Source: Anaerolineaceae bacterium
Lineage (GTDB): Bacteria > Chloroflexota > Anaerolineae > Anaerolineales > Anaerolineaceae
NCBI GenBank assembly: GCA_029265815.1
Contig: JAJUGU010000003.1
Coordinates: 1 to 64,000 of the forward strand
DNA length: 64,000 nucleotides
Direction: 5' to 3'
In this document: piece after piece, positions 1 through 64,000 of the stretch
How positions within the stretch are numbered: the first letter of the stretch is position 1
Layout of the letters: the number at the start of each line of letters is the position of its first letter
Notes under the pieces: generated by a model
What the model was told of the DNA's origin: nothing
The model's database searches: none
What the model saw: only the letters and a program-made list of their open reading frames with translations
Made by a program: the position numbers and the translations under genes

Positions 1-2115
1 ATAAGCGCGTTCATAAGCCCTGATCGTCTCAGGCTGTGAAAAAATTGAACGCGCATATCTTCCCGCAGCCAGCCAGTAGAAAACGGCTTCCGCCGGTTCC
101 GAAGCCATTTCAAAATGCTCCGCCAATCTTGAAGAAATATCAGGCCGCTGTCCCCGGCAAGCGAGAATACTGTGGGCGGCTTTTTGGTGCAGGTGGCGCT
201 TTCTTGCTGAACTTATCCTCGATAGAATGAACTCGCGATCAATTTCATGGCTGAAAGAATAACCGCCGACTGGCGGTAGATTGGGTTCATCTTTGAGAAT
301 GCCGCTCTTCGTTAATTCTTCAAGGGCATTAATGACGGCTTCCTGACCTATATCAACCATCTTTTCCAGTTCATCAGGTGAAAAGCTTCTGCCCAGTACA
401 GCTGCTGTTTGCAGAACGTTCAGGCTGGCCGGATTTAATGCTTCGAGTTTTTCAATCAACATCCCTCGAATAACATCGGGAATTAGTTTCGTGTTTTGAT
501 TCTGGTCTCCTCTCAATCCCATTATGCGTTTACCCTCGCGCATACATTCAACAAGGTAGAAAGGATTACCACCGGTATAGTTGTATAAATTTGAAATATA
601 CTCCCGGCCAGTTTTTTTTCCGCTCATGGTTTGAATGAAATCAGAAGTCTCGCGCTCAGAAAAAGGTTGAAGGTGAATCACCTCCAGTTTTTGCTCCCTT
701 AACAGGCGAAGCAGCGTTTGTCTCAGTATTTTGTTGTTTTCTTCAATTTGCTTGGAAATGATCAGTAATCCATGCCGCTTAAAAAAGTTTTGCTTTTCAA
801 GATAACTGATCAGAGAAAGGCTGGCCTGATCGATCCATTGGGCATCATCCAAAACCAGTAGAACCGGCCTTTTTCTTGCTGCAAATTCCATCAGTTTTAC
901 AAATAAATTAAATATATCCTGAAACAATGGAAGCCAGTCATCCGCCCCTTTCGGTAGATCAGCCAGAGCGCTGCTCTGTAAATATCTGCGATAAAATGAT
1001 AGCAAAATGTCCTTCTCAGATTGTGAGAGCAGATTCCATTCTTCTTCTTTGATTTCCTTCTCCATACCTGTGAGCAGGGTGAGAAAAGGAACCCGGGTGG
1101 AGAGAGGGTGTGACTGGCAGTAGAACAACCTGGGAGAATACGCTTGCTGGCAATAGAATTCCTTGATCAATCTGGTTTTTCCACTGCCAGCTTCACCCTG
1201 CAGAAGGACAACCCCCTTGCGGTGCATGGCCCAGTTTAATTTTTCAAGTTCTGCTTTTCTGCCAAAAAAAGTGACCTCGTTTTTTTCCTCTATCGGCCAA
1301 TTATGAGATAATTTTTGGTCTTCGATCCTTCTGCTGATTTCAGCTTTTTCACGCAGATCCACAAACTCGTCAGGCAGTTGTTCATCATTTTGCTGATAAA
1401 GGTTCTCCAGCAAGTTGATATTTTCTACTATCTGCTGGAATTGACCAAGATCGCGTAAACAGGATAACTTAAGGTAGTTCATTTCAACGTTCAACCGGTC
1501 TGTCTCCAGCCCGGTCTCGAGCCAGACAATAGCGCTATCCAGATCACCCACAGAAATATAGTGGTCGGCGAGCCTTTCTACGATCTTCAATCTGATATAG
1601 GTATACCAGTGATTCGTCTGGTCCTTCCAGTTTTCAAATCCTGGAGAATCCTCAAGCTCTATTCCCTGTAAAAACCTGGGGGTACGGCACAACTCCATTG
1701 CACGCTTTAATTGCAGCAAAATGCTTTCGGACAGGCTGGAATTAAAATTCATCACCGCATTGCTTAAAAGCGGAGTGATGATCCGGTCAAATTCCCTCTT
1801 ATCCGTATAGACCAGCGAATCATCCAGAATGATTTGATCATCAACGGTGTAAAAAGGATCGGCTTCTCCTAATTCGGTTCTGATCCTGCTCAGGGCTTCG
1901 CGTAGATTCTTCCGTGCCTTTTCCTCAGAGATGTCAGGCCAAAACAACCCGCAGATTTCCTGCCGTGAAACGGGCTGTGATTGGGCTGCCAGGTAATAGA
2001 GCAAAGTTCTGGGCAGTTTACGGCTGAGCGTGGTTAATTTTTCACCAACCAGAATCACAGGGGGCCCCTGGATCAAAATTTTGATCTTTTGTGATTCGAG
2101 GCCATTCTGATCCAT
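1..2115 (-). CDS. SARP-family transcriptional activator with AAA ATPase domain (partial)
   Basis: An open frame runs from an ATG at 2115 to the window edge, 705 codons without a stop, so the C-terminus lies outside. The N-terminal ~95 residues look like a winged-helix DNA-binding domain, followed by an all-helical BTAD-like segment to about residue 250. An AAA/NACHT-like ATPase follows, with Walker A GEAGSGKT at residues 307-314 and Walker B LLVLDDAQW around D423-D424. This is the architecture of large SARP/AfsR- or MalT-like signal-transducing activators, which usually end in TPR repeats. The start is preceded by AAGGATGG and lies 13 bases after the recN stop, so it is probably co-transcribed with recN. 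The ligand and target genes cannot be read from sequence. Confidence 0.85.
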   Translation of the reverse strand, partial: MDQNGLESQKIKILIQGPPVILVGEKLTTLSRKLPRTLLYYLAAQSQPVSRQEICGLFWPDISEEKARKNLREALSRIRTELGEADPFYTVDDQIILDDSLVYTDKREFDRIITPLLSNAVMNFNSSLSESILLQLKRAMELCRTPRFLQGIELEDSPGFENWKDQTNHWYTYIRLKIVERLADHYISVGDLDSAIVWLETGLETDRLNVEMNYLKLSCLRDLGQFQQIVENINLLENLYQQNDEQLPDEFVDLREKAEISRRIEDQKLSHNWPIEEKNEVTFFGRKAELEKLNWAMHRKGVVLLQGEAGSGKTRLIKEFYCQQAYSPRLFYCQSHPLSTRVPFLTLLTGMEKEIKEEEWNLLSQSEKDILLSFYRRYLQSSALADLPKGADDWLPLFQDIFNLFVKLMEFAARKRPVLLVLDDAQWIDQASLSLISYLEKQNFFKRHGLLIISKQIEENNKILRQTLLRLLREQKLEVIHLQPFSERETSDFIQTMSGKKTGREYISNLYNYTGGNPFYLVECMREGKRIMGLRGDQNQNTKLIPDVIRGMLIEKLEALNPASLNVLQTAAVLGRSFSPDELEKMVDIGQEAVINALEELTKSGILKDEPNLPPVGGYSFSHEIDREFILSRISSARKRHLHQKAAHSILACRGQRPDISSRLAEHFEMASEPAEAVFYWLAAGRYARSIFSQPETIRAYERAY

Positions 2116-2128
2116 CAATCAACCATCC

Positions 2129-3862
2129 TTAGTAAGATTCCTGTTGCCGGTGTTTTGCCTGTTGGAGAATTTCTTCCGCTGCCTTCTGGTTACTCTCCCC
2201 CGTGCTTCCAGTCATAAGCGCCAGTTCCATCACCCGTTCATCACCAGATAACGCTTCCACTCCCGTCAATGTACGCTCCCCAACAATCCTCTTACTCACC
2301 TTGAAGTGTTCATCACCGAACGCGGCTAATTGAGAAAGATGGGTCACACACATCACCTGATGCTTGCGCGCCAGGCGCCATAATTTTTCACCCACGATGA
2401 ACCCAACCCGCCCGCCGATGCCCTGATCGATTTCATCAAAGATCAATGTAGGAACGTAATCAGCCTGTGCCAGCACATTCTTTAATGCCAGCATCAAACG
2501 CGAGGTCTCACCGCCAGACGCGATCTTGACCAGTGGTTTCAATCCTTCTCCGGGGTTCGGCGCGATCATGAATTCCACCTGATCCATCCCGGTCACTGAA
2601 AAGGCGATCTTTTTACCCTGTTCAATCTCCAATCCACTCGCTGATTCTGGCTGGTGAAATTCCACGGCAAACTTCGCCCCCGCCAGGCTGAGATCGCTCA
2701 ACTCATTTTCAACCGCCCTGCTCATTCTTGCCGCGGCTTCACGGCGGACTGCCGTGAGAGCCTGCCCCGCAGCGACAGTCCGTTCGATAATCTCTTTTTC
2801 CTGTTCTTCGAGTTCCCGAATGCGTTCTCCCGCTGTTTGCACTTTTTCAAGCTGTGCGCGCGCGTTCCGTCCATATTCGATCGCGGCTTCAATTGATCCG
2901 CCATATTTTCGTTTCAACTGGTGAATAAGCTCCAGGCGGGTTTCCACCTGTTCCAGCCGTCTGGGATTGAATTCGATACCATCCAGGTAACGCCGCAGGT
3001 CACGGTTAATTTCGCCTAACGTCGCCACCAGATCATCCAGCTGGTTTTGAAGCGCGGTTTGCGCCGGGTCTATCTTTGCCAGCCCGGCAACCAGGCGGCT
3101 GGCCTGCCCGAGCAAATCAATGGCAGAAGAGGTTTCTGGCGAACCCTCATCCAGCATCGCAAGCGCTTCCTGGGTCGAACTGGAAAGGGTCTCGGCGTTC
3201 GCCAGGCGGCTGCGTTCCTGTTCCAGTTCCTCCTCTTCACCCGGCTTCAACTGTGCTGCTTCGATCTCCTGCACCTGAAAGTTTAACAATTCTGACCGTT
3301 TGGCCGATTCCAGTTCAAGGTCACGCAGGCTCTTCAACTCTTTGCGCAGATCCTGCAGCCGGTGATACTCCGCACGGTATCGCGCAAGCTCAACCTCGCA
3401 GCCCGCGTATCGATCGAGCAACCCAAGGTGTGAACGAACGTCCAAAAGAGAAAGATGTTCCGACTGGCCGTGAATATCCACCAGATACGTGCCCAGTTCT
3501 TTCAATAGCCCCACGTTGACACTGCGGCCGTTAACCCGGGCAACATTGCGCCCTTCAACGCGGATCTCGCGTCCAAGGGTCAGGTACGGTTCGTTTTCGT
3601 ACAAATCCTCACGTTTAAGTATGGAGGTAATTTCTTCGAAATAAGTTTCAGGAATTGGGAAAAGAGCTTCTAACACAGCCCGCTCAGCCCCTTTGCGCAC
3701 CATCGATCCATCCACCTTGCCGCCAACCAGCGCCATGATGGCATCAAGGATGATGGACTTGCCGGCTCCGGTCTCGCCTGTAAAAATGACCAGACCGCTG
3801 TCAAAGTGCAGCTCAAGTTCCTGGATAATGGCAAAATTTTCGATGCGCAGTTCTTTGAGCAT
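2129..3862 (-). CDS. recN: DNA repair protein RecN
   Basis: RecN is an SMC-like ATPase that acts at double-strand breaks during recombinational repair. At 577 residues it has the family's normal length. Walker A GETGAGKS is at residues 29-36, a long coiled coil fills the middle (roughly 150-370), and the C-terminal half carries the ABC signature (ASGGETSRLMLALK) and Walker B (TLIFDEIDQGIGG). The N-terminal MLKELRIENFAII is typical of the family. It sits 11 bases downstream of the zinc-finger membrane protein gene and just upstream of the SARP regulator, in an all-minus run headed by nadK. A nadK-recN neighbourhood is common in bacteria, which supports both calls. Confidence 0.96.
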   Translation of the reverse strand: MLKELRIENFAIIQELELHFDSGLVIFTGETGAGKSIILDAIMALVGGKVDGSMVRKGAERAVLEALFPIPETYFEEITSILKREDLYENEPYLTLGREIRVEGRNVARVNGRSVNVGLLKELGTYLVDIHGQSEHLSLLDVRSHLGLLDRYAGCEVELARYRAEYHRLQDLRKELKSLRDLELESAKRSELLNFQVQEIEAAQLKPGEEEELEQERSRLANAETLSSSTQEALAMLDEGSPETSSAIDLLGQASRLVAGLAKIDPAQTALQNQLDDLVATLGEINRDLRRYLDGIEFNPRRLEQVETRLELIHQLKRKYGGSIEAAIEYGRNARAQLEKVQTAGERIRELEEQEKEIIERTVAAGQALTAVRREAAARMSRAVENELSDLSLAGAKFAVEFHQPESASGLEIEQGKKIAFSVTGMDQVEFMIAPNPGEGLKPLVKIASGGETSRLMLALKNVLAQADYVPTLIFDEIDQGIGGRVGFIVGEKLWRLARKHQVMCVTHLSQLAAFGDEHFKVSKRIVGERTLTGVEALSGDERVMELALMTGSTGESNQKAAEEILQQAKHRQQESY

Positions 3863-3873
3863 GGCTCAACCTT

Positions 3874-4413
3874 TTATAAGCGGATTCCTTTAAGCCGGTA
3901 AAACACCGTGCTGGTCACCAGAACGGCATACACCGCCGGCCACAACATTCCAAGCAGCATCGACAAGCCTTGATCGCCGCTTAGAAACATCAGAGATAGA
4001 ACCAACCGAAACAACGGTGATATGATCGCGCCGATCAAAGTTGCCGCGGCGGCTGCCAGCGTCAGCGCCTGAGAGCGGCGCTTTCGAACAACAAAGCGCA
4101 CTGCCTCAGCGATAATCATCCCTGCTACTGGCGCCACCAGGATCGTGAAAAACCCTAAGATGCCAGCGATCAGGCTGCCCACATAAGAAAGCCCACCAGC
4201 GGTGATGACACCAAGCGGATAATCCCACCAGCGTGTGGTATCAAAGATCTTTTGCTGCCCGCGCACACACTCCTTACAGCGATAGCCAGTGGGCGTCAAA
4301 ACGGCACAAGATTGACACATCGGCCGTTCGCACCGATTACAGCGTAGCAGCGTTTCGCGTTGAGGGTGGGCATAACAATACATCGGTTGTGATTGTGATG
4401 AATCTTCGGTCAT
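3874..4413 (-). CDS. B-box-like zinc-finger membrane protein
   Basis: The 179-residue protein has a cytosolic metal-binding N-terminus and a hydrophobic C-terminal two-thirds. Potential zinc ligands are C13, H16, C25, C28, C33, C36, C46 and C49, a spacing like the B-box zinc fingers found in front of bacterial rhomboids. Three or four membrane segments follow, in about 65-105, 115-145 and 150-172. No rhomboid Ser/His motif is present, so it is not itself a rhomboid protease. Its ATG shares a base with the nadK stop (TAATG), implying translational coupling. Function unknown; the conserved Zn-finger/membrane layout is what can be seen. Confidence 0.8.
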   Translation of the reverse strand: MTEDSSQSQPMYCYAHPQRETLLRCNRCERPMCQSCAVLTPTGYRCKECVRGQQKIFDTTRWWDYPLGVITAGGLSYVGSLIAGILGFFTILVAPVAGMIIAEAVRFVVRKRRSQALTLAAAAATLIGAIISPLFRLVLSLMFLSGDQGLSMLLGMLWPAVYAVLVTSTVFYRLKGIRL

Positions 4414-5282
4414 TAAATATCACCAATGGATGGATTTTGTTCCATATAATTACGCAGGTTGCGGTAGAAATATCCAGGGTCCTGAAAAACGACAAACTTG
4501 ATGGTGAAGTCGCTGGCTGTCACAATCACGTAATCGCCATTGTGCAGCAGGGCTGGCGGGTGGCCGTCAACGCTGACCACCGCTTCATGATCGCTGGTGG
4601 TGCTGATCTTCACGCTCGCACCTTCCGGAAGAATCACTGCCCTGTCAAATGAGAGATGCGGTGCGACTGGTGTGATCAGGATATTGCGCATTTCCGGCGG
4701 TAGGATTGGTCCGCCTACCGCCAGCGCGTAGGCTGTTGACCCTGTTGGAGTTGAAGCGATCAAACCATCTGCCACATAACCCGCCAGCGGGTACCCATCT
4801 ACTTCAGCATGGATGCGAATGGGGCGCACCACCTGACCGCGGGCAACGACCACCTCGTTGATGACCTGATCTGTGTTAAGCAGGTTTCCCTCATGCCAGT
4901 GTTCAGCTTTGAGCATCATGCGGTTCTCGATTTTAAAGTCGCCGTTAATCAGACGCGGCAGGCTTTGCTGCCAATCAGCTCGCGTCAACTGCATCAGAAA
5001 CCCAAACTTGCCGAGATTGATCCCAAGGATCGGCAGCCCGTGAGGAGCCGCCAGATGACCGGCACGCAGCATGGTTCCATCCCCGCCCAGCGCGATAAGC
5101 AGGTCAAATTTTCTAGCGGCGATCTCTTGAAGTAAAAGGGGATCATCTGTGGTTGAAACCCGGCTGGCTACACCTCGACTATCCAGCCATGCCTGAATCA
5201 CCTCTCCCTCTTTTAGAGTATCAGGAGATCCTGGTTTTGTGACGATCGCAATGCGTTGAATGGACTCGAATAATTCGTGCAT
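4413..5282 (-). CDS. nadK: NAD kinase
   Basis: NAD kinase phosphorylates NAD+ to NADP+ in the cytosol. The hallmark GGDGT is at residues 66-70, followed by LGINLGKFGFL (86-96) and the glycine-rich ATP/NAD-binding TPTGSTAYALAVGGP (178-192). The length of 289 residues is normal. It opens a minus-strand run with the zinc-finger membrane protein, recN and the SARP regulator. A perfect TATAAT at 5291-5296 lies only 8 bases before the ATG, next to a weak AAAGG, so the transcript may have almost no 5' leader. Confidence 0.96.
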   Translation of the reverse strand: MHELFESIQRIAIVTKPGSPDTLKEGEVIQAWLDSRGVASRVSTTDDPLLLQEIAARKFDLLIALGGDGTMLRAGHLAAPHGLPILGINLGKFGFLMQLTRADWQQSLPRLINGDFKIENRMMLKAEHWHEGNLLNTDQVINEVVVARGQVVRPIRIHAEVDGYPLAGYVADGLIASTPTGSTAYALAVGGPILPPEMRNILITPVAPHLSFDRAVILPEGASVKISTTSDHEAVVSVDGHPPALLHNGDYVIVTASDFTIKFVVFQDPGYFYRNLRNYMEQNPSIGDI

Positions 5283-5354
5283 TACCTTTTATTATAACGA
5301 TAATAAGCATTTTCAAGAGTGAAGATGTTGCTGTATGACGAGCTTTTAAACATC

Positions 5355-5385
5355 AATGCGCGACCAGACCGAGTGATCGCGCATT
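5355..5385 (-). terminator. Hairpin between small membrane gene and nadK
   Basis: AATGCGCGA at 5355-5363 pairs perfectly with TCGCGCATT at 5377-5385 around a 13-base loop. It lies downstream of the 57-residue membrane gene on the minus strand. The following bases (GATGTTTAAA) are only weakly T-rich, so termination is plausible but not certain. Confidence 0.5.
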
Positions 5386-5406
5386 TCAGCATTTTATCGT
5401 GTAGGG

Positions 5407-5580
5407 TTATCGAAGGATCAAACCCAGGTAATATGGCCAGATCACCAGCCCAAGCAAAGCCTTCCACCAGACCAGCTGGGCAAAAGCAATCGTAAACAGC
5501 CAACCGGCAAACCAGAACCCGCCCACCAGGCTACCACCATCGTGATGATGCACATGCTTGCATTGAGTTTCAGTTTCCAT
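5407..5580 (-). CDS. Small membrane protein, 57 residues
   Basis: A short gene starts at ATG 5580 behind a good ribosome binding site (AAGGAG about 10 bases upstream) and stops with TAA at 5407. The product begins METETQCKHVHHHDGG, a polar His-rich N-terminus with one Cys. It then has two hydrophobic stretches, GGFWFAGWLFTIAFAQLVW and ALLGLVIWPYYLGLIL, which look like two membrane helices. The His/Cys-rich head might bind metal, but this is inference. No family was recognised. It is followed by a hairpin and then nadK. Confidence 0.7.
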   Translation of the reverse strand: METETQCKHVHHHDGGSLVGGFWFAGWLFTIAFAQLVWWKALLGLVIWPYYLGLILR

Positions 5581-5597
5581 TCTCTTTACTCCTTCAT

Positions 5598-5625
5598 CAA
5601 TCTATGTATATTTCATATACGTAGA
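5598..5625. promoter_or_regulatory. AT-rich inverted repeat upstream of small membrane gene
   Basis: TATGTATAT and ATATACGTA flank a 3-base centre just upstream of the 57-residue membrane gene, with one mismatch in nine pairs. On the minus strand it includes a TATACAT that could serve as a -10 element. It may be an operator or simply promoter AT-richness. Confidence 0.3.
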
Positions 5626-5815
5626 TACAGACATCGGAGTTGTAACCGCGCGATGGGTTACCAGATGCCTGGCAGGAGCCGCAGTAGCACACCAGAGATC
5701 AATCGTCCATTTTGGGTTTGAGAATTCGCCATTTCTCCTCCATTCCCTTAATTCCATGGCAAAACCGGTTACGAACGCATGGTTTGCCAATCACCTGGAT
5801 TGAAGCTAACAGATT

Positions 5816-6529
5816 CTACTGCTTACGTTTCCACCATAATCCGGTACATTCGGGCAATGTAACCTTTTCCTCTTGCTCGATCTTTCCTTTCATCTCCTCA
5901 CCGAAAAAGAAACCGGCCAATTCATTTCCCTCTTCAATGGAATCGAACCGGTAATCGGTGCGTATCCAGGTGGATGAATACCCCTGCCATGCAAGAAAGG
6001 CGTAGTAGTCTTTCAGGTGATCAGGAGGGGTGGGAGTTTTAAACCCCGTGCCCAGCGTCTCGAGCAGGATGACCACACCCCCCGGTTTGATGGCGCGCTC
6101 CATCTCGGCCAGGGCTTTACTCACTTCGGCCTGCCAATCTTCACCCTCCCAATCCACCAGATAGCAAATGCTCCATCCAGATAGGGCGATGTCGGCGCAG
6201 CCGTCAGCCACGGGAATCTTGCGGTTGTCACTAACCTCAAGCTGCCAGTTGGTCAGGCCAGCGGTTTTCAGTTTACGCTGCGCCACTGCCAGCATGTGCT
6301 CCGAGGCATCAAAAGCGCGGATGGCGTTTACCAGCGGTGCAACCATGCAGGTCAGGCGTCCGGTTCCCGCGCCCAGCTCCACCACATCTCTGCCCATCAG
6401 AGGGGTAATGGCCAGGATAGCTTTGAGTATGTTTTGCTGATGATCCTCGCGTGAAACCAGGCGTTCGTATTGCTCCGCCTGCTGTCGGTAGATTTCTTTA
6501 TGAATTTGTTGTTCCAATCTTTCGGCCAT
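5816..6529 (-). CDS. Class I SAM-dependent methyltransferase
   Basis: The 237-residue protein has the Rossmann methyltransferase core. Motif I is VVELGAGTGRLT around residues 49-60, an acidic residue follows at the end of the second strand (IRAFDAS), and a later strand reads GGVVILLETLG. It resembles the broad UbiE/Methyltransf_11-type small-molecule methylases. The substrate cannot be told from sequence. It is apparently monocistronic, lying between the 57-residue membrane gene and the restriction-modification island, and has ordinary base composition compared with that AT-rich island. Confidence 0.85.
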   Translation of the reverse strand: MAERLEQQIHKEIYRQQAEQYERLVSREDHQQNILKAILAITPLMGRDVVELGAGTGRLTCMVAPLVNAIRAFDASEHMLAVAQRKLKTAGLTNWQLEVSDNRKIPVADGCADIALSGWSICYLVDWEGEDWQAEVSKALAEMERAIKPGGVVILLETLGTGFKTPTPPDHLKDYYAFLAWQGYSSTWIRTDYRFDSIEEGNELAGFFFGEEMKGKIEQEEKVTLPECTGLWWKRKQ

Positions 6530-6623
6530 AGTTGGATTATTTGAATAAAAGTATATTTTATTACCTACTAAAACCTAGACAATTGGAAGATAGAAACGAT
6601 AATCATAATTTTAGTTTTTTTCG

Positions 6624-7319
6624 CTAATCATTCTGATCTTTTTTAAATTCTTTATTATTGTCGTGAATAGAATACCTCTGGCTATTATTTGCATAAGTTA
6701 CCCAAGATATTTGGTAAGTTTCAGCCTCGTTTCCCCATTGATCCCACCCTGGTCTTTGCCCCCTAGCGAATAATTCCAGATAAGGGCCCGGGCTGCATTC
6801 TTCAATTATTTCATATAGTTCATCAGGTTTTCTTGAATGCTCCCGTTTCTGAGTTTTCAGAATATTTACTTGTGTTCGTCCCCTCTCCAAAGTACGTAGT
6901 TTACCCCGCGTACCAAAAAGTACCAGTTCGGTTGTATTTCTAAAATAGAAACCTACACCCCTACCATCTGGTTCTCCATCTTTTCGAACCTTGTGCCAGA
7001 CAATATTAGTTTTGTATTGAAACCCCCACGCTTCCATTACTTCCAATCCTTCTCTTAACAAAGCATTTGGAACCCAAAGATATAAATGGCTCTGATTCGA
7101 AGCTACAACACCTACGGGAATGTCTTTAATCTCCTGAAGTGATAATGTCGCATATCGATTAAGGCGTTTATGTTCAGGTGCTACTTTTCCAGTACGATTT
7201 TGAAATTGCCACGGTGGATCAGCAAGAATTGTTCCATAACCAATTTTTTGGATATGATCGAGAAAATCTTGTGCAGGGGTTAAAGAATTATTTTTGGCAA
7301 TTTCAGCAATTTTCTTCAT
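6624..7319 (-). CDS. MT-A70 family adenine DNA methyltransferase
   Basis: The product is a 231-residue N6-adenine methylase of the MT-A70 family. The catalytic DPPW is at residues 34-37 within GTILADPPWQFQNR, and the C-terminal part has the SAM-binding-like PGPYLELFARGQRPGW. In bacteria such enzymes are often the modification half of type II systems, and its gene overlaps the 3' end of the restriction nuclease by 17 bases. The DNA here is visibly more AT-rich than the flanks, consistent with horizontal transfer. It should methylate the sequence cut by the neighbouring nuclease; the target is not readable from sequence. Confidence 0.88.
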   Translation of the reverse strand: MKKIAEIAKNNSLTPAQDFLDHIQKIGYGTILADPPWQFQNRTGKVAPEHKRLNRYATLSLQEIKDIPVGVVASNQSHLYLWVPNALLREGLEVMEAWGFQYKTNIVWHKVRKDGEPDGRGVGFYFRNTTELVLFGTRGKLRTLERGRTQVNILKTQKREHSRKPDELYEIIEECSPGPYLELFARGQRPGWDQWGNEAETYQISWVTYANNSQRYSIHDNNKEFKKDQND

Positions 7320-7893
7320 ATAAATCTTTCTTTATTCCGAATACCAAGAGTGGACAGCCACCTCCACCGCCACCCTCAATTTTTCTTAATAATTTCGACA
7401 TATGGGTTGTGGATTGTCCATAGGAAGATCCTCGTCCAAGTTTATCAAAAATTTCCTGTAATTCGTCGCATCTTGTGATAATTACTCCCACGCTAATTGC
7501 GCGTAAATCAAACAATAAACGAAAATTGTTTAAGTCTCTGTCAAAAAAAGGGTCTTTGTTATTCCACTCGATCTCTAATGCCACATGATTTTTATAACAA
7601 TCAACTTTGTGAGTTGGTGATTGCATGATCAAATCATCAACCTTCATGGATGTCTCAAATTCCTTTTCACACCATCCACGGTCATATAGAAAGTGATCAA
7701 TTGTCTCCGAGACTAATGATTTCCTTCCACCACCTACATTAATCCAACTTTTACAAAACTTAAATTTTGTAAGTAAGTCAATTATATCTTTCCATTCAGT
7801 CGCAAAATCATTATTAAGTATCGCACAAGCATGTTTCCACTCATGAACCTCATATTTTTCAAGTATTGATGCAGGCAGCAATTCTAGACTCAT
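7303..7893 (-). CDS. BglII/BstYI-like type II restriction endonuclease
   Basis: This 196-residue protein resembles the Endonuc-BglII family. The likely catalytic set is D98, E107 and E109 in KVDCYKNHVALEIEWNN; the D-x8-E-x-[QE] spacing matches that described for BglII (D84, E93, Q95), with Glu in place of Gln. The downstream DPFFDRDLNNFR and GVIITRCDELQ segments also fit. Family members cut AGATCT or RGATCY, so a GATC-centred palindrome is a reasonable guess. It lies upstream of, and overlaps, the MT-A70 methylase. The C-terminal region has a run of six glycines (174-179). The AT-rich composition suggests recent acquisition. Confidence 0.82.
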   Translation of the reverse strand: MSLELLPASILEKYEVHEWKHACAILNNDFATEWKDIIDLLTKFKFCKSWINVGGGRKSLVSETIDHFLYDRGWCEKEFETSMKVDDLIMQSPTHKVDCYKNHVALEIEWNNKDPFFDRDLNNFRLLFDLRAISVGVIITRCDELQEIFDKLGRGSSYGQSTTHMSKLLRKIEGGGGGGCPLLVFGIKKDLYEENC

Positions 7894-7931
7894 AACTTTT
7901 TTTCTCCAGCCCGAATTCTAATCATTGTCAA

Positions 7932-8579
7932 TTACTCTTTCATCCCCGGGAACTTTTCAGAAAATTTCTGCAGCGCATCCTGCAAATGCTGCTCACGCAG
8001 GCTGAGCGTCAGATCAGCGCGCGTGCGTTCGACGATCCCGCGCACCAGGTCGGTCTGCCGCCGCAGCCCGTCGGTAATGGCATCGGGGTAATCGAGGGTG
8101 ACCAGAAAGTTGTAGATCTCGTCCATGGTGGTTAGCAGGCGCTCGGCTTCTTCTGAATAACCCTGCCGCAGGATATCCAGACAGCGGCGCCTCAATTCAC
8201 CGATCGATTCCGCCAGCCCGCGCACATATGTGGCGTACTCAATGCCCAGTTCTTCCGGTCGTGGCAGGCGCCGGTTTTCGATCAGCGCACAGGTCAGTTC
8301 GGCTTCCGCAAACTCCTTGATCGCATCTTGCGTATAGCCTGCAAAATATAGATCCGGGTATGCAGCCAGATCGCGCTGCATATTCAACACCAGAGCATGG
8401 GCATCCAGCAGCAGATCGGTCGCTTCCAGACTCTCCCCGCGGTGAATGGCACGGATGGCATGCGCCGAGAGGCGCGTCAATTGCCGTGCCTGCACCAGAG
8501 CCTGGTCGCGAATCTGGGTGCGTTCATCAAATATCTTTCTGGTGTTTTCAACAATCTCATTAAACTCTTGCATGATCAC
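7932..8579 (-). CDS. Translin family protein
   Basis: The 215-residue, almost entirely helical protein matches the translin/TRAX family, known for binding single-stranded DNA and RNA and, in TRAX-like members, cleaving RNA. The acidic cluster EFAEAE (E89, E92, E94) lies where catalytic or metal-binding glutamates sit in TRAX-like proteins. The C-terminal part (LRRRCLDILRQG, then LVTLDYPDAITDGLRRQTDLVRG in part) is characteristic. GTG at 8579 overlaps the DUF3467 stop by one base; an in-frame ATG follows two codons later. It is the third gene of an ssb-DUF3467-translin unit, hinting at a role in handling single-stranded nucleic acid. Confidence 0.88.
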   Translation of the reverse strand: MIMQEFNEIVENTRKIFDERTQIRDQALVQARQLTRLSAHAIRAIHRGESLEATDLLLDAHALVLNMQRDLAAYPDLYFAGYTQDAIKEFAEAELTCALIENRRLPRPEELGIEYATYVRGLAESIGELRRRCLDILRQGYSEEAERLLTTMDEIYNFLVTLDYPDAITDGLRRQTDLVRGIVERTRADLTLSLREQHLQDALQKFSEKFPGMKE

Positions 8580-8914
8580 TAATCCGTTTTCGGGGGTTCA
8601 GGCGGGTGTACCTGTCTAAAAAGATCATCTGCCAGCCCTGAATTGCCGGGCAGAATGATCTCTCCAAATGACGCTTCATAGCGCGCAATGTTTTCTGCCA
8701 GGGCGCGCAGCAGCAACTTGGCTCCCACCGGTGAAAGCAGGATGCGTACCAGCACAGGGATGCGTTTTTGACCAGGCAGCAAACGGCAAAAATCAACCGT
8801 GAGTTCCGAGGGCGTATGGCTGATACGAGCCAGGTTGCTGTAAACCGGCTCTAAATCTTCCGGCAGTTCCATGGGCGGCATCCCATGAGCCGGATTCTTG
8901 GGTTCCTCGTTCAT
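8579..8914 (-). CDS. DUF3467 domain protein
   Basis: The 111-residue protein matches DUF3467: VYSNLARISHTPSELTVDF, then VPVLVRILLSPVGAKLLLRALAENIARYEASFGEI in overlapping parts. Function is unknown. It lies 9 bases after ssb and overlaps the translin start by one base, so the three are almost certainly translated together. The proline-rich N- and C-terminal tails are probably disordered. Confidence 0.85.
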   Translation of the reverse strand: MNEEPKNPAHGMPPMELPEDLEPVYSNLARISHTPSELTVDFCRLLPGQKRIPVLVRILLSPVGAKLLLRALAENIARYEASFGEIILPGNSGLADDLFRQVHPPEPPKTD

Positions 8915-8923
8915 CAGATATCC

Positions 8924-9340
8924 TTAAAAGGGAATTTCTTCTGATGGAGGAGTCTCCCCTTCCTCTTCCATTCCGCTTTCCATTCCGCCTTCCGTCTTGG
9001 CAGATAGGAATTTCACGGTCTGCGCGGTTACTTCGTAGGTTGCCCGTGGTGTTCCATCCTGCCCGACCCACGTCCGCGGTCCGCCCGATTTTGGATCCAC
9101 GGTGAGACGGCCCTCAACCAGCACCAGTTTGCCTTTTTGCAGAAAATTATTGCAGGTTTCGGCAAGTTTTCCCCAGGCTGTAACCTTGAACCAGACGGTT
9201 TCTTTAACAAGCTTCCCTGATTGATCTGTGTATTGCCGGTCTGTAGCCACCGAAAAACTGGTCACGGCCTGACCGGTAGGGGTGTAGCGCATCTCAGGAT
9301 CTCTTCCAAGCCTGCCAACGAGTATCAATTTTTGAAACAT
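8924..9340 (-). CDS. ssb: Single-stranded DNA-binding protein
   Basis: SSB coats single-stranded DNA during replication, repair and recombination. The OB fold covers residues 1-110 (MFQKLILVGRLGRDPEMRYT at the start, VEGRL in the core). The acidic tail ends in EEIPF, the partner-binding tip typical of bacterial SSBs. The length of 138 residues is normal. A strong GAGGAGGA ribosome site precedes the ATG. It is not beside rpsF/rpsR as in many bacteria; instead it leads DUF3467 and translin genes. Confidence 0.95.
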   Translation of the reverse strand: MFQKLILVGRLGRDPEMRYTPTGQAVTSFSVATDRQYTDQSGKLVKETVWFKVTAWGKLAETCNNFLQKGKLVLVEGRLTVDPKSGGPRTWVGQDGTPRATYEVTAQTVKFLSAKTEGGMESGMEEEGETPPSEEIPF

Positions 9341-9488
9341 GGGTTCCTCCTCAAAGGCACGTACATTGAATGGCAGAATATTGATAATTTAATTTTACAC
9401 GAAAAGGGATTTTTATGCCCGAAGGCGCCTTTGTTACTTCTGGTACCCCAAAAAACTTAAAAAGTTTGATGTTATAATCCTGCATAAG

Positions 9489-10292
9489 ATGACTCCTCAA
9501 CGAAAATCATTTTTTTCTGTCATACTTTTAGGGCTGCTTGTCTTAGCCCTTTTCATCGCATCAGGTATTTACTCAACACCTGTTAGCGCGCAAGTGTTGT
9601 ACTTTACACCAACAGCCGATTCCAGCGGTGCGATCTACTATGTTGTCAAACAGGGTGATACCTGTGACAGCATTGCCCTCATGAACAACATTGACGTAGA
9701 AAGGCTGCGCACACTCAACGGGCTCGATTTCGATAAATGCCGCTTTCTTCAGCTGGGTCAGAAGCTGCTCCTTGGTACGATTCCAACTCCTGAGATCACT
9801 GCCGGACCCTCTCCTACACCCACGTCCATCCTGCCCACGCCTCAACCCGCTCAAGGATATGGGTCTATTTGCATTTATCTTTACGACGATGTAAACGGTA
9901 ATGCCATGGCAGAAGATGAAGAGATCGCCAACACGGGTATCGGTGGCGGCGAGATCAGCATCACCCATATGGAAGGCAAATACTCCAACACCGGTACGAC
10001 CCTGAGCGATGGCAGTTCGGTTTGTTTTGAAGATATCCCCGAGGGAGAATACTCAATCAGTATCGCTATCCCCGATGGTTATAACGCCACCTCGGCACAG
10101 AACGTCACAGTGAATTTAAAAGCCGGTGACACCTCGCATATCAATTTCAGCGCCCAGGTCAGCGGGCATATGATCAATATACAGCAAGACGAAGAGGGCG
10201 GATCAGTATTCCTCGCAGTTATTGGCGGCATCATCCTTCTGGCCGGCATTGGCGTGGGAATTTACGCCCGTTACATGATCAGATCAAAGTAA
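9489..10292 (+). CDS. LysM and SdrD-B-like surface protein
   Basis: The 267-residue protein begins with a hydrophobic signal or anchor (about residues 9-30). A LysM domain follows (YYVVKQGDTCDSIALMNNI through GQKLLLG, about 54-97), expected to bind peptidoglycan-type glycans. After a Pro/Thr linker comes a Cna-B/SdrD-like beta-sandwich (SICIYLYDDVNGN, about 125-215), then a C-terminal membrane segment (about 238-262) ending in RYMIRSK. It is probably a membrane-anchored envelope protein. No Shine-Dalgarno sequence is seen, and TATAAT lies 10 bases before the ATG. A hairpin terminator follows. Confidence 0.82.
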   Translation: MTPQRKSFFSVILLGLLVLALFIASGIYSTPVSAQVLYFTPTADSSGAIYYVVKQGDTCDSIALMNNIDVERLRTLNGLDFDKCRFLQLGQKLLLGTIPTPEITAGPSPTPTSILPTPQPAQGYGSICIYLYDDVNGNAMAEDEEIANTGIGGGEISITHMEGKYSNTGTTLSDGSSVCFEDIPEGEYSISIAIPDGYNATSAQNVTVNLKAGDTSHINFSAQVSGHMINIQQDEEGGSVFLAVIGGIILLAGIGVGIYARYMIRSK

Positions 10293-10313
10293 TCCACTGC
10301 AAGTAAAAAACAT

Positions 10314-10347
10314 AAACCGGGATGTTTTTCGCAACGCATCCCGGTTT
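10314..10347. terminator. Terminator between converging lysM and oxidoreductase genes
   Basis: AAACCGGGATG (10314-10324) pairs perfectly with CATCCCGGTTT (10337-10347) around a 12-base loop. It sits between two convergent genes and could terminate transcription from both sides. Confidence 0.75.
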
Positions 10348-10365
10348 CTTGTTGGGGGGATCTGA

Positions 10366-11004
10366 TCAACCTCCGAACCGTTCCTCTTTCCAAATATCTG
10401 CGCGGTTGTGATACCCCGCTTGCTCCCAGAATCCGGGTTGATCGTCACTCAAAAACTCTAATCCGCGCAGCCATTTGGCTCCCTTCCAAAAGTATGGAGT
10501 AAAGAGGTCTTTCTTTTCTGGAATGGCACCCACTACACCTCGCAGCGGATAGCCGTGATCAGGGGAGATCGGCTGCCCTTCGAAGGTCGTAGCCATGAGA
10601 AAGTTATCTGCCAGAACCACCTCAAGCGGCAGATTGGCAGTAAACCCGTATTCAGCGTGCTGCACCACATATTTTGCGCTTGATTTAAGCTTCACCAACC
10701 CCATGTCCAGCAGGGTTCGCACTGATACGCCTTCCCACACGGTATCAAACTTGCTCCAGCGGGTTACGCAGTGGATATCCATCTTAAGCGTCGTGCGCGG
10801 CAGCTTCTGGAACTCCTCCCAGGTTAGTCTCAACGGGCTTTCAACCTCACCCCACACCCTGAAATCCCACGTAGCCGGATCAAATTCCGGTACTGGGCCG
10901 TAATGCAGAACCGGAAATTTCTGAGTGAGAGCCTGCCCGGGTGGAAGGCGTCCTTCGCTTTTTACTCGTTCTTCCTCAGCTTTTCGAGACGCAAAATTAT
11001 CCAT
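10366..11004 (-). CDS. Sulfite oxidase-like molybdopterin oxidoreductase
   Basis: A 212-residue Oxidored_molyb domain protein. The conserved cysteine that ligates molybdenum is in MDIHCVTRWSKFDTVWEGV, residue 79 from the chosen start, and HGYPLRGVVGA is a further family motif. No Tat signal is seen, so it is probably cytosolic, unlike MsrP/YedY. The ATG at 11004 has GAGGTG six bases upstream, which favours it over a GTG nine bases earlier that lies inside that ribosome site. Substrate unknown; YuiH-like sulfite-oxidase homologues are the closest type. Confidence 0.88.
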   Translation of the reverse strand: MDNFASRKAEEERVKSEGRLPPGQALTQKFPVLHYGPVPEFDPATWDFRVWGEVESPLRLTWEEFQKLPRTTLKMDIHCVTRWSKFDTVWEGVSVRTLLDMGLVKLKSSAKYVVQHAEYGFTANLPLEVVLADNFLMATTFEGQPISPDHGYPLRGVVGAIPEKKDLFTPYFWKGAKWLRGLEFLSDDQPGFWEQAGYHNRADIWKEERFGG

Positions 11005-11079
11005 GCAATTCACCTCAAAGTGATTATATCCAGAAATTGCAACTATTAGGGTTCGAGAATGCTACAGATTGGATAAAAA

Positions 11080-11109
11080 TTGACGCATTCCTTTACTTTG
11101 GATTACAAT
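11080..11109 (+). promoter_or_regulatory. Promoter for the GAF histidine kinase
   Basis: TTGACG (11080-11085) and TACAAT (11104-11109) are separated by 18 bases, a sigma-70/A-type promoter about 20 bases before the kinase ATG. Confidence 0.6.
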
Positions 11110-11128
11110 TGATTTGTTGAGGACATCG

Positions 11129-12841
11129 ATGCTGATTTATTCGCAAATTCCTGAGCCAATGGAAAAAAGACTTCTTAAGCTTCACCGTGAAGCGGCTGAA
11201 CTTGTGGGGGAAATTTCCATTGACAGTGTTCTGGAAAAGACTGTAACGATCGCTCTCGAACTTGCCGGAGCCAGCTATGCGGCTATCGGTCTTCTCGATG
11301 ACGAAGGAAAACTCGAAAAATTCATCCCGGCTGGCATGCCCAAGGTTGAACTTGATCAAATTCCTTACCTTCCGCGCGGGTTTGGGCTCATCGGCGAAAT
11401 GATGCATTCCAACACATCCATCCGCATCTCAAATATTCAAAAAGATCCGCGCCATTGCGGCTTTCCTTCATTCCATCCACAGATGATCTCATTCCTTGGG
11501 GTACCCATCTTCCAGGGTAAACGTCAGATCGGGCAGCTTTATCTCACCAATAAGAATCGTGCACCTGAATTCTCAATTGAAGATCAGCGTATCATCGAAC
11601 TCCTGGCTGCGTATGCGGGTGTGGCAATTGTCAATGCCCGCCTGCTTCGTGATTATGTAATGCGCGATCGTACCCTCACCCGTCAAAACGAAAACCTTTC
11701 TCTGCTTAATCAGATGTCTTCAACCCTGGCAACCAGTACTGAGATCGAAGAGGTACTGGATCAGGGATTGACGCAATTGATGGATTATCTGCGGCTTGAA
11801 GTCGGTGAAATCTTTATTAAGTATGAAGACAGCAAACATCTCACCCGCTTCATCCACCAGGGAGAGGCTGTCGACAACCTGTGGAAGCGTGCACAGTTCG
11901 CAGTGGGCGAAAGCACTGTCGGCAGGGCAGCGGCAAGCGGTTCCTCCATCGTGCTCAACCTCACCGAAAATGAATACGCCGACTTGAATCCTGATACCCG
12001 GCTTAAAGGTCTTCACCAGCTCGCCGTCATCCCCATGGTCGGCCGCCGCGGAGTGGTGGGAGTGCTCTGCGTCGCCACCTGCCACCCACAGCCGCTCGAA
12101 GAACCTGATGTGCAATTTGCACAGGCTATCGCTGCCTGGATGGCTACCGCTGTGGAAAACATCCGCTTGAATATTTCCGGCCGCCGCCTTGCCATCCTCG
12201 AAGAACGCGACCGCATCGGTATGGATCTTCACGACGGCATCATTCAATCCATCTTTGCCGTAGGTCTCACCCTTGAGCATGCCCGGCTGCTGCTTAAAGA
12301 AAACCCCGACCAGTGCGCCAGCCGCATTGATCAGGCAATTTCTGATCTCAACAGCACCATCCGTGATATCCGCGCTTACATTCTCGACCTGCGCCCGCGC
12401 CAGTTGAAAGATGAAAATCTGATGCAGGGGATCAACCGCCTCGTTCAGGAATTCCATGCCAATACCCTTCTCGATGTCAATCTTTCAGGTCCTAAAGACG
12501 GTGTCGAGCACCTGCCCGAACCCCAGGCTCTTGCGCTCTTTCACATCTGCCAGGAAGCGCTGGCCAACATCGCCAAGCACGCCAAGGCACATCACGTGGA
12601 TGTAACGGTATGGACTACCGCTGAACGGGTATTGCTCGAAGTACACGATGACGGGCGCGGATTCGACATGGAAAAGGTGAAGCTTACCATCGGCCACGGC
12701 CTTTCGAACATGGAAACGCGCGCTGTCAATGCCGGCGGCGAGGTAGATATTACTTCAGACGGACAAAATGGCACAACCGTGTTAGCCTGGGTGCCGTTTC
12801 CCGAACCTGAATTCCCTTCAGCCGACAAAATGTTCGGCTAA
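11129..12841 (+). CDS. GAF-GAF sensor histidine kinase, NarL type
   Basis: The protein of about 570 residues has two tandem GAF domains (about 35-180 and 200-350), a HisKA_3 dimerisation region with the phosphoacceptor in ERDRIGMDLHDGIIQSIFAVG, and an HATPase_c domain (FHICQEALANIAKHAKAH; DDGRGFD; HGLSNMETRA). It lacks membrane segments and so senses a cytosolic signal such as a cyclic nucleotide, redox state or gas. ATG 11129 is chosen because TTGAGGA lies just upstream; TTG codons at 11114-11117 are less likely starts. No NarL-type response regulator is adjacent, so it is an orphan in this window. Confidence 0.9.
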   Translation: MLIYSQIPEPMEKRLLKLHREAAELVGEISIDSVLEKTVTIALELAGASYAAIGLLDDEGKLEKFIPAGMPKVELDQIPYLPRGFGLIGEMMHSNTSIRISNIQKDPRHCGFPSFHPQMISFLGVPIFQGKRQIGQLYLTNKNRAPEFSIEDQRIIELLAAYAGVAIVNARLLRDYVMRDRTLTRQNENLSLLNQMSSTLATSTEIEEVLDQGLTQLMDYLRLEVGEIFIKYEDSKHLTRFIHQGEAVDNLWKRAQFAVGESTVGRAAASGSSIVLNLTENEYADLNPDTRLKGLHQLAVIPMVGRRGVVGVLCVATCHPQPLEEPDVQFAQAIAAWMATAVENIRLNISGRRLAILEERDRIGMDLHDGIIQSIFAVGLTLEHARLLLKENPDQCASRIDQAISDLNSTIRDIRAYILDLRPRQLKDENLMQGINRLVQEFHANTLLDVNLSGPKDGVEHLPEPQALALFHICQEALANIAKHAKAHHVDVTVWTTAERVLLEVHDDGRGFDMEKVKLTIGHGLSNMETRAVNAGGEVDITSDGQNGTTVLAWVPFPEPEFPSADKMFG

Positions 12842-12842
12842 G

Positions 12843-12871
12843 TTGCAATCCTTTTCTGATTGGACTAAAAT
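12843..12871 (+). promoter_or_regulatory. Promoter for holB, leaderless geometry
   Basis: TTGCAA (12843-12848), a 17-base spacer and TAAAAT (12866-12871) lie six bases before the holB ATG. No ribosome site lies between. Transcription would start at or within a base or two of the A of ATG, giving a leaderless mRNA. The -35 overlaps the histidine kinase stop. Confidence 0.55.
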
Positions 12872-12877
12872 CGCCGT

Positions 12878-13864
12878 ATGAGTTGGGATCTGCTGGGTCA
12901 CGCCTGGGCTGAAAAACTGCTGCAAAAACATATTGCCAATGATGATGTTCGTCATGCATATCTCTTCACCGGCGCTCCCGGCATCGGCCGCCGCAGTCTG
13001 GCTTTGGCATTTGCCCGGGCCATCAACTGCACCCGGCCGCCATCCCCTGGTGACTATTGTGGCACCTGCCGCGTCTGCACCCAAACGGGCAAGATGCAGC
13101 ACCCTGACCTGAGTATGGTAACCCCCGAGGAAGAGGGCGGTATCATCAAGGTCAACCAGATCCGAAACCTGCAGCACAGCCTGGCATTAACCCCTTACGA
13201 GGCTCGTTACCGCATTGCGTTGCTGCTAAATTTTCAACACGCCAACGCCAGTGCGCAAAATGCGCTGCTTAAAACACTGGAGGAAGCTCCCGCAAAGGTG
13301 ATTCTGCTGCTTACGGCTGATTCGGCTGACGCCCTGCTGCCCACTATTTCCTCTCGCTGCGAAATTCTCCGCCTGCGTCCCATCCCCGTAGAACGGTTAG
13401 AAAAGGAACTGCAAACCCGGTGGCACCTTCCGGCGGAAGATGCGCGTCTTTACGCGCACATCTCCAATGGGCGTACCGGACTGGCGCTGCAAATGGCCAA
13501 TGATCCTGAAATCGTGGATAAACGAAAAATGTGGGCCGATGAGTTCTTCCGCCTGCTGCCGCTCAACCGCCGTGACCGCTTCGCCGCTGTGGATGCGCTT
13601 ACCCGCTCTCGTGATACGCTGCGCCTGACCCTGCAGGTCTGGCTTTCACTTGCCCGCGACCTGCTTTTGAACACACACAACATGCACGATCAACTGACCA
13701 ATCTTGATTATCAGACTGAAATAAACGCCCTCAACGCTTCTTTAAGCTCCAGTCAGGCTCTGAATATCGTAAATGAGATCATCACCACCCTTGATGATCT
13801 CGAATCAAATGCCAACCTGCGATTGCTGCTCGATAACCTGCTGCTGGCCATCCCCCGCATCTGA
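12878..13864 (+). CDS. holB: DNA polymerase III subunit delta'
   Basis: This is the clamp-loader delta' subunit, which helps load the sliding clamp in replication. The N-terminal AAA+ fold has a degenerate P-loop GAPGIGRRS (32-40), Arg replacing the usual Lys, as expected of non-ATPase delta'. A zinc module uses C51, C61, C64 and C67. The LLKTLEEAP sensor region and the SRC motif (SSRCEILRL) are present. The length of 328 residues is typical. It follows the histidine kinase by 36 bases but appears to have its own promoter. Confidence 0.93.
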   Translation: MSWDLLGHAWAEKLLQKHIANDDVRHAYLFTGAPGIGRRSLALAFARAINCTRPPSPGDYCGTCRVCTQTGKMQHPDLSMVTPEEEGGIIKVNQIRNLQHSLALTPYEARYRIALLLNFQHANASAQNALLKTLEEAPAKVILLLTADSADALLPTISSRCEILRLRPIPVERLEKELQTRWHLPAEDARLYAHISNGRTGLALQMANDPEIVDKRKMWADEFFRLLPLNRRDRFAAVDALTRSRDTLRLTLQVWLSLARDLLLNTHNMHDQLTNLDYQTEINALNASLSSSQALNIVNEIITTLDDLESNANLRLLLDNLLLAIPRI

Positions 13865-13870
13865 TCTGCC

Positions 13871-14617
13871 TTATTGTAGTGTGCTGCGCAAATTTCTCTC
13901 CAAATTCTGAAACTCGGGTGTATACCTGAGTTCTTCTTTTCGTGGGCGCATCAAGCCCACGCTCACGTCGCGGGCAATGCTGCCCGGGCGCCGCGAAAAA
14001 ACCAGCACACGGTCTGAGAGCAGCAGTGCTTCTGAAATGGAATGAGTGACCATGATCACGGCGGTGCGCTGCGCTTGCCAGAGATTCAATAATTCTCCCC
14101 CCATCCTTTCGCGGGTCAGTGCGTCAAGCGACCCAAATGGCTCATCCAAAAGAAGCAGGTCAGGCTTCTGGATGAAGGCGCGCGCGATTGCCACACGCTG
14201 CGCCATTCCGCCAGAGAGCTGCGAAGGCCAGCTATCGCTGAATCCTTCCAATCCGATCATGGTGATCATTTCTGCTACCCGCCGCTCGATCTCCGCTTTT
14301 TCAATTCCCATGATCTCCAGCGGCAGGGCAATATTCTGCCGCACGGTACGCCAGGGCATCAGGTTCGCCTGCTGAAAGACCAGTCCCACCTGCGGAGGAG
14401 TATCGCTGCCGTTGTAGCGAACCCTTCCAGCCGAAGGTTTGAGTAATCCGGCAATCAGACGCAGCAGCGTACTCTTGCCGCTACCCGATGGACCCAGCAC
14501 GCACAGAAATTCCTGCTCATTCATCTCAAAGTTGATACCCCGCAGAACGTCCAATCCCCCCTTCCGGTCGCGAAAGGTCATGCATAGATCCTCAACTTTC
14601 AGAAACGGCTCGGTCAT
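13871..14617 (-). CDS. ABC transporter ATP-binding protein, NitT/TauT type
   Basis: The 248-residue nucleotide-binding protein has Walker A GPSGSGKS (42-49), Q-loop (LVFQQANLMPW), signature LSGGMAQRVAIARA, Walker B LLLLDEPFGSLD and the H-loop (VTHS). It belongs to the TauB/SsuB/ThiZ group. It is the last gene of a riboswitch-led unit (permease, binding protein, ATPase), 8 bases after the binding-protein gene. Given the FMN riboswitch, it should energise import of riboflavin or a related flavin precursor. It converges on holB with 6 bases between the stops. Confidence 0.9.
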   Translation of the reverse strand: MTEPFLKVEDLCMTFRDRKGGLDVLRGINFEMNEQEFLCVLGPSGSGKSTLLRLIAGLLKPSAGRVRYNGSDTPPQVGLVFQQANLMPWRTVRQNIALPLEIMGIEKAEIERRVAEMITMIGLEGFSDSWPSQLSGGMAQRVAIARAFIQKPDLLLLDEPFGSLDALTRERMGGELLNLWQAQRTAVIMVTHSISEALLLSDRVLVFSRRPGSIARDVSVGLMRPRKEELRYTPEFQNLERNLRSTLQ

Positions 14618-14625
14618 TGGTCGTC

Positions 14626-15669
14626 CTATGGGATGAACTGGTTATTAAAAGCTTTAGAAAGATCCTGTTCTTCGGTTAACAATCCCATCTTTAACAGAAT
14701 GCGCTGCATATTCTCCCACGCTTCCGGTTCTGAATATCCGAGGCGCGCCGCCTGCCAGTGTTCGATGGAATTCAGCAGTACCTGCATCTGCACTTCCTGG
14801 TCGGCATCGGCCAGGTTGTCAACATACTTTTTACAGATCTCGTAAGATTCTTCCGGATGTTCGGTCACATATTGTATGGCCCGCAGCGTGGCTTGCACAA
14901 CTGCCTGCACCAGTTCAGGGTTTTCAGCCAGTGTTTTTTCGTTGGTGATAATTCCATTCGCCACCAGGTCTACCGCATCCGATACTTTAAACAGCACGAT
15001 ATCCTGACCCAGTTTCCGTAACTGCACCGGTTCATTGGCAGAATAAATGACAACCGCCTCGTCTTTATCGGCCATGAGCACTTCCACCTGGTTATAACCG
15101 ATCGAATCCAGCACTACGTCCTTTTCCGATAACCCAACCGAATCCAGTAGGGCAATCAAACCGATGTAAGAGGCGCCGTAGGTGCCCGGAAGACCGATCT
15201 TCTTCCCTTTCAGTTCCGCCACGCTCTTGATGCCCGATGACGTCTTGGCCACAATCCCCACAGGGTATTGCTGATACCAGGCCATAACATAAACAATGGG
15301 CATTTGCTGAGCCCTTGCCAGCAGCACCTGCTCGCCAGAGACCACAGCAAATTGCAGGTTGTTGTTTGCCACCAGCACCGCGTTATCGTTTTCCATGCTG
15401 TAATCGATGCTCAGGTCAATGCCCGCGTCGCGGTAAAAACCCTTTTCGATTCCCACATATAGCGGGGCAAATTGAATATTCGGGATATAACCCACCGGCA
15501 GCGTAACAGGAACAAGTTCCGCAGCCGCAGACTCAGGAACTTCTGTAATCACGCTTTCACCATCTGTTGGAGTAGCGGGGTTTGCCGTGACAGCCGGTGT
15601 TTGGGCTTTGGTGCATGCGCTGATGGCAAGAGTGAGAATTAGAATTACCAGCAAGATTCGTGTTTTCAT
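14626..15669 (-). CDS. NMT1/THI5-like substrate-binding lipoprotein, probable flavin importer
   Basis: The 347-residue lipoprotein has a signal peptide with lipobox ending ISAC (Cys19), so it should be anchored outside the membrane. The mature part matches the NMT1/THI5-like (SsuA-type) binding fold: VTLPVGYIPNIQFAPLYVGI, then GLPGTYGASYIGL, and VIYSANEP. That fold also binds sulfonates, nitrate or pyrimidine precursors. The FMN riboswitch upstream of the unit points to riboflavin, as in the RibY proteins described in Chloroflexi. Ligand specificity is inferred from regulation, not from binding residues. Confidence 0.88.
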   Translation of the reverse strand: MKTRILLVILILTLAISACTKAQTPAVTANPATPTDGESVITEVPESAAAELVPVTLPVGYIPNIQFAPLYVGIEKGFYRDAGIDLSIDYSMENDNAVLVANNNLQFAVVSGEQVLLARAQQMPIVYVMAWYQQYPVGIVAKTSSGIKSVAELKGKKIGLPGTYGASYIGLIALLDSVGLSEKDVVLDSIGYNQVEVLMADKDEAVVIYSANEPVQLRKLGQDIVLFKVSDAVDLVANGIITNEKTLAENPELVQAVVQATLRAIQYVTEHPEESYEICKKYVDNLADADQEVQMQVLLNSIEHWQAARLGYSEPEAWENMQRILLKMGLLTEEQDLSKAFNNQFIP

Positions 15670-15692
15670 GTTTCAACTCCAAAGATATGATG

Positions 15693-16526
15693 TTAATCCC
15701 TGTGGATTGTTTTCCAGCGGGTGATGCGGCGTTCAACGATCATAGCGATTCCATACAAACAGAGTGCCATGAGGATCAGCGTGAAAATCGAAACAAACAC
15801 CAGGGGGGTGTCGTATTGCCCGCGGCCGACGTTGATCAGAAACCCCAGCCCCTGGTCTGAACCTACGAATTCGCCAACCACCGCGCCGATCACCGAAAGC
15901 GTCGCCCCGATGCGCAAGCCCCCAAAGAGCACCGGCAGCGCGGAGGGGATTTCAAGGTAACGCAGTTTTTGCAGCCGCGTGGCGCGCATCGAACGCATCA
16001 GGTCGCCCAGGTTCTCGGGCACCGCCCTGAAGCCGATCATTGTGTTCACCAGAATGGGGAAAAAGACGGTCATGGCACACACCAGGATCTTGGAAAAGAC
16101 CCCCGGCCCGAACCAGATCACCAGCAGCGGCGCGATAGCCACCGTCGGGATCGCCTGGCTGGCGACCAGGTACGGAGAAAACATCTTTTCCAGCAGAGGT
16201 GATTTTGCCAGCGCATACCCAATCAGCGAAGCCAGCAAACTGCCCAGGGCCAGCCCGAGCAGCACTTCATAGAGGGTGACCCACGCGTGATCCAGCAGCA
16301 TGCCGTTCGAGATCATCGTTACCAGTTTCTTCCACACCGCCTGCGGGGCAGGCAGCAGAAAAGCGGGCAGATGACCCCAGTTTACGATTCGGTCCCATAA
16401 AACCACGAAAAGCACAAGCGATACCGCCACCAGCCACCCGTTGCGGCGCGCCAGGTACTCCAGCGCGGGTTTATCGGTGGATTGCAGGCGAAGGTCAGTT
16501 TGTTCCTGGTGATTGTAGTTTGCCAA
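15693..16526 (-). CDS. ABC transporter permease, probable flavin importer (RibX-like)
   Basis: The 277-residue membrane protein has about six hydrophobic segments and the BPD_transp_1 EAA-type loop (MRATRLQKLRYLEIPSALP in its core). The likely start is TTG at 16526, because GAGG in the leader hairpin lies 8-10 bases upstream and no ATG is near. This means the tail of the riboswitch terminator runs into the start codon. First gene of the permease-binding protein-ATPase unit. RibX-type permeases under FMN riboswitches are known in Chloroflexi. Confidence 0.88.
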   Translation of the reverse strand: MANYNHQEQTDLRLQSTDKPALEYLARRNGWLVAVSLVLFVVLWDRIVNWGHLPAFLLPAPQAVWKKLVTMISNGMLLDHAWVTLYEVLLGLALGSLLASLIGYALAKSPLLEKMFSPYLVASQAIPTVAIAPLLVIWFGPGVFSKILVCAMTVFFPILVNTMIGFRAVPENLGDLMRSMRATRLQKLRYLEIPSALPVLFGGLRIGATLSVIGAVVGEFVGSDQGLGFLINVGRGQYDTPLVFVSIFTLILMALCLYGIAMIVERRITRWKTIHRD

Positions 16527-16533
16527 AGAAAAA

Positions 16534-16558
16534 GCCTCGAAATTTAATCTTTCGGGGC
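16534..16558 (-). terminator. Intrinsic terminator of the FMN riboswitch
   Basis: On the minus strand GCCCCGAAA pairs with TTTCGAGGC (one mismatch in nine) and is followed by TTTTTCTTT. It sits between the aptamer and the permease TTG codon. The right arm contains the GAGG ribosome site, so the same hairpin could also block translation. Confidence 0.75.
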
Positions 16559-16564
16559 TCGCGG

Positions 16565-16594
16565 GTACATGCGTATCGTCTACGTTTCATGTAC
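16565..16594 (-). promoter_or_regulatory. Linker hairpin between aptamer and terminator
   Basis: GTACATG and CATGTAC (7 perfect pairs, 16-base loop) lie between the FMN aptamer and the terminator hairpin. It may space the two elements or be part of the switching structure. Confidence 0.45.
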
Positions 16595-16597
16595 TGG

Positions 16598-16724
16598 CTC
16601 TTCTTTTATCCGGACTGTACCGTCGACCCCGGAATTACACCGGATCATGCGCGTATTCTGCGCTCGTGGGTTATCACCACCGATCGGGAATTGAGACTCG
16701 CACCTCGCACCCTGCCCCGAAGAG
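16598..16724 (-). promoter_or_regulatory. FMN riboswitch aptamer (RFN element)
   Basis: Read on the minus strand, the segment contains the RFN signature blocks in order: CTTCGGGGCAGGGTG, CAATTCCCGATCGGTGGT, GATCCGGTGTAATTCCGGGG, CGACGGTA and AGTCCGGAT. CTCTTC (16719-16724) and GAAGAG (16598-16603) form the closing P1 helix. Bound FMN should favour the downstream terminator and so turn the importer genes off when flavin is plentiful. Confidence 0.95.
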
Positions 16725-16742
16725 GACTATTTGATTGAGATT

Positions 16743-16771
16743 ATTTTATACCCCTGGAAAATGGTTGTCAA
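16743..16771 (-). promoter_or_regulatory. Promoter of the riboswitch-importer unit
   Basis: On the minus strand TTGACA (16766-16771) is followed after 17 bases by TAAAAT (16743-16748). A transcript would start about 12 bases before the FMN aptamer. Confidence 0.8.
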
Positions 16772-16872
16772 GCAAATTTCTACGCGGGGTTATTGAGCAC
16801 GTTCATTCAACCTCCATTTTTGGTGCCCACCCTTTTACCGTCAGGGCGCGCATTGAGATATAGCCTACAGGT

Positions 16873-16904
16873 GGGGTACAGCGTGCTGTGCCCCGCTTTT
16901 TTCC
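16873..16904 (+). terminator. Orphan rho-independent terminator
   Basis: GGGGTACAGC (16873-16882) pairs with GCTGTGCCCC (16885-16894) through one G-T wobble and is followed by GCTTTTTT. No plus-strand gene precedes it; the nearest transcript on that strand is unknown. Confidence 0.6.
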
Positions 16905-16923
16905 TCCCCCTTTTTTTTCGTGT

Positions 16924-16944
16924 CTTTCGTGGTGTTCGCTTTCT
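16924..16944 (+). repeat. 21-base intergenic repeat, copy 1
   Basis: The core TTTCGTGGTGTTCGCTTTC, with one further matching base on each side, recurs identically at 17523-17543. Both copies are preceded by pyrimidine-rich DNA with related TTCG steps. Confidence 0.7.
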
Positions 16945-17067
16945 CCTTTTTCCAGTAAGTCAATAAACCGTTCTGGCCGTTGAGCCCCGCGCTTAACGTT
17001 CAGAAGAAAACGCCCTCGCGTGTGCTCACCCTGCAGGTGATGAAGGCGCTGGGGAGCAGTTCACCAT

Positions 17068-17098
17068 AGCCTCCCATCAGCAGCCCTGATTGGAGGCT
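17068..17098 (-). terminator. Hairpin downstream of the small lipoprotein gene
   Basis: AGCCTCCCATCAG (17068-17080) pairs with CTGATTGGAGGCT (17086-17098), 12 of 13 pairs, 5-base loop. It starts right after the lipoprotein stop on the minus strand but lacks a clear T-run. Confidence 0.5.
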
Positions 17099-17101
17099 TA
17101 T

Positions 17102-17275
17102 TTACAGGCCAAACCCCTTGCCAATATTTTTAAACATATTCTCCAGCGCATCCCCCACCTTCCCCACCGCCCCGCCGATATCCGAAAGGCTGCAGGCCGT
17201 GGTTGCCAGCAGCAGAACGATGATCAATACAAACAGAAGAAAACGCTTGTTCACTGCCAGTTTGAAACGAAACAT
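17102..17275 (-). CDS. Small predicted lipoprotein, 57 residues
   Basis: Begins MFRFKLAVNKRFLLFVLIIV with a long hydrophobic core, then LLLATTACSLSD, a lipoprotein-type cleavage site with the Cys near residue 28. The mature peptide is about 30 residues, amphipathic and Gly/Lys-rich (IGGAVGKVGDALENMFKNIG). The start is set at ATG 17275 because AAAAAGGAG lies about 9 bases upstream; a GTG further upstream would put that ribosome site inside the gene. Entericidin-like small lipoproteins have a similar layout, but no family was recognised. No partner gene adjoins it. Confidence 0.6.
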   Translation of the reverse strand: MFRFKLAVNKRFLLFVLIIVLLLATTACSLSDIGGAVGKVGDALENMFKNIGKGFGL

Positions 17276-17594
17276 AGGTTCCTGCTCCTTTTTCACAGAT
17301 CCCAGCTTGTCAGGCTGCCATCGTAGCAGAAATGTTTTGGATACCTCTTTATTATAAAAACCAATTTCCTTCCGCAGGGCTAATTCATGAACTGTTCTTC
17401 TGAAATCATGCCATATATTGTGTTTTTATCACAGGTTTAATTTTTTGTGTGTTATGTCACCATTGGAGCACGGCACACCTTACTCTTTTATCCCCCCTCT
17501 CGCTTTTTCGCTTCCTTCGTCCCTTTCGTGGTGTTCGCTTTCTTCTTCTGCCTTGAAAATTCTGGATTAATCCTGTACAGATTTGGAGGAGAAG
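17276..17594. other. Gene-poor leader before the toxin-antitoxin pair
   Basis: No gene is seen in about 320 bases. It contains the second copy of the 21-base repeat (17523-17543) and, at its end, the GGAGGAG ribosome site of the antitoxin. No clear promoter was found by eye. Confidence 0.5.
17523..17543 (+). repeat. 21-base intergenic repeat, copy 2
   Basis: Identical over 21 bases to 16924-16944, in the same orientation, about 600 bases apart. It lies about 50 bases upstream of the antitoxin gene. Confidence 0.7.
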
Positions 17595-17873
17595 ATGACC
17601 ATTCACACCACGTATACCCAGGCTCGTGACGGCCTCGCTGGTCTTCTCGATCAGGTTACCCACAACCGCGAGGTGGTTGTGATTCACCGCCGCGGTGAAG
17701 AAGATGTTGCACTGATATCCGCCGCCGAACTGGAAAGCCTGACCGAAACCGCATACCTGCTCCGCTCACCGGCCAATGCTGAACGGCTGCTTTCTGCCCT
17801 CGGACGCGCATTGAAGAACGAAGAGAAACCACTCTCCGCAGACGAACTACGCCGCGAGGTCGGACTTGAGTAA
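17595..17873 (+). CDS. yefM: YefM/Phd-family antitoxin
   Basis: The 92-residue protein begins MTIHTTYTQARDGLAGLLDQ, the Phd/YefM N-terminal DNA-binding fold, with VVVIHRRGEEDVALISAAEL in the usual beta-rich part and SLTETAYLLRSPANAERLL in the toxin-neutralising C-terminus. ATG 17595 is preceded by GGAGGAG at 17585-17591, so the TTG twelve bases earlier is not the start. It overlaps the toxin gene by 8 bases, the classic antitoxin-first order. Likely autorepressor of the pair. Confidence 0.9.
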   Translation: MTIHTTYTQARDGLAGLLDQVTHNREVVVIHRRGEEDVALISAAELESLTETAYLLRSPANAERLLSALGRALKNEEKPLSADELRREVGLE

Positions 17874-18135
17874 AAATGAATTTCTTGCGGTTTACCAAAC
17901 CGAGTTCATTGAAGATTTGCGATATTGGGTGGAAACAGATCGTAAACTTGCCTTGAGAACCCTTGATTTGGTAGAAGCCATCCTGCGCGACCCCTTTGAG
18001 GGGATTGGCAAACCTGAACCTCTCAAATATATCACTCCTGGCATGTGGTCTCGCCGGCTTACCCAGGAACACCGTATTGTCTATCTTGTCCGTGAGAACT
18101 GCATCGACTTCCTCCAGACTAGATACCACTACTGA
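17866..18135 (+). CDS. yoeB: YoeB-family mRNA interferase toxin
   Basis: The 89-residue RelE/YoeB-type toxin cleaves mRNA in translating ribosomes. The diagnostic segments are LRDPFEGIGKPEPLKY, WSRRLTQEHRIVYLV and the C-terminal RYHY with the catalytic His-Tyr. The only usable start is TTG 17866, overlapping the antitoxin end; the next in-frame Met is far inside. A weak start would keep toxin below antitoxin. The length is full (family about 84-90), so the toxin looks intact. Confidence 0.92.
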   Translation: MSKNEFLAVYQTEFIEDLRYWVETDRKLALRTLDLVEAILRDPFEGIGKPEPLKYITPGMWSRRLTQEHRIVYLVRENCIDFLQTRYHY

Positions 18136-18158
18136 TTCATTGCGGGTCACGAAAACCA

Positions 18159-18176
18159 TATATTCGTTCTCTACTG
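18159..18176. promoter_or_regulatory. Inverted repeat with TTGACA downstream of yoeB
   Basis: CTGTCAA and TTGACAG are separated by four bases. It lies between yoeB and the SRP RNA gene, close to a TATAAT at 18189; the spacing to that TATAAT is too short for a normal promoter. Possible regulatory dyad or weak hairpin. Confidence 0.3.
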
Positions 18177-18352
18177 TCAAACCCTTGACAGCCGTTGTAT
18201 AATAAAATAATAGAACATATTTTCTTATCGTGAATGGTGTCATTCTCCTCTCTTGCTCGATGAGATCGATTCGTTTTTGATTCGTTTCATTTTTGATCAT
18301 ATTTGACACCGCGCCGTTCGCGATTCACGCCTCTCGAATCCTGCAAATCGCG

Positions 18353-18381
18353 TTGACACTCCGCGCGTCCTGCGGTATCCT
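18353..18381 (+). promoter_or_regulatory. Promoter of the SRP RNA gene
   Basis: TTGACA (18353-18358), 17-base spacer, TATCCT (18376-18381). The predicted start falls at the base of the SRP RNA 5' helix near 18389. Confidence 0.85.
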
Positions 18382-18388
18382 TAACCCC

Positions 18389-18498
18389 GCGCCCGGATGG
18401 GACCGGCGCGGCAGAGTCCTGCGAACCCCGTCAGGTCCGAGAGGAAGCAGCGGTAAGGAGGATCCTCTGGGCGCCGCCGGCAAACCTGTTCGGGCGCA
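18389..18498 (+). ncRNA. ffs: Signal recognition particle RNA (small bacterial type)
   Basis: The conserved SRP domain GTCAGGTCCGAGAGGAAGCA followed by GCGG is present near 18429-18452. The RNA ends pair: GCGCCCG (18389-18395) with CGGGCGC (18491-18497). An ACTTTTTC run just after would terminate transcription. The RNA binds Ffh to guide membrane-protein translation. The first gene downstream is the methyltransferase, 22 bases on. Confidence 0.92.
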
Positions 18499-18519
18499 CT
18501 TTTTCAAGAGAGAGAACCC

Positions 18520-19419
18520 ATGCAAACACCCCCTGTCTGCAATTACGAAGGCTCCGATTACCAGACTTCCTTCTGGGAGAAGGGCGGTCGCGCCTACGAA
18601 GATGGCTGCGAAGCCGTTGCTCTCAGGCGCATGCTTCCCACCTCAGGCCGCCACCTGCTGGAACTGGGCGCTGGTGCCGGGCGCAACACCCCGCGCTATC
18701 GCGGCTACCAGAAGATCACCCTGCTCGATTACTCACGCACCCAGCTGGAACAGGCCAAAGCCCGTCTCGGAGCATCCGACCGCTACCGCTACGTGGCTGC
18801 CGATATCTACCGCCTGCCCTTTGTCGAAGGCGTCTTCGATGGCGCCACCATGATCCGCACCCTGCATCACATGGCAGATGCGCCGCTGGCGCTGGCTCAG
18901 GTGCGGCGCGTGCTGCAGCCCTCCGCTACCTTCATCCTTGAATACGCCAACAAACGCAACCTTAAATCCATCCTGCGTTACTGGCTCGGTAAACAGGATT
19001 GGTCTCCTTTCACCCGCCAGCAGGTGGAGTATATTCCTCTCAACTTCGATTTTCACCCTGCTGCCATCCGTTCATGGATGACCGCCGCCGGATTCACCAT
19101 CCAGCGCACGCTCACCGTCAGTCACCTGCGCATCGGATTGCTCAAACGCGCTCTGCCGACCTCCCTGCTGGTGGCTCTGGATTCGCTCTTCTCGCTCACC
19201 GGCAACTGGTGGCAGCTCACGCCCAGTGTTTTCCTCAAATCTCAGGCCGACGAAAAAGGAACCACCGCCGCCGAAAACGCTTACTTCGCCTGCCCGGCCT
19301 GCTCCACCCCGCTTGAAGACACTCCCCCCCTGCTGCACTGCACGAAATGCGGGGCGGAGTTTCCTGTCATCGACGGCATCTACGACATGCGCCTTAACGC
19401 GCCCGGCGGGGTAGATTGA
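18520..19419 (+). CDS. SAM-dependent methyltransferase with C-terminal zinc ribbon
   Basis: The 299-residue protein has a class I methyltransferase domain (HLLELGAGAGRNTPRY at about 46-61; DYSRTQLEQA; FDGATMIRTLHHM) and, at about 250-290, a Trm112-like zinc ribbon (YFACPACSTPLE, then LHCTKCGAEFPVIDGIYDM). Trm112-type ribbons normally assist methylases as a separate subunit; here the two are fused. The substrate is unknown. The stop lies 3 bases before the uvrD start, so the pair is probably one transcript. Confidence 0.85.
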   Translation: MQTPPVCNYEGSDYQTSFWEKGGRAYEDGCEAVALRRMLPTSGRHLLELGAGAGRNTPRYRGYQKITLLDYSRTQLEQAKARLGASDRYRYVAADIYRLPFVEGVFDGATMIRTLHHMADAPLALAQVRRVLQPSATFILEYANKRNLKSILRYWLGKQDWSPFTRQQVEYIPLNFDFHPAAIRSWMTAAGFTIQRTLTVSHLRIGLLKRALPTSLLVALDSLFSLTGNWWQLTPSVFLKSQADEKGTTAAENAYFACPACSTPLEDTPPLLHCTKCGAEFPVIDGIYDMRLNAPGGVD

Positions 19420-19422
19420 CCG

Positions 19423-21654
19423 ATGACCGATCCTCTGCTCGATTCGCTCAATCCCCGTCAACACCAGGCCGTCACCGCCGGTGATGGCCAGATTCTGGTG
19501 CTGGCCGGACCCGGTTCAGGCAAAACGCGCGTGCTCACCCGCCGTCTGGCTTACCTCATCGAGCGCAAGAACATCCCGGCATACGACATCATCGCAGTCA
19601 CCTTCACCAACAAAGCCGCGCGCGAGATGGAAAACCGGGTGGTCAATATGGTTCAGCGCAGCCTTGAGGGCATCTGGCTGGGAACCTTCCATGCCATGTG
19701 TGCCCGCCTGCTGCGCCGCGAAGCCAACTACCTGCCTTACAAATCCAATTTCGTCATTTTTGACGCTGACGACCAGGAAGCTCTCGTCAAACGCGCCATC
19801 CGCGACCTCAAGATCGATGAAAAGACGCACAGACCCGCCGGGGTACACGCAGCCATTTCTGCCGCCAAGAACGACCTGCTGCTGCCCGCCGACATGCCGA
19901 TTCGCACTTACCGCGACGAAGTGGTTGCACGTGTCTACACCCGTTATCAAGAACTCTTGCAGACCAATAACGCGGTTGATTTCGATGACCTGCTGCTGCT
20001 GGCCGCGCGCCTGCTGCAGGAACATCCCGGAGTAGCCGAAAAATATGCCCGCCGCTTCCAGCACGTGCTGGTAGACGAATTCCAGGATACCAACCTGGCA
20101 CAGTATGAACTGCTCAAGCAGCTTTCATCGTATCACCGCAACATTTTCGTGGTCGGCGATGAAGACCAATCCATTTACCGCTGGCGCGGCGCCGATTACC
20201 GCAATATGCAGCGCTTCGAGAAAGATTTCCCCCAGTGCGAAAAGATCCTGCTTGAACAGAACTATCGCTCAACCCAGAACGTGCTCGATGCCGCCCGTCA
20301 GGTAATTGACCGCAACCGCAACCGCACCCCCAAGCATCTCTTCACTGAAAAAGGAGCTGGCAGCAAATTGATCCAGTTCACCGCGGTGGATGAGGTTGCC
20401 GAGGCTTCCTTCGTCGTCGACACCATCCAGCAATATTTAGCCTCCAGGCGCGCGGTGGCCAGTGATTTTGCCGTAATGTACCGCACCAACGCCCAGTCGC
20501 GCATCATCGAAGAAGCGTTCATCCACGCCCGCATCCCCTACCGTCTGATCGGCGCCCAGCGTTTTTACGGAAGGCGCGAAGTGAAAGATATGATCGCTTT
20601 CCTGCGCCTGGTGGAAAACCCCGCCGACGAGGTGAGCCTGCTGCGGGTGATTGCCGTTCCCCCGCGCGGCATCGGGGAAAAAACGATTTCAGGTTTACAG
20701 GCTGCCGCCTTCCGCGCTGGAATCAGTGCCGGTGAGGTGCTGCTCGACCTCGGCCGCAAGGGGCCAGATTCTGCGTACTGGGCTGAAATAGGGCGTTCCG
20801 CTGCGCTGCTGGCCGATTTTGGAAGTTTGCTCGATCAATGGCAGAGCCTGCGCGATCAAATCTCACTCATTTCCTTATTTGACCGCATCATCGCCGATGT
20901 CGGTTATGAGCCTTACATCAATGACATGTCTGAAGAAGGCAACGATCGCTGGGAAAACGTGCAAGAATTGAGGCGGTTGGCATACGACTTCCAGGAAAAG
21001 GGTCTCACCGAGTTCCTCCAGAATCTGGCGCTCGTCTCAGATCAAGATACCATCCCCGCCAACGGCATCGAAGAACCGCAAGACCGCTCGCAGGGCGCGG
21101 TGACGCTGCTGACCCTGCACGCCGCCAAGGGGCTGGAGTTTAACCAGGTGTTCATCATCGGGCTGGATGAGGGCCTGCTGCCCCACAGTCGTTCGCGTGA
21201 CGACCCCGAGGAGATGGCCGAGGAACGCCGTCTTTTCTACGTGGGCATGACCCGCGCCAAAAATCAACTTTATCTGCTGCGCGCAGAACGCCGCTCCAGC
21301 TTTGGCAGCTGGGATTACAGCGAACCATCGCGCTTTTTGCAGGATATCAGCGACGACCTCATGCTGGTTCAGGGCAAACGCAGCGTCTCACGCCGCGATT
21401 CCCGCCTCGACGACATGCGCTGGGTAACCACCGGGGTAAGTTCCACCCCGCGCACGGTTTACAAAACAACCGCTGCCCTGCCAGAATCAAAATACAAACC
21501 CGGAATGCGCGTGCGCAGTGCCAGTTTCGGCGAAGGGTTGATCCTCGAAAGCAAGATCGATTCTGATGGCGAAGAAACCGTCGATGTGCATTTTGAATCG
21601 GTGGGGTTCAAACGCCTGCTGGCTTCTCTGGCAAACCTTGAAATCCTCTCCTGA
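19423..21654 (+). CDS. uvrD: ATP-dependent DNA helicase UvrD/PcrA
   Basis: A 743-residue superfamily 1A 3'-5' helicase for nucleotide-excision and mismatch repair and replication. Motif I is AGPGSGKTRVLTRR near the N-terminus, Ia AVTFTNKAAREM, II VDEFQDTN, III GDEDQSIYRWRGA, IV QNYRSTQNVLDAA, V LTLHAAKGLEF, VI FYVGMTRAK. The C-terminus (GMRVRSASFGEGLI to the end) is the Tudor-like PcrA tail that can contact RNA polymerase. Full length for the family, directly downstream of the methyltransferase. Confidence 0.95.
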   Translation: MTDPLLDSLNPRQHQAVTAGDGQILVLAGPGSGKTRVLTRRLAYLIERKNIPAYDIIAVTFTNKAAREMENRVVNMVQRSLEGIWLGTFHAMCARLLRREANYLPYKSNFVIFDADDQEALVKRAIRDLKIDEKTHRPAGVHAAISAAKNDLLLPADMPIRTYRDEVVARVYTRYQELLQTNNAVDFDDLLLLAARLLQEHPGVAEKYARRFQHVLVDEFQDTNLAQYELLKQLSSYHRNIFVVGDEDQSIYRWRGADYRNMQRFEKDFPQCEKILLEQNYRSTQNVLDAARQVIDRNRNRTPKHLFTEKGAGSKLIQFTAVDEVAEASFVVDTIQQYLASRRAVASDFAVMYRTNAQSRIIEEAFIHARIPYRLIGAQRFYGRREVKDMIAFLRLVENPADEVSLLRVIAVPPRGIGEKTISGLQAAAFRAGISAGEVLLDLGRKGPDSAYWAEIGRSAALLADFGSLLDQWQSLRDQISLISLFDRIIADVGYEPYINDMSEEGNDRWENVQELRRLAYDFQEKGLTEFLQNLALVSDQDTIPANGIEEPQDRSQGAVTLLTLHAAKGLEFNQVFIIGLDEGLLPHSRSRDDPEEMAEERRLFYVGMTRAKNQLYLLRAERRSSFGSWDYSEPSRFLQDISDDLMLVQGKRSVSRRDSRLDDMRWVTTGVSSTPRTVYKTTAALPESKYKPGMRVRSASFGEGLILESKIDSDGEETVDVHFESVGFKRLLASLANLEILS

Positions 21655-21683
21655 CCCTTAACCTATCTGATGACTGATCTCCT

Positions 21684-23183
21684 ATGATCTACCTGTATGC
21701 GTTCCTTCCCATCCTGCTGGTGCTTCTGATCATGCTCGTGCTGCGCCGTGGCAGCCACGAGGCGGGTCTGGCCGGGTGGGTCTGTGGAGTGGTGATCGCC
21801 GCGCTGGCCTTTGGCCTCAACTGGGATGTGTTGAAGGTTTCACAGTTGAAGGGTCTTTACCTGTCTTTGAACGTTCTCGCTGTGCTGTGGCCGGCTCTGG
21901 TGTTGTATTACCTGGTCGACCAGGCGGGCGGTATCCACGCCATCGCGCTCGCCTTGCAGGAAATGATCCCCGAACAGGGCTGGCTGCTGGTCATCCAGGC
22001 CTGGATACTTTCTGCGTTGATCGAAAACCTGGCCGGCTTCGGCCTGCCCATCGCCATCGTCGCCCCCATGTTGATCCTGATGGGTGTCACTCCCGTGCGT
22101 GCCGTTGCCTCCGCGGCCATCGGCCACAGCTGGGCGGTCAGCATGGGCGGTATGGCTCTGGCTTTCCGCACGATGATGGACCTCACCGGAATGGATGCCG
22201 CGGAAGTTTTCCCGATGGCCGCTTTGCTTTTGGGAATTTCCGCCCTGCTCACCGGGCTGGCGGTTGCCTTTCTGCTTGGTCAATTGCGCTACTGGCGCAG
22301 AATTGTCGTTTTATCGCTCGTTGTGGCTGCGGTTCAATTCCTTGTCGGGTGGTGCGGGCTCATCCCGCTCAGTTCGTTTGCTGCCACCCTCGCCGGCATT
22401 TTCGGCGGATTCCTGCTCACCAAACGGCGGCCCGCCTTGAGCCGCAAAGTAACCCTGACCCCTCAGCTGAGAGGCGGCTTGTTGTCTTATGGCTTCCTCT
22501 TCATCTGCATCATCATCGTTTCCTTGATCCGCCCGTTGAACCAGTGGCTTGCAGGTGTCAGGCTCTACTCCACTTTTCCCGAAGTCGCCACTTCAACCGG
22601 TGTTATTACTGCTGCCGGGCCCGGATTCATCTTTAAGCCGTTTACCCATCCAGGGGTATGGATCCTTTTATCGGCGGTCTTTGCCGCCATTACCCTGCCG
22701 CGCGTGAACGGCTTCAAATCTGCGGGGGTGCGTAAAGCCCTCAAATCCGCTTTCACGGCCGGGTTGCCCGCCAGCCTCGGTACGATCTTCATGATCGGCC
22801 TATCCTCCCTCATGGAGCACACCGGCATGACCGTCACCATTGCCCGAGGATTAAGCGATTACGTGGGCAGCGTCTATCCCCTGATCGCCCCGCTGGTCGG
22901 CACGCTGGGTGCCTTCGCCACAGGCAGCAACACCAATTCCAATATTCTATTTGGCCAAATGCAGAAAGGGGTGGCTGACCTGCTCAAGATCAGCCCGATT
23001 GTCTTGCTCGCAGCCCAGACCACCGGCGGCGCGCTTGGAAGCATGATCGCCCCTGCCAAGCTGGCAGTAGGCGGCAGCACCAACAGCACCAAAGGCCGTG
23101 AAGGCGACGTGCTGCGCATCACCCTTCCCATCGGCATCGCCTGCGTTTTGATCATTGGCATCATAGCGTTACTGCTGCGTTAG
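21684..23183 (+). CDS. lctP: L-lactate permease family transporter
   Basis: The 499-residue membrane protein has some 12-14 hydrophobic segments and LctP signatures: ALIENLAGFGLPIAIVAP (about 112-129), AIGHSWAVSMGGMALAF and GTLGAFATGSNTNSNILFG. LctP proteins import L-lactate or glycolate, probably with protons. No lactate dehydrogenase genes adjoin. It starts 30 bases after uvrD with no clear ribosome site, so it may depend on upstream translation. A hairpin terminator overlaps its stop. Confidence 0.9.
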   Translation: MIYLYAFLPILLVLLIMLVLRRGSHEAGLAGWVCGVVIAALAFGLNWDVLKVSQLKGLYLSLNVLAVLWPALVLYYLVDQAGGIHAIALALQEMIPEQGWLLVIQAWILSALIENLAGFGLPIAIVAPMLILMGVTPVRAVASAAIGHSWAVSMGGMALAFRTMMDLTGMDAAEVFPMAALLLGISALLTGLAVAFLLGQLRYWRRIVVLSLVVAAVQFLVGWCGLIPLSSFAATLAGIFGGFLLTKRRPALSRKVTLTPQLRGGLLSYGFLFICIIIVSLIRPLNQWLAGVRLYSTFPEVATSTGVITAAGPGFIFKPFTHPGVWILLSAVFAAITLPRVNGFKSAGVRKALKSAFTAGLPASLGTIFMIGLSSLMEHTGMTVTIARGLSDYVGSVYPLIAPLVGTLGAFATGSNTNSNILFGQMQKGVADLLKISPIVLLAAQTTGGALGSMIAPAKLAVGGSTNSTKGREGDVLRITLPIGIACVLIIGIIALLLR

Positions 23184-23210
23184 CAGCAACGCTATGACAT
23201 TCAGTTTTTT
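23163..23210 (+). terminator. Terminator overlapping the lctP stop codon
   Basis: ATAGCGTT (23163-23170) pairs with AACGCTAT (23188-23195), extended by CTGCT/AGCAG inside after one mismatch, and a six-T run follows at 23205. The stop TAG lies in the loop side of the hairpin. Confidence 0.7.
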
Positions 23211-23225
23211 ATGTTCGGGAAAAGT

Positions 23226-24272
23226 TTATTTCCGGCCGTCCAGGAGATCAAGTAAACTTTTGACCTCTTCACCCTGGTAATCTTCGATTTTACCGGCATC
23301 TCCCAGTTCGGTGACCCGCGGGTTGATGGGCAGCCGTACCCAGCGGTCGGTGCCAATGGCCGCTGCCAGTTCTTCCACATGGCTTGGGCCAAAGATCTCG
23401 TGCTGCGCGCCGCTTTCAGCGCAGGGATAAAAACTCATGTTTTCAACCACACCCAGCACGGGAACATTGACCTGTTTCAACATTGAGGCGGCTTTACGCA
23501 CCACCAGCCCTGCAAGCTGCTGCGGGGTGGAGACCATCACCACGCCATTCACGGGCAGGGTTTGCATCACAGTCAGCGCCGCATCCGAAGTGCCAGGCGG
23601 AAGATCAACCAGCAGCACATCGAGTTTGCCCCATAACACGTCGCGCCAGAATTGCTGGATCGTTCCCGTGATCATCGGTCCGCGCCAGATGACGGCGGCA
23701 TCTTCGGTAGGCACCAGCAGATTAGTAGATACCGCCCTAATGCCCAGGCGGGTCACTGCCGGAAGGATGCCCTGCTCGCTGCCGCGCAGGCCGCCAGAAG
23801 GCAAACCAAACAGCTTGGGAATGCTCGGTCCGGTTATGTCTGCATCCAGAATACCCACCTTTTTATTCTGGCGGGCCAGCTCACAGGCCAAAACGGATGT
23901 GACGGTGGATTTTCCAACCCCACCCTTGCCGCTCATCACGGCCACAACCTTTTCTACCTGGTTAAATTTATTAAGTTTTGGCAGCTCGGGTTTCGCACTG
24001 GTAAATATGGCTTTCCGTTCTGCATCCGACATGGCACCAAATGTGATTGCCACATCGGTAACGCCTGGTAATGCCATCAGAACTGAACGCGCATCCCGTT
24101 CCATCTGGGTTTTCATCGGGCAGCCCGGAATCGTAAGCGCTAATGTGAAACTGACTTTGCCCTCAGATGTGATCTTCAGCTCCCTGATCATTCCCAATTC
24201 CACCAGGTTTCGCCCCAGTTCAGGATCAAAAACCTTGGACAATGCGTCATATACTTGCTTCTCGGTTACCAT
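23226..24272 (-). CDS. Mrp/ApbC-type Fe-S cluster carrier ATPase
   Basis: The 348-residue protein has an N-terminal MIP18/DUF59 domain (about 1-85) and a MinD-like deviant P-loop ATPase (SGKGGVGKSTV around 114-124; LLVDLPPGTSDA). Mrp/NBP35 proteins deliver 4Fe-4S clusters to apoproteins. The usual C-terminal CxxC is altered here: the matching segment reads FYPCAESGAQHEIFG, with only the first Cys kept. Either cluster binding differs or this is a variant subgroup. Not in an evident operon. Confidence 0.9.
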   Translation of the reverse strand: MVTEKQVYDALSKVFDPELGRNLVELGMIRELKITSEGKVSFTLALTIPGCPMKTQMERDARSVLMALPGVTDVAITFGAMSDAERKAIFTSAKPELPKLNKFNQVEKVVAVMSGKGGVGKSTVTSVLACELARQNKKVGILDADITGPSIPKLFGLPSGGLRGSEQGILPAVTRLGIRAVSTNLLVPTEDAAVIWRGPMITGTIQQFWRDVLWGKLDVLLVDLPPGTSDAALTVMQTLPVNGVVMVSTPQQLAGLVVRKAASMLKQVNVPVLGVVENMSFYPCAESGAQHEIFGPSHVEELAAAIGTDRWVRLPINPRVTELGDAGKIEDYQGEEVKSLLDLLDGRK

Positions 24273-24345
24273 ATTCCTCCGTTACCCATACTGGTAATCT
24301 AATTCTCAAGGAATGATTATAATGGATGTAGTCAAGGAGTGACAT

Positions 24346-24933
24346 ATGAAACATACCTTCAGCATCTTCGCGGTGTTGACACTTGCACTGGCACTGATGG
24401 CCTGCAGTATCACTGTTAACCTCTTTGAACCAACCCCGACTGAATCCTTGCCGGTGATAGAGCCAACTGCAGCCTCCGCAGTGACTGCACCAACCGTCGA
24501 AATCATCCTGCCGACCGCTGCCAGCGAAGAGACCATCATAGTTTATTTCATGGACGAGAATCGCTTTGTGGCCGCCGTGGAACCATACGAAGTGGCGGTT
24601 ACCCGCACCGTTCCGGCTGGCTCTGATCTTCCACGGGCGGTACTGGATGCTTATTTTGCAGGACCCACCCTGATGGAATACACACAGGGGTTGCGCCTGG
24701 TATCAAGCGGTTTTACTCACGTCCGGCGGCTGGAGATCGAGAATGGTATCGCGCGGGTGTACCTGGGTGGTGTGTGCGCCAACAACGGAGCAGCCTATTC
24801 GGTTGCCAACCTGATCATGAAAAATCTCAGCCAGTTTCCAGAAATAACTTACGTCAAAATATATGATGAGAATGACTCCAACCTTGACCCCGATTCATTG
24901 AGCAGTTCTTTGCCTTATTGTCTGGAACCATAA
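24346..24933 (+). CDS. GerMN-domain lipoprotein
   Basis: The 195-residue protein has a lipoprotein signal (LALALMACS, Cys at about residue 20), a Thr/Pro/Ala-rich spacer, then a GerMN domain from about 75 (VAVTRTVPAGSDLPRAVLDAYFAGPT in parts; GIARVYLGG). GerMN occurs in GerM spore lipoprotein and in many non-sporulating lipoproteins of unknown role. AAGGAG lies upstream of the ATG and a TATAAT is at 24318-24323. It is divergent from the Mrp gene. Confidence 0.85.
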   Translation: MKHTFSIFAVLTLALALMACSITVNLFEPTPTESLPVIEPTAASAVTAPTVEIILPTAASEETIIVYFMDENRFVAAVEPYEVAVTRTVPAGSDLPRAVLDAYFAGPTLMEYTQGLRLVSSGFTHVRRLEIENGIARVYLGGVCANNGAAYSVANLIMKNLSQFPEITYVKIYDENDSNLDPDSLSSSLPYCLEP

Positions 24934-24971
24934 ATCCGTCACGCGCCCTGGTAACGCATCAAATCAGCCAT

Positions 24972-24994
24972 TATCAACAGGATGTTGATATAAT
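24972..24994 (+). promoter_or_regulatory. Perfect dyad overlapping the -10 of the SGNH hydrolase gene
   Basis: TATCAACA and TGTTGATA flank GGA, a perfect 8-base inverted repeat at 24972-24990. It overlaps TATAAT at 24989-24994, six bases from the ATG. The position suits a repressor operator. Confidence 0.45.
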
Positions 24995-25000
24995 GAAGTC

Positions 25001-25669
25001 ATGACAATCCCTGTTCTGGCAGTCCTCCTTATCGTCACTCTTGTTTTTCTCACCATCAGCCGCCTGGCGGTTGAACGCATTGAACACAATCATCACCAAC
25101 AGCGCGTAGATTTCTTCAAGCGCTATCCGGTATATCAGAATGACATCGTTTTTCTGGGCGACAGCATCACCGACGGCGGCTGCTGGGAGGAACTGTTCCC
25201 CGGAATACCCCTCAAGAACAGGGGAATCAATGCCGATACGACCACCGGCGTGCTCAACCGCATGGATGACATCCTCGTCAATCAGCCAAAAGCGATTTTC
25301 ATCCTCATTGGCACCAACGACCTGCCTTTTTTCCAATACCGCCATGACGACGATATTCTAAACACTTATACAGAAATTCTTACGCGTTGTAAAAAGGAAT
25401 CGCCATCGACGCAGGTTTTTGTACAATCTCTACTCCCCCGCCATAAACGCTACGCCAAACGAATCATAGGGTTGAACTCCCGCCTGCAGGAACTTGCACG
25501 CCAGTTCGATTACACGTATATCGATCTCTACTCCACCTTTGCAGGAGAGCATGGTGAATTAAAAAAAGAATTGACCAACGACAATCTGCATTTGATGGCT
25601 GAAGGATATGCTCGCTGGGTCAAGATCTTACAGCCGTATATCAATTCACTGATTTCCCAATCAAAATAA
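25001..25669 (+). CDS. SGNH/GDSL hydrolase, membrane-anchored
   Basis: The 222-residue protein has an N-terminal membrane anchor (about residues 3-22) and an SGNH hydrolase domain: block I IVFLGDSITDGGCW (nucleophile Ser), block III IGTND and block V DNLHL with the catalytic Asp/His. Such enzymes are extracytoplasmic esterases or lysophospholipases. No Shine-Dalgarno is seen, and the TATAAT is six bases from the ATG. Confidence 0.85.
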   Translation: MTIPVLAVLLIVTLVFLTISRLAVERIEHNHHQQRVDFFKRYPVYQNDIVFLGDSITDGGCWEELFPGIPLKNRGINADTTTGVLNRMDDILVNQPKAIFILIGTNDLPFFQYRHDDDILNTYTEILTRCKKESPSTQVFVQSLLPRHKRYAKRIIGLNSRLQELARQFDYTYIDLYSTFAGEHGELKKELTNDNLHLMAEGYARWVKILQPYINSLISQSK

Positions 25670-25905
25670 TACCTCGACACCTCCTGCACCTGACAAACGT
25701 GTAAGGTTGCCAGGGTATCTTTTCATCAAAACCTGTGTTAAATTTAGTGTCTGTTCTGGTCATATTTCCTTTCCCTGTTACATCAATGAAAAATATGTCC
25801 TGATACACCGGCAGAAATATGCCTAAGGTGCAATGCAATATTTTCATTGGTAGTGTATCCTCTGCCGTATGGTTGAAAGAAAATACTGATTCGAAAAGAG
25901 AACTT

Positions 25906-26610
25906 ATGGGTAAATTTAGCGAAAAATTATTGTTTGGGATTTCCAAACCGATTGTAAAAACCTATACCGGCGCGATGCTCGACATGGACGTACACAAGAA
26001 ATCGCCCTTTCCCGCTGGCGCAAAGATCATCGCCCCCAATCACCCCAGCACCACTGATCCCTTCTTTATCGCAGGTGCGCTCAATCAACAATCTTTCATC
26101 ATGATCAAAGATGTGCTCTTTAAGGTACCCATACTGGGAGAGTATCTCAGGCGGTCAGGCCACATTGAAGTGGCAGCCGGCCGCGGCCAGGAAGCCATTG
26201 ATCAGGCACTGGAACATCTGAAAGCCGGACACACGATCATGATCTTCCCTGAAGGATTGATCAGCCCCCTCAGTGGTGGATACAACCGTCCACGGTCAGG
26301 TGTTGCCAGGCTGGCACTCGCCAGTGGTGCTCCGGTCTTTCCGGTTGGCATCCACCTTTGCAAAGATCGTATCCTTTCCATCCCCTCCACGGTCAACGGC
26401 AAAAGAGAAATGGGCTACTGGTATCCCCGCGGTCCATACAATGTTACGATCGGTAAACCAATGCGGTTTTCGGGAGATGTGGAAGATCATGAACTCGTGC
26501 AGAATGTTTCACGACAGATCATGCTCAAGATCATGCGTCTTGCCTACGAAAGCGAACAGCGCTGGTATCGAACGACAAAGTCACTACCTGGTACACTCGA
26601 AACCGTTTAA
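25906..26610 (+). CDS. 1-acylglycerol-3-phosphate acyltransferase (PlsC family)
   Basis: The protein of 234 residues has the PlsC acyltransferase motifs: NHPSTTDPFF (HX4D catalytic block), FPEGLISPLSGG (block III) and VFPVGIHL (block IV). It would acylate lysophosphatidate or a related acceptor at the membrane. ATG 25906 (MGKFSEKLLFGISK) follows AAAAGAGAAC; a frame extending 29 codons upstream has no family similarity. A strong hairpin terminator follows. Confidence 0.85.
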   Translation: MGKFSEKLLFGISKPIVKTYTGAMLDMDVHKKSPFPAGAKIIAPNHPSTTDPFFIAGALNQQSFIMIKDVLFKVPILGEYLRRSGHIEVAAGRGQEAIDQALEHLKAGHTIMIFPEGLISPLSGGYNRPRSGVARLALASGAPVFPVGIHLCKDRILSIPSTVNGKREMGYWYPRGPYNVTIGKPMRFSGDVEDHELVQNVSRQIMLKIMRLAYESEQRWYRTTKSLPGTLETV

Positions 26611-26633
26611 CCAAAAAAACAGCATTATTTATT

Positions 26634-26658
26634 AAGACTGCATCATGGATGCAGTCTT
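26634..26658 (+). terminator. Terminator after the PlsC-type gene
   Basis: AAGACTGCATC (26634-26644) and GATGCAGTCTT (26648-26658), 11 perfect pairs with a 3-base loop, followed by TTATGTTTTT. Confidence 0.85.
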
Positions 26659-26718
26659 TTATGTTTTTATATAAAATATTTATTTATTGAGGATCATCTA
26701 TCAAACAGGGAGACAAAC

Positions 26719-27756
26719 ATGAAAGCGCAGACGATGTTATCAGGAAATGGAAAATTATTGGATATTGACGGCAATCTTACCCAGGCTGGCTGGGCCACAC
26801 AGCAGGTGTTAGACTGCAACCTCGAAAATTGCTATTTCTACAAACTTAAGGTTTTGCAAAAGTTGCGCGTCAAGATCTGGGATTATTACGCAGTCACGAC
26901 TCCCACGCATTTCTTCTCTTTTACCATCAGTAATATCGGTTATCTGGGAATGATGTTTGCCTATGTGATTGACTTCAATACCGGAGATTATCAAGAGCAG
27001 ACCATATCAGTTCCGTTTGCCAGTGGCGTGAAACTACCACGCAACAGCACATCCGGTGTGAGCGAATACCAAAAGGGCGATCTCTATATGCGCTTCAATG
27101 TCGTGGAAAACGCCCGCACCCTTTCAGTGCGCTGGCCTGGTTTTGGAGGAAGCGCATTAAACGCTGAATTATCATTCGCCTGTCCGCCAGAACATGAATC
27201 ATTGAATATTGTCATCCCGATTCCCAAAAAACGTTTCTATTACAACCGTAAAATCAACTGTATGCCTGCTTCTGGCTGGGTCGATTACCAGGGAAAACGT
27301 TTTGAAATCACCCCTGAAACCTGCCTGGCGAATCTTGATTGGGGACGCGGCGTGTGGGAATACAACTCCTTCTGGGTGTGGGCAAGCGCGTCTGGGTTCC
27401 TGGGCGATCGCCGCACCATCGGATTGAACCTCGGTTACGGGTTTGGCGATACCAGCGCCGCCAGTGAGAATTGTTTCATTCTTGAAGGTAAAATCCATAA
27501 ACTGGGAGAAGTAAAATTCACCTACGACAACAAAAATTTTAAAGCCCCGTGGAAGATGGTCTCTCCTGATAGAAGGCTGGAATTGGTGTTCACTCCTTTC
27601 TTCGAACGCGTGGCAAAAACTGATGCGGTCATTTTGCGCAGTGAAGTGCACCAGATGTTCGGGCGTTATAACGGGTATGTGATCACCGACGACGGGAAGA
27701 AACTGGAGATTGTCGACCTGATCGGTTGGGCTGAAGAACATAACGCCAGGTGGTAA
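26719..27756 (+). CDS. DUF2804 family protein
   Basis: The 345-residue protein matches DUF2804: an N-terminal GKLLDIDGNLTQAGWA, a central YYNRKINCMPASGWV and LANLDWGRGVWEYNSFWVWA, and a C-terminal HQMFGRYNGYV. It is predicted as beta-rich and has no signal peptide. Function unknown. The GGGAGA ribosome site is good, and it is flanked by strong terminators on both sides, so it is a single-gene unit. Confidence 0.85.
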   Translation: MKAQTMLSGNGKLLDIDGNLTQAGWATQQVLDCNLENCYFYKLKVLQKLRVKIWDYYAVTTPTHFFSFTISNIGYLGMMFAYVIDFNTGDYQEQTISVPFASGVKLPRNSTSGVSEYQKGDLYMRFNVVENARTLSVRWPGFGGSALNAELSFACPPEHESLNIVIPIPKKRFYYNRKINCMPASGWVDYQGKRFEITPETCLANLDWGRGVWEYNSFWVWASASGFLGDRRTIGLNLGYGFGDTSAASENCFILEGKIHKLGEVKFTYDNKNFKAPWKMVSPDRRLELVFTPFFERVAKTDAVILRSEVHQMFGRYNGYVITDDGKKLEIVDLIGWAEEHNARW

Positions 27757-27793
27757 ACAACAACCCCGGAATAATCCGGGGTTGTTGTTTTTT
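27757..27793 (+). terminator. Terminator between DUF2804 gene and gdhA
   Basis: ACAACAACCCCGGA (27757-27770) and TCCGGGGTTGTTGT (27775-27788), 14 perfect pairs, 4-base loop, then TTTTTT. The minus-strand side is also T-rich, so it may serve converging gdhA too. Confidence 0.9.
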
Positions 27794-27808
27794 CTTCCAA
27801 AAACTAAA

Positions 27809-29095
27809 TTAAACCCAGCCGCGCAGCTGCATGGCTTTGACCACGCGGTCGATGGCAACCATGTACGCCGCGTCGCGCATGTAAACCTTGCTCTTCAGGC
27901 TCATATCCAGAACGCCCTCAAAAGCGATGGTCATCTTGGTATCAAGTTTTTCGATGACTTCTTCTCTCGTCCAGTAATAATTCATATCATTCTGAACGCC
28001 TTCAAAGTAAGAAACGGTAACGCCGCCAGCGTTGCACAGGAAATCTGGGATGACAAAGACGCCTCTCGCTTTGAGAACCTCATCTGCTTCTGGGGTGGTC
28101 GGGCCGTTTGCGCCTTCAGCCAGAATCTTGACTGACGGTTTGATCAGCTTCACCGAATCGGCGTTAATCTGGCCTTCCAATGCTGCCGGAATGAGCACAT
28201 CCACGTCCTTGGTGATCCAGGCGCCGCCATCTTCGATGGAATAACCGGCTGCGCGTGCTTTGGCTTTGTCGATCGTTCCATACTGGTCGGTGATGGTCAT
28301 CAAGAAACGTGGATCAATGCCATCTTCTTTGCTGACCGTATACGACACCTTATCCTCGCGGTCGTAATAAGAAACACAGATCACCTTACCCTTGAGGATT
28401 TCAATAAATCCGATAGCGGCATACTGTGCCACATTTCCAAATCCCTGGATGGCAGCCTTGCAGGAAGCTGGATCGAGTTTGAGGTGCTTCATGGCTTCGC
28501 GGACGTTGAAAATCACGCCATACCCCGTTGCTTCAGTGCGGCCAAGTGAACCACCGCCGCCGAGAGGTTTACCGGTGATCACGCCCGGGGTGTATTCCCC
28601 GGATAACTTGGAGTACTCATCCATCATCCAGCACATCATCTGCGGGGTTGTACCTACATCTGGTGCAGGAATATCCTGGCGCGGACCAATATTGCGCCAC
28701 ATTGCCTGCACCCAGCCGCGAACAAGACGCTCTTTTTCGCCAGTTGACAGGGTAGCCGGGTCAACCACAACTCCACCCTTGCCGCCGCCGAGGGGGATAT
28801 CCGCCACAGCGCATTTCCAGGTCATCCAGGTTGCCAGCGCACGCACGGTGTCAATAGTCTCAGCCGGATGAAAACGGATCCCGCCTTTGTTTGGGCCGCG
28901 GGCATCGTTGTGCTGGACGCGGAAACCCTGAAAGATACGCAGGGTACCGTCATCCATACGTACAGGGATGCGGAAGGAATACTCCCGCAGCGGCCAGCGC
29001 AGGATCTCCCGAACTTGCGGGTCCAGTTTGAGCAATTCTGCAACGTTGTCAAACTGCCGCTGGGCCATTTCAAAAGCATTGATCGCAGTAGCCAT
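27809..29095 (-). CDS. gdhA: Glutamate dehydrogenase (Glu/Leu/Phe/Val family)
   Basis: The 428-residue enzyme interconverts glutamate with 2-oxoglutarate and ammonia using NAD(P). The substrate-binding Lys motif is PLGGGKGGVVVDP, with the catalytic PAPDVGT nearby, and the nucleotide-binding part reads AIQGFGNVAQYAA. The length fits hexameric bacterial GDH. AAGGAG precedes the ATG. A leader of about 150 bases carries a terminator-like hairpin, suggesting attenuation. The C-terminus (AAYMVAIDRVVKAMQLRGWV) is intact. Confidence 0.93.
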   Translation of the reverse strand: MATAINAFEMAQRQFDNVAELLKLDPQVREILRWPLREYSFRIPVRMDDGTLRIFQGFRVQHNDARGPNKGGIRFHPAETIDTVRALATWMTWKCAVADIPLGGGKGGVVVDPATLSTGEKERLVRGWVQAMWRNIGPRQDIPAPDVGTTPQMMCWMMDEYSKLSGEYTPGVITGKPLGGGGSLGRTEATGYGVIFNVREAMKHLKLDPASCKAAIQGFGNVAQYAAIGFIEILKGKVICVSYYDREDKVSYTVSKEDGIDPRFLMTITDQYGTIDKAKARAAGYSIEDGGAWITKDVDVLIPAALEGQINADSVKLIKPSVKILAEGANGPTTPEADEVLKARGVFVIPDFLCNAGGVTVSYFEGVQNDMNYYWTREEVIEKLDTKMTIAFEGVLDMSLKSKVYMRDAAYMVAIDRVVKAMQLRGWV

Positions 29096-29130
29096 TCAGT
29101 TCACTCCTTACATGAGATGGATTAAAGGAT

Positions 29131-29223
29131 TCATAATCGGGGGAATCGTTCTGGCAAAAGAAAAGCGGGCACATCGGTCCTGTGCCCGCCGCCATGCTCA
29201 GTGGAAAATAATGCGATCCACAC
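29131..29223 (-). CDS. Possible leader peptide upstream of gdhA, 30 codons
   Basis: A GTG at 29223 has GGAGG eight bases upstream and opens a 30-residue frame ending TGA at 29131. The frame runs through the attenuator hairpin (codons 13-20) and its T-run, the geometry of a leader peptide. It has no run of a single regulatory amino acid, so a ribosome-stalling mechanism is not obvious. It could be coincidental. Confidence 0.35.
   Translation of the reverse strand: MWIALFSTEHGGGHRTDVPAFLLPERFPRL
29156..29189 (-). terminator. Attenuator-like terminator in the gdhA leader
   Basis: On the minus strand GCGGGCACA (29181-29189) pairs perfectly with TGTGCCCGC (29165-29173) around seven bases, followed by TTTTCTTTT. 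It lies between the promoter and gdhA rather than after a gene, so it should stop most transcripts before gdhA unless overcome. Confidence 0.75.
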
Positions 29224-29253
29224 AAATTCCTCCACTATCTCCTACACCTATAG

Positions 29254-29280
29254 ATTATACTCGAAACAAACTCGAGTCAA
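29254..29280 (-). promoter_or_regulatory. gdhA promoter with dyad in the spacer
   Basis: Minus-strand TTGACT (29275-29280) and TATAAT (29254-29259) are only 15 bases apart, shorter than optimal. ACTCGA and TCGAGT (29259-29277, 7-base centre) form an inverted repeat spanning the spacer. A regulator binding there could block or realign the promoter. Confidence 0.6.
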
Positions 29281-29384
29281 GGTGATAAAACGCGGGAAAT
29301 TCGGAAATTTTGTCAGAAAATCGCTTAATAAATCTGATTAAACAGATGATTTGTGAATGGATACAGAATCTACCCGCGCTTTCT

Positions 29385-29948
29385 TTATTCTTTACTTTCA
29401 GATTCAAGCCGACGAATTTTGACAACAATCCGAATGGTTGCATAAGCCATGAATAACATGATCGCTATTGCAAACAGATAAGCGATCCGGTAGAAGACGC
29501 TGACTCCTTCCTTTCCATCAACGAGGTCAGTAATTCTCGGGATAAAGATAGTGATGAAGATGAAAAGGATTGGGAATAATCCCGCAAGCAGACGCCTGTA
29601 TTTTTGCGCCTTGGCACGATTACTGTTATAAATTTCGGGGGCCTGATCATTCCCCGGTTCGATGCGGTAATAATGCCAATTCGACAGGGTTGTTGCCAGT
29701 TCCCAGCCAGAATCGTGAAACAGCTCCTGATATTCCTTGAAATCTTTGTCGCTCATTACTTTATAGTCTAAACGATAGGTCACCAGTCTCGGATCGCCCT
29801 TTTGAAATTGATAGAAAAATGGAGCCACTGAGATGAGGTGCCACCCCTCGAGCGCCTGCTGTTCAAGCCACTTTTCTTCTTTTTCATCTTGCCAGGGCCA
29901 AATTACTTTAAGGACCCACTTCGTCTGTTTCTCGTGATTTTGATCCAT
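29385..29948 (-). CDS. DUF2812 membrane protein
   Basis: The 187-residue protein has the N-terminal DUF2812 domain (KEEKWLEQQALEGWHLISV; VTYRLDYK; GWELATTLSNWHYYR) and two C-terminal membrane helices (about 118-138 and 150-172). DUF2812 proteins are habitually paired with PadR regulators, as here: the gene overlaps padR by 41 bases. Function unknown; probably a membrane-stress or envelope accessory protein under PadR control (inference). Confidence 0.88.
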   Translation of the reverse strand: MDQNHEKQTKWVLKVIWPWQDEKEEKWLEQQALEGWHLISVAPFFYQFQKGDPRLVTYRLDYKVMSDKDFKEYQELFHDSGWELATTLSNWHYYRIEPGNDQAPEIYNSNRAKAQKYRRLLAGLFPILFIFITIFIPRITDLVDGKEGVSVFYRIAYLFAIAIMLFMAYATIRIVVKIRRLESESKE

Positions 29949-30297
29949 TCTTCACTTCCATTCTCAAAAGCATACGCCCATGCTTTACAACCTCTTCCAA
30001 TCGATCAATCTCATACTCTACCACCTGACGGCCAAGGGAAGTTGTGCAGTAAAGTTTCTTGCGCTCCGTCCCGGTATTATCCAGCGATTCGATTAGACCC
30101 ATTGATTGTAAATTCGTTAAGGCTCCATATAACGTTCCTGGCCCCAGTTGAACTCTTCCTCGAGTGAGTTCCATCACCTTTTGCATGATCCCATATCCAT
30201 GCAAGGGTTCAGATAACGCAGCCAGGATATAGAACGAGGCTTCCGTAAGAGGGGTTACTTTTTTGATCACTTCATCAACATTCACTCTATTGTTCAT
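29908..30297 (-). CDS. PadR family transcriptional regulator
   Basis: The 129-residue winged-helix regulator has EASFYILAALSEPLHGYGIMQ, RVQLGPGTLYGALTNL and YCTTSLGRQV as in PadR proteins. It is co-transcribed with the DUF2812 gene. Its promoter overlaps a large palindrome with repeated ATATCGT half-sites, so it most likely represses its own unit. PadR proteins usually respond to small molecules or cell-wall drugs; the effector is unknown. Confidence 0.92.
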   Translation of the reverse strand: MNNRVNVDEVIKKVTPLTEASFYILAALSEPLHGYGIMQKVMELTRGRVQLGPGTLYGALTNLQSMGLIESLDNTGTERKKLYCTTSLGRQVVEYEIDRLEEVVKHGRMLLRMEVKNGSKSRETDEVGP

Positions 30298-30309
30298 CCT
30301 TTACTACGC

Positions 30310-30351
30310 ATATCGTTATATCGTTGTTCGTTATATCGTATAACGATATAA
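30310..30351 (-). promoter_or_regulatory. Probable PadR operator with repeated ATATCGT half-sites
   Basis: TTATATCGT and ACGATATAA (30331-30351, 3-base centre) form a perfect palindrome overlapping the -10. Two further direct ATATCGT copies lie at 30310-30316 and 30318-30324, between the palindrome and the PadR start codon. Confidence 0.75.
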
Positions 30352-30376
30352 TACAACAAATGCGCATCAATGTCAA
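30348..30376 (-). promoter_or_regulatory. Promoter of the padR-DUF2812 unit
   Basis: Minus-strand TTGACA (30371-30376), 17-base spacer, TATTAT (30348-30353). It begins about 20 bases after the gatB stop. Confidence 0.85.
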
Positions 30377-30395
30377 GAGGTGATCAGACAATAGA

Positions 30396-31859
30396 TTATT
30401 GATTTTCTTTCAAGCGGAGTAATTGTTTTTCCAGTTCTTCTTTTAGTATGGACGGGTTTGCTTTGCCCCCTGCCGCTCGCATTGCCTGCCCAAAAAACCA
30501 ATTGGAAAGGGTTTCCTTTCCCGCCAGGTAGCTTTCCTTCTCTTTAGGGTGTGATGCAATGACATCGGCCACCAGCTCTGAAATAAAAGCGCTATCAGAT
30601 AATTGAATCAACCCATCACGCTCAATAATCACGGATGCGGGTTCGTCGTTTTGGAGCATTTTTATCAACACGCTTTTCGCAGTATTTTGGTTGATTCGAC
30701 CCTGATGCAGAAGATCCAGCAACTCAGCAAACATTTCTGGCGTAACTTTGATTGTAGAAAATGTCGTTCCCGTTTGATTCAACCAGGCGAAGAGTTCGCC
30801 GGTGATCCACACACCAACCGCGCGTGGTTGGGCAAATTTCAAAGCCTGTGCACACGCTTCGAAAAACTCCGCAATCTCGCGCTCACTTGCGATCATTGCC
30901 GATTCATTTGGTGTAAGCCCGTAATCTCGCTGAAGGCGCTGCGCCTTTAGCCGCGGTAATTCTGGTAAACTCGCTCTGATAGCCTCCACCCAGTCATTTT
31001 CCACAATGAGGGGCGGGAGGTCCGGTTCAGGAAAGTATCGGTAATCGTGAGCTTCTTCTTTCGACCTTTGCAGATACGTTGCCTGAGCGCCCTCATCCCA
31101 ACCGCGCGTCTCCTGCTGAACTTGCTCACCCTTATCCAAAAGGGCAGCCTGACGCTCAAGTTCGTAGGCAATTGCACGTTCCATGGCACGGAAAGAATTC
31201 AGGTTCTTAATCTCCACCCGGGTGCCAAAATCCTCAGAACCTGCCGGCCTGATGGAAATATTTGCTTCAAAGCGAATAACGCCCTTTTCCATATCACCAG
31301 AATTGACCCCCAGCTCGCGCAATATTGCCCGCAGACCGGTGGCATAGGCACGCACGTCTTCAACAGAGTGCATATCCGGTTCAGAAACAATTTCTAACAA
31401 TGGAACACCCGCTCGATTAAGATCAACGAGCGAATAATCTTTACCTTTTTCCGTTACATGGGTAAGTTTTCCAGCATCCTCTTCGAGGTGAGCGCGCCTG
31501 ATCCGAATGACACGCTCTCCTTCAGAAGTATCAATGATCATTTTTCCATTCACAGCCAGCGGATGTTCGTATTGAGAGATCTGATATCCCTTTGGCAGAT
31601 CGGGGTAGAAATAATTTTTACGGGCAAAGATACTGGTACGCCTGATTTCACAACCAAGCGCTAATCCCACTTTGATTCCATATTCAACGGCGCGGCGGTT
31701 GAGCACTGGTAGCGTTCCGGGCATGCCCGCACACACCGGGCAGACGCTTGTATTAGGAGCGGCAACCGTGGTGTCTACCACGCGGCAGGCACAGAACATT
31801 TTCGTCGCTGTTGCCAGTTCTGCGTGGACTTCGAGTCCGATGACTGGTTCGTATTTCAT
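30396..31859 (-). CDS. gatB: Asp-tRNA(Asn)/Glu-tRNA(Gln) amidotransferase subunit B
   Basis: GatB activates misacylated Glu-tRNA(Gln) or Asp-tRNA(Asn) for amidation within GatCAB. The N-terminal [42 protein letters not shown] and [12 protein letters not shown] are diagnostic, and the C-terminal YqeY-like tail ([12 protein letters not shown]) is present. The length of 487 residues is normal. It is about 4 kb from gatC-gatA rather than in one operon with them. Confidence 0.96.
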
Positions 31860-31998
31860 AATGGAAAGATTTTATCATGGATGAATAGCCAAAACTATAG
31901 AATATGATTACATCTGTCACGGGTATGTATGTTTAGCGGTGCTTTTATTATGTGCTTAGTTCATGCTAAAATCATTTATCCTAAATGTGAGGTGAGAA

Positions 31999-32766
31999 AT
32001 GCTTCTTTGCGTGGATATTGGCAATACCAATATCAAGCTCGGTCTTTACCGTGGTGAACAACTAGTCACCCATTGGCGCATCTTTACCGATCCCAGTAAA
32101 CTCGCGGATGAATATGCCGTGCTATTGCTTTCACTTTTCGAGACTGAAAATATCGACAAGAACGATATTGACGGGTGCGCAATTTCATCGGTCGTACCTG
32201 ATCTGACTATTGCCTTTCGCGACCTGGTGAAACGTCACCTGAAACTCAAACCGGTGATCGTCGGTGAGGTAAAAAAACCCGTGATCCATATCAACGCTAA
32301 CAACCCAAAAGAGGTTGGACCAGACCTGATCGCCAATGCCGTGGGTGCTGTTTCACGCTACGGAGCCCCTTGCATTGTGATCGGTTTTGGAACCGCGACA
32401 ACTTTCTCGGCAGTATCAGCCGATGGCCAGTTCCAGGGCGTCGCCATTGCCCCGGGTATTAACACTGCCGGTGAATCTCTCTTCAATGCCGGCGCAATGC
32501 TCCCAAAAGTTGACCTGCATAAACCTGAACACGTGATTGGCAAGAATACTATTCTTGCGCTGCAATCAGGGTTGATCTATGGCTTTGCGGGCTTGGTCGA
32601 AGGTCTGGTCAGGCGCATGAAAACAGAACTTGGTGGTGAAGCGAAAGTTGTTGCCACTGGCGGGTTAGCCAATTTAATCGCCTGTGAAGTGGACTGCATC
32701 GATGCCGTCGAACCAGAACTCACGCTTCTTGGCGTCAGAATCATCTACGAAAAGAACAAAAGCTGA
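31999..32766 (+). CDS. coaX: Type III pantothenate kinase
   Basis: CoaX phosphorylates pantothenate in the first step of coenzyme A synthesis. The 255-residue protein begins MLLCVDIGNTNIKLGLY (phosphate-binding DxGNT), with GFGTATTFSAV and ATGGLANLIA as ASKHA-fold motifs. GAGGTGAGAA precedes the ATG. It forms a single-gene unit closed by a strong terminator. Confidence 0.94.
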   Translation: MLLCVDIGNTNIKLGLYRGEQLVTHWRIFTDPSKLADEYAVLLLSLFETENIDKNDIDGCAISSVVPDLTIAFRDLVKRHLKLKPVIVGEVKKPVIHINANNPKEVGPDLIANAVGAVSRYGAPCIVIGFGTATTFSAVSADGQFQGVAIAPGINTAGESLFNAGAMLPKVDLHKPEHVIGKNTILALQSGLIYGFAGLVEGLVRRMKTELGGEAKVVATGGLANLIACEVDCIDAVEPELTLLGVRIIYEKNKS

Positions 32767-32780
32767 TTGAACCAATGATA

Positions 32781-32818
32781 AAAATCCGGGATTCAGATTG
32801 TGAATCCCGGATTTTTCG
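32781..32818. terminator. Terminator between coaX and the aminotransferase
   Basis: AAAATCCGGGATTCA (32781-32795) pairs with TGAATCCCGGATTTT (32801-32815), 15 perfect pairs. T-rich on both strands, so it probably serves both converging genes. Confidence 0.9.
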
Positions 32819-32833
32819 ATTAAAGTTTTCTTT

Positions 32834-33994
32834 TTATATCTTTCGCACAAACTTTTCGATCCGGTCGAGTGCCTCTTCCAACTGGTCATAACTGGTGGCA
32901 TAAGAGCAGCGGGCAAAACCTTCGCCGCCTTTACCAAACGAATTACCGGGCACCACCGCCACATGCTGCTCTTGAAGCAGGCGGTTGCAGAAAGTCTCGT
33001 CATCCAATCCGGTTACGCCCACCTTTGGAAATGCGTAGAACGCTCCCTTTGGCTCAAAGGTCGGCAGGCCGATCTGATTTAAACCACTTACGATCAATTT
33101 TCGGCGTCTGTCATATTCTGCGACCATTTGACTGACGTGAGGGGCTCCACTGGTTAATGCCTCGAGTGCGGCATATTGTGACATGGTGGGGGCTGACATG
33201 ACCATATATTGGTGAACCCGCAATAGTCCTTTGATCACATCCTGAGGACCAGCGGCATAGCCAATGCGCCAGCCAGTCATGGCGTAATCTTTTGAAAATC
33301 CTCCCAGCAGCAAACTGCGGGGTCGCATGCCATCCAGAGATGGGAAACAAACATGTTTGATACCGTAAACAAGTTGATCATAGATCTCGTCTGAAATGAC
33401 CATCAGATCATGTTCTTCAGCCATTTTGGCTACTTCAAGAAGGTTCTCGCGGCTGGCAACCGCTCCGGTTGGATTATTGGGGAACCCGATCAGAATGGCT
33501 TTGGTGCGGGGTGTAATGGCTGCCCGCAATTCATCTGGATCAAAATCAAAATTGTTTTCCATTCGGCTGGGCACTTCCACCGCAACACCACCGGCCAGGA
33601 TGACTGCCGCCTGGTAAGAAACAAAACATGGGGTGGGGATGATCACCTCATCACCAGGGTTGAGTAATGCAATGGCGGCAAGATTGAGCGCTTCTGACCC
33701 ACCAACCGTGATAACGATCTCTGTTTCGGGGTCATAACTCACACCGTACATCTTTTCCAGATGCTTCGCCAGGGCACGGCGCAATTCGATGATGCCAAAA
33801 TTCGAGGTGTAATGCGTTTCTCCACGCTGCAGCGATCGGATGCCCGCCTGAAGAATGGGTTCCGGGGTTGTGAAATCTGGCTCACCAATACCCAGAGAAA
33901 TGACATCCTTCATTGTTGCAGCAATATCGAAGAATTTGCGGATACCTGACGGCTTCAATCCAGCTACCCGGCGGGAAAGATAACGATCACTCAT
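32834..33994 (-). CDS. Class I/II PLP-dependent aminotransferase
   Basis: A 386-residue fold-type I aminotransferase. The PLP lysine lies in GGFSKDYAMTGWRIGY, with substrate and cofactor residues in GFPNNPTGA and the RCSYA(T) carboxylate-binding Arg near the end. It resembles aspartate/alanine-type transaminases (PatA, AspC subgroup Ib/Ig); the amino acid cannot be assigned. ATG 33994 is preferred over GTG 34000 because AAGGAG lies 5 bases upstream of ATG and would abut the GTG. It follows the 75-residue gene and nucleotidyltransferase. Confidence 0.9.
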   Translation of the reverse strand: MSDRYLSRRVAGLKPSGIRKFFDIAATMKDVISLGIGEPDFTTPEPILQAGIRSLQRGETHYTSNFGIIELRRALAKHLEKMYGVSYDPETEIVITVGGSEALNLAAIALLNPGDEVIIPTPCFVSYQAAVILAGGVAVEVPSRMENNFDFDPDELRAAITPRTKAILIGFPNNPTGAVASRENLLEVAKMAEEHDLMVISDEIYDQLVYGIKHVCFPSLDGMRPRSLLLGGFSKDYAMTGWRIGYAAGPQDVIKGLLRVHQYMVMSAPTMSQYAALEALTSGAPHVSQMVAEYDRRRKLIVSGLNQIGLPTFEPKGAFYAFPKVGVTGLDDETFCNRLLQEQHVAVVPGNSFGKGGEGFARCSYATSYDQLEEALDRIEKFVRKI

Positions 33995-34011
33995 TGACAC
34001 TCCTTGATAAT

Positions 34012-34239
34012 TTAGATGCCGGACTCACCGGCAGCAGTAACCTGCCACCTGTCGAGAACCGGGTCATACTCCAGGCAAAATTCATTTTCATCTTCGCAGA
34101 TGACGCGAAACCTCTTCCCGTTCGGCACCAGAGATTCTTCCAGGATTTCGATGACATTCTGCCAGCGTCCAGAGTACCATACCTCAAGAGGACGCCCAGG
34201 ATAGGAATGTTCTGCGCGGCAGCGAACTGGATCTTTCAA
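34012..34239 (-). CDS. Small conserved-looking protein of unknown function, 75 residues
   Basis: The frame starts at TTG 34239, overlapping the nucleotidyltransferase stop (TTGA), and ends 17 bases before the aminotransferase start. The product has a short beta-rich pattern (LEVWYSGRWQNVIEILEE; RFRVICEDENEFCLEYD; RWQV), a little like DUF6504-type small proteins, but the match is not firm. Coupling to both neighbours and balanced codon use suggest it is real. Confidence 0.6.
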   Translation of the reverse strand: MKDPVRCRAEHSYPGRPLEVWYSGRWQNVIEILEESLVPNGKRFRVICEDENEFCLEYDPVLDRWQVTAAGESGI

Positions 34240-35249
34240 TGTTTCACCTGCGAATTATCACCAATATTTAATCGCTCGGGTGTACCATGTAAGGTGACGT
34301 TGCGGCCTATGAGCGAATCTTCAATGATCATATCCTGGATATGCGAACCTTCATCCAGAATGGAGTTACGCACGACTACGTGAGATAATGAACAACCACT
34401 GGCAATCGACACATGCGGGCCAACCACCGCTGATTCGAGGTGGACATCCGCAGCCACAAACACCGGAGGAATGAAAGTCACACCCTCCCATGCAGAGGGA
34501 GTTTCACTTCCGCTGCGGTGATGATCGAGCAGGTAGCGATTGGTCTCAAGGAGTGCCTCTGGGATGCCAGCGTCAAGCCAGATATCGACCTGCTGCTTGC
34601 GAATTTTCGAGCCAGTCTCGATCATAATATTGATCGCATCCGCCAGAAAATATTCGCCTTTTAAACTCTTCCCGCGTTCCATTTGTGTTTCGATGGCTTT
34701 GATCAGCGATTTTCCATCTTGGAAGTAATAAAAACCCACCAGCACCAGGTTGTTGGCCATGTCGGTTGGTTTCTCGATCAACCGTGTTGCCCAGCCCTGC
34801 TGATTGATCTCGATCACGCCAAATCTACGCGGATCTTCCACCGGTTTTACCCAGGCCACCACATCTGCATTTTCATTAGAAAGAAAAGATAGATCAGTTT
34901 CAAGCAGCGTATCAGAAAACGCCATCAGCATCGGTCCATCCAAATACTCCCGCGCCAGCCAGAGCGCGTCAGACTGCCCCCGCATCTCCCCTTGAAGGAC
35001 AAAGTGCACCCGTTTTTCAGGGTGCTTTTCACGCATGTGGCGTTGGATCAGGTCTCCCTGATTGGGACTGATAATAAATACATATTCAGCTTGATCCAGG
35101 TTTGGGAGGGTGGAAAATTGATCGAGTGCGTGATCTAAAACAGTTTTTCCTGCCAACGGCAGAAGGGGTTTAGGTCGAACCCAGGTATGCGGCCGCATCC
35201 GTGAGCCCAACCCCGCCATCGGAATGACAATCTTAAAGGCCTGACTCAT
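34236..35249 (-). CDS. Sugar-phosphate nucleotidyltransferase with left-handed helix tail
   Basis: The 337-residue protein has a GlmU/RmlA-like nucleotidyltransferase domain: IPMAGLGSRMRPHTWVRPKP (signature), SDTLL with the metal-binding Asp, and WLDAGIPEALLETN. From about 260 it has hexapeptide repeats of a left-handed beta helix. It would charge a sugar-1-phosphate with a nucleotide for glycan synthesis; the sugar is not readable. ATG 35249, 5 bases after GAGGTG, is preferred over GTG 35255. Confidence 0.88.
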   Translation of the reverse strand: MSQAFKIVIPMAGLGSRMRPHTWVRPKPLLPLAGKTVLDHALDQFSTLPNLDQAEYVFIISPNQGDLIQRHMREKHPEKRVHFVLQGEMRGQSDALWLAREYLDGPMLMAFSDTLLETDLSFLSNENADVVAWVKPVEDPRRFGVIEINQQGWATRLIEKPTDMANNLVLVGFYYFQDGKSLIKAIETQMERGKSLKGEYFLADAINIMIETGSKIRKQQVDIWLDAGIPEALLETNRYLLDHHRSGSETPSAWEGVTFIPPVFVAADVHLESAVVGPHVSIASGCSLSHVVVRNSILDEGSHIQDMIIEDSLIGRNVTLHGTPERLNIGDNSQVKH

Positions 35250-35380
35250 TGACACCTCGCTGAGTTATTATCTCGCAAAAAAAGTTTATAGTCAAACCAT
35301 CCCCATTGTACCCTGACCGGGCGTTTTGGTCGATGGATGAAGCATACAAAATCAATGCCAATCTTGATGATTTCGAACAA

Positions 35381-35412
35381 AGACAGGAGTTTCCAAATGG
35401 AAACTCCTGTCT
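35381..35412 (-). terminator. Terminator after the YccF-type gene
   Basis: AGACAGGAGTTTCC (35381-35394) pairs perfectly with GGAAACTCCTGTCT (35399-35412), 4-base loop. On the minus strand TTTGTTC follows. Confidence 0.75.
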
Positions 35413-35430
35413 GACGATGTAATCAGATAA

Positions 35431-35871
35431 CTAAATCCTTGCCAGAGTGGTCACTGAAGGAACTCGATCGAACATCCAGAAGGCGAGCGGTAGCCCAAGC
35501 CCGAGGGTGACACCAGTCAACAGCCATGCCAGCACCATCCAGAGCAGGCTGAACCAGAAACCAATGACCAAAAAATACAACGCGCGCAGCAGGAATGGGC
35601 GCTGTTTCAATGGTGTTTGCCTGATGACCGGCGCGCCATCCTTCACCTCTACGGTTGTTTGAACCCGAACCGGGCGCAGTGTCATGATCTGAGGAATGCG
35701 GTTAATCATTGCCAACCCGATGGGCAGCCCCAGAATGGTAAGGTTAAAGAACCAGGCAGCCAGCACCCAGATCAGGCCCAGCCACAAGCCAATAAAAATG
35801 AAATACAAACCTCTCACCAGGCATCCCGGCCCGGGATCAACAGTTTTTACAGGAATGGGTTGATTCGACAT
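35431..35871 (-). CDS. YccF-family inner membrane protein
   Basis: The 146-residue protein contains two copies of the YccF/DUF307 repeat: IFIGLWLGLIWVLAAWFFN then LGLPIGLAMINRIPQ, and VIGFWFSLLWMVLAWLLTG then LGLPLAFWMFDRVP. Each copy has a pair of membrane helices. Function unknown. AAGGAGAGAGA precedes the ATG. Confidence 0.88.
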   Translation of the reverse strand: MSNQPIPVKTVDPGPGCLVRGLYFIFIGLWLGLIWVLAAWFFNLTILGLPIGLAMINRIPQIMTLRPVRVQTTVEVKDGAPVIRQTPLKQRPFLLRALYFLVIGFWFSLLWMVLAWLLTGVTLGLGLPLAFWMFDRVPSVTTLARI

Positions 35872-35899
35872 TCTCTCTCCTTTTCAAAATCATATACGT

Positions 35900-35927
35900 A
35901 AAAACCCGCTGATTGTTGCGGTTTTTT
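35900..35927 (-). terminator. Terminator after gatA
   Basis: Minus-strand AAAAAACCGC and GCGGGTTTTT form a hairpin with one bulge and an 8-base loop, ending in a T-run. It separates gatA from the YccF gene. Confidence 0.65.
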
Positions 35928-35955
35928 CTACCATAAATTAATGCCAGATCAGTAT

Positions 35956-37437
35956 TTAGTGAAGAGTGGGGATTTCTTGGTGCCAGCTGGTAATTTGCTG
36001 GTAAGCGAAAGCTGCCTTAAAAAGGATATCTTCCTTAAAGTGTGACCCGAGGAGTTGGATGCCAACTGGAAGGTGATTTCGATCGAATCCGACCGGGAAC
36101 GCCAGCCCTGGAACCCCGGCCAGGTTGATGGGCAGGGTAAACACATCTTCCAGATACATGGCGAGAGGGTCGCCGGTATGTTCGCCCAGTTTGAAAGCCG
36201 TGGAAGGCGCAACCGGGCAGGCAATCACATCCACGCTCTTGAAGGCTTCCTCAAAATCACGTTTGATCAAAGTGCGCACTTTCTGCGCCTGTCCGTAATA
36301 AGCGTCGTAGTATCCTGCTGAAAGAGCATAAGTTCCCAGCATAATACGACGCTTTACTTCAGGCCCAAACCCCTTACCGCGTGTCTGCCGGAACATTTCC
36401 CATAACTGCTCTTCTGGTTCGCGCAACCCAAAGCGCACGCTGTCGTAGCGAGCCAGATTGGCTGATGCTTCAGCAGGGGCGATAAGGTAATAAACAGGAA
36501 GGGCGTATTCTGTATGTGGCAGGGAAATATCCGAAACCACTGCACCCAGCAAACGGAGAGTCTCCACGGCTTCCTTCACCCTGTCTGCCACATCCGGCTG
36601 AATACCCTTAATGAAATATTCCCTGGGCACTCCAACCCGCAATCCTTTAAGATCATGCGGCTCAGAAAGACTGATATCCGGTACAGGCACATCCATCGTG
36701 GTGGCGTCCAGAGGATCATGACCGGCCATGATACCGAACAACAATGCCGACTCTGCAGCCGTGCGGTTGAAAACCCCCATTGAGTCTAAGGATGAGCCAT
36801 ATGCCACCAGCCCGTAACGCGAAATTCTCCCATAAGTGGGTTTAATGCCGGTAACACCGCAAAAAGAAGCTGGCTGGCGGATCGAACCACCGGTATCAGA
36901 GCCGATGGCAGCTGGAACCATGCGGGCCGCCACAGCAGCAGCACTGCCGCCAGAAGATCCCCCGGGAACGCGGGAGGTGTCCCAGGGATTGAAGGTGGGG
37001 CCATAAGCAGAACTTTCAGTGGAAGACCCCATGGCAAATTCATCGGTATTGGTCTTTCCTACAACGATCGCACCCGCATCGATCAGGCGCTGCACGGCCG
37101 TGGCCGTGAAAGGTGAAACAAAGTTTTCAAGGATTTTCGAGCCGCAGGTGCAACGCATTCCGGCAACCGTGATCAGATCTTTGACCGCGAGTGGCAGCCC
37201 AAGCAAAGCCGGCAGGTCGCTCCTGCCATTCTTCCTTGCAGTTATGTAACGCGCATCAGCAGCATCAGCCTCGACTAGCGCGCGTTCTGGGTACAATGAA
37301 ATAAATGCATGTAGTTTGGGTTCAAGTTCCTGAATGCGGTCCAGATGTGCCATCATTAACTCACGGCACGAAAAATCACCTGCACGTAAGGCCGCGAGCA
37401 TCTCGGTTACAGTAAGCGAAGTCAGTGGAGAAGTCAT
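35956..37437 (-). CDS. gatA: Asp-tRNA(Asn)/Glu-tRNA(Gln) amidotransferase subunit A
   Basis: GatA is the glutaminase/amidase subunit of GatCAB, releasing ammonia from glutamine. The Ser-cisSer-Lys triad is visible: Lys in LPLAVKDLI, cis-Ser and nucleophile in [14 protein letters not shown] with [12 protein letters not shown]. The length of 493 residues is normal. Its ATG overlaps the gatC stop by four bases, so the two are translationally coupled. Confidence 0.96.
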
Positions 37438-37721
37438 TCGAGCACCGGCGGAACACGAAATTGATCTTTTTCTTTTGCCGGAGCATTAGCGAGGATTTCA
37501 TCCACAGAAAGGCTTTTACCGATGACATCTTCACGCAGGGCCGCATGTTCCGGAAGAACACTTGATGTTGGAGGAATGCCGCTCGTATCTACGGTTTGCA
37601 GGCTGGCAGCATACTCGAGGATTGCCGACAACTGGTTACGGTATTGTTCTTTCTCTTCGTCGGTTAATGACAGGCGGGCAAGAGATGCGATATGTTCAAC
37701 TTCAGCCAGGGTCAATTTCAT
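37434..37721 (-). CDS. gatC: Asp-tRNA(Asn)/Glu-tRNA(Gln) amidotransferase subunit C
   Basis: The 95-residue GatC stabilises GatA-GatB. VEHIASLARLSLTDEEKEQY at the N-terminus and a C-terminal belt ([18 protein letters not shown]) match the family. It leads the gatC-gatA pair. Confidence 0.94.
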   Translation of the reverse strand: MKLTLAEVEHIASLARLSLTDEEKEQYRNQLSAILEYAASLQTVDTSGIPPTSSVLPEHAALREDVIGKSLSVDEILANAPAKEKDQFRVPPVLE

Positions 37722-37789
37722 GCCCCAATTATACCTGAGAGTATGGCGTGGGTTGCTGCACGCCAGAATGGATTAATGGATTTGCAGAT

Positions 37790-37818
37790 TTGCATCTGAC
37801 ATGAAAAAGTTCTATACT
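37790..37818 (+). promoter_or_regulatory. Promoter of the DUF4332 gene
   Basis: TTGCAT (37790-37795), 17-base spacer, TATACT (37813-37818), followed by an AAAGGAGG ribosome site before the gene. Confidence 0.75.
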
Positions 37819-37854
37819 AAAAATCAAATCATAAGAGAATAAAGGAGGTTAGAG

Positions 37855-38259
37855 ATGCCGAGCATTATCGATATTGAAGGAATTGGTGCTGCCTATAAAA
37901 AGAAACTAAAAGATGCCGGTGTTGCCACCACCGAAAAACTGCTTGAGGTGGCAGACACTCCCAAGGGTCGTAAAGAATTAGCCGAAAAAACCGGAATAAG
38001 CGAGACCTTAATCCTTGAATGGGTAAACCTGGCTGATCTTTTCCGGATCAAGGGCATCGGCAGCGAATACTCAGACCTGATCGAAGAAGCCGGGGTCGAT
38101 ACGGTGGTTGAATTGGCTAAGCGTGTTCCGAAAAACCTTCACGCAAAGATGATGGAAATCAACAATGCCAAGAAACTTGTTCGTAAGATGCCGACCGAAG
38201 ACCAGGTTGCAGACTGGGTGGAGCAGGCAAAGAAGCTGCCCCGTGTGGTAAAGTATTAG
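37855..38259 (+). CDS. DUF4332 helix-hairpin-helix protein
   Basis: The 134-residue protein matches DUF4332. It has two helix-hairpin-helix-like segments, IEGIGAAYKKKLKDAGVATT (about 7-26) and IKGIGSEYSDLIEEAGVDTV (about 64-83), as in DNA-binding HhH folds. It may bind DNA non-specifically, but no function is established. It has its own promoter, strong ribosome site and terminator, suggesting it is well expressed. Confidence 0.85.
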   Translation: MPSIIDIEGIGAAYKKKLKDAGVATTEKLLEVADTPKGRKELAEKTGISETLILEWVNLADLFRIKGIGSEYSDLIEEAGVDTVVELAKRVPKNLHAKMMEINNAKKLVRKMPTEDQVADWVEQAKKLPRVVKY

Positions 38260-38274
38260 TTCATTGTTAACTAG

Positions 38275-38304
38275 ATAGGGTGAGAGGCTCTCTCACCCTA
38301 TTTT
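38275..38304 (+). terminator. Terminator after the DUF4332 gene
   Basis: ATAGGGTGAGAG (38275-38286) pairs with CTCTCACCCTAT (38290-38301), 12 perfect pairs, 3-base loop, then TTT. Confidence 0.85.
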
Positions 38305-38342
38305 GATATTAAAATTAACCATCATCCCTAAACATAGGAACA

Positions 38343-38879
38343 ATGCGAATCATGAAAACAGTACACGTCGCTTCGATCAACCCGGTAAAAATCCAGGCCG
38401 CCGCTGAGGGATTTCAGAAGATGTTTCCAAACGAAACCTTTGAGGTCATTGCGTGCAAAGTGAACCCGGGGATCTCCCCACAACCGATGAGCGACGCAGA
38501 AACCCTCGATGGAGCCGAGCGCCGTGCCCTTGCATTGAGAGAGCTTTATCCGCAGAGCGATTACTGGGTTGGAATTGAAGGAGGCACCGCAGAACGTCAG
38601 CAGGGAATGGGTACTTTTGCCTGGGTTGTGATCCTTTCAAAAGATCAGACCGGACACGGCAGAAGCGGGGAATTTTTTCTTCCAAAAAAAGTATCCGAAA
38701 TGGTGAGACAGGGAATGGAACTGGGCGAAGCAGACGACGTGTTTTTTTCTCGAATTAATTCAAAACAAGGCAACGGAGCGGTTGGGATCCTGACGGATGA
38801 TGCGATTGACCGTAAGAATCTCTATATTCCGGCCGTCATTTTTGCACTGATCCCCTTCAGGCATCCGGATTGGTTTTAG
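38343..38879 (+). CDS. yjjX: Inosine/xanthosine triphosphatase (YjjX family)
   Basis: The 178-residue enzyme hydrolyses non-canonical ITP/XTP, protecting nucleotide pools. VASINPVKIQAAAEGF, QPMSDAETLDGAERRA and VGIEGGTAE fit the YjjX/NTPase_I family, and QGNGAVGILTDDAIDR is near the end. Its last 23 bases overlap the convergent esterase gene. Confidence 0.9.
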   Translation: MRIMKTVHVASINPVKIQAAAEGFQKMFPNETFEVIACKVNPGISPQPMSDAETLDGAERRALALRELYPQSDYWVGIEGGTAERQQGMGTFAWVVILSKDQTGHGRSGEFFLPKKVSEMVRQGMELGEADDVFFSRINSKQGNGAVGILTDDAIDRKNLYIPAVIFALIPFRHPDWF

Positions 38880-39780
38880 TCAATTTTCTAGAATACCAGA
38901 GCAAATAATCGGTAACATGAGCGCTCCAATACGCCGCTTCATGTCTGCCGTCATTTTCATAAAACTCGTATGGAACGTTAAATTCTTTGAGGGTGTTGAC
39001 AAACTCAAGGATGCTGTCTCTGTTCTCATCCTTTTTTCCCATGTCGATATATAGAGCAGGCAATTCCTCCACCGTAGTATTGTGGGTAAGGGCAACATCG
39101 ATGCGCCCCAGTTCGCCATAGAATAGCGGAGCACTGTGCGCTCCAATTGCCGCGAATACATCAGGGTACTGAAAGCCGAGGTATACAGCCCAGTTTCCAC
39201 CCCGCGAAAGCCCACCAATTGCCCGGCAGACTCGTTCCGCGCAAACCCGGTAGTTTTCCTCCATAAAAGGAATCACCTCATTAACCAATGCCGATCCGAA
39301 ATTCGATTCTTCAGGACCTGTGCGCCAGCTGACCTCATAAGGCATCACAATAATCATCGGCTGTATCACTTTTGCTTCAATTAAAAGGTCAATATTGTCT
39401 ATGAGCCCTAGATCGATCCATTGCTTATCGTCTGCCGCCTGACCATGCAACATATAAAGAATCGGGTAGGTTCGATCTGGCTGAGCATCATAGCATGGAG
39501 GCAGGTAAATATTGGCATTCACCGGCTTACCCAGTAATTCCGAGGGGATATCGATATTCGCAAGTATCCCTGTTGTCATCGTGCATGTGGGTTGCGTAGG
39601 GGTACCCGTAGGTACAGGCGCATCCGTTGCCGTAGGTGACGGCATAAGAGTTGGTGTTTTCACGACAGTTGTCTGAGGAGTGGAATCGATTGCAGATGCG
39701 TTCCCAGAAGCAATACCCTGGCAGGCCGCAACAAAGAAAATGAGAATGAAGCTGAGTGTGAAAATAAGTCGTTTTGTCAT
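38857..39780 (-). CDS. Secreted lipoprotein esterase (esterase D-like alpha/beta hydrolase)
   Basis: The ~307-residue protein has a lipoprotein signal (LSFILIFFVAACQG, Cys near 21), a Thr/Pro-rich linker, then a Putative_esterase domain. The nucleophile lies in IGGLSRGGNWAV; YPILYMLHGQAADD forms the oxyanion side; NDGRHEAAYW carries the catalytic His. Chosen start ATG 39780 puts a normal signal peptide first; a TTG 18 bases upstream is possible. The substrate is unknown, as such domains also cleave feruloyl or siderophore esters. Confidence 0.87.
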   Translation of the reverse strand: MTKRLIFTLSFILIFFVAACQGIASGNASAIDSTPQTTVVKTPTLMPSPTATDAPVPTGTPTQPTCTMTTGILANIDIPSELLGKPVNANIYLPPCYDAQPDRTYPILYMLHGQAADDKQWIDLGLIDNIDLLIEAKVIQPMIIVMPYEVSWRTGPEESNFGSALVNEVIPFMEENYRVCAERVCRAIGGLSRGGNWAVYLGFQYPDVFAAIGAHSAPLFYGELGRIDVALTHNTTVEELPALYIDMGKKDENRDSILEFVNTLKEFNVPYEFYENDGRHEAAYWSAHVTDYLLWYSRKLTKTNPDA

Positions 39781-39816
39781 CGTTATTATTAATTCCAAGA
39801 TCCTGAATCAGATTCC

Positions 39817-39846
39817 TTGACGGGATTCGACTCTTCGGATTATACT
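39817..39846 (+). promoter_or_regulatory. Promoter of tRNA-Pro
   Basis: TTGACG (39817-39822), 18-base spacer, TATACT (39841-39846), ending 9 bases before the mature tRNA 5' end, so the leader is only a few bases. Confidence 0.75.
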
Positions 39847-39855
39847 CTATGAGTT

Positions 39856-39928
39856 CGGGGTGTAGCGCAGTTGGAAGCGCACCGCGTTTGGGACGCGGGG
39901 GCCGGCGGTTCAAGTCCGCCCACCCCGA
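39856..39928 (+). tRNA. tRNA-Pro (anticodon TGG)
   Basis: All four stems form: acceptor CGGGGTG/CACCCCG, D stem GCGC/GCGC, anticodon stem CCGCG/CGCGG around TTTGGGA (anticodon TGG), T stem GGCGG/CCGCC around TTCAAGT. The discriminator is A at 39928. CCA is not encoded. Confidence 0.96.
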
Positions 39929-40011
39929 CTTTCGTTTTAATTTCCCTTCCTACGAATTTTTCTATTGTGGTCTATAATCGTATCAACCATTTTTAGTTAT
40001 AGAGACCTTAG

Positions 40012-40749
40012 ATGACACCCCCGATTCCTTACCTGTCGATTATCTTTCCTGCGCATAACGAGGAAGAGCGCCTGCCCGATACTTTAGAAAAGGTATACAG
40101 GTTCATTGCTTCTCAGTCATATCCCTGTGAAGTAATCATCGTAGAAAACGGGAGCACAGATCGCACGCTCGAAATTGCCCAGTCTGCGATTGAAAAACAT
40201 CCTTATCTTCACGTGATTCACCTGGATTCACCAGGAAAGGGCCGCGCGGTTCAGGCAGGGATGTTGACTGCCAGGGGAGCATATCGCTTTATCTGCGACG
40301 TCGACCTATCGATGCCTATTACCGAGATTTCCCGCTTTCTCCCTCCACAAGTGGAGGGGGCAGATATTGTTATCGCTTCACGCGAGGCACCGGGTTCTAT
40401 ACGCTACAACGAACCTGCCTACCGCCACCTGGTGGGACGCGTGTTCAATAATCTCGTTAGATGGATGGTTCTCCCTTGTCTACAGGATACTCAGTGTGGA
40501 TTCAAGTGTTTTAGCGCTTCAGCCGCTGAAGCCCTTTTTCCACTGCAAACCATCATGGGATGGACCTTCGATGTTGAAATCCTGGCGATTGCTTACCACC
40601 GCGGGTATCGTGTTGAAGAGATACCCATTCCGTGGTACTTTCAACCGCGCAGCAAAGTCAATGTGCTGCGGGATTCGTTGAGAATGGCTCGTGATTTATT
40701 TTTGATCCGGCGGAAATTACGCCACGGAGATTATGACCAGCCGGTTTGA
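40012..40749 (+). CDS. Family 2 glycosyltransferase, dolichyl-phosphate glucosyltransferase-like
   Basis: A 245-residue GT-A fold enzyme: LSIIFPAHNEEERLPDTLEK, VIIVENGSTDRTLEIA, GKGRAVQAGML, and the DxD-like FICDVDLSMP; LQDTQCGFKCF is typical of polyprenyl-phosphate beta-glucosyltransferases. It would transfer a sugar to a lipid-phosphate carrier at the membrane, although it has no membrane helices itself. It overlaps rnhB by 17 bases. Confidence 0.9.
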   Translation: MTPPIPYLSIIFPAHNEEERLPDTLEKVYRFIASQSYPCEVIIVENGSTDRTLEIAQSAIEKHPYLHVIHLDSPGKGRAVQAGMLTARGAYRFICDVDLSMPITEISRFLPPQVEGADIVIASREAPGSIRYNEPAYRHLVGRVFNNLVRWMVLPCLQDTQCGFKCFSASAAEALFPLQTIMGWTFDVEILAIAYHRGYRVEEIPIPWYFQPRSKVNVLRDSLRMARDLFLIRRKLRHGDYDQPV

Positions 40750-41404
40750 CCCTGCACTGATCCCGCCTACTCCCGATCTGAGTCTTGAAAATGATTTATG
40801 GAAAAGCCAGGTCGAACTGATCGCAGGCCTTGATGAAGCCGGTCGCGGAGCCTGGGCTGGGCCGGTTGTTGCTGCAGCAGTGATCTTACCCCGGGATCCA
40901 TCCACCTCTGTTAAACTCGCCGGTGCCCGCGACTCAAAACAGCTTCGGCCTGACCAGCGGTCAAAACTTGAACCACTGATCAAACAATCTGTTCTTTCCT
41001 GGGGGGTCGGGTTTGCCACCTGCCATGAGATCGATGAACTGGGCATCCTCCCCGCCACTCGGCTGGCAATGATGCGTGCTCTGGATAACCTCAAGATGCC
41101 CCCCTCACATTTGCTGATTGACGCATTATTTCTTCCAGAAATTGAAATCCCTCAGACCTCGCTCATTAAAGGCGATCAGCGTAGTTTAAGCATAGCGGCA
41201 GCTTCCATCCTCGCTAAAACAGCACGTGACCGGTGGATGGTGGAGTATTCTACGCAGGCTGGCGCTTATGACTTCGAGCACAACAAAGGTTACGGAACCC
41301 GCACACACCTGGCTGCGCTGGAACGCTGCGGGCCGTGCCCGCAGCACAGGCGCTATTACGCCCCCGTCAAATCACTGATGAACAAAAGAGCGGAAGAAGT
41401 ATAA
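40733..41404 (+). CDS. rnhB: Ribonuclease HII
   Basis: RNase HII removes ribonucleotides and RNA primers from DNA. The 223-residue protein has the catalytic IAGLDEAGRGAWAGPV (DEAGRG) motif, then LARDSKQL-like ARDSKQLRPDQR, KGDQRSLSIAAASILAK and the C-terminal EHNKGYGTRTHL. Full length; the start lies inside the glycosyltransferase gene, implying coupling. Confidence 0.95.
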   Translation: MTSRFDPALIPPTPDLSLENDLWKSQVELIAGLDEAGRGAWAGPVVAAAVILPRDPSTSVKLAGARDSKQLRPDQRSKLEPLIKQSVLSWGVGFATCHEIDELGILPATRLAMMRALDNLKMPPSHLLIDALFLPEIEIPQTSLIKGDQRSLSIAAASILAKTARDRWMVEYSTQAGAYDFEHNKGYGTRTHLAALERCGPCPQHRRYYAPVKSLMNKRAEEV

Positions 41405-41417
41405 ACCTCCTTCCGCT
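41389..41417. terminator. Hairpin between rnhB and the P-type ATPase gene
   Basis: AGCGGAAG (41389-41396) pairs with CTTCCGCT (41410-41417), 13-base loop, spanning the rnhB stop. There is no strong T-run, so termination is plausible only. Confidence 0.45.
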
Positions 41418-41439
41418 TATCATTATCACTCCATATATA

Positions 41440-44304
41440 TTATTGTTGGACAGCTTTGCGTTTTGCCCGGCGGTTCAATACGATTTTTGTCAGCTCAGCA
41501 ACAACCGATGGAATCAGAAGCAGCGGAACGATCAATTCCCACTGCGCCAGGTGAAGTGGCGTCGTCTGGAACACTGGATTAAGGAAAGGCACATAAACAA
41601 CAGCCAACATCAACACCAGAGAAGTCAACACAGCTATATTCATCCATTTGTTGGAGAATAACCCGATTTTCAAGAGCGGATAGCGTTCAGAACGGGCAGT
41701 AAATGCGCGCAGTAATTCAGATGCCGAGAGTGTCACAAATGCCATCGTTTCGGCGATCGCGAGGTTATCTGCAAACGATCTACCTTCAAAGTTTAACCCG
41801 CGCCAGAAAGCAAAAAGGGTTACCGCAGCAATCGCTATCGTCTGGACCACGACACCGGTACGCATGGTCTTATTGATAATCGGTTCGTTGGTCGGACGCG
41901 GTGGCTGATCCATGATATCCGGGTCACCTTTTTCGGTCCCCAATGCCAGGGCAGGTGCTCCATCCGTGATCAGATTCAACCACAATAGCTGAACCGGTGC
42001 AAGCGGAGAGAGTTCAGATGAAGATAAACCTGGGATGATAAACCGCCCTAACGCAGTGGGCAAGAAGATAATTAAAATTTCCGCAAGATTGCAGGAAATC
42101 AGGTAATAGACAAACTTACGGATATTCGAATAAATGATGCGCCCCTGTTCCACGGCCGATACAATGCTGACGTAGTTGTCGTCAGTTAGCACCATGTCTG
42201 CTGTATCCTTGGCCACATCGGTTCCTGTAATGCCCATCGAAACCCCGATATCCGCCTGTTTGATGGCAGGCGCATCATTCACCCCGTCTCCTGTCATTGC
42301 CACAACATCACCGTTTGCCTGAAGTGCGTTTACAATCCGCAGCTTGTGCTCAGGGGAAACACGCGCGTATACATCCGTCTTTTTCACCTCTTCGCGTAAT
42401 TCTTCGTCGCTCAACTGTTCCAACTGAGCGCCTGTGAGCACATTATGCCCCGCCCTCATCAATCCAATACTCTCTGCAATGGCACGAGCAGTATTGGGGT
42501 AGTCACCAGTGATCATGATCGTACGAATGCCGGCGTTGGTTGCTGTTTGAAGAGCAGGTTTTACCTCGGGTCGAGCAGGGTCGATCATGCCGATCAGACC
42601 TACAAAGACAAGGTCTTTTTCCAATTCGCTGCGTTCTAATGAATCTGGTTCCTGTTCCACAAGGCGGTATGCTACCCCCAAAACCCGCAGTGCATCACGG
42701 GTCATATCATCATTGGCGGCCAGAATTCGATTGCGAATTTCTTCATTGAGCAACTGAGGTTCATGGTCATGCAGGGGCTGATAACTTGTACACAGGTTCA
42801 TTACCAGATCAGGAGCTCCCTTTACAGCAATCACATGCCAGTTTTTATGGTCGGTATCGATAAATGGAGAAATATCCTCAACGCGCGGATCCTGCACGGC
42901 ATGAATGGTGACCATGCGTTTGAATTCGGAATCAAATGGAATCTCATTTTTTCGCGGATAAGACCGATTCAATTGCGAGGTTACTGCACCAGCCTTGATC
43001 GCGGCCACAAGGAGAGATCCCTCGGTAGGATCTCCTACCATACGGTATTCGATAGAGTTATCTTCACGAACCGTCTCTTCGATCAAAGCATCATTATTTA
43101 GCGCGCCAACCCAGAGAGCCGTTCGTACCGCAGGATAGTCATTGAGGTCGACCTCCTGGTTATCAATGGAAAATTTTCCAACGGGGGTATAGCCTTGCCC
43201 TGAAATATGGAGTAATTTTCCATCCACCCAGATCTGGGTAACGGTCATTTCATTTTGCGTGAGGGTACCAGTTTTATCAGAACAAATAACGGTGGCTGAC
43301 CCAAGAGTCTCAACAGACGACAGACGGCGAATGAGAGCATGGCGCTTGATCATCTCACGCATTCCCAGTGCCAGGCTGACGGTAACAATTGCCGGTAAGC
43401 CTTCAGGTACTGCGGCAATCGCCAGGCTGACCGCGATCATGAACAACTCTAGCGGCACACCACCTTCCAAAAGGCCCACACCGAATACGATAGCGCAGAC
43501 AATCAGACACGCCCATCCCAGAGTTTTACCGAGCTGGTCAAGTTTCTTCTGCAATGGGGTCTCTTCAGCGGCCACAGCCTGCAGCATGGTAGCGATCAAA
43601 CCCAACTGGGTATGCATACCGGTGCTGGTGACCACTCCCTTGCCGCGGCCGTATGAAACAACAGTACCCATGAACGCTGAGTTTTTCCGATCTCCCAATG
43701 ATGAGTCAGCCGTGAGGGTTAGTGTGGCATTCTTTTGCACTGGCACAGATTCACCAGTTAAAGCAGCTTCTTCCACGCGTAAATTGACCGCTTCTAAAAG
43801 GCGCAGATCTGCCGGAATAAAATAACCCGCTTCGAGGAAAACAATATCGCCGGGAACCAGTTGAGGAGCCGGGATGGTAAGACGTTTTCCGTTGCGCAGC
43901 ACATGACTCTCGGGTGCTGACATCTTTTTTAGTGCTTCCAGTGCTTCTTGTGCTTTGGATTCCTGGATCACTCCTAAAACTGCATTGAGAATAACAATAG
44001 CGATGATCGCTGATGCATCTACATACTCACCCAATATGGCAGAGATCACCGATGCCACGATCAGGAGAATAATTACAAAACTCTTCAACTGATCAAACAC
44101 CAGTTGAAGAAATGATGGTCGGGGCTTTTCTTCCAGTTGATTGGGGCCGTATTGAGCAAGACGCCTTTCAGCTTCTTCTGTCGAGAGTCCCTGCTGAGCA
44201 GGGGTTTCCAGACGTTCGAGAACCTCTTCAGCGCTCAATGCGTGCCAGGTGACCGAAAGATCATGATTTTTGGATGGTGAAGGGTCATCTGTGTTGTTTT
44301 TCAT
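41440..44304 (-). CDS. Calcium/cation-transporting P-type ATPase
   Basis: A 954-residue type II P-type ATPase of the SERCA/PMR1 group, exporting Ca2+ or another cation at the inner membrane. Features are an N-terminal cation-ATPase domain (WHALSAEEVLERL), actuator motif LTGESVPVQ, phosphorylation site CSDKTGTLTQNEMTV, KGAPD in the nucleotide-binding domain, hinge TGDGVNDAPAIK, and about ten membrane helices with the PEGLP motif in M4. Ion specificity cannot be fixed by eye. It lies 37 bases downstream of glgC, so co-transcription is possible. Confidence 0.93.
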   Translation of the reverse strand: MKNNTDDPSPSKNHDLSVTWHALSAEEVLERLETPAQQGLSTEEAERRLAQYGPNQLEEKPRPSFLQLVFDQLKSFVIILLIVASVISAILGEYVDASAIIAIVILNAVLGVIQESKAQEALEALKKMSAPESHVLRNGKRLTIPAPQLVPGDIVFLEAGYFIPADLRLLEAVNLRVEEAALTGESVPVQKNATLTLTADSSLGDRKNSAFMGTVVSYGRGKGVVTSTGMHTQLGLIATMLQAVAAEETPLQKKLDQLGKTLGWACLIVCAIVFGVGLLEGGVPLELFMIAVSLAIAAVPEGLPAIVTVSLALGMREMIKRHALIRRLSSVETLGSATVICSDKTGTLTQNEMTVTQIWVDGKLLHISGQGYTPVGKFSIDNQEVDLNDYPAVRTALWVGALNNDALIEETVREDNSIEYRMVGDPTEGSLLVAAIKAGAVTSQLNRSYPRKNEIPFDSEFKRMVTIHAVQDPRVEDISPFIDTDHKNWHVIAVKGAPDLVMNLCTSYQPLHDHEPQLLNEEIRNRILAANDDMTRDALRVLGVAYRLVEQEPDSLERSELEKDLVFVGLIGMIDPARPEVKPALQTATNAGIRTIMITGDYPNTARAIAESIGLMRAGHNVLTGAQLEQLSDEELREEVKKTDVYARVSPEHKLRIVNALQANGDVVAMTGDGVNDAPAIKQADIGVSMGITGTDVAKDTADMVLTDDNYVSIVSAVEQGRIIYSNIRKFVYYLISCNLAEILIIFLPTALGRFIIPGLSSSELSPLAPVQLLWLNLITDGAPALALGTEKGDPDIMDQPPRPTNEPIINKTMRTGVVVQTIAIAAVTLFAFWRGLNFEGRSFADNLAIAETMAFVTLSASELLRAFTARSERYPLLKIGLFSNKWMNIAVLTSLVLMLAVVYVPFLNPVFQTTPLHLAQWELIVPLLLIPSVVAELTKIVLNRRAKRKAVQQ

Positions 44305-44341
44305 TAATCAATCTCCGATATCAAAGATAGGGGGGATTGGG

Positions 44342-45598
44342 TCAGGGAGTAATTCTTGTCCCTGGTTTGATCACCCCCGACTTGGGAATTACAACAATCC
44401 CATCTCGCACCACCCAACCATCTCCATCAAGATTTGTTCCTTTAGGGAAAGGTTGGATGACTACACCTTTATTAATACGGGCGTTCTTGTCAATAATCGC
44501 TCCCCTGATCTCACACCCCTCACCAATCTCAAGCGCTCCACAAACCGCTTCGAGAGAGCCAGGTTTTTCGTAGTAATCATTGCCCATCAGCACGCTATCA
44601 GCGATGATTGTGTTACAGCGGATCTGGCTGCGTAAACCAATCACTGAATGTGTAATAGTGGCTTTCTCAATACAGCAGCCTTCAGCCAGTAATACATCTT
44701 TTAAAATACTGTCTTCTATCGTTGATCCGGGTAAAAAGCGTGGGTGGGTGTAGATGGGAAATTTCTGATCAAAGAAATTAAACGGCGGATTCTTCTCGGT
44801 GAGCATCAAGTTTGTTTCATAGAAAGACCTTATGGTACCTATATCTTCCCAGAATCCATCGAAATCATACCCAAAAACGGTATGCGTTTTTATAGAATTG
44901 GGAATAACATGAGCGCCAAAATCATCGAGCGATGGATTGCTTAATAGTTCAGTTAAGACATCAACATTGAATAGATAAATTCCCATTGATCCGAGGTATG
45001 GTTTTAGAGGATCCTCGCGGCTGACAACCTGTTTCAGCACCAGCGGATCAGTGGGTTTTTCGACAAAATCAATGATCCGGCCGTCGGGATTTCGCTTAAG
45101 AATCCCAAAACGTCCAGCGTCTGAGGCCGCTACAGGCTGAACGGCAACCGTAATATCCGCTTTGTTTTGCATATGGAAATCTGCCATTTTGGCAAAGTCC
45201 ATACGATAAAGATGATCGCCCGCCAGGATCAAAACATATTTCATACGTGTAGAACGAATTTCAAGCAGCTGTTTACGCACAGCATCCGCAGTCCCCTGGT
45301 ACCAATTTGTATTCTCCACAGTCTGTTCAGCAGCCCAGATTTGAACCCAGCCAACATGAAACGCATCAAAGTTGTAGGTACGGGAAATGTGCCGGTGAAG
45401 CGAGACAGAGTTAAATTGAGTTAAAACAGCAATACGATAGATCCCGGAATTAATGCAATTACTGATTGGAATATCGATCAGGCGGTACTTGCCCGCCATT
45501 GGTACCGCAGGTTTTGATCTCTCTTGTGTAAGGGGATACAGACGCGTTCCACGACCACCCCCCAGGATCACACCAAGAATGTCATCCATCGAACCCAT
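44342..45598 (-). CDS. glgC: Glucose-1-phosphate adenylyltransferase
   Basis: GlgC makes ADP-glucose for glycogen synthesis. The 418-residue protein has LGVILGGGRGTRLYPLTQER, SKPAVPMAGKYRLIDIPISN and GTADAVRKQL, the ADP-glucose motifs, followed by a beta-helix domain. ATG 45598, 5 bases after GGGAGGTG, is chosen over a start six codons upstream that would include that ribosome site. No other glycogen genes adjoin. Confidence 0.94.
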   Translation of the reverse strand: MGSMDDILGVILGGGRGTRLYPLTQERSKPAVPMAGKYRLIDIPISNCINSGIYRIAVLTQFNSVSLHRHISRTYNFDAFHVGWVQIWAAEQTVENTNWYQGTADAVRKQLLEIRSTRMKYVLILAGDHLYRMDFAKMADFHMQNKADITVAVQPVAASDAGRFGILKRNPDGRIIDFVEKPTDPLVLKQVVSREDPLKPYLGSMGIYLFNVDVLTELLSNPSLDDFGAHVIPNSIKTHTVFGYDFDGFWEDIGTIRSFYETNLMLTEKNPPFNFFDQKFPIYTHPRFLPGSTIEDSILKDVLLAEGCCIEKATITHSVIGLRSQIRCNTIIADSVLMGNDYYEKPGSLEAVCGALEIGEGCEIRGAIIDKNARINKGVVIQPFPKGTNLDGDGWVVRDGIVVIPKSGVIKPGTRITP

Positions 45599-45761
45599 AC
45601 AAACACCTCCCTTCAAGTATTTGCAGAGCGCTTGTTCTCAAATATCCATTGTAACAAGCATACTTGGAAAAAATGAGGGCGTCAATGAACCTGATGGAAT
45701 TCATCAGGTTTTCGGAAGATTCAAAATCACTGGCAGTTATCTTTTTCCTTTCTACAAACAA

Positions 45762-46406
45762 TCAATACAACGACGGGAACTGCCGCTGCCTGCCGCGAAA
45801 GATGAAGGTTAAAACGATGCCAGCAGCGAAACCGCCAATATGCGCCATGTAAGCCACGCCACTGGTGGCTCCTGCTGTTCCCACGCTGCTGAGGAGCTGA
45901 AGTAAGATCCATCCACCGATCACGATTAATGCAGGCATGTAAACGATCCAGCGAACCAGCAGTACACGCACGCGGCGTTGCGGATAGAGAACGAGATAAG
46001 CTCCAAGCACGCCGGCAATGGCACCCGACGCACCCAGATTGGGAACATCAGAATAGGGATCAACTGCCATTTGAGAAAATATGGCGGCGATACCGCATAA
46101 GAAATAGAATATTAGGAACTTAAAATGCCCGAAACGGTCTTCCACGTTATCGCCAAAAATGATGAGATAGAGCATGTTGCCGCCCAGGTGCAGCCATCCA
46201 CCGTGCATGAACATAGAAGTAAAAACGGTGATGAAATCGCCTGCAGGATCTGAAAGGAAGCGCAGGGGAATGAATGACCAGGAAATAATGAAATCTTCAC
46301 CTGCGGTCAATTCAAGCAGGAAGACCAGAACATTGATGATCACGAAGATCCATGTCCATACTGGAACAAGCCTGCGCTGGGTATTATCATCGCCTATCGG
46401 AATCAT
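45762..46406 (-). CDS. Rhomboid family intramembrane serine protease
   Basis: A 214-residue membrane protease with about six helices. The catalytic dyad is Ser127 in NLGASGAIAG and His189 in YMAHIGGFAAG; MHGGWLHLGGNMLYL carries the conserved HxxxN region. Rhomboids cleave transmembrane substrates within the bilayer. It lies apart from other membrane-proteolysis genes. The C-terminus ends shortly after the last helix. Confidence 0.93.
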   Translation of the reverse strand: MIPIGDDNTQRRLVPVWTWIFVIINVLVFLLELTAGEDFIISWSFIPLRFLSDPAGDFITVFTSMFMHGGWLHLGGNMLYLIIFGDNVEDRFGHFKFLIFYFLCGIAAIFSQMAVDPYSDVPNLGASGAIAGVLGAYLVLYPQRRVRVLLVRWIVYMPALIVIGGWILLQLLSSVGTAGATSGVAYMAHIGGFAAGIVLTFIFRGRQRQFPSLY

Positions 46407-46593
46407 TCAGGCTCCTCGGCACTCGATATTGCAGATTAGTATAGATGGTTTTGGGTCACGATGCAATAGGATACAAAAATTGAGATTAATTTACAGTCAT
46501 TGCAGAACTTACGCCCTTAACAGGTCGAAGCAATCTCCACTATGCCTTCCATGGGATTGCCTTGCAACGCTTGCATCGAATATATGAAAAAAA

Positions 46594-46622
46594 AAGCGTC
46601 ACCCGGCATGTGGGTGACGCTT
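46594..46622 (-). terminator. Terminator after pepF
   Basis: AAGCGTCACCC (46594-46604) and GGGTGACGCTT (46612-46622), 11 perfect pairs, 7-base loop; on the minus strand a run of at least seven T follows. Confidence 0.9.
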
Positions 46623-46651
46623 AATAAATCAACAAAGAGAACCCATCTGCT

Positions 46652-48421
46652 TTATGCCAGTTTTTCGAGTTCGTCCACCATTCCAGAAAGAACATCGAAC
46701 CCGCCCTGCCAGAATTCAGCCTTGCGTACATCGAACCCGGCATCGGCGAGGATCTTCATTGGGGCTTCTGATCCACCCGTTGAAAGGATCTTAATATATT
46801 TAGGTTTGAATGAGTCGCCTTCCGCTTTGTATTGCCGGTAGAGTGAGAGCACCAGCAGCTGCCCAAAGGCATAGGCATACACATAGAACGGCACCTGGTA
46901 GATGTGTGGAATAGAAACCCATTCGTATTTAAATTCATCTGAGACTTCCACTGCGTCACCGAACTGTTTCTTAAGGTTCTTGAAGTATGCTTCTGAAAGT
47001 TCGTCCACCGAAGCACCGTCAGCGATCAACTGATGCGCCTGCTTCTCGAACAGTGCAAAGAAAGCCTGGCGTTGGATGGTGGCATACGCATCGTCTACCT
47101 GACGGAAGAGCAGGTCGCGGCGTACCGCATCATCGGTTTCTTCAGAAAGTAACTGGTCCACCAGCATCATTTCACCAAACGTAGATGCGGTTTCTGCCAG
47201 GGGCAGGTTGGCATGCTGGGTGAACAACGTGTGCTTCTCAGCCAGCATAGAGTGAATTGAATGACCGAGTTCATGTGCCATGGTTGCCACATCATCAGCC
47301 TTACCCTGGTAATTGAGCATCACCCAGGGGGTGAGATCAGGTGATACGGTGGCACAGAAAGCTCCTGTGCGCTTGCCCTTACGTACCTCGGCATCGAGGT
47401 GATCCTCTACGAATACGCGTTCAGCCAGTTTGGCAAAGCGCGGATCAAATTGCTTGAAGGACTGCAGCACCTTTTGAGCTGCTTTTTCGTAAGGATAAGG
47501 TTTTTCAGCTTTTGCAACAGGAGCATAAATGTCATAGCGGCGCAGCTTTTTCATCCCAAGCATACGAGCTTTGAGCTTGAAAAAGCGTTTGAATACAGCT
47601 GTGTTTTTCTCGCAAACTTTGAGCAGGGTCTCGATTACCTCATCTGGCAGGTCGTTAGCCAGATTGCGGGCCGAAATGGGAGTTTTGTAATGGCGCAGAT
47701 TGATTTCTTCATTGCGCCAGTCTCTAACAATCGTCTGGTACATTTGCCCAAGAATAGGAGCGTCGTTGCCAAAAACCCGATACAACTCCTGATAAGCGCG
47801 CGCACGCAAATCTGGATCACTACTGCGCACTAGGCTCATCAGTTCTCCACGCGTCATTTCCTTCACTTCACCGTCAACTTCCACTTTGTATGTGTAGCGG
47901 TTGGTGATCGAATCATACAGGGTAACCAGAGCGCTGACTCCGGTAACATTCTTGGTATTAATAATCTTCTCTTCAGGTTCAGAGAGGGTATGCGGTTTAA
48001 AATGGCGCATTTCCTCGAGCCAGTAACGGTAATCGCCAGCCTGTTCCATCAATGGTTTTGCGACCTCATCCGCCAGATCTTTCCACCACAAACTGAAGAA
48101 TAAGGTGCGATTGTTGATCTCTGAGTTCAGCTGTTCTGTGCGGGCCACCAGCCCAAGCGCTGCCTGGTTTTGTGTGTCTTCGCTAAACCACAGCTCCGCA
48201 TAACTTCCCAGGCGCATGGCGATGCGGTAGATACTCTCTAAAGACTTCACCGCTGACATGAACTCTTTCGGGCTGATTTTGTCAGTGAGCAATGGGCGCA
48301 TTTTTTCAAAAGCAGCTGTTTCTGTTTCCAGTTTTTCAAAAGCGGCTTTCATTTCAGGTGAATCTGCAGCCGGAAACAAATCCGCCAGGCTCCATCGTTT
48401 TTGGGTATATGTTTTTGTCAT
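46652..48421 (-). CDS. pepF: M3 family oligoendopeptidase F
   Basis: A 589-residue cytosolic zinc metallopeptidase that degrades oligopeptides. The active site HELGH lies in ATMAHELGHSIHSMLAEKH; the second-half ETASTFGEMML provides the downstream Glu ligand. Full length for PepF. GAGAGGA precedes the ATG, and a strong terminator follows. Transcription appears independent of the neighbouring cupin gene. Confidence 0.93.
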   Translation of the reverse strand: MTKTYTQKRWSLADLFPAADSPEMKAAFEKLETETAAFEKMRPLLTDKISPKEFMSAVKSLESIYRIAMRLGSYAELWFSEDTQNQAALGLVARTEQLNSEINNRTLFFSLWWKDLADEVAKPLMEQAGDYRYWLEEMRHFKPHTLSEPEEKIINTKNVTGVSALVTLYDSITNRYTYKVEVDGEVKEMTRGELMSLVRSSDPDLRARAYQELYRVFGNDAPILGQMYQTIVRDWRNEEINLRHYKTPISARNLANDLPDEVIETLLKVCEKNTAVFKRFFKLKARMLGMKKLRRYDIYAPVAKAEKPYPYEKAAQKVLQSFKQFDPRFAKLAERVFVEDHLDAEVRKGKRTGAFCATVSPDLTPWVMLNYQGKADDVATMAHELGHSIHSMLAEKHTLFTQHANLPLAETASTFGEMMLVDQLLSEETDDAVRRDLLFRQVDDAYATIQRQAFFALFEKQAHQLIADGASVDELSEAYFKNLKKQFGDAVEVSDEFKYEWVSIPHIYQVPFYVYAYAFGQLLVLSLYRQYKAEGDSFKPKYIKILSTGGSEAPMKILADAGFDVRKAEFWQGGFDVLSGMVDELEKLA

Positions 48422-48539
48422 CGATTCCTCTCGTGTTCGTTGAGATTTCCGTTCTCTTACATTGCAGTGGTGCGTGTATCAAAGATTATACCTTTTTTCA
48501 ATTTTCAGAATTAAGCATCAATATTGTTCTCAAATTACT

Positions 48540-48566
48540 AAGGCTGCGAATTTTTTCCGCAGCCTT
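48540..48566 (-). terminator. Hairpin after the cupin gene
   Basis: AAGGCTGCG (48540-48548) pairs perfectly with CGCAGCCTT (48558-48566), 9-base loop. The minus-strand exit is only moderately T-rich. Confidence 0.6.
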
Positions 48567-48591
48567 TACCGAAATAGTGAGGAAAATTCAC

Positions 48592-48984
48592 TTAATGATG
48601 ATGCCCGGCTTCTTCAGCAGCATCAGCTTCTGTTTTATCTTTATGAATGGTACCGTCTGGGTGATTGGGGGGTGTATATATGGTATATAACTTCACGGGC
48701 TCGGTCTTTGAAGCGTTGATCACATTGTGCCAGGTACCAGCAGGGATGATCGCTGCTTCGCCAACACCAATGGTGTGTGTTTCAGTATCATTCAGAATAA
48801 AAGTCGCCTGGCCTTCTTCAATCCTGAAGAACTGATCGACATTGTCATGGATTTCTTTGCCGATCTCTTCCCCACCCTGCAAGCACATCACCACCAATTG
48901 CATGTGTTTGCCTGTATAAAGCACTTTTCGAAAATAGCCGTTATCTTCAGTTTCTTTTTCAATCGGTCCAAAATATCCAGTCAT
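48592..48984 (-). CDS. Single-domain cupin protein
   Basis: A 130-residue cupin: motif 1 GGEEIGKEIHDNVDQFFRIEEG in part, with metal-binding E/H residues (EIGKEIH, QFF), and motif 2 AAIIPAGTWHNVIN. It resembles small cupins of the mannose-6-phosphate isomerase-like type, of unknown substrate. The C-terminus ends in HHH, a natural three-His tail that could add metal affinity. Single gene. Confidence 0.88.
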   Translation of the reverse strand: MTGYFGPIEKETEDNGYFRKVLYTGKHMQLVVMCLQGGEEIGKEIHDNVDQFFRIEEGQATFILNDTETHTIGVGEAAIIPAGTWHNVINASKTEPVKLYTIYTPPNHPDGTIHKDKTEADAAEEAGHHH

Positions 48985-49113
48985 AAAACCCTCTCCTTAT
49001 TGAAATTATTTAGTTCCTATTCCATTACTCTATAATAAACCGTTGACCATCAATTATTCATTTACATTGTATGAGCAGTTGATAAGAAAACTCAATAATT
49101 TGCCTGAATGAAG

Positions 49114-49905
49114 TCATTTCAATTCACGAAATAATTCCAGCATTTGTGCCTGGATACCGGGCGCGCAAGCCAGCACTGAGTATGGTGGTTTAAAGTAATC
49201 ACGGCTTCCTGTCAATGAAGTTACCTTACCTCCGGCTTCCTCAACAATCAGCATTGCAGCAGCGATATCCCACGCATTCATATTCTGAAACCAGTAGGCG
49301 TCGAGTTTACCACACGCCACATAGCAGGTTTCCAGCGCAGCGCACCCCATGCGGCGCACACCCTGGGTGGAACGATTGAGAAAGTTGAACACGTGTAAAT
49401 TGCGTTCGTAGAGGTTCGAGTCGCGGCGAGTAAAAGCTGTGGCATGCAAACTTTTCTCAAGTTCGGTTACTGTGGATGGGTGGATGGGCTTGCTATTGAG
49501 GTAAGCCCCCTTTCCGCGTTCAGCAAAATAACATTCATCGCTGCTGGGGTCATAAACCACACCTAACTGAATTTTTCCAGCATGCTGCCAGGCGATGGAA
49601 ATCACATAAATGGGAATCCGATGGGCATAATTGATCGTACCATCCAGTGGATCGATGTACCAGCAGTCACCACTGCCGCCATTAAGAGAACCTGACTCTT
49701 CGGTAAGGATCGAATGAGATGGAAACCACCTGCGGATCTCTCCAACCAGGTATTCTTCGCATTGATGGTCAACTTCAGTGACCAGGTCAGTAGAACCCTT
49801 ATATCCAAGGTCGTGAGCACTATGAAAACGTTGCCTGGCAATTGCCCCGGCAAATTTTGCCCATTCGATCACCTGGGCCAATTCTGGCTTAGTTATTTCT
49901 GTCAT
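49114..49905 (-). CDS. Inositol monophosphatase family protein
   Basis: A 263-residue Mg-dependent phosphatase: ILTEESG, the metal-binding WYIDPLDGTINYAH and the C-terminal WDIAAAMLIVEEAGG are diagnostic. It may hydrolyse inositol phosphate, histidinol phosphate or 3'-phosphoadenosine-type substrates. Its ATG overlaps the HD-hydrolase stop (TAATG), so the two genes are translationally coupled. Confidence 0.92.
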   Translation of the reverse strand: MTEITKPELAQVIEWAKFAGAIARQRFHSAHDLGYKGSTDLVTEVDHQCEEYLVGEIRRWFPSHSILTEESGSLNGGSGDCWYIDPLDGTINYAHRIPIYVISIAWQHAGKIQLGVVYDPSSDECYFAERGKGAYLNSKPIHPSTVTELEKSLHATAFTRRDSNLYERNLHVFNFLNRSTQGVRRMGCAALETCYVACGKLDAYWFQNMNAWDIAAAMLIVEEAGGKVTSLTGSRDYFKPPYSVLACAPGIQAQMLELFRELK

Positions 49906-50540
49906 TAACGATCTCCGTTGATTTCAGCAATGAGTTGTATAAAGAAATCATCCAGAAAACGACTGCGTGCGCGGGCCAGCTCGCGGGCTGAAGGGGTGAA
50001 CAGTTTTTTCTCAATCTTGCGCAGCTTGAACAGGTACTCGTGATATGCGCTATGTAATTCTCCTGGTAGTTCTTGACCAGTCTCGAGGAACTGCCTTGAA
50101 GGTTCAGCATAGAACGGCGTGCCCGCCAGGGCGGCATAGACCACCACACGCACCGCACCGATAGCACCAAGTACGTCTAATTTATCGGCATCAAATAGAC
50201 ACTTGGCTTCGATGGTCTGCGGCGGCTCGCGGTCATCACGGTAGCGGTGGGCGCGGATGCAGTGCTGCACTGCCTTAATCCTCTCTACTGGCCAGCCTTC
50301 TGTGATTAATACGCTTTCAGCGAATTCTGCTGAACGCAGGTGGTGCTCTTTACGCACATCGCTGCCCGGGGTGGTGCCATCGGCGTCATGCAGCAGGGCG
50401 GCAGCGCGCACGATCTCCAGGTCCGCCCCCTCCGCCCGGGCGAGGCGCTCCGCCATGCGGTAAACGCGTTCTATGTGTGAAAAGTCGTGTACCGCGTCGG
50501 TATTGATATACCACTCTCTTGCTTGCTCAAGTGTAAGCAT
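49905..50540 (-). CDS. HD-domain phosphohydrolase
   Basis: A 211-residue protein with the HD motif: HDFSHIERVYRMAERLA (first His), AALLHDADGT (His-Asp) and DADKLDVLGAIG for the distal Asp. It resembles YfbR/YedJ-like nucleotidase or uncharacterised HD hydrolases. It is coupled with the IMPase-like gene downstream. Substrate unknown. Confidence 0.9.
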   Translation of the reverse strand: MLTLEQAREWYINTDAVHDFSHIERVYRMAERLARAEGADLEIVRAAALLHDADGTTPGSDVRKEHHLRSAEFAESVLITEGWPVERIKAVQHCIRAHRYRDDREPPQTIEAKCLFDADKLDVLGAIGAVRVVVYAALAGTPFYAEPSRQFLETGQELPGELHSAYHEYLFKLRKIEKKLFTPSARELARARSRFLDDFFIQLIAEINGDR

Positions 50541-50637
50541 CGTTTTTTCTGATCATCGAAAAGAGTAAAAAGAAAGACTTAAATTTACAAAAGTCCCGAA
50601 AAAACTTTTTTATAAATCTTTCATTCCTTGTTTTGTT

Positions 50638-51888
50638 TTACTCTTTTACAACTGATCCTTTCTTTATAACAGTTTCCACCAGATTGCCGCCGAAGCGGTA
50701 ACCCAGGTGGCGGTAATCGCTCACCGAAAGGATCAGCAGGTCGGCCTGCTTACCCTCCTCCAGCGATCCTAAAGAATCTTCTTTGCGTATAGCCTTAGCA
50801 GCGTTTACCGTTGCCGCAGCCACAGCCTGCGCCGGGGTCAATTTAAGATAACGGCAGGCCAAAGCAATGACAAACTGCATGTTTTCACACCACGCCGTGC
50901 CCGGGTTAATGTCAGTAGCCACCGCCAGGTAGCCATCAGCAGCAATGATCTCTCTGGCTGGCGTGTATTCCGGCTGAGCCAGCCCAAAAGGCGTGCATGG
51001 CAGCGAGACGGCAACCGTTTGCGAGCCGCCAAGTTTGAGAATTTCCTCACGAGAGGTTCTCACCACGTGATCAATCGAAACCGCACCCATTTCGACCGCC
51101 AGCGCCGCCCCGCCCAGATTTTCAAATTCATCCACATGAACCTTGAGTGGAAATCCCAATCGTTTGGCGGCGGCCATGATTGAGCGTGTTTGCTCCAGTG
51201 AAAAAGCGCCCTTTTCACAGAACACATCTATAAAAGGCAGCGGCTGGTTAAGTCCACGGTTGTGCCAGAATTCAACCGCAGCGGGCAGCATAATGTCGCA
51301 GATCAAGCGGGTATATTCATCTTCGCGTTCTGCATATTCCGGAGGAATGGCGTGTGCCGGTAAAAAAGTAGGAACGAGTTCGAGCGGCCCTTCAGCGTCG
51401 AGTCGCAGCAGCACACCGAGTTGTGTGAGTTCCGATTGAAGTTCCAGCCCGTAACCAGTTTTTGCTTCAGCCGTGGTGGTTCCATAGCGGAACATTTTGC
51501 GGGCGCGCGCACGTGTTTGAGCCAGTAACTCTTCAACCGTTGCCTGACGAGTGGCGCGCATGGTGGAGGCGATGCCCCCGCCGGCTGCCATGATCTCCAT
51601 ATAGGTTTTACCCTGCAGGCGCATCTCGAATTCTGCAGCTCTGTCTCCTGCCCAAACCAAATGGGTATGCGGGTCAATCAAGCCGGGCATCACCACTTTC
51701 CCACAGGCATCCAGCCGCTCTTCGTTTGGAAAGCGCATCAATAAATCTTCGGTTCGCCCCACTGCGGCAATCTTCTCACCGCAGATCATCACAGCCCCAT
51801 TCTCAATGATTCCGAGACGACCCAGATCCTTCCCCCGTTGTGCTCCGCCTGCCAGGGTCAGTAATTGAGATGCTGAATGAACGAGCAT
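50638..51888 (-). CDS. hutI: Imidazolonepropionase
   Basis: HutI opens the imidazolone ring in histidine degradation. The 416-residue amidohydrolase has the metal-binding LIDPHTHLVWAGDRAAEF, then GGGIASTMRATR, KTGYGL and HVDEFEN with the other ligands. No hutH, hutU or hutG genes are present in this window, so the rest of the pathway must be elsewhere or absent. Confidence 0.94.
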   Translation of the reverse strand: MLVHSASQLLTLAGGAQRGKDLGRLGIIENGAVMICGEKIAAVGRTEDLLMRFPNEERLDACGKVVMPGLIDPHTHLVWAGDRAAEFEMRLQGKTYMEIMAAGGGIASTMRATRQATVEELLAQTRARARKMFRYGTTTAEAKTGYGLELQSELTQLGVLLRLDAEGPLELVPTFLPAHAIPPEYAEREDEYTRLICDIMLPAAVEFWHNRGLNQPLPFIDVFCEKGAFSLEQTRSIMAAAKRLGFPLKVHVDEFENLGGAALAVEMGAVSIDHVVRTSREEILKLGGSQTVAVSLPCTPFGLAQPEYTPAREIIAADGYLAVATDINPGTAWCENMQFVIALACRYLKLTPAQAVAAATVNAAKAIRKEDSLGSLEEGKQADLLILSVSDYRHLGYRFGGNLVETVIKKGSVVKE

Positions 51889-51926
51889 GACAAACCCAAC
51901 CTTTCTTTATCAGTTTTAGTATACCG

Positions 51927-53150
51927 TTATTGGGTAGTATTTTGTGCCAGTGGAACTGGCGTCTTTTCTGTTTTAACACGCATCAGTGCCAAGAATGCCA
52001 ACAGGATAAATGTAACAGCCGAAAGCGAGTTAAGCCAGAAGCCCACCTGAAAAACAAACGGTGCAACAAGGTTTCCAATCATCCTGCCCAGTGACAGACA
52101 GGCCACATTTGCCCCCAGCATCGTTCCCCTGGCTTCAGGCACCAGGTCTGTGATTAGCGGCAAGGTGGAAACAAAAGTGAATTCGTAAGAAAGATAGAAA
52201 ATGAACAATCCCGCAAGGGCACCAAACTCGGTACCGCCAATGAATGGCAGGGCGGCCGATATAGTAAACATCATCGCCATGCCGATGATGATGGTACGTT
52301 TGCGTCCGAATTTATCTGAAACGATCCCCCCCAGCGATTCACCGCTGATCTCTGAAATGCCAATCACAGCTGAGGCAGCCCCCAGCGCCGCCAGCTTTAG
52401 CCCAAACGAGTCTTCCAGCCATACCCCGAAAACCAGATTGATCACCTCATTGGCAGAAATCAGCATTAAGCTCATCAATAATCCATAACGCGCAGCTGGC
52501 AGTTTGAGCAAATTTCCAAGCGCTTTTAAAACATTTTGATCAGAAGCCTGTGGTGGTTTACGATTCGGGATAAAAACCAGGATCAACAAAAATGCCAGGG
52601 TACCTAGGGCAGCTGTGAAGGGGAAAGGCGCCTGCCAGCCATAGCGATCGATGATCCATCCTAAGACCGGCATTCCAAGAATAAAACTCGTTCCCCAGCC
52701 GATTTCCACAAATCCAAGAGCTGTCCCGCGGCGCTCAAACCGTACATGATCACCGATATACGCCTGGGTAGAAGAAAGATAGACAAACATCCCTAAAAAG
52801 GTCAGACTGATGGAAATAGAAAAAGCGAAAAAACTCGGCCAAATGGCGACAACACCAGAACCCACAATAAAGATCGCCATACCCATGAGCATTCCAGTTT
52901 TTCGAGAACGCCGATCGGCAATAGGAGTGAGAAAGAGGCTTAACGCCCCGCTGATCGACCGCCCGGTCATGGCCAGCCCTATGGCGGTGAGATCTACCCC
53001 TAACCCAGAAGCAAATGTATTGAGAAATGGATAGACCATGCGCGTATTAACATTAATAAAAAAGCGCACCAGCGCAAAAAGGATGACCTGAAAGCGTATC
53101 GGAAGCCTATCGCGCGGCGTTGGATTCAGTTGATCTATTTGGCTGTACAT
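51927..53150 (-). CDS. MFS transporter (downstream paralogue)
   Basis: A 407-residue major facilitator with about 12 helices and the loop 2-3 motif in DRRSRKTGMLMG (G-x-x-x-D-R-R-x-x-R/K). It lacks enough specific residues to name a substrate. It shares the layout and several matched segments with the adjoining MFS gene (NTRMVYPFLN versus NTSSRMVYPFLA; FGVWLEDSFGLKLAALG versus FGVWMQDSFGLQVAALG), so the pair is a tandem duplication. Confidence 0.88.
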   Translation of the reverse strand: MYSQIDQLNPTPRDRLPIRFQVILFALVRFFINVNTRMVYPFLNTFASGLGVDLTAIGLAMTGRSISGALSLFLTPIADRRSRKTGMLMGMAIFIVGSGVVAIWPSFFAFSISISLTFLGMFVYLSSTQAYIGDHVRFERRGTALGFVEIGWGTSFILGMPVLGWIIDRYGWQAPFPFTAALGTLAFLLILVFIPNRKPPQASDQNVLKALGNLLKLPAARYGLLMSLMLISANEVINLVFGVWLEDSFGLKLAALGAASAVIGISEISGESLGGIVSDKFGRKRTIIIGMAMMFTISAALPFIGGTEFGALAGLFIFYLSYEFTFVSTLPLITDLVPEARGTMLGANVACLSLGRMIGNLVAPFVFQVGFWLNSLSAVTFILLAFLALMRVKTEKTPVPLAQNTTQ

Positions 53151-54313
53151 TCTTTTTCCTTGGGAAGACGGATAAAAAATAATGCCGCGACGGCCAATAA
53201 GTATAAAACCATGCAGACCATAACATTGGCCATGAAACCCTTCGTGTATAAATGTGGTGCGATAAGGTCGCCAATTGCCCTGCCAAGGCTGAGCGCAGCA
53301 ATATACAGTGACATCGTCGTTGCTCTCGTCGTTGGTGCCACTTCTGTCATTAACGGAAGAGAGCTGACAATGCCAACCTCAAAGGTAATATAGAAAAAGA
53401 ACAACCAGATGAAAGCACCCATCAGTGATTTTTCAAACAAGGGAAGAGTAAGCATCCACGCAGCACTGAAGAGCAGGCTGGCACCAATTGTCCTTTCCTT
53501 GCCTAGCCGGTCTGCCAGGAATGCCGCGACGCCTTCTCCTGAAAGTTCAGATAATCCGATCACAGACGATGCCACGCCCAGTGCAGCCACCTGAAGACCG
53601 AAAGAATCCTGCATCCAAACCCCAAAGACGACGTTGATGATCTCATTCCCTGTAATAAACAAGGCTCCCATGAGAATACCGAATATTGCTGGTGTGAATG
53701 AAAGGACTTTCTTAATGTCGCTCAAGATCATCAAAGGTTCAGGCTCAACTGGTCGGTCAGGAGGAATCAATTTCCAGAGCAACGCGGTTAGCAATACCCC
53801 CAAAATGGACAAAACAGCGTAAGGACCTGACCAGGTGGTTTTTTCAATGATCAATCCCGCTAGAGGTACAAAAAGGATAAATGAAAGCGCCCATGAAAGT
53901 TCAGAAAGCGCCAGGTAAAAACCGCGTTTTTGATAGGGTGTGTGATCGCCTACATAAGCCTGCATCGCCGGAAGAAAGATATTATTCCCGAGGTTGCCCA
54001 GCATAATTGCCATGAAAAATGTGAGATAGCATGGAAATATCCATGCGGCCATCGATCCGGCCAGGAAGATAAACATACCGATCAGCATACCGATCTTTCT
54101 TCCACGGCGGTCTGCAATTGGAGCAATAAAAGGCCCCACAGCGCTGGTTGCCATGGAGGCTGCGATCGCCAGCGAAACTTGAGTGATCCCAACCACGAGG
54201 CCGGCTGCAAACACTGCCAGAAATGGATAGACCATGCGAGAAGAGGTGTTAATCACCAGGCGCGATATAGCAAAGAGGCTGACTCGTAAATTTAAGGTCT
54301 TCGTCGAGATCAC
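53135..54313 (-). CDS. MFS transporter (upstream paralogue)
   Basis: A 392-residue major facilitator with about 12 helices; DRRGRKIGMLIG is the loop 2-3 motif. The start is GTG 54313. It overlaps the downstream paralogue by 16 bases, so the two proteins are made together and may work as a pair. The substrate is unknown. A strong terminator directly upstream means the promoter must lie very close to the start or be shared by readthrough. Confidence 0.88.
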   Translation of the reverse strand: MISTKTLNLRVSLFAISRLVINTSSRMVYPFLAVFAAGLVVGITQVSLAIAASMATSAVGPFIAPIADRRGRKIGMLIGMFIFLAGSMAAWIFPCYLTFFMAIMLGNLGNNIFLPAMQAYVGDHTPYQKRGFYLALSELSWALSFILFVPLAGLIIEKTTWSGPYAVLSILGVLLTALLWKLIPPDRPVEPEPLMILSDIKKVLSFTPAIFGILMGALFITGNEIINVVFGVWMQDSFGLQVAALGVASSVIGLSELSGEGVAAFLADRLGKERTIGASLLFSAAWMLTLPLFEKSLMGAFIWLFFFYITFEVGIVSSLPLMTEVAPTTRATTMSLYIAALSLGRAIGDLIAPHLYTKGFMANVMVCMVLYLLAVAALFFIRLPKEKECTAK

Positions 54314-54329
54314 AGGTTAATTATCACCA

Positions 54330-54364
54330 AAAATAAAAATCCCTCCCGAAAATTGCGGGAGGGA
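54330..54364 (-). terminator. Terminator between the 85-residue gene and the MFS pair
   Basis: Minus-strand TCCCTCCCG and CGGGAGGGA (54340-54348 with 54356-54364), 7-base loop, followed by ATTTTTATTTTT. Only about 30 bases separate it from the MFS start. Confidence 0.85.
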
Positions 54365-54381
54365 AATCCATCAGACTTCTT

Positions 54382-54639
54382 TCAATCAATCGTACGCTGT
54401 GGACGCTCCGGCAAACTGTGAAAATTCACGGTACTGGCGCTGTAAGATCCCACTCGTCCGATTTTAATCAGCCAGTCAAGTTCTTCGTTTAGTACATGAT
54501 GGCTGATATCCTTCTCGGCAACAGGGATGAATTCACCGGAACGCACATCCTGAAACAACCCATCGCCCCAATCGATTGCAATCGTTCCATCTTTTAAAAC
54601 GATGACCCAATGACGGTCTACGGGGGTGCCAACTGGCAT
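54382..54639 (-). CDS. Unknown small protein, 85 residues
   Basis: Starts at ATG with AGGAAG upstream and ends just before a strong terminator. It is probably soluble, with no signal or membrane segment. The sequence is rich in Trp, Asp and Val (HWVIVLKDGTIAIDWGDGLF; ELDWLIKIGRVGSYS) and likely beta-rich at the start. It lies 64 bases downstream of the Rrf2 regulator and may be part of its unit. No family recognised. Confidence 0.65.
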   Translation of the reverse strand: MPVGTPVDRHWVIVLKDGTIAIDWGDGLFQDVRSGEFIPVAEKDISHHVLNEELDWLIKIGRVGSYSASTVNFHSLPERPQRTID

Positions 54640-54703
54640 TATGACTTCTTCCTTTCTACCAGGTTACCCAGATAAAATAATCGGTCAATAATCAGTTTAC
54701 CCA

Positions 54704-55102
54704 TTATCGCACATATTTATCGAAGGTGGTATTGCGAAGTTTATCTACAAGAATCTTTTGAGTTTCAGCCCAGATATCATGGAGGGGACAATCGGAATAA
54801 TTATCACAACTGGCAGGTGAAATCGTACAATCATTTAATGCGATCGGTCCATCGATGGCTTCAACAACGTCGAGAAGAGAAATCTTATCCGCGGGCTTTG
54901 AAAGGATGACTCCTCCCCTTGCTCCGCGTGAAGTATGAATTAGCCCGGCGATTGAAAGCTGCGATACAATCTTGGCTAAAAACGAAGGCGGAATCTTCTG
55001 CGTCTCAGCGATCTGTTTGGTTGATGCCCGCTGGTTGGGTTCCTGTCGGGCAAGGAATACCATCGCCCTTAGGGCATAATCGGCTTGCCTGGTAATCTGC
55101 AT
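54704..55102 (-). CDS. Rrf2 family regulator with three-cysteine cluster
   Basis: A 132-residue winged-helix regulator. The HTH (MQITRQADYALRAMVFLA; ASTKQIAETQKIPPSFLAKI in overlap) is followed by cysteines at 92, 99 and 105, closely matching the IscR [2Fe-2S] ligands (92, 98, 104). It is therefore likely an Fe-S-based sensor of iron-sulfur status, oxygen or NO. ATG 55102, preceded by AGAGGA, is chosen over a TTG seven codons upstream. It may autoregulate through the nearby palindrome. Confidence 0.9.
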   Translation of the reverse strand: MQITRQADYALRAMVFLARQEPNQRASTKQIAETQKIPPSFLAKIVSQLSIAGLIHTSRGARGGVILSKPADKISLLDVVEAIDGPIALNDCTISPASCDNYSDCPLHDIWAETQKILVDKLRNTTFDKYVR

Positions 55103-55122
55103 AAAATTATTCCTCTTTGGCA

Positions 55123-55136
55123 ATTTTGGTCAAAAT
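55123..55136. promoter_or_regulatory. Palindrome upstream of the Rrf2 gene
   Basis: ATTTTG GT CAAAAT is a perfect 6-base inverted repeat with a 2-base centre, about 20 bases before the Rrf2 ATG. It suits an autoregulatory operator. Confidence 0.4.
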
Positions 55137-55260
55137 AGTCTACTTCCACAGTATATTTTACTACTCTCAACGCGCTGTGATATAGTGACAATCATAATCC
55201 AATTGTCGTGACCATCACCAATTTGGGGTTCCATTGCATTTGAAAGGGTATAATTTTGTT

Positions 55261-55692
55261 ATGAATCAATTTAAATTCCATCACTCTATTGAAGTCCGCT
55301 ACGCTGACCTTGACCCCCAGTGGCACGTAAACAACGCACGTTTCCTTTCATTTGTCGAACACGCCCGCTTCCATTACCTGATCAAGCTGGGCCTTTTTGA
55401 TGGAAGATCTTTTAATGATCTTCCCCTGATCGTTGGCGATATGCACTGCCGATACTTCACGCCAATCGAGCCAGGTGATATCGTTGAAGTGTGGCTGGGT
55501 GTCACAGAAATTGGAAACAAGAGCCTGGTGATCAGCAGCGAGTTGACCAGTCCAGATGGCAGCATCCTGTACGCGAAATGTGAATCCATCATGGTTGGAT
55601 ATGACTACAAAAATAAAAAATCTGCTCCAATCAGCGATGAAATGCGAAAACGAATCTCTGAATACGAAGGTAAAGACTTCACCAAAAAATAA
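55261..55692 (+). CDS. Hotdog-fold acyl-CoA thioesterase
   Basis: A 143-residue 4-hydroxybenzoyl-CoA thioesterase-like protein: VRYADLDPQWHVNNARFLSF carries the active-site Asp near D17-D19 and the following NxxxxxxxE pattern. It would hydrolyse an acyl-CoA of unknown chain. ATG 55261 is preferred over an upstream TTG (nine codons earlier) on similarity. TATAAT ends six bases before the ATG, a leaderless geometry, although GAAAGGG about 12 bases upstream could also act. The stop lies 8 bases from the next gene. Confidence 0.87.
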   Translation: MNQFKFHHSIEVRYADLDPQWHVNNARFLSFVEHARFHYLIKLGLFDGRSFNDLPLIVGDMHCRYFTPIEPGDIVEVWLGVTEIGNKSLVISSELTSPDGSILYAKCESIMVGYDYKNKKSAPISDEMRKRISEYEGKDFTKK

Positions 55693-55700
55693 GGTGCGCG

Positions 55701-56747
55701 ATGACACTTCCATCAATCGATGAAAACCTGCTGATTAAATTCCTTTGCGACCTGTTAAGAACTCCCAGCCCAACGGGCTATGCTGAAGAGGCAATTTTGT
55801 TCACCGAGCGTGCTTTCCGTGCCATTCCTGGAGTAAAAACTTGCCGCACCCGCAAAGGGGGCCTGGTGGTCACGATGGAGGGAGAGAAAAACGACGCTCC
55901 GCGCGCATTAGCAGCTCATGTCGATACGCTGGGAGCCATGGTGAAGACAATTAAACCGAATGGTCGTCTGACCATGTCGATGATCGGCGGATATGCCTGG
56001 AATACCATCGAGGGCGAGGGCTGCACCGTTTTCACCCGTGAAGGCAAACGAATCCGCGGTTCCATCCTCATCAACACCGCATCTTCCCACGTATACGGCG
56101 CAAAGACAGCTGAATCCAAACGCGATCAAGATACAATGGAGATCCGCCTGGATGAAAAAGTAAAGACCGCTGATGAAACGAAAGCCCTGGGCATCGAAAT
56201 CGGCGATTTTATCAGTTTTGATCCGCGCATAGAAATCACCAACGGCTTTGTGCGTTCTCGCCATCTGGATGACAAGGCGGGGGTGGCTTGCCTTCTGGAG
56301 GCGGCACGTGCGATGCACTCTGCCGGGTTAAAACCCGCCCAAACCACCTATCTCTTCATCAGTAACTACGAAGAGGTCGGACATGGCGCTTCAGCGGGCA
56401 TCCCACAGGATGCAGCCGAACTGGTGGTAGTCGACATGGCTGCAGTAGGCGATGGTCAAACTTCGGATGAATACCATGCGACAATTTGCGTTAAAGATTC
56501 CAGCGGTCCCTACCATCACGGATTGAGCAGCCATTTACGGCGCCTGGCTGATGCCAACAATATTCCGTACAGGGTAGATATCTACCCCTACTATGGTTCT
56601 GACGGCAGTGCTTACTGGCGTGCGGGCGGCGATGTGGCCGTGGCTCTGATTGGTCCGGGCGTGGACGCTTCGCACAACTATGAACGTACTCACACTGAAG
56701 CACTGGCTTCCACAACAAACTGGGTACTGGCATATCTATTGAGTTAG
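55701..56747 (+). CDS. M42 family metallopeptidase
   Basis: A 348-residue M42 aminopeptidase (FrvX/PepA-like): LAAHVDTLGAM (metal His), FVRSRHLDDKAGVACLL (bridging Asp), SNYEEVGHGAS (catalytic Glu and metal), VVVDMAAVG, and the C-terminal ASHNYERTHTEA. Expected to form a dodecameric cytosolic aminopeptidase. It follows the thioesterase by 8 bases, so the two are likely co-transcribed. Confidence 0.92.
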   Translation: MTLPSIDENLLIKFLCDLLRTPSPTGYAEEAILFTERAFRAIPGVKTCRTRKGGLVVTMEGEKNDAPRALAAHVDTLGAMVKTIKPNGRLTMSMIGGYAWNTIEGEGCTVFTREGKRIRGSILINTASSHVYGAKTAESKRDQDTMEIRLDEKVKTADETKALGIEIGDFISFDPRIEITNGFVRSRHLDDKAGVACLLEAARAMHSAGLKPAQTTYLFISNYEEVGHGASAGIPQDAAELVVVDMAAVGDGQTSDEYHATICVKDSSGPYHHGLSSHLRRLADANNIPYRVDIYPYYGSDGSAYWRAGGDVAVALIGPGVDASHNYERTHTEALASTTNWVLAYLLS

Positions 56748-56804
56748 TTTTTTTCTTATTCGATATTAATATTTATGCGCTACACTTTTGGGTGCAGCAA
56801 AATT

Positions 56805-56833
56805 CCGACATTTAACTGGTACAATCATGTCGG
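56805..56833. promoter_or_regulatory. Inverted repeat around a -10-like element upstream of clpC
   Basis: CCGACAT (56805-56811) and ATGTCGG (56827-56833) are a perfect 7-base dyad with a 15-base centre that contains TACAAT. It could be an operator for stress control of clpC. Confidence 0.4.
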
Positions 56834-56856
56834 ATGGATATAAATATACCAATATT

Positions 56857-56873
56857 CCGGTTTTATATACCGG
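56857..56873. promoter_or_regulatory. Second dyad upstream of clpC
   Basis: CCGGT and ACCGG flank TTTATAT, a 17-base dyad about 55 bases before the clpC start. It lacks the CtsR heptad repeat seen in Firmicutes. Confidence 0.3.
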
Positions 56874-56927
56874 CCGTTTCTCTACCAACTTACTGGTGAA
56901 CAGCGGATTTTTCAGGAGGATTATCCT

Positions 56928-59462
56928 TTGGCTGGCATGGAACGTTTTACACAACGAGCGCGGCACGTGCTTTCTCTGGCACACCAAGAAGCTGAACGCA
57001 TGCGCCATACATCAATTAATACAGAACATATATTGCTGGGCTTGATCGAAGAAGACAGCGGTATCGCAGGACACGCTTTACGCGAGCTTGGGCTGGAAAC
57101 CAGCCGGGTTCAAGAAATGGTCGAACGCCTGGCTCCAATGGGAGTAACTGAAACACCGGCTCTGGAGCTTTCTTACGGCGCCCAGCAGGTGCTGGAATTT
57201 TCAATTGAAGAAGCCCGGCAGCTCGGACACCAGTTCATCGGTACTGAACACCTGTTGCTGGCTCTTACCCGTTCCACAGAAGGCCTTGCACTGGACGTAC
57301 TCAAGAAACTTGGTGTCACACCTGAACAGGTACGCCGCCAGACCCGGCGCGTGATGGATGAGAGCACCAATACTCCGGCAAGCGCTGGAGCGGCCCCCCT
57401 GGCACGCCGCGAGGAAAAAAAGGAAGCAAAGACCCCGCTGGTAGATCAACTGGCGGTTGACCTCACCACCCTTGCGGAAGAAGGAAAACTTGACCCGGTT
57501 ATTGGTAGACAAAAGGAGATCGAACGCGTCATTCAGATCCTCGCCCGGCGCAACAAAAACAATCCCGCTCTCATCGGTGAACCCGGTGTAGGTAAAACTG
57601 CCATAGTAGAGGGTCTGGCTCAGCGCATTATTGATGGCGATGTGCCCGCCCCCCTCATCGGTAAACGCGTCTTGCAGCTCGACGTGGGCTCACTGGTTGC
57701 TGGCACGATGTACCGCGGGCAGTTTGAAGAGCGTCTAAAACGGGTGATCGACGAACTCAAGGCATCCAAGTCTATCCTCTTCATCGACGAACTGCATATG
57801 CTCGTAGGTGCCGGTTCCGCCGGATCGTCTGTAGACGCGGCCAACATTCTCAAGCCCGCGCTCTCCCGTGGTGAACTGCAGGTGGTTGGCGCCACCACAC
57901 TGGATGAATACCGCAAGCATATTGAGACCGACGCGGCTCTCGAACGCCGCTTTCAGCCGATCATCGTTCTCGAACCGACAGTTGATGAAACTATTCAGAT
58001 TTTGAAGGGCATCCGCAAAGCCTATGAAGAGCATCATCGTCTGGTGATTTCTGATGAGGCCATTGAGGCTGCAGCGCATCTTTCTTCACGCTACGTCACC
58101 GAACGCTTCTTGCCTGACAAGGCCATCGATCTGATCGATGAAGCCTCATCACGGGTGCGTATGTATAAAAGCCCCGCAGCCCAGACCTTTAAAGAACTCA
58201 TGGTCGAGTTGAAGGACGTTAAAGCCCACCGCACTGAAGCCGTTCAGAGCGGACGCAATGACGATGCTCAGGCTCTCTCAGACCGTGAGACAGAACTCAA
58301 AGCCAAGATTGAAAAATTGCGCACCGGCTGGGATCGTACCACCAGCCCGGTTGTTACAGCAGATGACATCGCTGAACTCGTTTCTATGTGGACCGGTGTA
58401 CCCATCATGCAGCTGGCCACCGAAGAATCAGAGCGCCTGCTGCACATGGAAGAGGAATTATCCAAATCAATCATCGGCCAGGAAGAAGCCATCAATACCA
58501 TCGCCAAGGCCGTGCGCCGCGGCCGGGCAGGGCTGAAAGATCCCCGCCGTCCGATCGGCTCGTTCATGTTCCTGGGTCCCACCGGTGTGGGCAAAACCGC
58601 CCTCACAAAAGCTCTGGCTTCGTTCCTCTTCGGCAGCGAAGACGCCCTGATTCAGATCGATATGTCAGAGTTTATGGAACGCCACAATGTCAGCCGCCTG
58701 GTAGGAGCACCTCCTGGATATGTGGGGTTTGACGAAGCCGGTCAGCTCACCGAGGCTATCCGCCGCCGCCCCTATTCGATCGTTGTCTTCGACGAGATGG
58801 AAAAAGCCCATCCCGATGCGCATAACATTCTCTTGCAGATCATGGAAGAAGGTCAACTCACCGATGCGCGTGGTCATAAGGTTGACTTCCGCAATTCCAT
58901 CATCGTCATGACCTCCAATATCGGCGCTGAAGACATTCGGCGCCAGGGATCAATGGGGTTTGTTCTGAACCGTGACGAAAAAGCCACCGAAACCAAAACC
59001 TACGAAGATATGCGTAAAAAATTGCTGGATTCACTTCACAAGGTCTTCAGGCCAGAGTTTATTAACCGCCTGGATGGTGTGATCGTGTTCCGTCCGCTCA
59101 ACCGCGAGCATATACGCAGCATCGTCAATGTTGAATTGGAAAAGGTCGCGGAGCGTATGCGTGAGCACAATATTTCCCTGCGCGTATCAGAAGCAGCCCA
59201 AGAATTCCTCGCCAGCGAGGGCTACAACCCCGAAATGGGCGCCCGCCCCCTGCGGCGTGTGATCCAGGATAAAGTCGAAGACCGGCTTTCTGACGCCGTT
59301 CTGGCGCACGATTTCAGCGAGGGAGATGCCGTGCTGGTCGATATCAATAAAGATAAAGAGATTGTGCTCAAGCGTGATAAGAAACGCACGGTTTTAGTAA
59401 AAGCAACCAAAACCGAAGGCGAACAACCGGAGGAACAGAAACCAGAGCAAGTGGTGGCGTAA
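56928..59462 (+). CDS. clpC: ATP-dependent Clp protease ATPase subunit ClpC
   Basis: An 844-residue AAA+ unfoldase that feeds ClpP. It has the N-terminal Clp_N double repeat (ERFTQRARHVLSLAHQEAER; ELSYGAQQVLEFSIEEARQL), AAA1 with GEPGVGKTAIVEGLA and the pore-loop region YRGQFEERLKRV, a middle domain, AAA2 with GPTGVGKTALTKALA, and the C-terminal ClpB-D2-small. AGGAGG at 56914-56919 is 8 bases from TTG 56928, so TTG is favoured over ATG 56937, which is 17 bases away. A hairpin terminator follows. Confidence 0.95.
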   Translation: MAGMERFTQRARHVLSLAHQEAERMRHTSINTEHILLGLIEEDSGIAGHALRELGLETSRVQEMVERLAPMGVTETPALELSYGAQQVLEFSIEEARQLGHQFIGTEHLLLALTRSTEGLALDVLKKLGVTPEQVRRQTRRVMDESTNTPASAGAAPLARREEKKEAKTPLVDQLAVDLTTLAEEGKLDPVIGRQKEIERVIQILARRNKNNPALIGEPGVGKTAIVEGLAQRIIDGDVPAPLIGKRVLQLDVGSLVAGTMYRGQFEERLKRVIDELKASKSILFIDELHMLVGAGSAGSSVDAANILKPALSRGELQVVGATTLDEYRKHIETDAALERRFQPIIVLEPTVDETIQILKGIRKAYEEHHRLVISDEAIEAAAHLSSRYVTERFLPDKAIDLIDEASSRVRMYKSPAAQTFKELMVELKDVKAHRTEAVQSGRNDDAQALSDRETELKAKIEKLRTGWDRTTSPVVTADDIAELVSMWTGVPIMQLATEESERLLHMEEELSKSIIGQEEAINTIAKAVRRGRAGLKDPRRPIGSFMFLGPTGVGKTALTKALASFLFGSEDALIQIDMSEFMERHNVSRLVGAPPGYVGFDEAGQLTEAIRRRPYSIVVFDEMEKAHPDAHNILLQIMEEGQLTDARGHKVDFRNSIIVMTSNIGAEDIRRQGSMGFVLNRDEKATETKTYEDMRKKLLDSLHKVFRPEFINRLDGVIVFRPLNREHIRSIVNVELEKVAERMREHNISLRVSEAAQEFLASEGYNPEMGARPLRRVIQDKVEDRLSDAVLAHDFSEGDAVLVDINKDKEIVLKRDKKRTVLVKATKTEGEQPEEQKPEQVVA

Positions 59463-59485
59463 TCTTTCGATCCATCAGCCATTTG

Positions 59486-59515
59486 GACGGGTTCTTATAG
59501 AACCCGTCTATTTTT
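59486..59515 (+). terminator. Terminator after clpC
   Basis: GACGGGTTCT (59486-59495) and AGAACCCGTC (59499-59508), 10 perfect pairs, TAT loop, then TATTTTTA. Confidence 0.88.
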
Positions 59516-59534
59516 ATAAATGCCTTTCGAAGTA

Positions 59535-59563
59535 TTGAACCCTTCTTAAAATCTGTCTATACT
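59535..59563 (+). promoter_or_regulatory. Promoter of the CBS-domain gene
   Basis: TTGAAC (59535-59540), 17-base spacer, TATACT (59558-59563), before the AAGGAG site. Confidence 0.75.
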
Positions 59564-59598
59564 GATTAAAAGTGATCAAAACCAGAAAAGGAGTGAAA

Positions 59599-60042
59599 AT
59601 GATAACAGTAAATGACCTGTTGCGCGCAAAAGGCCACTCCGTTTATTCCATAGAGGCGGGTGCGTCCGTCCTCAAGGCACTTGAACTCATGGCTGAAAAA
59701 GATATCGGAGCATTACTGGTCATGGATAAGGGAAATGTCGCTGGTATCTTTTCAGAGCGTGATTTTGCCCGCCTGACAGCCAGGAATAAAGCGGTTGACC
59801 TCAACTCCCCTGTGGATGACTTCATGACTCATGATATTTACAGCGTTTCACTGGACGAAACGATCGATGAATGCATGGCTCTGATGACAACAAAACGCCT
59901 GCGTCATCTACCAGTTTATGAAAACAGAAAACTGGTTGGTCTGATATCCATCGGTGATGTTGTCAAGAACCTGGTGGAAGACAAAGACCTGCTCATAGAA
60001 AATATGGAAAAATACATCCTCGGCCGCGGGTATGGAGAATAG
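59599..60042 (+). CDS. Tandem CBS domain protein
   Basis: A 147-residue protein made of two CBS repeats (MITVNDLLRAKGHSVYSIEA; VDDFMTHDIYSVSLDETIDE), a Bateman module that typically binds adenine nucleotides and senses energy state. No other domain is attached, so it is a stand-alone sensor whose partner is unknown. ATG 59599 is chosen because AAGGAG lies five bases upstream; a longer frame would run through that site. Confidence 0.9.
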   Translation: MITVNDLLRAKGHSVYSIEAGASVLKALELMAEKDIGALLVMDKGNVAGIFSERDFARLTARNKAVDLNSPVDDFMTHDIYSVSLDETIDECMALMTTKRLRHLPVYENRKLVGLISIGDVVKNLVEDKDLLIENMEKYILGRGYGE

Positions 60043-60211
60043 CCTGCATTATTCAATGCTGATGTGAAAAACACCATATCAACAGATGAATCATCGCGTC
60101 GAAGAAACGAAAACAATTAACTGACAAAAGACCAGATATTCCGTTGTTTTTGGATACGCCTTTTGCCGCGCATTTTCTATTTCACTCATTTTAATTTCAT
60201 GGGGATGAAAA

Positions 60212-60721
60212 TTGGAAACTCTCAATCGCTCTGGCTTGACCGCGCTGCACACCTACAATGTATACGCCAATAACCTCGTGCTCGAAACAGCTTCAAAGAT
60301 GTCTGAAGATGAACTCTCACAGACATCCAGTCCCAGCCATGGTTCGGTCATCAACCTTTTACGGCATATTTTTGGCTGTGAATACTACTTTCTAATCCTC
60401 TGCATGGGGTTAGAACCAGAAGATCCCGGAACCGAATTGCCCCCTCTCTCCACACTGCGAGAGTATTTTTCCGCTCTGGCCGAAAGGCGTGCCGGGTATC
60501 TCAAGGCTGTGAACGAGTATGAATTAACAGCAGAGATCACCGTGCAAATTGGACCGGGAGAATTCACACTCCCCCGCTGGCAGCTCCTGGCTCAATCGCT
60601 GATCCACTCCATTCATCACCGCGGTGAACTCTCGATTGTAATGACTGGGCTCGGTTACCCCTTACCAACACTCGACCCCATCCTGAAGTATGTAAATGAT
60701 AGCGGACAGGTTTGGCCTTAA
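60212..60721 (+). CDS. DinB family protein
   Basis: A 169-residue four-helix bundle of the DinB/YfiT type. Metal-binding histidines lie in NLLRHIFGCEYYF and SLIHSIHHRGELS, matching the usual three-His site. Such proteins are metal-dependent thiol transferases or of unknown role. The start is TTG 60212 behind GGGGATG. It lies 169 bases after the CBS gene. Confidence 0.85.
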   Translation: METLNRSGLTALHTYNVYANNLVLETASKMSEDELSQTSSPSHGSVINLLRHIFGCEYYFLILCMGLEPEDPGTELPPLSTLREYFSALAERRAGYLKAVNEYELTAEITVQIGPGEFTLPRWQLLAQSLIHSIHHRGELSIVMTGLGYPLPTLDPILKYVNDSGQVWP

Positions 60722-60848
60722 GATTAAGATTTTCTGAAGATAAGCACCGGTTCTGAACCTCGAAAAAAATTTTATGGTATATTTTAAATTCAGTTAGTCA
60801 TTCCTCCGTGCCGCTGCGGAGAGCCCCTTATCTTCTGGAGTATGACTC

Positions 60849-61484
60849 ATGTATTTTGCCATTGAAGGCGTCATAGGTGTTGGCAAGACCACCCTCGCCC
60901 GCCTGCTACAATCACAATTCGAAGCAGAGCTGGTGCTCGAGGTCTTTGAAGAAAATCCCTTCCTGAGCAATTTCTATTCCGATCGGGCGCGTTATGCCTT
61001 CCAGACCCAGATCTTTTTTCTGCTCAGCCGTTATCACCAGCAGCGCCGCAACATCAGCGACCGCCTTGGATTGGTCAAAGCGATCATCAGCGACTACACT
61101 TTTGAAAAAGATTCTCTTTTCGCCCGTATCAACCTGACCGGTGACGAACTGGATATGTACTACAAGGTACAGGAAGCGCTGGCCGAGAAAATCGCTCCTC
61201 CTGACCTCGTGGTATACCTGCGTGCCAACACCGACACGCTGATGAAGCGTATCGCCATGCGCGACCGCCCATACGAGCGCCAGATGGATCGCGATTATAT
61301 CGATCTACTCAACCGGACTTATGATGATTATTATATTTACTCACCGCATAACACCCCGGTTTTATCTATCGAGACCGACGGCCTTGACTTCGTCAACCGG
61401 CCACAGGATCTCGATCTCATCAATAACCGCATCCGTGAGGAACTGAGAATGGCTCCTTACCAGCCGAAATTACCCATCTCGTAA
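60849..61484 (+). CDS. Deoxynucleoside kinase, divergent paralogue
   Basis: A 211-residue dNK-family kinase with P-loop GVIGVGKTTL and the C-terminal RDRPYERQMD (LID). Two key motifs differ from the paralogue at 63.3 kb: EPVTEN is replaced by VFEEN, and DRSIYED by SDYTFEKD, so the substrate is likely different. It probably phosphorylates a deoxynucleoside for salvage. A CTCCG...CGGAG hairpin lies just upstream. It precedes a nucleotidyltransferase by 12 bases. Confidence 0.88.
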   Translation: MYFAIEGVIGVGKTTLARLLQSQFEAELVLEVFEENPFLSNFYSDRARYAFQTQIFFLLSRYHQQRRNISDRLGLVKAIISDYTFEKDSLFARINLTGDELDMYYKVQEALAEKIAPPDLVVYLRANTDTLMKRIAMRDRPYERQMDRDYIDLLNRTYDDYYIYSPHNTPVLSIETDGLDFVNRPQDLDLINNRIREELRMAPYQPKLPIS

Positions 61485-61496
61485 GGCGAGGAAAGC

Positions 61497-62489
61497 ATGC
61501 GCATCACGCGAGACATCTTGCTTAATCAGGCACGTGAGAACGCCGCAAAATTGGCAGCAAAAGACCGCGGTCTGATCTGTATTTATATCGCCGGGTCCCT
61601 GCTGCAGGAAGATCCCTTAATTGGGGGAATCACTGACATTGATCTCATTTGCGTCCACGACCGCCCGGTGAACGTACGCCGCGAGGTGCTCCGCCTGAGC
61701 GCAGATGTCAGCCTTGATCTGGCACATTACGAACAGGAAGAATACGAACCCGCCCGAAAGCTGCGCACCAGTGCCTGGATCGGCGGAGAGATGGAAAACG
61801 TTCCCATCGTGCTGCATGATTCGCTGCACTGGTACGACTTCACCCGCGCCAGCGCCACCGCACAGTTCTGGAGACCCGAAAATATCGCCGCCCGCGCGCG
61901 CAGTTTTCTTGTTCCGGCACGCCAGGCCTGGTCTGAACTGCGTGACGAAACGATTCCACAAGGGCTCAAGCGCACCACCGCTTACCTCGGCGCGCTCCGC
62001 AACGTCGCCAACAGCGTGGCTGTGCTGAGCGGCGCTCCACTGACCGTGCGCCGCTTTCTGGTTGATCTGCCGTTGAGAGCGCTTAAAGCCAGTCTTCCTG
62101 ATTTTGCCGGTGATTTCGTGCAGCTCTTCACCAGCAGCGCGATCACAGACGAGATGTTTGATCAATGGATTCAAGGTTACCCTGCGATTTTTGAAGAATT
62201 GAAAGCAGCGGGCACCGCACCTGTCAGCCTGCAGTTCTTCCGCCTCGGTTATTATGAAAAGGCAATCCGCGCTCTCTACCCTGACCACCCGGCAGCGGCA
62301 ATCTGGATCCTGTTAGACACATTCACATGGGCTGCATCTGCTCTGCCCAAGAGCGGTTTATCCTATAAGAACTGGCAGGCTTTATGCCGTGAGCTCGAAC
62401 TGGATAGCCGCCACATGCCCGCTCGCCTTGAGGCACTCGATAACCTGCTAGACACGGTTGAAGAAACCGTCGAACGCCTTCAGAAGTAA
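61497..62489 (+). CDS. Nucleotidyltransferase-fold protein, 330 residues
   Basis: The N-terminal ~100 residues have a minimal nucleotidyltransferase motif, IAGSLLQED (GS) followed by GITDIDLICV with DID, as in the MNT and polymerase-beta-like superfamily. The rest is mainly helical, without clear membrane segments. It is co-transcribed with the divergent deoxynucleoside kinase (12 bases). The substrate and role are unknown; it may modify a nucleotide or a protein. The GS...DxD spacing is the main evidence. Confidence 0.75.
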   Translation: MRITRDILLNQARENAAKLAAKDRGLICIYIAGSLLQEDPLIGGITDIDLICVHDRPVNVRREVLRLSADVSLDLAHYEQEEYEPARKLRTSAWIGGEMENVPIVLHDSLHWYDFTRASATAQFWRPENIAARARSFLVPARQAWSELRDETIPQGLKRTTAYLGALRNVANSVAVLSGAPLTVRRFLVDLPLRALKASLPDFAGDFVQLFTSSAITDEMFDQWIQGYPAIFEELKAAGTAPVSLQFFRLGYYEKAIRALYPDHPAAAIWILLDTFTWAASALPKSGLSYKNWQALCRELELDSRHMPARLEALDNLLDTVEETVERLQK

Positions 62490-62991
62490 ACATTCCTCCC
62501 TGGTCATTTTCTGCACAATTTAGTCAAAATCTGTGGATAAATCCTGGTTTTCTGTGGATAAATGGGAATAAATTTACCTTCAATTCATTGATTTTTATGG
62601 AATAACTCTGTGGATAAAACCAGGTTTTATCCCAATTTATTCCCGAAATTTACAGGATTAAGGAAAATTTAAGATTTGAAATTTCCAAACCTTTTTTCCA
62701 CAAACTATTCACAGTAATGAAAGACTCTGAGTGGTAATTAATACCCCCTATATACAGGGTATTATCTTAATAATACCCTCATATATATGCTAAAAATCAA
62801 GTCCTTCACTTTTTCTCCACATATCCCCAACCCCTACGGCGACTACTATATTGATATACATAAAAATTACCAGTTAATAATATTAAACTATGATTGATTT
62901 TGGTATGCGAAACATGTATATTTTAATTACATAAAAGTACCCCCATGGCTTCACAAATCCTGGCATCATTATCCAGGTGGGAGATGTGGTT
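62490..62991. other. AT-rich intergenic DnaA-box cluster, candidate replication origin
   Basis: About 500 gene-free, very AT-rich bases. Perfect TGTGGATAA boxes are at 62532-62540, 62553-62561 and 62609-62617. Near-consensus boxes are TTTTCCACA (62694-62702), CTATTCACA (62705-62713) and TTCTCCACA (62813-62821). TAATACCC/GGGTATTA (62739-62764) is a dyad, with a third TAATACCC at 62771. A DnaA-box array beside AT-rich unwinding-type DNA is typical of oriC, though dnaA is not in view. It could also be a DnaA-titrating or regulatory site for flanking genes. Confidence 0.6.
62739..62764. repeat. TAATACCC/GGGTATTA dyad within the DnaA-box region
   Basis: Perfect 8-base arms with a 10-base AT-rich centre. 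A third direct TAATACCC copy lies at 62771-62778, giving three copies of the octamer in 40 bases. Confidence 0.6.
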
Positions 62992-63255
62992 GTGGACGTC
63001 ATAAAGGTAAAAGCCAATTCTCGTACTGCCGCAGTAGCGGGAGCCATTGCTGGAGTCATGCGCGAACACAAGCATGCAGATATTCAAGCAATTGGTGCTG
63101 GAGCTGTGAATCAGGCCATTAAGGCACTGGTTTTGGCTAAAGGATATCTTGCTGAAGACGGGATCGAAATCATCTGTATTCCAGAGTTTGTCGACGTAGA
63201 AATTGATGGAAAAGTACGTACGGCGATCAAACTTGTTGTCGATCCCAGGTCATGA
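62992..63255 (+). CDS. spoVS: Stage V sporulation protein S
   Basis: An 87-residue SpoVS: VIKVKANSRTAAVAGAIAGV, IQAIGAGAVNQAIKALVLAK and KVRTAIKLVVDPRS match the family strongly. GTG 62992 is chosen: GGGAG at 62979-62983 is 8 bases upstream and this length equals the normal ~86. Earlier GTG codons at 62977 and 62986 lie inside or beside that ribosome site. SpoVS occurs in many non-sporulating bacteria, including Chloroflexota, as a small nucleic-acid-binding (Alba-like) protein. It lies directly beside the DnaA-box cluster. Confidence 0.88.
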   Translation: MDVIKVKANSRTAAVAGAIAGVMREHKHADIQAIGAGAVNQAIKALVLAKGYLAEDGIEIICIPEFVDVEIDGKVRTAIKLVVDPRS

Positions 63256-63308
63256 CCACGCGGCTTTAAAAATTTAACAAGAGAAGGTTCAACATACTTC
63301 CTCTCTAG

Positions 63309-63965
63309 TTAAACGCGCTCTGCTTCTTCACGGGTAAAGATGACCTCTTCTTTACCCGTTAATTTTTCCTCGATCTTAGTAATAATCAGGTTCAGGTGAC
63401 GCGGATGAGCTACGTAATCGAGGTCATCCGCCGGAACGGTCAATACCGGGCACAACGTGAAGTGGTGAATCCAGTTCTCGTAAAGTTGATTTAGTCTCTC
63501 CAGGTATTCCGGTGCGATGCTGCGTTCGTAATCACGGTTGCGCAGCTCGATGCGTTTGAGCAGCGTGGGCACCGAGGCGCGCAGGTAGATCATCAGATCG
63601 GGAGGCGGGAGGTATTCAACAAGCGTGCGGTAGAGAGAGCGATAGGTGGCGTAATCGCGTTCGCTGAGGTTACCCTGCAAAAAAAGGTTATAGGCAAAGA
63701 CTTCGGCGTCTTCATAGATGCTGCGGTCCTGGATCACCGAACCTGGCGCACGCACGAGCTGCTGGTGGATACGCAGACGGTGGGTGAGAAAAAAGATCTG
63801 CGAATGAAAGCTCCAGGTGTGCATGTCCTTATAGAAATCCGCCAGGTATGGATTCTCAGTCACGGGCTCGTAAAAGGGCTGACAGGAAAGCCTCTCGCAG
63901 ATCATCTCCACCAGTGTGGACTTACCGACGCCGATGTTTCCTGCAACCGCTATAAACTTTTTCAT
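63309..63965 (-). CDS. Deoxynucleoside kinase, canonical
   Basis: A 218-residue dNK-family kinase, probably phosphorylating deoxyadenosine or deoxyguanosine for salvage. P-loop GNIGVGKST (9-17), EPVTENPYLADFY, DRSIYEDAEVFA and RNRDYERS are all canonical. It faces spoVS convergently. The 3' end of the gene contains a perfect 11-base inverted repeat (ACGGGTAAAGA at 63330-63340 with TCTTTACCCGT at 63349-63359). Specificity between dA, dG and dC cannot be called by eye. Confidence 0.92.
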   Translation of the reverse strand: MKKFIAVAGNIGVGKSTLVEMICERLSCQPFYEPVTENPYLADFYKDMHTWSFHSQIFFLTHRLRIHQQLVRAPGSVIQDRSIYEDAEVFAYNLFLQGNLSERDYATYRSLYRTLVEYLPPPDLMIYLRASVPTLLKRIELRNRDYERSIAPEYLERLNQLYENWIHHFTLCPVLTVPADDLDYVAHPRHLNLIITKIEEKLTGKEEVIFTREEAERV

Positions 63966-64000
63966 GGCATCCTCGGGGGAATAGTTTATTTCAAAAAAAT

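Follow-up and report, generated by a model that had tools for sequence, protein, structure and literature searches.

What task, if any, unites a single-stranded DNA-binding protein (SSB), a protein of the DUF3467 family and a relative of translin, whose genes lie head to tail in the order ssb, DUF3467 and translin on the minus strand of the window (the whole stretch of 64,000 nucleotides of Anaerolineaceae DNA analysed here)? The sequence-only reading of this locus had described three genes joined by a 9-base gap and a 1-base overlap, and the coordinates of the open reading frames agree with this layout: ssb (8924-9340, minus strand) encodes 138 residues from an ATG and specifies an OB-fold SSB, a paralogue distinct from the SSB linked to rpsF and rpsR; the DUF3467 gene (8579-8914, minus strand) encodes 111 residues, also from an ATG, and belongs to Pfam family PF11950; and the gene for a Trax-like protein of the translin superfamily (7932-8579, minus strand) encodes 215 residues from a GTG, with an in-frame ATG at 8571-8573 as an alternative start giving 213 residues. 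The gap between ssb and the DUF3467 gene comprises the 9 bases 8915-8923, and base 8579 is common to the TAG stop codon of DUF3467 and the GTG start codon of the translin gene. The identities assigned to the first two products were likewise upheld, with Pfam scores of 104.4 bits for the SSB (PF00436, cut-off 26) and 65.7 bits for DUF3467 (cut-off 25). Scans of positions 3700-9700 returned 7 sigma-70 sites against 7.4 in shuffled sequences and 8 terminator sites against 6.2, about no excess in either case.

The gene order was compared over 61 genomes of the same order with completeness of 68-100% (the window's own genome, 15 from the same genus, 21 from the same family and 24 from the same order), with adjacency taken from match coordinates. 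SSB was matched in all 61, the translin family in 59 and DUF3467 in 52; the complete set ssb-DUF3467-translin lies adjacent on one strand in 51 of the 61, the window's own genome included, and in seven more ssb directly precedes translin without DUF3467. Of the remaining three genomes, G016 and G055 gave no translin match and G052 carries translin near the start of a contig, the latter being the sole exception amongst the 59 translin-bearing genomes to an SSB match just upstream of translin (58/59). Conservation is far lower 5' of ssb, where the most frequent gene families comprise 9 and 8 ORFs.

In a phylum-wide sample of 201 genomes, translin was found in 112, DUF3467 in 37 and SSB in 196. 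Of the 37 DUF3467 genomes, 18 have this gene next to translin by match coordinates, 16 of them belonging to the window's order and 2 (G201, G247) to its class, and at the 30 best-scoring translin loci outside the class (L061-L090) neither SSB nor DUF3467 was matched within about 1.5 kb in any case. The three-gene order, the absence of which from relatives would have counted against the sequence-only reading, is therefore conserved within the window's order and, amongst the genomes compared, beyond it only in two class members: the trio is an operon at the level of the order and not one found throughout bacteria. With the linkage confined to one order and a few members of the class, much of it can be put down to common descent. 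Spread on mobile elements was considered and rejected, a search for translin in a plasmid collection having given no match. Amongst the outer loci, those of family f28 (L061-L063, L066, L075, L080, L082, L084, L085) show translin flanked, by our reading of the sequences, by a thiamine-phosphate-synthase-like gene before and a membrane pyrophosphatase-like gene after it, and a stop codon was counted inside the translin match at four of these loci.

The third product had been named translin, which stands at the level of the superfamily and can be made more exact: the protein appears to be Trax-like, i.e. of the catalytic kind. It scores 21.7 bits against the Pfam Translin model (PF01997), under the cut-off of 25.9, and an operon relative in locus L123 scores 30.6 bits, above it. 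Using phmmer, query residues 10-191 of 215 were matched to Archaeoglobus fulgidus Trax (AfTrax, PDB ID: 3zc1) with an E-value of 2.9e-20, and NEQ131 from Nanoarchaeum equitans was matched with an E-value of 1.6e-9; because of the AfTrax match over residues 10-191, we consider the superfamily assignment right. The NCBIfam model PRK14562.1-5 gives 242.9 bits, below its own cut-off of 291, and, given the AfTrax match, we consider the name attached to the matching models ('haloacid dehalogenase superfamily protein') to be wrong.

The codons of Glu89, Glu92, Glu124 and Glu128 of this protein fall within 8196-8315 (minus strand). These acids were compared over 95 aligned rows, made up of AfTrax, the window protein and 93 sequences taken at loci of the phylum, one of which (L001) is the window copy a second time. 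All 95 rows have Glu at positions 89, 92 and 128, and 94 have it at position 124; here AfTrax has Asp, which is replaced by Ala in the deposited 3zc0 chain. From this Asp-to-Ala difference, we take position 124 to be an active-site residue. AfTrax and the bacterial protein, both stand-alone Trax-like proteins, thus exhibit the same acidic positions, although the Asp that is Ala in 3zc0 is Glu in the bacterial protein. In a passage of PMC9246224, Trax and not Translin is the catalytic partner, with Translin lacking most of the residues, and archaea have one paralogue that is nearer to Trax; a passage of PMC9051087 states that the Trax of N. equitans alone degrades RNA by oligomerising. Given the conserved acids and the catalytic role of Trax, the bacterial protein looks able to cut RNA and is a putative RNase. 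Its gene differs from those of AfTrax and NEQ131 in that it sits in an ssb operon. It also belongs to the same superfamily as C3PO, the eukaryotic Translin-Trax hetero-octamer, but C3PO has two partners, whilst 58 of the 59 same-order genomes with translin have a single paralogue (G008 has two) and a separate non-catalytic Translin was recognised in none of these 59.

The SSB of the operon carries a distinctive C-terminus. The window protein ends in EEIPF, with the codons of the IPF tip at 8927-8935 (minus strand), and 60 of 61 distinct tails of operon SSBs end in [IVL]PF; the sole tail lacking this end belongs to a stray SSB fragment in a Bacteroidota locus. None of 23 sampled SSBs whose short locus also contains a match to rpsF and/or rpsR has an [IVL]PF end (0/23): 19 end in [FY]PF, two in YPY and two (L211, L240) lack a tip of this kind. 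Such C-terminal tips of SSB dock partner proteins in other bacteria. As the tips of the two types differ, the operon SSB and the ribosomal-operon SSB may address different partners. The operon protein can be the main SSB of a cell, because it is the only SSB match in G031, a genome that comprises one contig and is 99% complete. In the window's genome there is a third SSB (L210; G000:C4:1998-2414), which is close to the operon type (207 bits) and is located on a 3.9-kb contig beside an ORF that we read as RadC-like.

DUF3467 had been put forward as a partner of SSB and translin. The adjacency of the genes in 51 of 61 genomes speaks for this, but the association is unspecific on the side of DUF3467. 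A scan of named genomes yielded 591 confirmed DUF3467 loci, the best 80 of which comprise, by title, 10 of Chloroflexota type, 64 from Bacteroidota, 5 others and L132. Of the 64 Bacteroidota loci within these best 80 of 591, 27 have rpoC as the immediate upstream neighbour on the same strand and 37 do not, and 4 have rpsL as the immediate downstream neighbour. In the 49 genomes reached via 50 of the best 80 loci, a translin match was obtained in only 5, all of Chloroflexota type, and none in the other 44 (38 Bacteroidota, 5 from other groups and L132). In addition, SSB-translin pairs persist without DUF3467 in seven same-order genomes. At three loci (L136 and L151, both WOR-3, and L168), the genes behind DUF3467 form a cluster that includes one of poly(A)/CCA polymerase type, identified in L136 as a poly(A)/CCA polymerase (PF01743); by our reading, a peptidase-like and then an FtsK-like gene come after the polymerase-type gene. 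A divergent DUF3467 subfamily is found in one family of the phylum (L109-L113), near genes for a TPR protein and a CbiX-type chelatase and with no ssb or translin nearby within the fetched 1.5 kb.

The DUF3467 core has 11 invariant positions over 74 rows and shows strong cross-phylum conservation of Asn27, His33, Glu37, Asp41, Arg57 and Glu80; no basic residue of the strands other than Arg57 is invariant. AlphaFold2 models of the window protein and of the Bacteroidota core (mean pLDDT 85.5 and 84.1) both predict three strands and one long helix, i.e. a beta-beta-beta-alpha core spanning window residues 28-83. No solved structure was found by sequence with the single protein as query at E-values up to 1, and the DUF3467 profile gave nothing significant (best E-value 0.92). 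Foldseek against the PDB and viral models gave no match at an E-value of 0.001 or better, with values no better than 0.16: for the window model, MoSub1, a relative of PC4, was ranked 1 (E-value 0.23), and the top ranks with the Bacteroidota model went to IscB, glucokinase, Hsp70-type ATPases and RuvC, with MoSub1 at rank 11 (E-value 0.68). A second look with VIA-align gave its highest ranks to COMM domains, PUR-alpha, PC4/Sub1 and MRP1/MRP2; the top Z values of 4.3 (window) and 5.4 (Bacteroidota) are weak and of a size that can reflect a common arrangement. The individual superpositions are correspondingly weak: the window model gave Z 3.7 with both PC4 (1pcf; rmsd 3.5, 56 aligned) and Borrelia PUR (3n8b; rmsd 4.5, 61 aligned), and the Bacteroidota model gave Z 5.0 with PUR 3n8b (rmsd 2.7, 60 aligned), Z 4.7 with PC4 1pcf (rmsd 3.1, 55 aligned) and Z 5.4 with COMMD 8esd (rmsd 6.3, 72 aligned). 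The strands-plus-helix arrangement is all that the DUF3467 models have in common with PC4/Sub1, PUR-alpha, MRP1/MRP2 and COMM domains, and COMM domains, which to our knowledge are not nucleic-acid binders, score as high as PC4 and PUR. The mean net charge of the core is +1.5 over the 11 rows grouped as Chloroflexota and +3.0 over 58 Bacteroidota rows; with weak fold matches and a core that is only slightly basic, we regard a role of DUF3467 as a single-strand binder as no more than plausible. Homology to BssS was also considered, as 46 of 74 DUF3467 members match Pfam BssS at E-values up to 1 (best 8e-4), but it failed in hhalign, where the DUF3467 profile and E. coli K-12 BssS gave a probability of 3.2 over 30 columns, and is kept as a lead.

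Beyond the core, the window protein carries a tail with the motif LADDLF (8618-8635, minus strand), a candidate docking peptide, with a short helix predicted at residues 95-98. Bacteroidota PF11950 proteins exhibit the same conserved core as the window protein but lack an LAxxLF-type tail. When 149 distinct DUF3467 proteins were searched for L[AD]x(1-4)[LF]F after the core, the motif was present in 63 of 64 Chloroflexota-group copies whose fetched locus holds an ssb and/or translin match, in none of the 10 Chloroflexota-group copies without such a match in the locus (L132 included) and in none of the 75 other copies, one of which has a stray SSB fragment in its locus. As independent covariation of motif and linkage, this was rejected as strong evidence: a tree of 106 rows shows 2 changes of the motif and 3 of the linkage, which leaves only 2-3 independent comparisons. 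With two changes on the tree, the origin of the motif lies close to a single event, so that the tail appears to have arisen about once and its distribution proves little statistically; it does, however, offer a clear target for mutation.

The surroundings downstream of the trio were analysed in 20 loci for which longer flanking sequence was taken; some of these loci stop early. On the same strand after translin come a small ORF (12/20) and a Cas4-like ORF (11/20), followed further downstream by nadK (12/20), a zinc-finger gene (12/20) and recN (11/20). The window keeps the last three: nadK, encoding NAD kinase (4413-5282, minus strand; Pfam NAD_kinase_C, E-value 2.8e-29), a gene for a 179-residue protein that we read as a membrane protein (3874-4413, minus strand; zf-B_box 20.7 bits, under the cut-off of 24.1) and a gene that we read as recN-like (2129-3862, minus strand; RecF/RecN/SMC N-terminal domain, Pfam E-value 6.8e-15), with which the cluster as covered here ends. 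The Cas4-like PD-(D/E)XK nuclease is split over these two ORFs, as in L050 (1253-1495 and 1512-2024; neighbour-gene clusters 6 and 8), each half having its own hydrophobic segment that we read as membrane-like. The N half matches positions 2-44 (E-value 2e-4) and the C half positions 58-178 (E-value 1e-19) of a 180-position Cas4 profile, which would leave the usual Fe-S cysteines divided between two polypeptides. Of the 61 same-order genomes, 27 carry the C half no more than 1.5 kb downstream of translin; the window's genome has no match to it. Translin and nadK are separated in the window by 5283-7931, which holds a BglII-type endonuclease (7303-7893), an MT-A70 methyltransferase (6624-7319) and a second methyltransferase (5816-6529). 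Since GC falls to 36-41% at about 6.5-8 kb and nadK directly follows translin in the same-genus relatives L011, L017, L018 and L027, this stretch looks like a recently inserted restriction-modification pair. Neighbouring nadK and recN are common in bacteria; RecN together with SSB points to DNA repair or replication stress, and the frequent presence of the Cas4-like nuclease, nadK and recN downstream would suit a setting of genome maintenance.

The sequence-only reading had taken the tight gene order to suggest a shared task on single-stranded DNA or RNA. With the order conserved in 51 of 61 genomes, such a shared job does seem likely. As best explanation, which we hold tentatively and at somewhat less than even chances, the trio would be one conserved operon that deals with single-stranded nucleic acid at transcription-replication or repair intermediates. 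The SSB would coat single-stranded DNA laid open by transcription-replication conflicts or at repair intermediates, a closed oligomer of the Trax-like protein would cut RNA at those sites, and DUF3467, small and perhaps dimeric, would bind single strands or RNA polymerase and act as an adapter, with its C-terminal tail docking to the SSB or to the Trax-like protein. We favour this explanation because the trio (51/61) or the ssb-translin pair (7/61) is retained while the upstream genes vary, because the acidic cluster is invariant save for one Glu/Asp swap and the SSB tip is distinct, because the operon SSB is the only SSB match in G031, because the Cas4-like halves, nadK and recN lie downstream in 11 or 12 of 20 sampled loci, because 27 of the 64 Bacteroidota loci have DUF3467 directly after rpoC, and because VIA-align ranks PC4/Sub1, PUR-alpha and MRP1/MRP2, along with COMM domains, highest. 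In its favour is also a passage of PMC9246224, by which Translin of fission yeast assists RNA polymerase II in dissociating and restrains genome instability. Against it stand the linkage confined to one order and a few class members, the weak and mixed fold matches, the small core charge, the seven pairs without DUF3467, the 37 of 64 loci without rpoC directly upstream and the judgement in PMC9246224 that the yeast role is likely independent of RNase activity and of Trax, unlike the role proposed here. The main rival, which we rate only slightly lower, holds that the genes are co-transcribed without forming a shared machine: separate housekeeping functions, with the Trax-like protein as a tRNA- or RNA-processing RNase, would be kept together beside nadK-recN by descent and shared regulation. 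The confinement of the trio to one order and few class members, the 30 of 30 translin loci outside the class without ssb or DUF3467 within about 1.5 kb, the occurrence of DUF3467 without translin in 44 searched genomes and, in a passage of PMC5424206, the linkage of archaeal TRAX to SepRS, a tRNA synthetase, all agree with this; mere co-transcription accounts less well for a trio kept across the order's 15 sampled families while upstream genes change, for an ssb-translin pair kept where DUF3467 is missing and for a DUF3467 tail that is specific to the operon.

A different emphasis, which we consider unlikely, makes DUF3467 mainly an accessory factor of RNA polymerase that was recruited here and couples SSB and the Trax-like RNase to transcription. 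The position of rpoC directly upstream (27/64) and rpsL directly downstream (4/64) in the Bacteroidota loci, the cross-phylum conservation of the six residues and the weak resemblance of the predicted fold to the coactivator PC4 lend it some weight, but rpoC is missing from that position in 37 of these 64 loci, three loci have the cluster with a polymerase-type gene of the poly(A)/CCA kind behind DUF3467 instead, and no solved structure containing DUF3467 was found by sequence. A function in defence or against mobile elements, with SSB working alongside nucleases, appears very improbable for the operon: a Cas4-like nuclease does lie in the wider cluster of many relatives, and the BglII-type endonuclease and a methyltransferase gene lie directly downstream in the window, yet PADLOC returned nothing at an E-value of 0.01 or better with any of the three proteins, almost the whole order carries the trio, which is thus not patchy, and the endonuclease/methyltransferase stretch, with its lower GC and with nadK next to translin in some same-genus relatives, looks like a recent insertion. 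Returning to the preferred explanation of a joint task on single strands, a bolder version can be envisaged, with little probability in our estimate, by which DUF3467 would be a widespread transcription-linked, PC4-like factor that in Anaerolineales is tethered by its tail to SSB and the Trax-like RNase, the three removing RNA from R-loops or stalled transcription complexes. If true, such a machine would parallel in bacteria what Translin/Trax does for genome stability in eukaryotes.

The open-access literature searched on translin and Trax is mostly concerned with eukaryotes, and no description of this operon was found in it. Gupta 2012 reportedly treats the evolution of translin in eubacteria, and bacterial translins as such are therefore already known. 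In the literature searched, DUF3467 was met only as an entry in a proteome table of P. gingivalis, with function not assigned, and PF11950 was not mentioned. The operon gives a first functional lead on DUF3467, and an order-wide operon that joins a catalytic-looking Trax to SSB is a testable setting for the original role of translin/Trax.

DUF3467 was also encountered on records of mobile elements, comprising four plasmid and two phage records. Three of the four plasmid records are from Bacteroidales, and two of these are annotated with rpoC or rpsL nearby. A search of PHROGs with DUF3467 returned one significant family, phrog_7919, the function of which is not assigned there. One phage record, the tailed phage Marinitoga camini virus 2 (L120; KP836356.2), encodes a small DUF3467-like protein (tblastn E-value 5e-4; phrog_7919 E-value 2.7e-10), which is annotated as hypothetical and is located among mostly hypothetical genes. 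The other (L121; MT836236.1, 'Bacteriophage sp.') shows matches to rpoC, DUF3467, rpsL, rpsG, fusA and rpsJ and is, despite its phage label, apparently a fragment of a Bacteroidota chromosome.
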